NCBI GenBank assembly: GCA_021810175.1
Contig: JAJZJJ010000011.1
Location: forward strand, 1 to 16,148
DNA: 16,148 bases
Source: Acidobacteriota bacterium
GTDB taxonomy: Bacteria; Acidobacteriota; Terriglobia; Terriglobales; Acidobacteriaceae
Reading direction: 5' to 3'
The position numbers were made by a program, and so were the translations under genes. Below the pieces are notes generated by a model. It was not told the DNA's origin. It did not search any database and was given only the letters and a program-made list of their open reading frames with translations. Positions 1 to 16,148 of this stretch are shown here, in pieces. Positions within the stretch are counted from its first letter, which is position 1; every line of letters starts with the position of its first letter.

Positions 1-3000
1 ACAACCACACCCAGCTCACCCGCAAAACCACGACCAAAAACGACGGCACCTTCCAGGTCCTCAACCTGCCCATCGGCCGATACACGGTGAAGGTCGATCA
101 CTCCGGGTTTCAGACCGCGAACTACCCGGCCATCTCGGTGCGGGAAGCCTTGGCCACCACACTTCCCGTCACGCTCAAGGTCGGCAGCAGCGCCACCACT
201 GTCCAGGTCAGCGCCAATCCCCTCCTCGACAACACTGACACGACCAACGGCTACACCCTCGACAAGGCCGAAATCCAGTCCGCGCCTCTCGCCACCGGCA
301 GCTTCACCCAGCTTGCCATTCTCGCTCCCGGAACCAGCGCGAATTTCATCGCTGGCATCGGCACCAACCAGGGCCTCGGCAACCAGAACATCTGGGCCAA
401 CGGTCAGCGCGCTACGGACAACACCTACACCGTCAACGGCGTCAGCGTCGTCAATCTCTTCAACGGCATGAGCGCCAGCCAGCTTGCCTCCCAGCGGTAC
501 AACTTCAACATCGGTGAAGGCACCAGCTTCGGCGGCCAGTCCCAGGACAGCACTTCCGTCTACGGTTCCAACGGCAACGGCCTCGCGTCACCGCCTCCAG
601 AGTTCATGCAGGAAGTTCAGGTCACCACCTCCATGTACGGAGCCGACCAGGGCGGCACCAGCGGCGCTCAGGTCTCCGTCAATACCAGCACCGGTTCCAA
701 CAAGTTCCACGGCCAGCTTTACGGCCACTATGGAACCAACGCGACCAATGCCATCCCCTTCTTCTATAAGCAGGACGTAGCTCTCGGCTCGCTCGACCCA
801 AGCTACCTCAATCCCTCCCTGCACAAGTGGATTGCCGGTGGCACCGTCGGCGGACCCATCGTCAAAAACAAGCTCTTCTTCTTCCTCGGCTACCAGCACC
901 TCTATACTTCTGACCAGTTCGGCGCGCTCTCGCGCATGCAGGTGCCCTTCAATCTCACCAACGACCGCAGTCTCTCCGGTATCGAGAACGCTCTCTGTTC
1001 CTACTTCGCGGCCTCCAACGGCAACACCAACTGCTCCACCAACGGCGCACAGAGTCTTCCGCAGAGTGGGTGGAACCAGTCGGCGATTGACATCCTTCAG
1101 GCCAAGCTCCCCAACGGCCAGTATCTGATTCCCTCCGCGCAGGGCTCCGGCTTTGGCGGCGCGGCTCAGGCCAACCTCGCCAAGGGCAATCCTGACGTCT
1201 CCCAGGTCGGCACCTCGCTCTTCCGCGGCGACCAGGCCACCGTCTCGCTCGATTACGATGCCACCACCAACGATCACCTCTCGGCCAAGTACTACTATCA
1301 GCACACGCCGGCCGTCAGCCCGTTTTCCGTCAGCGGCGTCCTCGGATTCCCCGGTCTTGAAGACAGCGGCGCGCAGGTCGCGTCTCTCAGCAACTCCATC
1401 GACATCGGAAATAGCATCAACTGGGTGCAGACCATCGGCTTCTCCCGTCAGAAGGTCTACAGCACCTACGGATCCTCGCTGAGCGCATCCAGCGTCGGCA
1501 TCTCGGTTCCCGGCGGCAATTACTTCCCGGGTCTCAGCCTCAGCGACTTCGCCCAGAGAAACTCCAATGCCATCGGCCTCAGCGTGGGCCCCGCATCGGA
1601 CTTTGTGAACGACGGCTACTTCCAGAACCGCTTCTCACCGTCCTCTACGGCCATCTTTTCCGTGGGCAAACACAACATCAGCGTCGGATTCAACTTCGAC
1701 TACACCCAGCTCAACATCCGCAACAACCGCACCGGTCACGCGCAGTTGTCCACGTCCAACTTCGCCAGCTTCCTGCAGGGCAATGTCCGCAGCGGTACGG
1801 TTCTGGAAGGCTATTCCAACCGCCACTATCGCAACGATGATGCCGGCGCCTTCGTGCAGGACAAGTGGCAGGCGCTCCCCAACCTCGCCGTCACCGCCGG
1901 TATCCGTTACGACTTCAACGGGCCCTTCCGCGAAGCCAACGGCCTCATGTTCAACTTTGATCCCAGCCGCTACCAGTCCAGCCCCGCGGCCATCACCAAC
2001 TCCGGCTTTATTGTCGCCGGTAACAACAAGCAGTACGGAACGCCAGGCGTCAGTGACTCCACCCTCAAAGGCCGCCAGTGGGGCATCGCTCCGCGTCTCG
2101 GAATCGCCTGGTCGCCCAAGCGCTTCCACAATAAGGTCGTGTGGCGCGCCGGTGCCGGCATCTACTACAACCGCGGCGAATACTTCCAGTACCTCTCGCC
2201 GCCGGCTGGCAATGGTATCAGCGGTCCTTTCGGCGTCACTCAGGAAGCTCCCTTCGCGGCCTTCACCAACGTGAATGGCAACCTGAGCAAGCCTTTCACC
2301 AGCATCACCCCGCCCACCACTCCGGCCAACATCGCCTCTCAGTTGCCCACGCTCGATCAGCAGGAAAGCGAGTGCAACGGCCTCGACATCTACAACGGAA
2401 CCACGCTCTCCGGGTTCGCTTGCGAGGCCATCCCCCAGATCATCGGCAACTACAACATCAACAACGTGCTTCCTTACTCTGAGAACTGGACCCTCGACTT
2501 ACAGTGGCAGCCTCGCAATAACCTGATGATCGACATTGCCTATGTCGGCAATCGCGGCAAGCACGAGATTGTTCCGCTGCCCTTCAACGAACCCGGAATT
2601 GCAACCCCCAATCATCCCATCAACGGCCAGATCTACTCCTACGGCGTAGAAACCATCAGCCCCAATCTCGATGGCAATGGCAATCCCTACATCGATAAAT
2701 ACGAGCCCTACGACACCTACAGCGGCGGCAACGTCGACCTGCGCGTGCCGTTTACCGGCTATGATCCCAACTCGACGTCATTCACCTCCGCGGCCATCTC
2801 TTCTTACGACGCCCTCCAGGCCCATATCACGAAGAGAATGTCCCATGGGCTGCAGTTCGGCCTCTCGTATACTTGGTCCCATACCCTCGACGAGCAGAGT
2901 GACATCGGTCTCTTCTTCACCGGCGACAATCCGAAGAATCTGCGTAGTTCCTACGCAAGCGCGGACTTCGACCGGCCAAACGTAACCACCGCCAACTTCG

Positions 3001-3839
3001 TCTACGACATCCCCAGTCTCATCAGGAGTGACAGAAACTGGTTCCACTTCGTCACCAACGGATGGGCGCTGGAAGGCATCACCGTCTTCCAGAGCGGTAT
3101 GCCCTACAGCATTTACGACTACTCTGGATCCGTCGGAAACGAATACTTCGGTGGCAATATCTCTCTCATGAACCCGATTCTCCCGCTGCGCAAGGGCGTC
3201 AGCCCCCGCGAAGCGGAAACCGGCCACACTGGCGCCTTCGCACAGGTCGATCCTGCACGGGCCGCGCTCAATGCGTATGACTTCCAGGTTCCGCTCTTGA
3301 ATCCCGGTCAGAACGGCGTGCCGCCTTGCGATACCACCTCCGATGGTGGCAACGCGGGTCCCGGCGGCGGTCCCCTCTGCGACGTCTACGAGACGGGCTT
3401 TGTCGGCGGCCAGCGCAACATCTTCCGGGAGGCATTCCAGTCCCGCGCTGACGTCACCATCCAGAAGACCTTCCTCATTCGCCATCGCTACGGCCTCAAC
3501 TATCAGTTCGAGGTCTTCAACCTCACCAACACCCCCAGCTTTGACGTGCCGAGCAACAACGTCTCGCTCAGCCCCACCTTCCTCGAGCTCTCGGCCCCGT
3601 CCAACGTCAATAACTACCCGTATGCCAACGGCACACAGGTTCAGCCGTCGTACAGCACATCCGTCCAGGTTCCCAGCGGGTCCAACACGCCCGGAAACGC
3701 AACCTGTCAGGGCTCCAGCCAGGCTTGTGCTTACGAGCTCTACACCGTTCCCACTAACACCAGTACGCCGCTGGGTTATGTCACCAACACCATCGGCAGC
3801 AACCGCATCATCGAGATGGCCATGCACCTCACCTTCTAG
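1..3839 (+). CDS. TonB-dependent receptor, Oar-like, with N-terminal carboxypeptidase-regulatory-like domain (5' partial)
   Basis: Outer-membrane beta-barrel receptor that would import a large ligand using TonB energy; substrate unknown. The frame is open from base 3 (1278 codons visible), so the gene begins upstream and the GTG at 87 is internal. The first visible residues, with G-T-F near codon 17 and LPIGRYTV just after, match the end of a carboxypeptidase-regulatory-like beta-sandwich. A plug-like region follows, with NGQRATDNTYTVNGV and the stretch ending FMQEVQV. The typical barrel-entry motif of this family, GGTVGGPIVKNKLFFF, is about 275 residues in. The protein ends in aromatic F (MAMHLTF), the usual C-terminal barrel signal. 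Such receptors of more than 1000 residues occur in many paralogues in acidobacteria and are often tied to polymer or glycan uptake, but nothing adjacent names the substrate. Two hairpins follow the TAG stop. Confidence 0.93.
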   Translation, partial: NHTQLTRKTTTKNDGTFQVLNLPIGRYTVKVDHSGFQTANYPAISVREALATTLPVTLKVGSSATTVQVSANPLLDNTDTTNGYTLDKAEIQSAPLATGSFTQLAILAPGTSANFIAGIGTNQGLGNQNIWANGQRATDNTYTVNGVSVVNLFNGMSASQLASQRYNFNIGEGTSFGGQSQDSTSVYGSNGNGLASPPPEFMQEVQVTTSMYGADQGGTSGAQVSVNTSTGSNKFHGQLYGHYGTNATNAIPFFYKQDVALGSLDPSYLNPSLHKWIAGGTVGGPIVKNKLFFFLGYQHLYTSDQFGALSRMQVPFNLTNDRSLSGIENALCSYFAASNGNTNCSTNGAQSLPQSGWNQSAIDILQAKLPNGQYLIPSAQGSGFGGAAQANLAKGNPDVSQVGTSLFRGDQATVSLDYDATTNDHLSAKYYYQHTPAVSPFSVSGVLGFPGLEDSGAQVASLSNSIDIGNSINWVQTIGFSRQKVYSTYGSSLSASSVGISVPGGNYFPGLSLSDFAQRNSNAIGLSVGPASDFVNDGYFQNRFSPSSTAIFSVGKHNISVGFNFDYTQLNIRNNRTGHAQLSTSNFASFLQGNVRSGTVLEGYSNRHYRNDDAGAFVQDKWQALPNLAVTAGIRYDFNGPFREANGLMFNFDPSRYQSSPAAITNSGFIVAGNNKQYGTPGVSDSTLKGRQWGIAPRLGIAWSPKRFHNKVVWRAGAGIYYNRGEYFQYLSPPAGNGISGPFGVTQEAPFAAFTNVNGNLSKPFTSITPPTTPANIASQLPTLDQQESECNGLDIYNGTTLSGFACEAIPQIIGNYNINNVLPYSENWTLDLQWQPRNNLMIDIAYVGNRGKHEIVPLPFNEPGIATPNHPINGQIYSYGVETISPNLDGNGNPYIDKYEPYDTYSGGNVDLRVPFTGYDPNSTSFTSAAISSYDALQAHITKRMSHGLQFGLSYTWSHTLDEQSDIGLFFTGDNPKNLRSSYASADFDRPNVTTANFVYDIPSLIRSDRNWFHFVTNGWALEGITVFQSGMPYSIYDYSGSVGNEYFGGNISLMNPILPLRKGVSPREAETGHTGAFAQVDPARAALNAYDFQVPLLNPGQNGVPPCDTTSDGGNAGPGGGPLCDVYETGFVGGQRNIFREAFQSRADVTIQKTFLIRHRYGLNYQFEVFNLTNTPSFDVPSNNVSLSPTFLELSAPSNVNNYPYANGTQVQPSYSTSVQVPSGSNTPGNATCQGSSQACAYELYTVPTNTSTPLGYVTNTIGSNRIIEMAMHLTF

Positions 3840-3882
3840 AGCGAATTTGCTGTAGGTCTATATCGAAGCGAAAAGACCCTGC

Positions 3883-3908
3883 GCGGCTTTTCCGTCAAGA
3901 AAAGCCGC
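3883..3908 (+). terminator. Perfect 10-bp hairpin after the TonB receptor gene
   Basis: The arms at 3883-3892 (GCGGCTTTTC) and 3899-3908 (GAAAAGCCGC) are perfectly complementary around a 6-nt loop, 43 nt after the receptor stop. There is no T-run after the stem, so alone it is a weak intrinsic terminator. It could instead protect the 3' end of the long receptor mRNA, with the downstream hairpin at 3982 as the actual stop. Confidence 0.5.
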
Positions 3909-3981
3909 ACCTGCGAAAACTCGGCAGGATATAGCAACAGTAAATCCGCTCTGGCAACCATCCTGATATGCTCAATGCCTC

Positions 3982-4015
3982 GCGGAGCCGGTCTTCCGGC
4001 TCCGCTTCTTCTTTG
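3982..4015 (+). terminator. Rho-independent terminator after the TonB receptor gene
   Basis: A 10-bp GC-rich stem (3982-3991 GCGGAGCCGG, 3996-4005 CCGGCTCCGC) closes a TCTT loop and is followed at once by the T-rich run TTCTTCTTTG. This is a textbook intrinsic terminator on the + strand and separates the receptor from the DUF2076 gene. Confidence 0.8.
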
Positions 4016-4038
4016 TCGCTGGTCATCCAGCCCCCTTA

Positions 4039-4065
4039 TAGACGCACGCCCGTCGCCTGCGTCTA
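4039..4065 (+). promoter_or_regulatory. 8-bp inverted repeat upstream of the DUF2076 gene
   Basis: TAGACGCA (4039-4046) and TGCGTCTA (4058-4065) form a perfect inverted repeat with an 11-nt spacer, ending 58 nt before the preferred ATG at 4124. It could be an operator for a dimeric repressor or a hairpin in the 5' leader. No recognised regulator site matches it, so the role is inference. Confidence 0.35.
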
Positions 4066-4107
4066 ATAGGAATCAACCGGCCCCATATCCCTCACCGGGC
4101 CTCGCAT

Positions 4108-4114
4108 GGAAGGA
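4108..4114 (+). promoter_or_regulatory. Shine-Dalgarno site that decides the DUF2076 start
   Basis: GGAAGGA lies 9 nt before the ATG at 4124. It sits inside the alternative longer frame that opens at 4106, which has no Shine-Dalgarno of its own. It therefore supports the shorter protein starting MTPQE, the usual start of the family. Confidence 0.65.
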
Positions 4115-4123
4115 AAGTTTCGT

Positions 4124-4963
4124 ATGACTCCGCAGGAAGCTCAGATGTTGCAGCAGCTCGTCGACCAGGTCGCTAAAACCCCGCTCAATGAAAAAGATCC
4201 CGATGCCGAGGCTCTCCTCAAAGACGGTCTCGCCCGCGACCCCGACGCCATTTACAAGCTGGCTCAGATCGTCATCGTTCAGGACATCTCGCTCCATCAG
4301 GCGCAGGCCCGCATCCAGCAGCTCACCGCGCAGGTGCAGCAGCAGCCCGCGCCTCCGCCGCCGGCCCGTACCAGCAGCTTCCTCGGCAATCTCCTCCACC
4401 GCAATGACCCCGCGCCCTCGCAGCAGCCCTATGGCGGAACACCACAGTACCAGCCCGTCTCGGCGCCTCCGCCTCCGCCGCAATATGCCGCGCAGCCCCA
4501 ACCGCAATATGCGCCTCAGCCGAGTGCCGGTGGCAGCTTTCTGCGTTCCGCCGCCACCACGGCCGCCGGCGTCGCGGCCGGAGCTCTCGCCTTCCAGGGC
4601 ATCGAATCCATCTTCCATGGCGGTTTCGGCGGCGGCTACGGATTCGGCGGTTTCGGCTCGCCCATGGGTTTCGGCGGCATGCCCGTCGAGGAAACCGTCA
4701 TCAATAACAACTACATCAACGACCCCTCCCAGACCCCGTCTGACTTCACCAGTCAGGATCCCGGCAATCAGGATTTCGGCAACCAGGATCTCAGTGGCCA
4801 GGACTTCGCCAATCAGGACTTCGGCAATCAGGACCTCCAGCAGAGCCCCTTTGACGCCACCGGCTTCGACTCCGGCAACGACCCAGGCTTCGACTCCTCA
4901 AACTTCGACGACGGCAGCTCCTTCGACGGTGGAGGCTTCGATTCCGGCAACGATTTCATCTAG
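4124..4963 (+). CDS. DUF2076 domain-containing protein with Asn/Gln/Asp repeat tail
   Basis: A DUF2076-type protein (COG3416 group) of 279 residues; function not established for the family. Residues 1-75 carry the family core: MTPQE start, a DPDAEALL motif near 25-32, a DAIYKLAQIVIVQD stretch at 41-54, then a Gln-rich coiled helix. A Pro/Gln-rich linker follows. Residues about 143-160 are an Ala/Gly hydrophobic helix that might insert in a membrane. Next comes a Gly/Phe-rich patch and a low-complexity acidic tail with five-residue repeats (NQDFG-like, residues 210-239) and FDSGND-like repeats to the end. No signal peptide is evident. The start at 4124 is chosen over 4106 because of the internal GGAAGGA site and family convention. 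It stands alone between a terminator and the next promoter. Confidence 0.85.
   Translation: MTPQEAQMLQQLVDQVAKTPLNEKDPDAEALLKDGLARDPDAIYKLAQIVIVQDISLHQAQARIQQLTAQVQQQPAPPPPARTSSFLGNLLHRNDPAPSQQPYGGTPQYQPVSAPPPPPQYAAQPQPQYAPQPSAGGSFLRSAATTAAGVAAGALAFQGIESIFHGGFGGGYGFGGFGSPMGFGGMPVEETVINNNYINDPSQTPSDFTSQDPGNQDFGNQDLSGQDFANQDFGNQDLQQSPFDATGFDSGNDPGFDSSNFDDGSSFDGGGFDSGNDFI
4751..4840 (+). repeat. Six tandem 15-bp units coding a pentapeptide-period tail
   Basis: Six imperfect 15-bp units begin at 4751, 4766, 4781, 4796, 4811 and 4826. The consensus is near AATCAGGACTTCGGC, encoding N-Q-D-F-G. The most alike are units 2 and 5. Differences are mainly at third codon positions and at the fifth residue, so the repeat is kept at protein level. 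The pattern lacks the Ala at i-2 of true pentapeptide-repeat proteins, so I do not call that fold. Confidence 0.8.
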
Positions 4964-5055
4964 GCCCTGTCAACAGGACCTGACCCGCGCGTGCCTTTCC
5001 TGATTTCACAAATCTCGCGCCGAAAATGATCTTTTCATCACTTCCCTGGGGGTTT

Positions 5056-5061
5056 TACAAT
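5056..5061 (+). promoter_or_regulatory. Putative -10 box for a leaderless mRNA of the transthyretin-like gene
   Basis: TACAAT lies 7 nt before the ATG at 5069, and no Shine-Dalgarno precedes that ATG. This spacing would put the transcription start on or beside the start codon. The -35 region is weak. The same arrangement recurs at thiG, tmk and holB. Confidence 0.5.
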
Positions 5062-5068
5062 TCCGTCT

Positions 5069-5581
5069 ATGGCAAACGCCTTTCGTTTTCGCCGCATCCT
5101 TCCGCTGGTCGTGCTGCTTCTGCTTCCGACCGGCCTCATGGCGAACTGGTGGCACGGCAGCAGCCATCCCCGCGGCCGCAAGTACAAACCACCACCGCCC
5201 ACGGCTAAGATCACCGTCACCGTCATGAGCGAGCAGTTTCACAAGCCCGTCAACGACGCACACGTCATCTTCCACAGCACCCGCGACAACCGCCCCGATG
5301 GCTTCATGGAAATGACCACCGACCGTCAGGGCAAGGCCGTGATCACCGTCATCCCCGTCGGCGACACCCTCGTCTTGCAGGTCATCGGAAATGACTACCA
5401 GACCTTCGGCCAGGTCTACAAGATCGATAAGCGCACAAAAAGCATCACCGTCATGCTGCTGCCGCCGCAGGCCCAGTTCTCTGACTACCGCAACGCGCCC
5501 ACCGGCCAGATCGGCGACGGCGGAAAGGGAACTACCAAGCCGCAGCAGAACAACAACGGTTCTTCCCAGAAGAAGCACTAG
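5069..5581 (+). CDS. Small secreted protein with transthyretin/carboxypeptidase-regulatory-like domain
   Basis: A 170-residue protein of unknown specific function. Residues 1-25 form a signal peptide: basic FRFRR, hydrophobic [10 protein letters not shown], likely cleavage after LMA. Residues 46-132 read as alternating beta strands with the typical pattern of a carboxypeptidase-regulatory or transthyretin-like sandwich: KITVTV, V-N-D-A-H-V near 61-66, a T-D-R-Q-G-K-A turn at 84-90, a V-I-P-V-G-D-T-L stretch, then [10 protein letters not shown]. The tail from 133 is hydrophilic, Gln/Asn/Lys-rich and has no cysteines. It is probably a periplasmic or outer-surface accessory protein that presents or binds something, which is inference from the fold. 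Start: only ATG consistent with the signal peptide, preceded by TACAAT and no Shine-Dalgarno. A strong terminator follows the stop. Confidence 0.8.
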
Positions 5582-5599
5582 CTTCTCTCGTTCCACCCG

Positions 5600-5632
5600 A
5601 AAGCCTCCGGTCCGCCGGAGGCTTTTCTCTTT
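5600..5632 (+). terminator. Rho-independent terminator between the transthyretin-like gene and thiG
   Basis: AAGCCTCCGG (5601-5610) pairs perfectly with CCGGAGGCTT (5615-5624) over a TCCG loop, extended by A5600-T5625. It is followed by a TTCTCTTTTC T-rich tract. It starts about 20 nt after the stop and isolates the upstream gene from thiG. Confidence 0.87.
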
Positions 5633-5672
5633 TCCTCCCCATCCTCGAAAATCTCCACTCATCCCTTCGGCT

Positions 5673-5678
5673 TACAAT
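5673..5678 (+). promoter_or_regulatory. Putative -10 box for leaderless thiG mRNA
   Basis: TACAAT (in CTTACAAT) ends 7 nt before the thiG ATG at 5686, with no Shine-Dalgarno between. It sits just after the terminator, so thiG must be started from here or by read-through. No good -35 hexamer is visible. The short distance leaves no room for a TPP riboswitch. Confidence 0.5.
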
Positions 5679-5685
5679 CAGACTC

Positions 5686-6456
5686 ATGGAACCCTTGGTC
5701 ATCGCCGGGCGGGCATTCCAGTCCCGCCTCATCGTCGGCACCGGTAAATACAAGGACGGCCCGGAAACGCAGCGCGCCATCGAAGCCTCTGGCGCCGAAA
5801 TGGTCACCGTTGCCGTCCGTCGCGTCAACCTCGACCGCTCAAAGGAATCGCTGCTCGACTTCATCGATCCCCAGCGCTACTTCCTGCTTCCCAACACCGC
5901 CGGCTGCTACACCGCCGAGGACGCCATCCGCGCCGCGCGTCTCGGCCGCGAAGTCGGCCTCTCTGACTGGGTCAAAATCGAAGTCATCGGCGACCAGGCC
6001 ACGCTCTACCCCGATGTCCAGGCCACTCTTGAGGCTACCCGCACATTGGTGAAGGAAGGCTTTACAGTTCTCCCGTATACCTCTGATGATGTTGTATTTG
6101 CGAAACGCCTCATCGATGCCGGGGCCTCCGCCGTCATGCCCCTCGCCGCACCCATCGGCTCCGGACTCGGCATCCAGAATCGCGCCACCCTCGCCATCCT
6201 CCGCGAAATGATCACCGAGGTCCCCCTCGTCGTCGACGCCGGCGTAGGTACCGCCTCTGACGCCGCCCTGGCCATGGAAATGGGCGCCGACGGCGTCCTC
6301 ATGAACACCGCCATCGCCGCCGCCGCTAACCCCGTCCTCATGGCCGAAGCCATGCAGCATGCCGTCCTCGCCGGACGCGAAGCCTACATCGCAGGGCGCA
6401 TGCCGCGCAAACTCTACGCTACCGCCAGCTCGCCGCTCGAAGGGATCTCCCGATAG
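5686..6456 (+). CDS. thiG: Thiazole synthase ThiG
   Basis: Cytoplasmic TIM-barrel enzyme that condenses 1-deoxy-D-xylulose 5-phosphate, dehydroglycine and the ThiS thiocarboxylate sulfur into the thiazole phosphate of thiamine. The 256-residue length is normal. Visible signatures: the opening [19 protein letters not shown], an [13 protein letters not shown] stretch at about 68-80, the Schiff-base lysine K97 in VKIEVIGD, the [12 protein letters not shown] phosphate loop, and [30 protein letters not shown]. The C-terminus [11 protein letters not shown] is family-typical. No thiS, thiC, thiE, thiF or thiO gene is nearby, so its partners lie elsewhere. ruvC starts 22 nt downstream, so the two probably share an mRNA. 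The start is fixed by family alignment and preceded by a TACAAT box rather than a Shine-Dalgarno. Confidence 0.96.
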
Positions 6457-6478
6457 CGGCGCGCTGCTTCGGTGATTT

Positions 6479-7015
6479 ATGCGCGTCTTCGGCATCGATT
6501 GCGGCTCTGAAACGACCGGCTACGGCGTGGTTGAAACTCTCCACTCCTCCGGCCGCGCCGGCCACTCCCACGATCTCGCCTCCATCGCCTTCGGCGGCAT
6601 CTCCCCGCCCAAAAAACTCGCGCTCCCCGCGCGCCTCGCCTTCGTCCACTCGCGCCTTGAAACCCTCCTCGCCGAGCACCAGCCCGATATCGTCGCCGTC
6701 GAAGAGGTCTTCTACTCCGTCAACGCCAAATCTGCCCTCAAGCTCGGCCACGTCCGCGGCATCGCCCTGCTTGCCATCGCCAACGCCGGCCTGCCCCTCG
6801 CCGAATACGCCCCGCTCACCATCAAATCCACCGTCACCGGCTACGGACTCGCCCAGAAGGAGCAGGTTCAGTTCATGGTCGCCCGCCTTCTCAATCTTCC
6901 CGAACCGCCCCAGCCCGCCGACGCCGCCGACGCTCTCGCCATCGCCATTTGCCACATTCGCCACGCGCAAACCCTCGCCGCGCAGTTGCCCGCGCGCCCC
7001 GCTGCACCGAAATGA
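6479..7015 (+). CDS. ruvC: Crossover junction endodeoxyribonuclease RuvC
   Basis: Dimeric Holliday-junction resolvase that cuts four-way junctions with RuvAB during recombination repair. The 178-residue protein has the RNase H-like fold signature: FGIDCGSETTGYGVV with catalytic D7, AVEEVFYSVNAKSALKLG with catalytic E75, an EYAPLTIKSTVTGYG-x-A-x-K loop, and DAADALAIAICH with D148 and D151. All four acidic residues are present, so it should be active. The last 20 residues are a variable Ala/Pro-rich tail. The gene lies 22 nt after thiG with a poor Shine-Dalgarno. ruvA and ruvB, often next to it, are not in the window. Confidence 0.96.
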   Translation: MRVFGIDCGSETTGYGVVETLHSSGRAGHSHDLASIAFGGISPPKKLALPARLAFVHSRLETLLAEHQPDIVAVEEVFYSVNAKSALKLGHVRGIALLAIANAGLPLAEYAPLTIKSTVTGYGLAQKEQVQFMVARLLNLPEPPQPADAADALAIAICHIRHAQTLAAQLPARPAAPK

Positions 7016-7076
7016 CGGCAAAGTAACGCAACCAACCGCCACCGTCGCGCGTTTCTATATGTAGAGGCACACCAGC

Positions 7077-7084
7077 AAGGAGGG
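7077..7084 (+). promoter_or_regulatory. Strong Shine-Dalgarno for the FecR-domain gene
   Basis: AAGGAGGG with a 7-nt spacer before the ATG at 7092 is nearly a perfect anti-16S match and the strongest ribosome site in the window. It fixes the start upstream of a second in-frame ATG at 7146. A TATATG box at 7056-7061 may be a -10 element. Confidence 0.8.
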
Positions 7085-7091
7085 AGTCGCC

Positions 7092-8774
7092 ATGCAGCAC
7101 AATACCCATTGCCATTCGTTCCGCTTTTCCATTCGCGGATTTTCTATGGTGGTCGCTGCACTGGGCCTGCTTCTCCTGCCCGCGCTGCCGCTGCGCGCAC
7201 AAACCAGCACATCGTCTTACGACCAGTCGCAGGCCATTCCGCCCGCGCCGCCGCCCGACGCCGCCGTCACCCAGCGCAACCTGCGCCTCAGCGACGTTCA
7301 CGGCGACGTCAAGGTCTATAGCGGCGACCTGCTCGCCTTTCCGCAGGCCTTCGTCAATATGCCGCTGGTCCAGGGCATGCGCATCGTCGCCGGCGATTCG
7401 GGCCGCGCGGAAATCCAGTTTGCCGATGGCAGCGTCGCTCGCATCGCCCCCAACAGCTCGCTGCTCATCGCCCGCCTCGGCAGCACCAACGACGGCATCC
7501 TCAACAGCCGCCTCGAAGCCCTCACCGGCCTCACCTATTACGAGTTCAACGGCGAAGTCGGCAATCAGTACACCCTCAGCGTCGGACCGGAAACCATCGT
7601 CCCCTCCGGCAACGCTGTCATCCGCGTCGACATGGACAACACCCCCTATCAGGTCGCGGATATGGAGGGCGGTCTCCAGATTCTCCGCGGCAACAATCTC
7701 ATCGTCTCCCTCCAGTCCGGCCAGAGCGTCTCCTTCGATCCCTCCGACCCTCAGATGTACCAGCTCAGCGATTCCATCCCGCCCAACTCCTGGGATCAGT
7801 GGAACTCCAACCGCGATGCCGACCTCGCCCAGCTCGCCTCCAACGCCAATCAGTCCTCTTCCAGCACCAATTCCGCCTGGAACGAGCTCAACTATTACGG
7901 TGACTGGTACAACGTTCCCGGCTACGGCGAGGGCTGGGCGCCCGCCGGCGTCGGTCAGAACTGGGACCCCTACGGCTACGGCTGGTGGGGTTACTATCCT
8001 TGGGGCTACACCTGGATCTCCGGCTATCCCTGGGGCTGGTGGCCCTATCACTGCGGCTATTGGAACTGGTTCAGCGGCAACGGCTGGATGTGGTTCCCCG
8101 GCGGCTGCGGATGGGGCGGCTTCGGCGGCGGCTGGTATCCCATGGCATACATCCAGTCCGCTCCGCCGCATTACCGCAGGCTCATTCGCCCGGCTCGCAC
8201 CGCTCACGGACCCGGGCGCCGCGTCCCGCGCCTCTATCCGGTCGACCGCGGCAATCAGTTCTCCCGGGGCTTCCGCTCCTTTGGCGGAGCTAAGCCCTCG
8301 CCCCGCACCTTCAACATCGACGGCCAGAACCTCACGCCCGTACAGGCAGCCCTGCCCACCCTCCAGTTCGCGCCCGTTGGCGGAGGTGGCTACACCTCCA
8401 CCGCCGCAGCCGCGCATCCCGGCGGAGCACCCAACCGCGTCGGCGGAAGCGTACCCGTCCTCCGCGCTCCTTACCGCGTCGGTGCTGGCAGTCCCAACTC
8501 TGGCGGAAACCGCCCCAGCGGCGGCTCTCGCTTCGGCTCCAGCCCGCGCCACGCCCCGTTCTTCCGTCCCGGCAACAGCGGCCAGCGTCCGAACTCCGCT
8601 CCCCGCAACGGCCCGGTCTTCCACCCGGCTCCACGGCCAAATTCCGGCCCGCGTCCCACCCCGAATCGTGGACCTGTCTTCCGCCCCGCTCCTCGACCCG
8701 CGCCCATGCCGCATCCCACCTTCCACCCGATGCCGCACCCGTCCGCTCCGCATCCCACCGGCCGTCCACACTAA
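7092..8774 (+). CDS. Secreted FecR-domain protein with Trp/Gly-rich DUF6600-like segment and Pro-rich tail
   Basis: A 560-residue exported protein of unknown function. Residues 1-37 form a long signal peptide (basic N-region to R16, hydrophobic VVAALGLLLLPALPL, cleavage probably after LRA). Residues about 66-215 are a FecR-like beta domain: LSDVHGDVKVYSG, QGMRIVAGDSGRAEIQFADGS near 94-114, then R-I-A-P-N-S. Unlike classic FecR anti-sigma factors it has no N-terminal cytoplasmic domain or later membrane helix, and no ECF sigma gene is nearby, so a signalling role is doubtful. Residues about 268-350 are strikingly rich in Trp, Gly and Tyr with repeated PWG/GYW units, resembling DUF6600. From 355 to the end it is Pro/Arg/Ser/His low complexity with repeated PAPRP-like motifs, possibly a disordered wall- or polymer-contacting tail. 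It may share transcription with thiG-ruvC (76-nt gap) but has its own ribosome site. Confidence 0.85.
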   Translation: MQHNTHCHSFRFSIRGFSMVVAALGLLLLPALPLRAQTSTSSYDQSQAIPPAPPPDAAVTQRNLRLSDVHGDVKVYSGDLLAFPQAFVNMPLVQGMRIVAGDSGRAEIQFADGSVARIAPNSSLLIARLGSTNDGILNSRLEALTGLTYYEFNGEVGNQYTLSVGPETIVPSGNAVIRVDMDNTPYQVADMEGGLQILRGNNLIVSLQSGQSVSFDPSDPQMYQLSDSIPPNSWDQWNSNRDADLAQLASNANQSSSSTNSAWNELNYYGDWYNVPGYGEGWAPAGVGQNWDPYGYGWWGYYPWGYTWISGYPWGWWPYHCGYWNWFSGNGWMWFPGGCGWGGFGGGWYPMAYIQSAPPHYRRLIRPARTAHGPGRRVPRLYPVDRGNQFSRGFRSFGGAKPSPRTFNIDGQNLTPVQAALPTLQFAPVGGGGYTSTAAAAHPGGAPNRVGGSVPVLRAPYRVGAGSPNSGGNRPSGGSRFGSSPRHAPFFRPGNSGQRPNSAPRNGPVFHPAPRPNSGPRPTPNRGPVFRPAPRPAPMPHPTFHPMPHPSAPHPTGRPH

Positions 8775-8819
8775 TCTGCCGGGCAACTTCCAACTGCCCA
8801 TCCCGGAAACACCGCGGGT

Positions 8820-8862
8820 GCCCACACTTTCTTGCCGAATTTTTTGGAAAGAAAGTGTGGGC
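8820..8862 (+). terminator. 14-bp perfect inverted repeat after the FecR-domain gene
   Basis: GCCCACACTTTCTT (8820-8833) and AAGAAAGTGTGGGC (8849-8862) are perfectly complementary around a 15-nt loop containing a T6 run. It starts 46 nt after the stop of the FecR gene. There is no T-run after the stem on the + strand. It may be a terminator or bidirectional mRNA end. It also resembles GGGTGCCC-type interspersed hairpins that I recall from acidobacterial intergenic regions; that comparison is from memory and unverified. Confidence 0.55.
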
Positions 8863-8961
8863 CGTATCAGCCAAAGACCGACCCACTCCGCGCTGTTGAT
8901 GCATCACTCAGTTCTCCCCGCTTGATGCAGCCACCTTGCCGGGAATTACCCCCTAATTCGC

Positions 8962-9024
8962 TACCATAGAAATAGGGAACAAATCGCCACGGGGCAGGCC
9001 GCAGGAGCCTGCCCCGATCCGTTT
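8962..9024 (+). ncRNA. Possible small RNA or terminator hairpin in the convergent intergenic region
   Basis: CGGGGCAGGC (8990-8999) pairs perfectly with GCCTGCCCCG (9007-9016) over a 7-nt loop, followed by ATCCGTTTT. A TACCAT box (8962-8967) lies at a distance that would start a transcript near 8974, giving an RNA of about 50 nt ending in this hairpin. With no protein frame here, an sRNA is possible. The alternative is a second terminator for the FecR gene. Confidence 0.25.
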
Positions 9025-9050
9025 TCCGCACTATAACGCCGCCCGCAACC

Positions 9051-9110
9051 TTACGAAAAAGTCGTAGAACTATACGATTCCAATCGTGTAAACCGTAGAA
9101 AATCGTAGCA
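9051..9110. other. AT-richer cluster of CGTA motifs with two small hairpins
   Basis: Within 60 bases CGTA or its complement TACG occurs five times: TACGA at 9052 with TCGTA at 9062, TACGATT at 9073 facing AATCGT at 9082, and CGTAGAA/CGTAGCA at 9094 and 9104. Two short stem-loops result. The base composition is clearly lower in GC than the flanks. It contains no gene I can support and could be a protein-binding site cluster. The rest of the 8775-9279 gap holds only the hairpins and the tandem repeat listed separately, plus an AAAGGAG ribosome-site-like string at 9139-9145 with no start codon at a usable distance. Confidence 0.35.
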
Positions 9111-9244
9111 TTACCCGGCGCTGTAAAGTATATGATCCAAAGGAGTTACAAGCCTAACGCCCCAGTAACATCATGATTCCATGGGACTTAACGGACACTG
9201 CTCAACAGCTGAAAATCGCAGGGTAGGAAAGCGCTGGGAGCGAA

Positions 9245-9272
9245 CAACTGGGGACTGACAACTGTGGACTGA
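9245..9272. repeat. Two tandem 14-bp units with heptad character
   Basis: CAACTGGGGACTGA (9245-9258) is followed directly by CAACTGTGGACTGA (9259-9272), one mismatch. Each unit is itself two related heptamers (CAACTGG/GGACTGA). It lies 8 bases beyond the stop codon of the Hfq-like gene and looks like a short tandem intergenic repeat of the kind that spreads through genomes. Confidence 0.65.
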
Positions 9273-9279
9273 ATACGGG

Positions 9280-9762
9280 CTACACCAGCGTCATTGGTCC
9301 GTCGCCGTTCCGCTCCGAGGCCTTGAACAGGTACTTGATCGCAGACTTGTAAATCAGCACCCGCCCGTTGTTCCGCACCTTGATGCAGTTTCGGTCGTAC
9401 CACTCGATCACGCCCTCGATCTGCCCACCGTCTTCCAGCACAAACACCATTTGTGTCTGGGACTGAATCTGCTTTTGGAAATAGAACGCTTCGGCATGCG
9501 AGGTATCGTGAGCCGCCGCCGCACCTTGGGTCAGTTCGCGCCGCGTCAGAATCCCCCGGAAGCCCCTGCGCTGAGTGTCTCGATACGCGGCGGCATTGTC
9601 TGGCAGCACCGGGCGAATCAGTTTGCGCTGGCTTGCAAAGACCGCGTCAATCTCTTCTACCTTGCTTTGGGCGTCTTCGCCGCGCACTTCTGGCATCGAA
9701 TCGCGCCCCTTCCCGGCCTTTGCCGAGATCGGGATAGGCGACATGCGTGGAGTCTTGGGCAT
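9280..9762 (-). CDS. hfq: Hfq-like RNA chaperone with long N-terminal extension
   Basis: A Sm-fold protein expected to form a ring and bind small RNAs and mRNA tails. Residues about 91-148 of 160 carry the Sm domain: Sm1-like MVFVLEDGGQIEGVIEWYDRNCIKV (105-129) and Sm2-like R-V-L-I-YKSAI at 134-142, aligning with YKHAI of E. coli Hfq. Differences are notable: the proximal-face His is Ser, the arginine-rich rim patch (RRER type) is absent, replaced by FQKQIQSQTQ, and about 90 basic, low-complexity residues precede the domain. The start is uncertain: ATG 9762 has a weak GAGAAG site, while ATG 9696 (residue 23) has GGAAGGGG 9 nt upstream. It is the last gene of the minus-strand run, after holB. 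It could be an Hfq paralogue rather than the main Hfq. Confidence 0.8.
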   Translation of the reverse strand: MPKTPRMSPIPISAKAGKGRDSMPEVRGEDAQSKVEEIDAVFASQRKLIRPVLPDNAAAYRDTQRRGFRGILTRRELTQGAAAAHDTSHAEAFYFQKQIQSQTQMVFVLEDGGQIEGVIEWYDRNCIKVRNNGRVLIYKSAIKYLFKASERNGDGPMTLV

Positions 9763-9788
9763 ACTCAGCTTCTCAAAGGATGTTGCCG

Positions 9789-9968
9789 TTAGGATGCGGC
9801 AGCCCTGTCCGGGGCTGCATTCATGCTTTGGAGGACTGCTCGTATCCTATCGCGACTCTTGGCTTTCCCGGCAAAAAGCCGCGCTGCTGAGTATGAGAAA
9901 AGTAACGTGTGCGTGCCCTCAGGGAAACGCGCACTCTCCGGCGCACCGCTGTACACATCCGGCAGCAT
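9789..9968 (-). CDS. Possible 59-residue small protein between holB and the Hfq-like gene
   Basis: Starting 11 nt after the holB stop, an ATG at 9968 is preceded by AAGGCGG with a 4-nt spacer, whose first bases touch the holB stop codon, as in translational coupling. The frame runs 59 codons (MLPDVYSGAPESARFPEG start) to TAA, ending 26 nt before the Hfq-like ATG. Third-position GC is high in the first third and falls later, so coding is not certain. No family recognised and no signal peptide. It may equally be untranslated spacer. Confidence 0.3.
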   Translation of the reverse strand: MLPDVYSGAPESARFPEGTHTLLFSYSAARLFAGKAKSRDRIRAVLQSMNAAPDRAAAS

Positions 9969-9979
9969 CAACCCGCCTT

Positions 9980-11086
9980 CTACCCCCGCGCCGCACCCTC
10001 CAGCTCGGTGGCAAACGCATCCAGCGACACGTTGCGGAGCAGATTGCGCCGCATGCCCGACTCCACCGCCTGCAAACCCCGCGCCGCGCGCTCCAGCCAT
10101 TCGAGCGTCACCTGCCCGGCCATCACGTCCAGCTCGCGCTCCAGGTCAATGTTACGAATCAGCCCGCTCGCACCCGAAACCACCATTAGCAGGTCTTCCA
10201 GCAGCGAACGCATCGCCTTGATCAGCGCCACCGTCTTCTGCTGGCCCTCCGCGCCCGCCCGGTACGTCTCCGTCATCCGGAACAGCGCGCTGTGATCCGC
10301 CGCCTGCAACGCGTTCCGCAGCAGCACCAGCGCATCCGTTCGGGCCGAGAGATAGCCCGGCAGGTCAAATCCCAGCGCGCGCCCCACGGCGCCCTCGGCC
10401 AGCCGCGCCACCAGCGCCCGCTCCTTCGGCTTCAGGTCGTTCCGGCGCGAGGCCAGCAGCGGCTCAATCTCTTCTGTCGGAATCGCCCCCAGCCGCACCA
10501 GGCTCGTCCGTGACCGGATCGTTGGCAGCAGCTCGCCCGGATTCTCCGCCGTCAGCACGATCAGCGCATACGGCGGCGGCTCCTCCAGCACCTTCAGCAG
10601 CGAGTTCGCCGCCTCCTTCATGAACGATGCGCTGGTGAACACAAACACTGACCGCCGCGCCTCCGCCGGCGTCCGCTGCACCTCCCGGATCATCGTCCGC
10701 ACCTGTCCCATCTTGATCAGCAGCTGGGGCGGATCGGGCGGAATCACCAGTACGCTCGGGTGCGTCTGGACCAGGATTCGCGTCTCCTTCTTGTCGACCT
10801 CGCGCAGCTCCTCGTGCGCTGCAATCGCCTCGGCCACGCGGGCATCCAGGTCGAGCGCCTGCCCGATGCGCTCGCAGTTCGCGCACCGCCCGCAGAAGTC
10901 AGGCAGCCCGTCTGTCTGCGGCTGCTCCAGGCAGTTCACCGCCTGGGCCAGCATTACCGCCAGTGTGTATTTGCCCGCTCCGCGCGGCCCCGCCAGCAGC
11001 AGCGAATGAGGCAGACGTCCCGCCGCAATCGCTTCGCGCAGGTGACGCACCGCCGTCTCATTGCCGATGAAGTCGCTGAAGCCCAC
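9980..11086 (-). CDS. holB: DNA polymerase III delta' clamp-loader subunit
   Basis: AAA+-type subunit of the clamp loader that helps place the beta sliding clamp on primed DNA. The 368-residue protein shows MGFSDFIGNETAVRHL, then LPHSLLLAGPRGAGKYT with a P-loop (33-41), a four-cysteine zinc module (C52, C65, C68, C71), NSLLKVLEEPP (161-171) and TIRSRT (189-194). In most relatives the last motif is SRC, and delta' itself usually does not hydrolyse ATP. An insertion of about 30 residues (roughly 76-108) lies between the zinc module and the THPSV segment, compared with the E. coli protein. Start is GTG at 11086, with no Shine-Dalgarno but a TACCCT box 6 nt upstream. It follows the P450 gene by 25 nt. 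DnaX (gamma/tau) would be a close relative, but length and the delta'-type module favour HolB. Confidence 0.88.
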   Translation of the reverse strand: MGFSDFIGNETAVRHLREAIAAGRLPHSLLLAGPRGAGKYTLAVMLAQAVNCLEQPQTDGLPDFCGRCANCERIGQALDLDARVAEAIAAHEELREVDKKETRILVQTHPSVLVIPPDPPQLLIKMGQVRTMIREVQRTPAEARRSVFVFTSASFMKEAANSLLKVLEEPPPYALIVLTAENPGELLPTIRSRTSLVRLGAIPTEEIEPLLASRRNDLKPKERALVARLAEGAVGRALGFDLPGYLSARTDALVLLRNALQAADHSALFRMTETYRAGAEGQQKTVALIKAMRSLLEDLLMVVSGASGLIRNIDLERELDVMAGQVTLEWLERAARGLQAVESGMRRNLLRNVSLDAFATELEGAARG

Positions 11087-11092
11087 GCGTAC

Positions 11093-11098
11093 AGGGTA
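11093..11098 (-). promoter_or_regulatory. Putative extended -10 box for leaderless holB mRNA
   Basis: Read on the minus strand, TTTGCTACCCT ends 6 nt before the holB GTG. It has the TGn extension of extended -10 promoters and closely matches the tmk box (TTTGTTACACT). The only purine-rich string, GAGGTAGG, is too far away to serve as ribosome site. Confidence 0.45.
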
Positions 11099-11111
11099 GC
11101 AAACGCGGAGC

Positions 11112-12506
11112 CTACCTCAGTTCCGGGATCATCCGGATCTCAGGCTTCGGCCGCAGTGTGATCTTGGGCTGCAACCCAATCGTCTGCCCCGGAACCAGCC
11201 GCAGCCGCCACTTCTGCGCCAGCGTTGCCAGCACCAGCACGCCCTCCATCCACGCAAACCCCTCGCCGATGCACTGTCTGCCGCCCGCTCCAAAAGGGAA
11301 GTAGACGAACTTCGACCGTCCTGCTTTCGCCTCCGGCGTAAACCGCTCCGGGCGGAACTTGAGCGGCTCCGGCCAGAACTCGGCGTTCCGTTGGATCATG
11401 TACTGGCTGAAGAACACATAACTCCCCGCCGGCAGCAGATAGGGCCCCAGCTCGATATCTTCTGTCGCCTGCCGCCCCATCGCCCACGCCGGCGGATACA
11501 GTCGCATCGACTCCGCCAGCACCATCTCCGTGTAACGAAGCTGAGGCAGATCCTCAATCGTCGGTGTGCGGCCCGCCAGCACGCGATCGAGTTCCTCGTG
11601 CATCCGCGCCTCCGCCTCCGGATTCTGCGCCAGCAGGTACCACGTCCACGTCAGCGCCGTCGCCACGGTTTCGTAGCCGGCCAGAAAGATCGTCAGCACC
11701 TCGTCGCGCACCTGCTCATCCGTCATGCCGGAGCGGTCATCCTCATCGTCCCGCGAGCGCAGTAGCATCGAAAGCAGATCCCCGCGATCCACTCCATCCG
11801 CCCGGTGCTCGGCAATGATCCGGTTCACCACCGCGTCCAGCCGCTTCCGCGCCCGGCGAAAGCGCATCAGCCCAGGAATCGGCCAGTGGAGATAGGCTTC
11901 CGCACGGGGCAGCGCCACCAGGAAGTGATAGAGGCCCATGATCGCATTGACCTCATCGTTGATCTGCCTCACGTCCGCGGTGACGTCCGTGTTCAGCAGC
12001 GTCCGCGCCACAATTTGCAGCGCCACCCGCATCATCTCGGCCAGCGCGCCTATCTCCTTGCCGGACTGCCACTCCTCGCGCATCGCCAGCGCGCGTTCCA
12101 CCATCACCGCCCCGTAGGCTTGTATGCGTTGCCGATGAAACGCCGGTGCCACGATTCGCCGTTGCCGCCTGTGAAACTCGCCGTCGCTGGTGATCAACCC
12201 ATTTCCCAGCAGGATCTTCATCCGCTGCTGCGTCCGCTCTTTAATGAACTTGTCTGCCTGGGTGATCAGGATCTCCCGGACAAACTCCGGCTCCTGCACC
12301 ACGAAGACATCACTCGTCGCGATGCGGTAATGTGCCATCGAACCGAATCTCCGCTGCAGGTACTCAAACAGCTTGATCGGATCGCTGGGGTTGAAGAACT
12401 TCCGCGTGATATAGAAGGGCAGATTGAGCTTCAGCCCCGGCGGCAGGCGGTATTTGCCGCGGGGAACAATGGGGAACTCTTTTCGAGTTTGTATCGTGGT
12501 GGCCAT
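11112..12506 (-). CDS. Cytochrome P450
   Basis: Haem-thiolate monooxygenase of 464 residues; substrate unknown. All core motifs are present: helix-C-like GEFHRRQRR near 109-117, I-helix AGYETVA at 276-282 (acid-Thr pair E-T present), K-helix ESMR at 332-335 (ExxR), the FRPERF meander at 384-389, and the haem loop FPFGAGGRQCIGEG with Cys412 as ligand. No membrane anchor is evident, so it is a soluble bacterial type needing ferredoxin or flavodoxin partners not encoded here. Start at 12506 is preferred: AGGAAG lies 7 nt upstream, and the longer frame from 12554 would overlap tmk and lacks a site. It sits between tmk and holB, an odd place for a P450. Confidence 0.95.
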   Translation of the reverse strand: MATTIQTRKEFPIVPRGKYRLPPGLKLNLPFYITRKFFNPSDPIKLFEYLQRRFGSMAHYRIATSDVFVVQEPEFVREILITQADKFIKERTQQRMKILLGNGLITSDGEFHRRQRRIVAPAFHRQRIQAYGAVMVERALAMREEWQSGKEIGALAEMMRVALQIVARTLLNTDVTADVRQINDEVNAIMGLYHFLVALPRAEAYLHWPIPGLMRFRRARKRLDAVVNRIIAEHRADGVDRGDLLSMLLRSRDDEDDRSGMTDEQVRDEVLTIFLAGYETVATALTWTWYLLAQNPEAEARMHEELDRVLAGRTPTIEDLPQLRYTEMVLAESMRLYPPAWAMGRQATEDIELGPYLLPAGSYVFFSQYMIQRNAEFWPEPLKFRPERFTPEAKAGRSKFVYFPFGAGGRQCIGEGFAWMEGVLVLATLAQKWRLRLVPGQTIGLQPKITLRPKPEIRMIPELR

Positions 12507-12513
12507 GCGATAA

Positions 12514-12519
12514 CTTCCT
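12514..12519 (-). promoter_or_regulatory. Shine-Dalgarno site that decides the P450 start
   Basis: AGGAAG on the minus strand, 7 nt before the ATG at 12506, supports the 464-residue protein over the 480-residue reading that would begin inside tmk. Confidence 0.65.
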
Positions 12520-12537
12520 GAGGCACAGCCCGGGGAA

Positions 12538-13197
12538 TCATGCCCGATGCGCAAGCCTTGCTTCTACTATGCTTACGATGCGCTCGTGGATTCTCTCAAT
12601 CTCCTCATCGCTCTCGATTGCGACCACACGCAAAGGTTCCCGGCGCGCAATTTCACAATATTGATCGAAAACCCGGCGGTAAAAACTCTCATCCTCGCTC
12701 TCGAATCGTCCCTCGTCCTTCGCAGACTGCGTCACGGCGCGATGATTGCGACGCCGCGCTCGCTCCAGGGAGCGTCGGAAGTCAGGCAGCAGCAGCAGCG
12801 TCAGATCAGGATCCAGCCCGCCGCACATCACTTCGTGCAGTTGCCGCACAATCTCCGATCCGAGCTGGCGTCCACCCCCTTGATAGGCCTCGGTGGAATC
12901 CGTATAGCGGTCGCAAAGCACAATTTGTCCCGCATCGAGTGCGGGGCGGATGACTTCGGCGATGGACTGGGCACGGTCTGAGAACATCAGCCCAAGTTCG
13001 GCCATCGGCGACAGGGCTTCCGTGCGCGAGTCCAGCAGCAGGGCGCGGATTCGGTCGCCGATCCGGGTGCCGCCCGGCTGGCGTGTCACGAGGAACGGCT
13101 CGCCGCGCGCCTCGAGCCATTGCGCAAGCTTGCGAAGTTGCGTCGACTTGCCCGATCCGTCCAGCCCTTCAAAGGTAAGGAAAAAACCCTGTGGCAT
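12538..13197 (-). CDS. tmk: Thymidylate kinase
   Basis: Phosphorylates dTMP to dTDP with ATP for DNA precursor supply; cytoplasmic dimer. The 219 residues include the P-loop FEGLDGSGKST (9-19), the DR(Y/X) motif CDRYTDSTEAYQGGGR (95-110) and a LID region with RARRRNHRAV followed by FESED. The usual TREPGGT stretch reads TRQPGGT (38-44), an E-to-Q change in a well-kept motif. No Shine-Dalgarno precedes the ATG; a TGTTACACT extended -10 box ends 6 nt upstream instead. It ends 31 nt before the P450 start and follows argA by 42 nt, with its own likely promoter separating it from the arginine genes. Confidence 0.95.
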   Translation of the reverse strand: MPQGFFLTFEGLDGSGKSTQLRKLAQWLEARGEPFLVTRQPGGTRIGDRIRALLLDSRTEALSPMAELGLMFSDRAQSIAEVIRPALDAGQIVLCDRYTDSTEAYQGGGRQLGSEIVRQLHEVMCGGLDPDLTLLLLPDFRRSLERARRRNHRAVTQSAKDEGRFESEDESFYRRVFDQYCEIARREPLRVVAIESDEEIERIHERIVSIVEARLAHRA

Positions 13198-13203
13198 GGC
13201 CGG

Positions 13204-13209
13204 AGTGTA
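13204..13209 (-). promoter_or_regulatory. Putative extended -10 box for leaderless tmk mRNA
   Basis: On the minus strand TTTGTTACACT is followed by 6 nt (CCGGCC) and then the tmk ATG. A small GCCGG/CCGGC palindrome (13215-13226) with TTTGTT after it lies just upstream and might end transcripts coming from argA. Confidence 0.5.
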
Positions 13210-13239
13210 ACAAAGCCGGAGCCGGCGCGCAGTTTGCCG

Positions 13240-13761
13240 CTACCCTGCGATCTTCACGAGTTGCTCGGCCTGCAGCCTTGGCCCAAGGATGGAAACCTTC
13301 GGCACCTCGCCCCGCGCCATGGCGATTTCATCACACCGGTACAGGCGTGGGCAGTTCTGGCAGTCCTTGAAGATCTTGTCCGGCAGAGCCGCGCGATCTT
13401 CAACCGTCCGGAACCCATAGCGGTAGAAGAAATCCGGAATGCGCGTAAACAGGCAGATGCAGCCCACGCCATGCTGATCCGCTTCATTCATCAGCGAGAA
13501 CAACACCTTGCCGCCCACCCCCCGGCTCTTCGCTTCCGGCTTCACCACAATCGACCGCACTTCGGCCAGATGCGGCCCATACAGGTGCAGTGCGCCGCAG
13601 CCGAGAAATACTCCTGCGTCGCTCTCGGCGACGGTGAAATCCCGCACGTTTTCGCAAATCTCCGCGTACGTGCGCCCCAGCAGCGTGCCATCTGGTGACA
13701 GGCTGTTCACCAGCTCATAGATGTTCGTTGCGTCCTGAAGGCGGGCCTTACGAATCTGCAT
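13240..13761 (-). CDS. argA: N-acetylglutamate synthase, short GNAT type
   Basis: Likely acetylates glutamate with acetyl-CoA, the first step of arginine synthesis. At 173 residues it is a single GNAT domain without the amino-acid-kinase domain of E. coli ArgA, like the stand-alone synthases typified by Mycobacterium tuberculosis Rv2747. Visible: VRSIVVKPEAKSRGVGGKVL with the acetyl-CoA loop at 78-83, the FTRIPDFFYRYGF segment at 105-117, and the family-typical LPDKIFKDCQNCPRLYRCDEI with three cysteines (C134, C137, C143). The ATG overlaps the argH end by 14 nt and has AGGTGAG just upstream, so it is translationally coupled to argH. The arginine context strongly supports the role over a generic acetyltransferase. 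It lacks the classic kinase-type arginine-feedback domain. Confidence 0.87.
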   Translation of the reverse strand: MQIRKARLQDATNIYELVNSLSPDGTLLGRTYAEICENVRDFTVAESDAGVFLGCGALHLYGPHLAEVRSIVVKPEAKSRGVGGKVLFSLMNEADQHGVGCICLFTRIPDFFYRYGFRTVEDRAALPDKIFKDCQNCPRLYRCDEIAMARGEVPKVSILGPRLQAEQLVKIAG

Positions 13762-15208
13762 GGCTCACCTCGCTTGCCGCATTCAGGCCCAGATCGGCGC
13801 GGCCCCGCACCTCGATCAGTTCGTTGACACGTTCCTGCAGGCCATCGAGCGACGCGCGTACCTGTGCTCGCGCTGTTCCACCCAGCACGTCGTGGCAGTC
13901 CAGTGTGGCTTCCAGGGTCACGGCTGCAAAAAAGTCTTCGTCAAATTCAGCCCCGAACTGCCGCAGCTCTTCGAGGGAAAGATCCCCCAGCTCGCAGCCC
14001 TTTTCCAGGCAGTACCGTACCGCATTTCCAATCTTTTCATGGGCGGTCCGGAAGGGAACTCCCTTGTGCACCAGGTAAGTGGCTGCGGCCATCGCATTCA
14101 TAAATCCCGTCTTACAGGCCTCCTGCATGCGCTCCGTGCGGAAACGCAACGCATGGGTGAACTTCGCCAGCAGGTGCAGCATCTGGTGTATCGCAATCGT
14201 GGCTTGGAACAGCGGTTCCTGGGTTTCCTGCAGGTCCTTGTTATAAGCCAGCGGCAATCCCTTCAGTTGCAGCGTCACAGCCTGCGCCGCGCCGTTGATG
14301 CGCCCCACCTTACCGCGTACCAGCTCGGTCAGGTCCGGATTCTTCTTCTGAGGCATCGCGCTCGATCCTGTCGAAAATGCCTCCGGCAGTTCGACAAAGC
14401 CGAATTCCGCCGTTGCAAACAGCGTGATCTCTTCCGCAAAGCGGCTCGCATGTAGCGCGATGATCGTGAGTGTCTGCAGAAACTCCACGACGAAGTCACG
14501 ATCGCTCGTAGCGTCCATGCTGTTCGGCGTAGGTCCGGCAAAACCCAGCGCCTGGGCCGCAATGCTGCGATCCAGCGCCAGCGTCGCGCCCGCTACCGCG
14601 CCCGAGCCAAGCGGGCAGTAATTCGCCCGGCGGATGCAGTCTTCCAGCCGCGAAACATCGCGCAGCAGCATCTCCGCGTAAGCCGTCAGCCAGTGTGCAA
14701 TCAGCACGGGTTCGGCGCGCTGCAGATGCGTATACGCTGGCATGACCGCCTCCCCGGCAGCCCTCGCCTTATTCAGAAGTATTTCGGCCCACGTCCCCAG
14801 ATAGCTTTGCAACATCTGCCCACGCGACCGCACATACAGCCGCAGATCGGTGGCAATCTGCTCATTACGGCTTCGGCCGGTATGCAGTTTCAGGCCAAGA
14901 TCCTGAACTGTGGCAACCAGTTGCAACTCCACAAAGTGGTGAATGTCTTCCGCTTGCTGGTTCGAGGCGACCCACGCCGGTCCGGAATTGTCCGCGGCAT
15001 GAAAGCGGCTCGCAATCAGGTCCAGCGCATTATGCAGAGCCTCACGCTCGTCCGGCGTTAGTACGCCGGCGGCTTCCAGCGCCAACGCGTGGGCCTTGCT
15101 GGCGGCCACTTCTTCCGGCAGCAACTGCCAGTCGAAGGGCAGGGAACGCTGCCATTGATCGAACAACGGGTCGAGTGGCTCGCGAAAGCGGCCGGACCAC
15201 ATCTTCAC
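13748..15208 (-). CDS. argH: Argininosuccinate lyase
   Basis: Splits argininosuccinate into arginine and fumarate, the last arginine step; a tetramer of the fumarase/aspartase superfamily. The 486 residues carry MWSGRF at the start, KLHTGRSRNEQ (107-117), PAYTHLQRAEP with catalytic H161, TSDRDFV (234-240) and the signature GSSAMPQKKN (281-290) with the catalytic Ser283 region. All key residues look intact. The GTG at 15208 overlaps the argF stop as GTGA and has a GAGG site 7 nt upstream. The ATG at 15202 is the alternative, with poorer spacing. It overlaps argA at its 3' end. argG, which makes its substrate, is not between argF and argH and must lie elsewhere. Confidence 0.97.
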   Translation of the reverse strand: MKMWSGRFREPLDPLFDQWQRSLPFDWQLLPEEVAASKAHALALEAAGVLTPDEREALHNALDLIASRFHAADNSGPAWVASNQQAEDIHHFVELQLVATVQDLGLKLHTGRSRNEQIATDLRLYVRSRGQMLQSYLGTWAEILLNKARAAGEAVMPAYTHLQRAEPVLIAHWLTAYAEMLLRDVSRLEDCIRRANYCPLGSGAVAGATLALDRSIAAQALGFAGPTPNSMDATSDRDFVVEFLQTLTIIALHASRFAEEITLFATAEFGFVELPEAFSTGSSAMPQKKNPDLTELVRGKVGRINGAAQAVTLQLKGLPLAYNKDLQETQEPLFQATIAIHQMLHLLAKFTHALRFRTERMQEACKTGFMNAMAAATYLVHKGVPFRTAHEKIGNAVRYCLEKGCELGDLSLEELRQFGAEFDEDFFAAVTLEATLDCHDVLGGTARAQVRASLDGLQERVNELIEVRGRADLGLNAASEVSHADS

Positions 15209-16148
15209 TTGAGCGCCTCTTTCCTTGCATCGAGCCGGTGCTGCGATGCTGCCTCTTTTCCTTTGCCGGCCAGTCCTCCAAGCAGCATCAGCATCAGCGC
15301 CTTCTGCGCGTGCATACGGTTTTCCGCTTGGTCGAAGACCACCGATTGCGGCCCGTCCAGCACCGCATCCGTCACCTCTGCATTGCGATGTGCTGGCAGG
15401 CAGTGCATGAACACGGCGTGAGGAGCAGCATGCGCCATGAGTTCCTCATTCACCTGGTAAGGCTTGAAAATAGGAGCCCGCTTGGTCGCCTCGTGCTCAA
15501 AGCCCATGCTGGTGCAGATGTCTGTATACACGGCATCCGTATCCGTTACGGCGGCTACCGGATCGTTGATCACCGAAATGTTCGAGCCGGTAATATTCCC
15601 GATCGATCGCGCCAGGGCCACCAGTTCGGCCTTGGGTGCATAGTTGCGAGGCGTGGCTACGGTGACGTGCATCCCCACCTGCGCTGCCGTGAGCATCAGT
15701 GAGTGGCAAACGTTGTTCCCATCGCCCACATACGTAAAGTGCATGCCCTTCAGCGAACCGAAGCGCTCCTGCAGCGTCATGAAATCGGCAAGCGCCTGGC
15801 ACGGATGCTCCAGATCGCTCAGCGCATTGATCACTGGGATCGATGCGTATTGCGCCATGTCCGTGATGGTGTCGTGCGCATAAGTGCGCAGCACCAGCAC
15901 CGAGGCCCAGCGCTCCAGATTATGCGCCATGTCGTACAGCGACTCACGCTCGCCGAGCGGCGACTGCGTCTGATCCACAAAGATGGCCGAGCCGCCGAGC
16001 GTGTTGATCGCCGTTTCAAAGGTCAGCCGCGTGCGCAGCGAGGCCTTCTCAAAAAACATCACAAGCTGCTTGGCATCGAGCGCCCAGCGAAAATCGCCGG
16101 GATGAGCCTTGACCGTATGCGCAAGGTCCAGAACCGCTGCGATTTCAC
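15205..16148 (-). CDS. argF: Ornithine carbamoyltransferase (5' partial)
   Basis: Transfers carbamoyl phosphate to ornithine to form citrulline. The 5' end lies past the window edge; the frame is open up to 16146, adding 28 residues before the GTG at 16062, so that codon is internal. Motifs: carbamoyl-phosphate loop FEKASLRTRLTFE (SLRTR in place of the common STRTR), INALSDLEHPCQALAD, the SMG loop DICTSMGFEHE, and FMHCLPAHRNAEVTD followed by DQAENRMHAQKALM. These fit ornithine rather than aspartate carbamoyltransferase. N-acetylornithine carbamoyltransferase was considered, but the HCLPAHR and AENR context is that of the ornithine enzyme. argH starts on the argF stop (4-nt overlap). Confidence 0.94.
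   Translation of the reverse strand, partial: EIAAVLDLAHTVKAHPGDFRWALDAKQLVMFFEKASLRTRLTFETAINTLGGSAIFVDQTQSPLGERESLYDMAHNLERWASVLVLRTYAHDTITDMAQYASIPVINALSDLEHPCQALADFMTLQERFGSLKGMHFTYVGDGNNVCHSLMLTAAQVGMHVTVATPRNYAPKAELVALARSIGNITGSNISVINDPVAAVTDTDAVYTDICTSMGFEHEATKRAPIFKPYQVNEELMAHAAPHAVFMHCLPAHRNAEVTDAVLDGPQSVVFDQAENRMHAQKALMLMLLGGLAGKGKEAASQHRLDARKEALK

Follow-up and report, generated by a model that had tools for sequence, protein, structure and literature searches.

The window analysed, a stretch of 16,148 nucleotides, carries four genes in which a hexamer of the form TANNNT lies shortly in front of the start codon. On the forward strand, TACAAT at 5056–5061 precedes by 7 nt the ATG of a gene for a 170-aa protein (5069–5581). 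This open reading frame lacks a Shine-Dalgarno (SD) sequence, owes its name, transthyretin-like, to an earlier note on this DNA, and gave no match in a Pfam search. A second TACAAT on the same strand (5673–5678) stands 7 nt before the ATG of thiG, thiazole synthase (5686–6456; PF05690, E 1.7e-108). On the reverse strand, TACACT (13204–13209) lies 6 nt before the ATG of tmk, thymidylate kinase (12538–13197; PF02223, E 1.6e-45), with an extended −10 TGN immediately 5′ of it, and TACCCT (11093–11098) lies 6 nt before the GTG of holB, DNA polymerase III delta prime (9980–11086; PF13177, E 9.6e-37). The start contexts read ttTACAAT-tccgtct-ATG for the transthyretin-like gene (5069, +), ctTACAAT-cagactc-ATG for thiG (5686, +), TTTGTTACACT-ccggcc-ATG for tmk (13197, −) and TTTGCTACCCT-gtacgc-GTG for holB (11086, −). 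On re-reading, all positions and spacings were exactly as the earlier note described them, and the TTTGYTACMCT said to be common to tmk and holB is seen directly in both. All four genes are located behind co-directional genes, at gaps of 105 nt (transthyretin-like), 104 nt (thiG), 42 nt (tmk) and 25 nt (holB), and a P450 gene separates tmk from holB in this genome.

In none of the four does the Shine-Dalgarno region match AAGGAGGTGA over 4 nt or more, in agreement with the claim that they are SD-less. A GGGGG run with a duplex energy of −5.9 is present 17–21 nt upstream of the transthyretin-like gene, 3 nt 5′ of the box, and was judged too distant for an SD role. Also as claimed, the FecR, P450, argA (GNAT/argA-like) and DUF2076 genes lack the box and have SD matches, of 7, 4, 7 and 5 nt, respectively; the values for P450 and DUF2076 refer to the ATGs at 12506 and 4124. 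For the DUF2076 gene the start is probably ATG 4124 and not ATG 4106: an SD-like GGAAGGAAAG precedes the former and the Pfam match starts at that residue, while the latter has no SD.

The boxes might be chance matches in front of genes that are simply SD-less and have ordinary leaders. The absence of an SD is unremarkable in itself, since an SD match of 4 nt is lacking in about half of the genes of this genome (305 of 593). The four boxes were moreover noticed post hoc in one window, and about 0.7% of genes match TANNNT randomly at any one spacing. The hexamer was counted in 800 kb outside the window, a fifth of the 4.17-Mb draft genome, with 581 genes. Gene starts in this sample and in those from the family and from other families were set by a simple caller using only a codon-usage score and the type of start codon, so that upstream signals could not bias them. 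Genes scoring <15 or lying <60 nt from the end of a piece were removed. Applied to relatives, the caller detects about 14 genes in 20 kb, so that some genes are missed.

TANNNT at 6–8 nt was found 36 times against 12.7 expected (P 6.5e-8). By spacing, the counts are 20 at 6 nt, 7 at 7 nt, 9 at 8 nt and 11 at 9 nt, with a background of about 4.2 per spacing elsewhere. Internal in-frame ATGs (n = 3818) exhibit no peak, the hexamer occurring at 0.26% of them at 6 nt and 0.34% at 7 nt. The earlier note had named a lack of genome-wide enrichment as the outcome that would speak against its proposal; in this fifth of the genome the enrichment is seen, and the peak argues against chance. The window itself has the box at 6–8 nt in 4 of 13 called genes against 35 of 581 elsewhere, with a binomial P of 0.006 for a window chosen post hoc. 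The excess amounts to about 4% of the sampled genes, which is a lower bound, since some cases escape a search for exact TANNNT with approximate start calls. In a sample of 20 genera of the family the peak is found again (20 observed, 6.3 expected, 275 genes, P 1e-5). In 20 genomes from other Acidobacteriota families the difference is not significant (11 observed, 6.7 expected, 284 genes, P 0.08).

The 35 box genes begin with ATG in 27 cases, GTG in 8 and TTG in none. Pfam matches among the 20 of them that were searched include uvrB, mutL, a MiaB-type radical SAM protein, ccmF, an FtsY-type SRP GTPase, LytB/IspH, ribulose-phosphate epimerase, response regulators and a Crp-type regulator, which are largely ordinary housekeeping functions. 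Only 2 of the 35 lie <20 nt behind a co-directional gene, as against 65 of 285 SD genes.

The special box proposed in the earlier note, TACNNT, stands as a description of the window, where all four boxes begin with TAC, but is too narrow as a general motif. The third base among the 35 box genes elsewhere in the genome is C in 13, A in 9, T in 7 and G in 6; since it is not fixed, the motif is TANNNT, a sigma70-type −10. Positions 4 and 5 are A/C-rich, T1, A2 and T6 being fixed by the definition of the search. A distinct TACNNT element, read by a dedicated regulator or alternative sigma factor and uniting the four genes, would account for the four TACs in the window and for the pattern common to tmk and holB. 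Such an element is hardly credible, given that C takes the third position in just those 13 of 35 genes, that boxes in orthologs read TATGAT, TATCAT and TAAACT (tmk) or TAGAAT and TAAAAT (thiG), and that the four genes have no common pathway. It was rejected on the variable third base.

The clearest further conservation near the box is the TG of the upstream TGN in the 27 box-bearing tmk orthologs (T 81%, G 89%). No shared −35 stands out among the 35 box genes of this genome. A T-rich patch lies 21–23 nt 5′ of the box in 12 transthyretin-like orthologs, which are few and related sequences. A pyrimidine at −1, to be expected if transcription begins on the purine of the codon, was weighed as separate evidence for the start position and dropped: across the whole set of box genes its enrichment is not significant (23 of 35, versus 83 of 147 genes with an SD of at least 5 nt; Fisher 0.35). 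It occurs in 16 of 20 genes at spacing 6, in 28 of 29 thiG orthologs and in 6 of 12 box-bearing holB orthologs.

In this genome an SD of at least 4 nt accompanies the box in 3 of 35 genes, as compared with about 50% of all genes (Fisher 2e-7), and the median anti-SD duplex energy is −1.7 for box genes versus −5.5 for the others (P 3.8e-8). Mutual exclusion is not found in the family sample of 20 genera, where 7 of 20 box genes also have an SD (Fisher 0.49). The anti-SD tail was searched for with two patterns and was not found in this genome, the patterns being positive in 9 and 7 of 41 family genomes. The tail is missing even in two one-contig genomes, and its absence here is therefore uninformative; a 16S gene that is lacking or masked may be the cause.

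A hexamer that occupies the place of the SD and mostly replaces it could also be a non-SD translation signal, such as an AT-rich contact of the ribosome or of S1, within a normal 5′ leader. However, the fixed letters match a −10, and at tmk they are joined by TGN. Conservation bears on this reading and on chance alike. For each gene 30 family loci were listed, with matches in 35–41 genomes; the ortholog start was taken as the codon nearest the aligned first residue, ATG being favoured, and a box was counted at 5–8 nt before it. Among the listed family orthologs, thiG has the box in 29 of 30, and in the one exception (L096) a TACAAT lies 6 nt before an upstream in-frame ATG. For tmk the box is found in 27 of 30, with 15 GTG and 12 ATG as start codons. 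holB has it in 12 of 30 and lacks it in 18. The transthyretin-like gene has it in 15 of 30 (12 of 21 plus 3 of 9) and lacks it in 15, many of these ortholog starts being uncertain because the match begins late. An SD-like match of at least 4 nt, with the box or replacing it, occurs in 3 of 30 listed loci for thiG, 4 of 30 for tmk and 9 of 30 for holB. The SD-led argH, taken as control, has the box in 0 and an SD in 25 of 29 listed family loci, L194 having been left out since it begins within the gene.

In named records, 76 of 80 thiG loci (the best 80 of 341) have the box at 5–8 nt. Judged by eye, one of the remaining four has TACAAT at 9 nt, and the other three have a TANNNT 6–7 nt before an in-frame upstream ATG. 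An SD-like match of at least 4 nt is present in 13 of the same best 80. The nearest thiG genes among the named records belong to 'Acidobacteria bacterium', Acidobacteriaceae bacterium, Silvibacterium and Acidobacterium, which marks the window genome as one of Acidobacteriaceae type. Deposited strains such as Acidipila rosea DSM 103428 and Edaphobacter modestus DSM 18101 are also among the named records. The family and named sets share some genomes, and their counts were not summed. Outside the family, thiG is mostly SD-led (SD in 20 of 26 rows, box in 3), which speaks against a translation signal.

The conservation of the box at a fixed spacing is striking for thiG and tmk and partial for holB and the transthyretin-like gene. 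For thiG and tmk it largely refutes chance; for holB or the transthyretin-like gene taken singly the evidence against chance is weaker, and the box may be a random match. With the genome-wide peak added, we regard chance as a very unlikely account of the boxes. In the own genome, uvrB (L011:110) and mutL (L026:8165) are likewise box-led and SD-less. The box precedes 8 of 29 other listed family orthologs of uvrB and 10 of 29 of mutL, mostly in nearer relatives (9 of 30 and 11 of 30 if the own genes, on which the choice was based, are counted in). Compared with thiG and tmk, this indicates that the box is a constant trait of some genes and comes and goes in others.

The distribution of the holB box follows the position of the gene. 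Of the 30 listed genomes, 13 have holB behind a co-directional tmk at a distance of no more than 700 nt, and all 13 lack the box. In the other 17, which include the window genome, holB is not close behind tmk, and the box is present in 12 (Fisher 8.7e-5). The 700-nt limit was chosen after the table had been seen; recomputed from the coordinates with other limits, the contrast gives P 3e-4 at 200 nt, 8e-4 at 900 nt and 0.06 at 2000 nt. The contrast is partly phylogenetic, that is, between clades: on a HolB tree three independent pairs fall on well-supported branches with none opposed, which is not significant. holB within 700 nt behind tmk is seen in 0 of 12 genomes of the window genome's own HolB clade. 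A box that is absent near tmk and present apart from it fits a private promoter. With holB close behind tmk the need for a translation signal would persist, yet the box is found in none of those genomes, and we consider a translation signal improbable as the function of the hexamer. The contrast between the two arrangements amounts to a natural experiment on the swap of SD-led for leaderless starts.

The four boxes are thus, with high probability, sigma70-type −10 elements that adjoin the open reading frames and give candidate leaderless mRNAs. The leaderless reading first put forward in the earlier note gains support from the enrichment, the avoidance of SD, the conservation in orthologs, the argH control and the dependence of the holB box on the distance from tmk. 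That the TANNNT motif is a promoter −10 is strongly supported, and the sigma factor that serves these promoters would be the housekeeping, sigma70-type one. The transcripts of the four genes are predicted to start very probably at the start codon or within about 2 nt of it. RNA polymerase would initiate 6–8 nt past the box, which corresponds to the first base of the start codon or up to about 2 nt before it; from the spacing we infer a start exactly on the codon. Ribosomes would then recognise the 5′-terminal AUG or GUG of the leaderless mRNA in place of a Shine-Dalgarno, a mode of translation proposed here by analogy with other bacteria. The thiG box, TACAAT, is near-consensus, and tmk has an extended −10 (TGN) that is conserved in the family. 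tmk and holB would have promoters of their own despite gaps of 42 and 25 nt to the co-directional genes upstream, and a longer read-through transcript could exist alongside the leaderless one.

The leaderless phenomenon is already known, and the four genes are very probably further instances of it. Zheng et al. 2011 (PMC3160421) characterised leaderless genes by a TANNNT about 12 bp upstream, in contrast to SD-led genes, and predicted such genes in 3 of 3 genomes of Acidobacteria, at a mean of 13.3% (9.7–19.4). This answers the doubt of the earlier note as to how well the lineage is described. The motif is the same here, and TANNNT plus 6–7 nt likewise places its first T about 12 bp from the start. 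The difference is that theirs is a prediction at the level of the phylum, made from three genomes; the available part of the paper does not treat these genes, the conservation of acidobacterial orthologs or this lineage. In Deinococcus-Thermus (PMC12340547), the ORF-adjoining −10 has been shown by experiment to be the promoter of leaderless genes. As here, TANNNT lies about 6–7 bp before the open reading frame, and TACACT, the tmk box, is the commonest form; the proportion there is about 30% of ORFs, whereas the excess here, counted in sequence with exact TANNNT at 6–8 nt, is about 4% of the sampled genes, a lower bound.

In Mycobacterium tuberculosis (PMC3898074), where starts were obtained by mapping of transcription start sites, 26% of the genes with a primary start are leaderless. 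TANNNT is centred 7–12 bp before 73% of primary starts with no −35 consensus, which is similar to the present genes, and a preference for purine starts with C the commonest base at −1 can be counted as a further likeness. TGN, by contrast, accompanies only 7% of TANNNT in M. tuberculosis and is conserved in the tmk orthologs here. For Acidobacteria, the available part of PMC10783764 contains only an SD histogram, and in that of PMC9581028 they are not named. No transcription-start map or leaderless study for Acidobacteria was found in the open-licence literature searched beyond the prediction of Zheng et al.

A broader proposal, for and against which we see even chances, concerns the Acidobacteriaceae as a family. 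The leaderless start may be fixed and gene-specific in housekeeping genes such as thiG and tmk, with GTG about as good as ATG, and an ORF-adjoining −10 may arise when a gene leaves its operon, as for holB, so that operon break-up would be coupled to a switch between SD-led and leaderless starts. Acidobacteriota are abundant soil bacteria. Leaderless genes, those with GTG included, should be allowed for in the annotation of starts, in promoter prediction and in expression tools for this group.

Other features of the window were also observed. A 160-aa Hfq-like protein is encoded on the reverse strand at 9280–9762; it has a long N-terminal extension, and its C-terminal domain matches PF21979 at residues 96–145 and PF17209 at residues 100–147. 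Between this gene and the FecR-like gene, an inverted repeat of 13 nt without mismatches (CCCACACTTTCTT...AAGAAAGTGTGGG) occupies 8821–8861; its loop contains a T run, and it is perhaps a terminator. Downstream of thiG, ruvC begins after a gap of 22 nt (6457–6478) and may be carried on the thiG transcript; its SD match, of GGTGA type, covers 5 nt.
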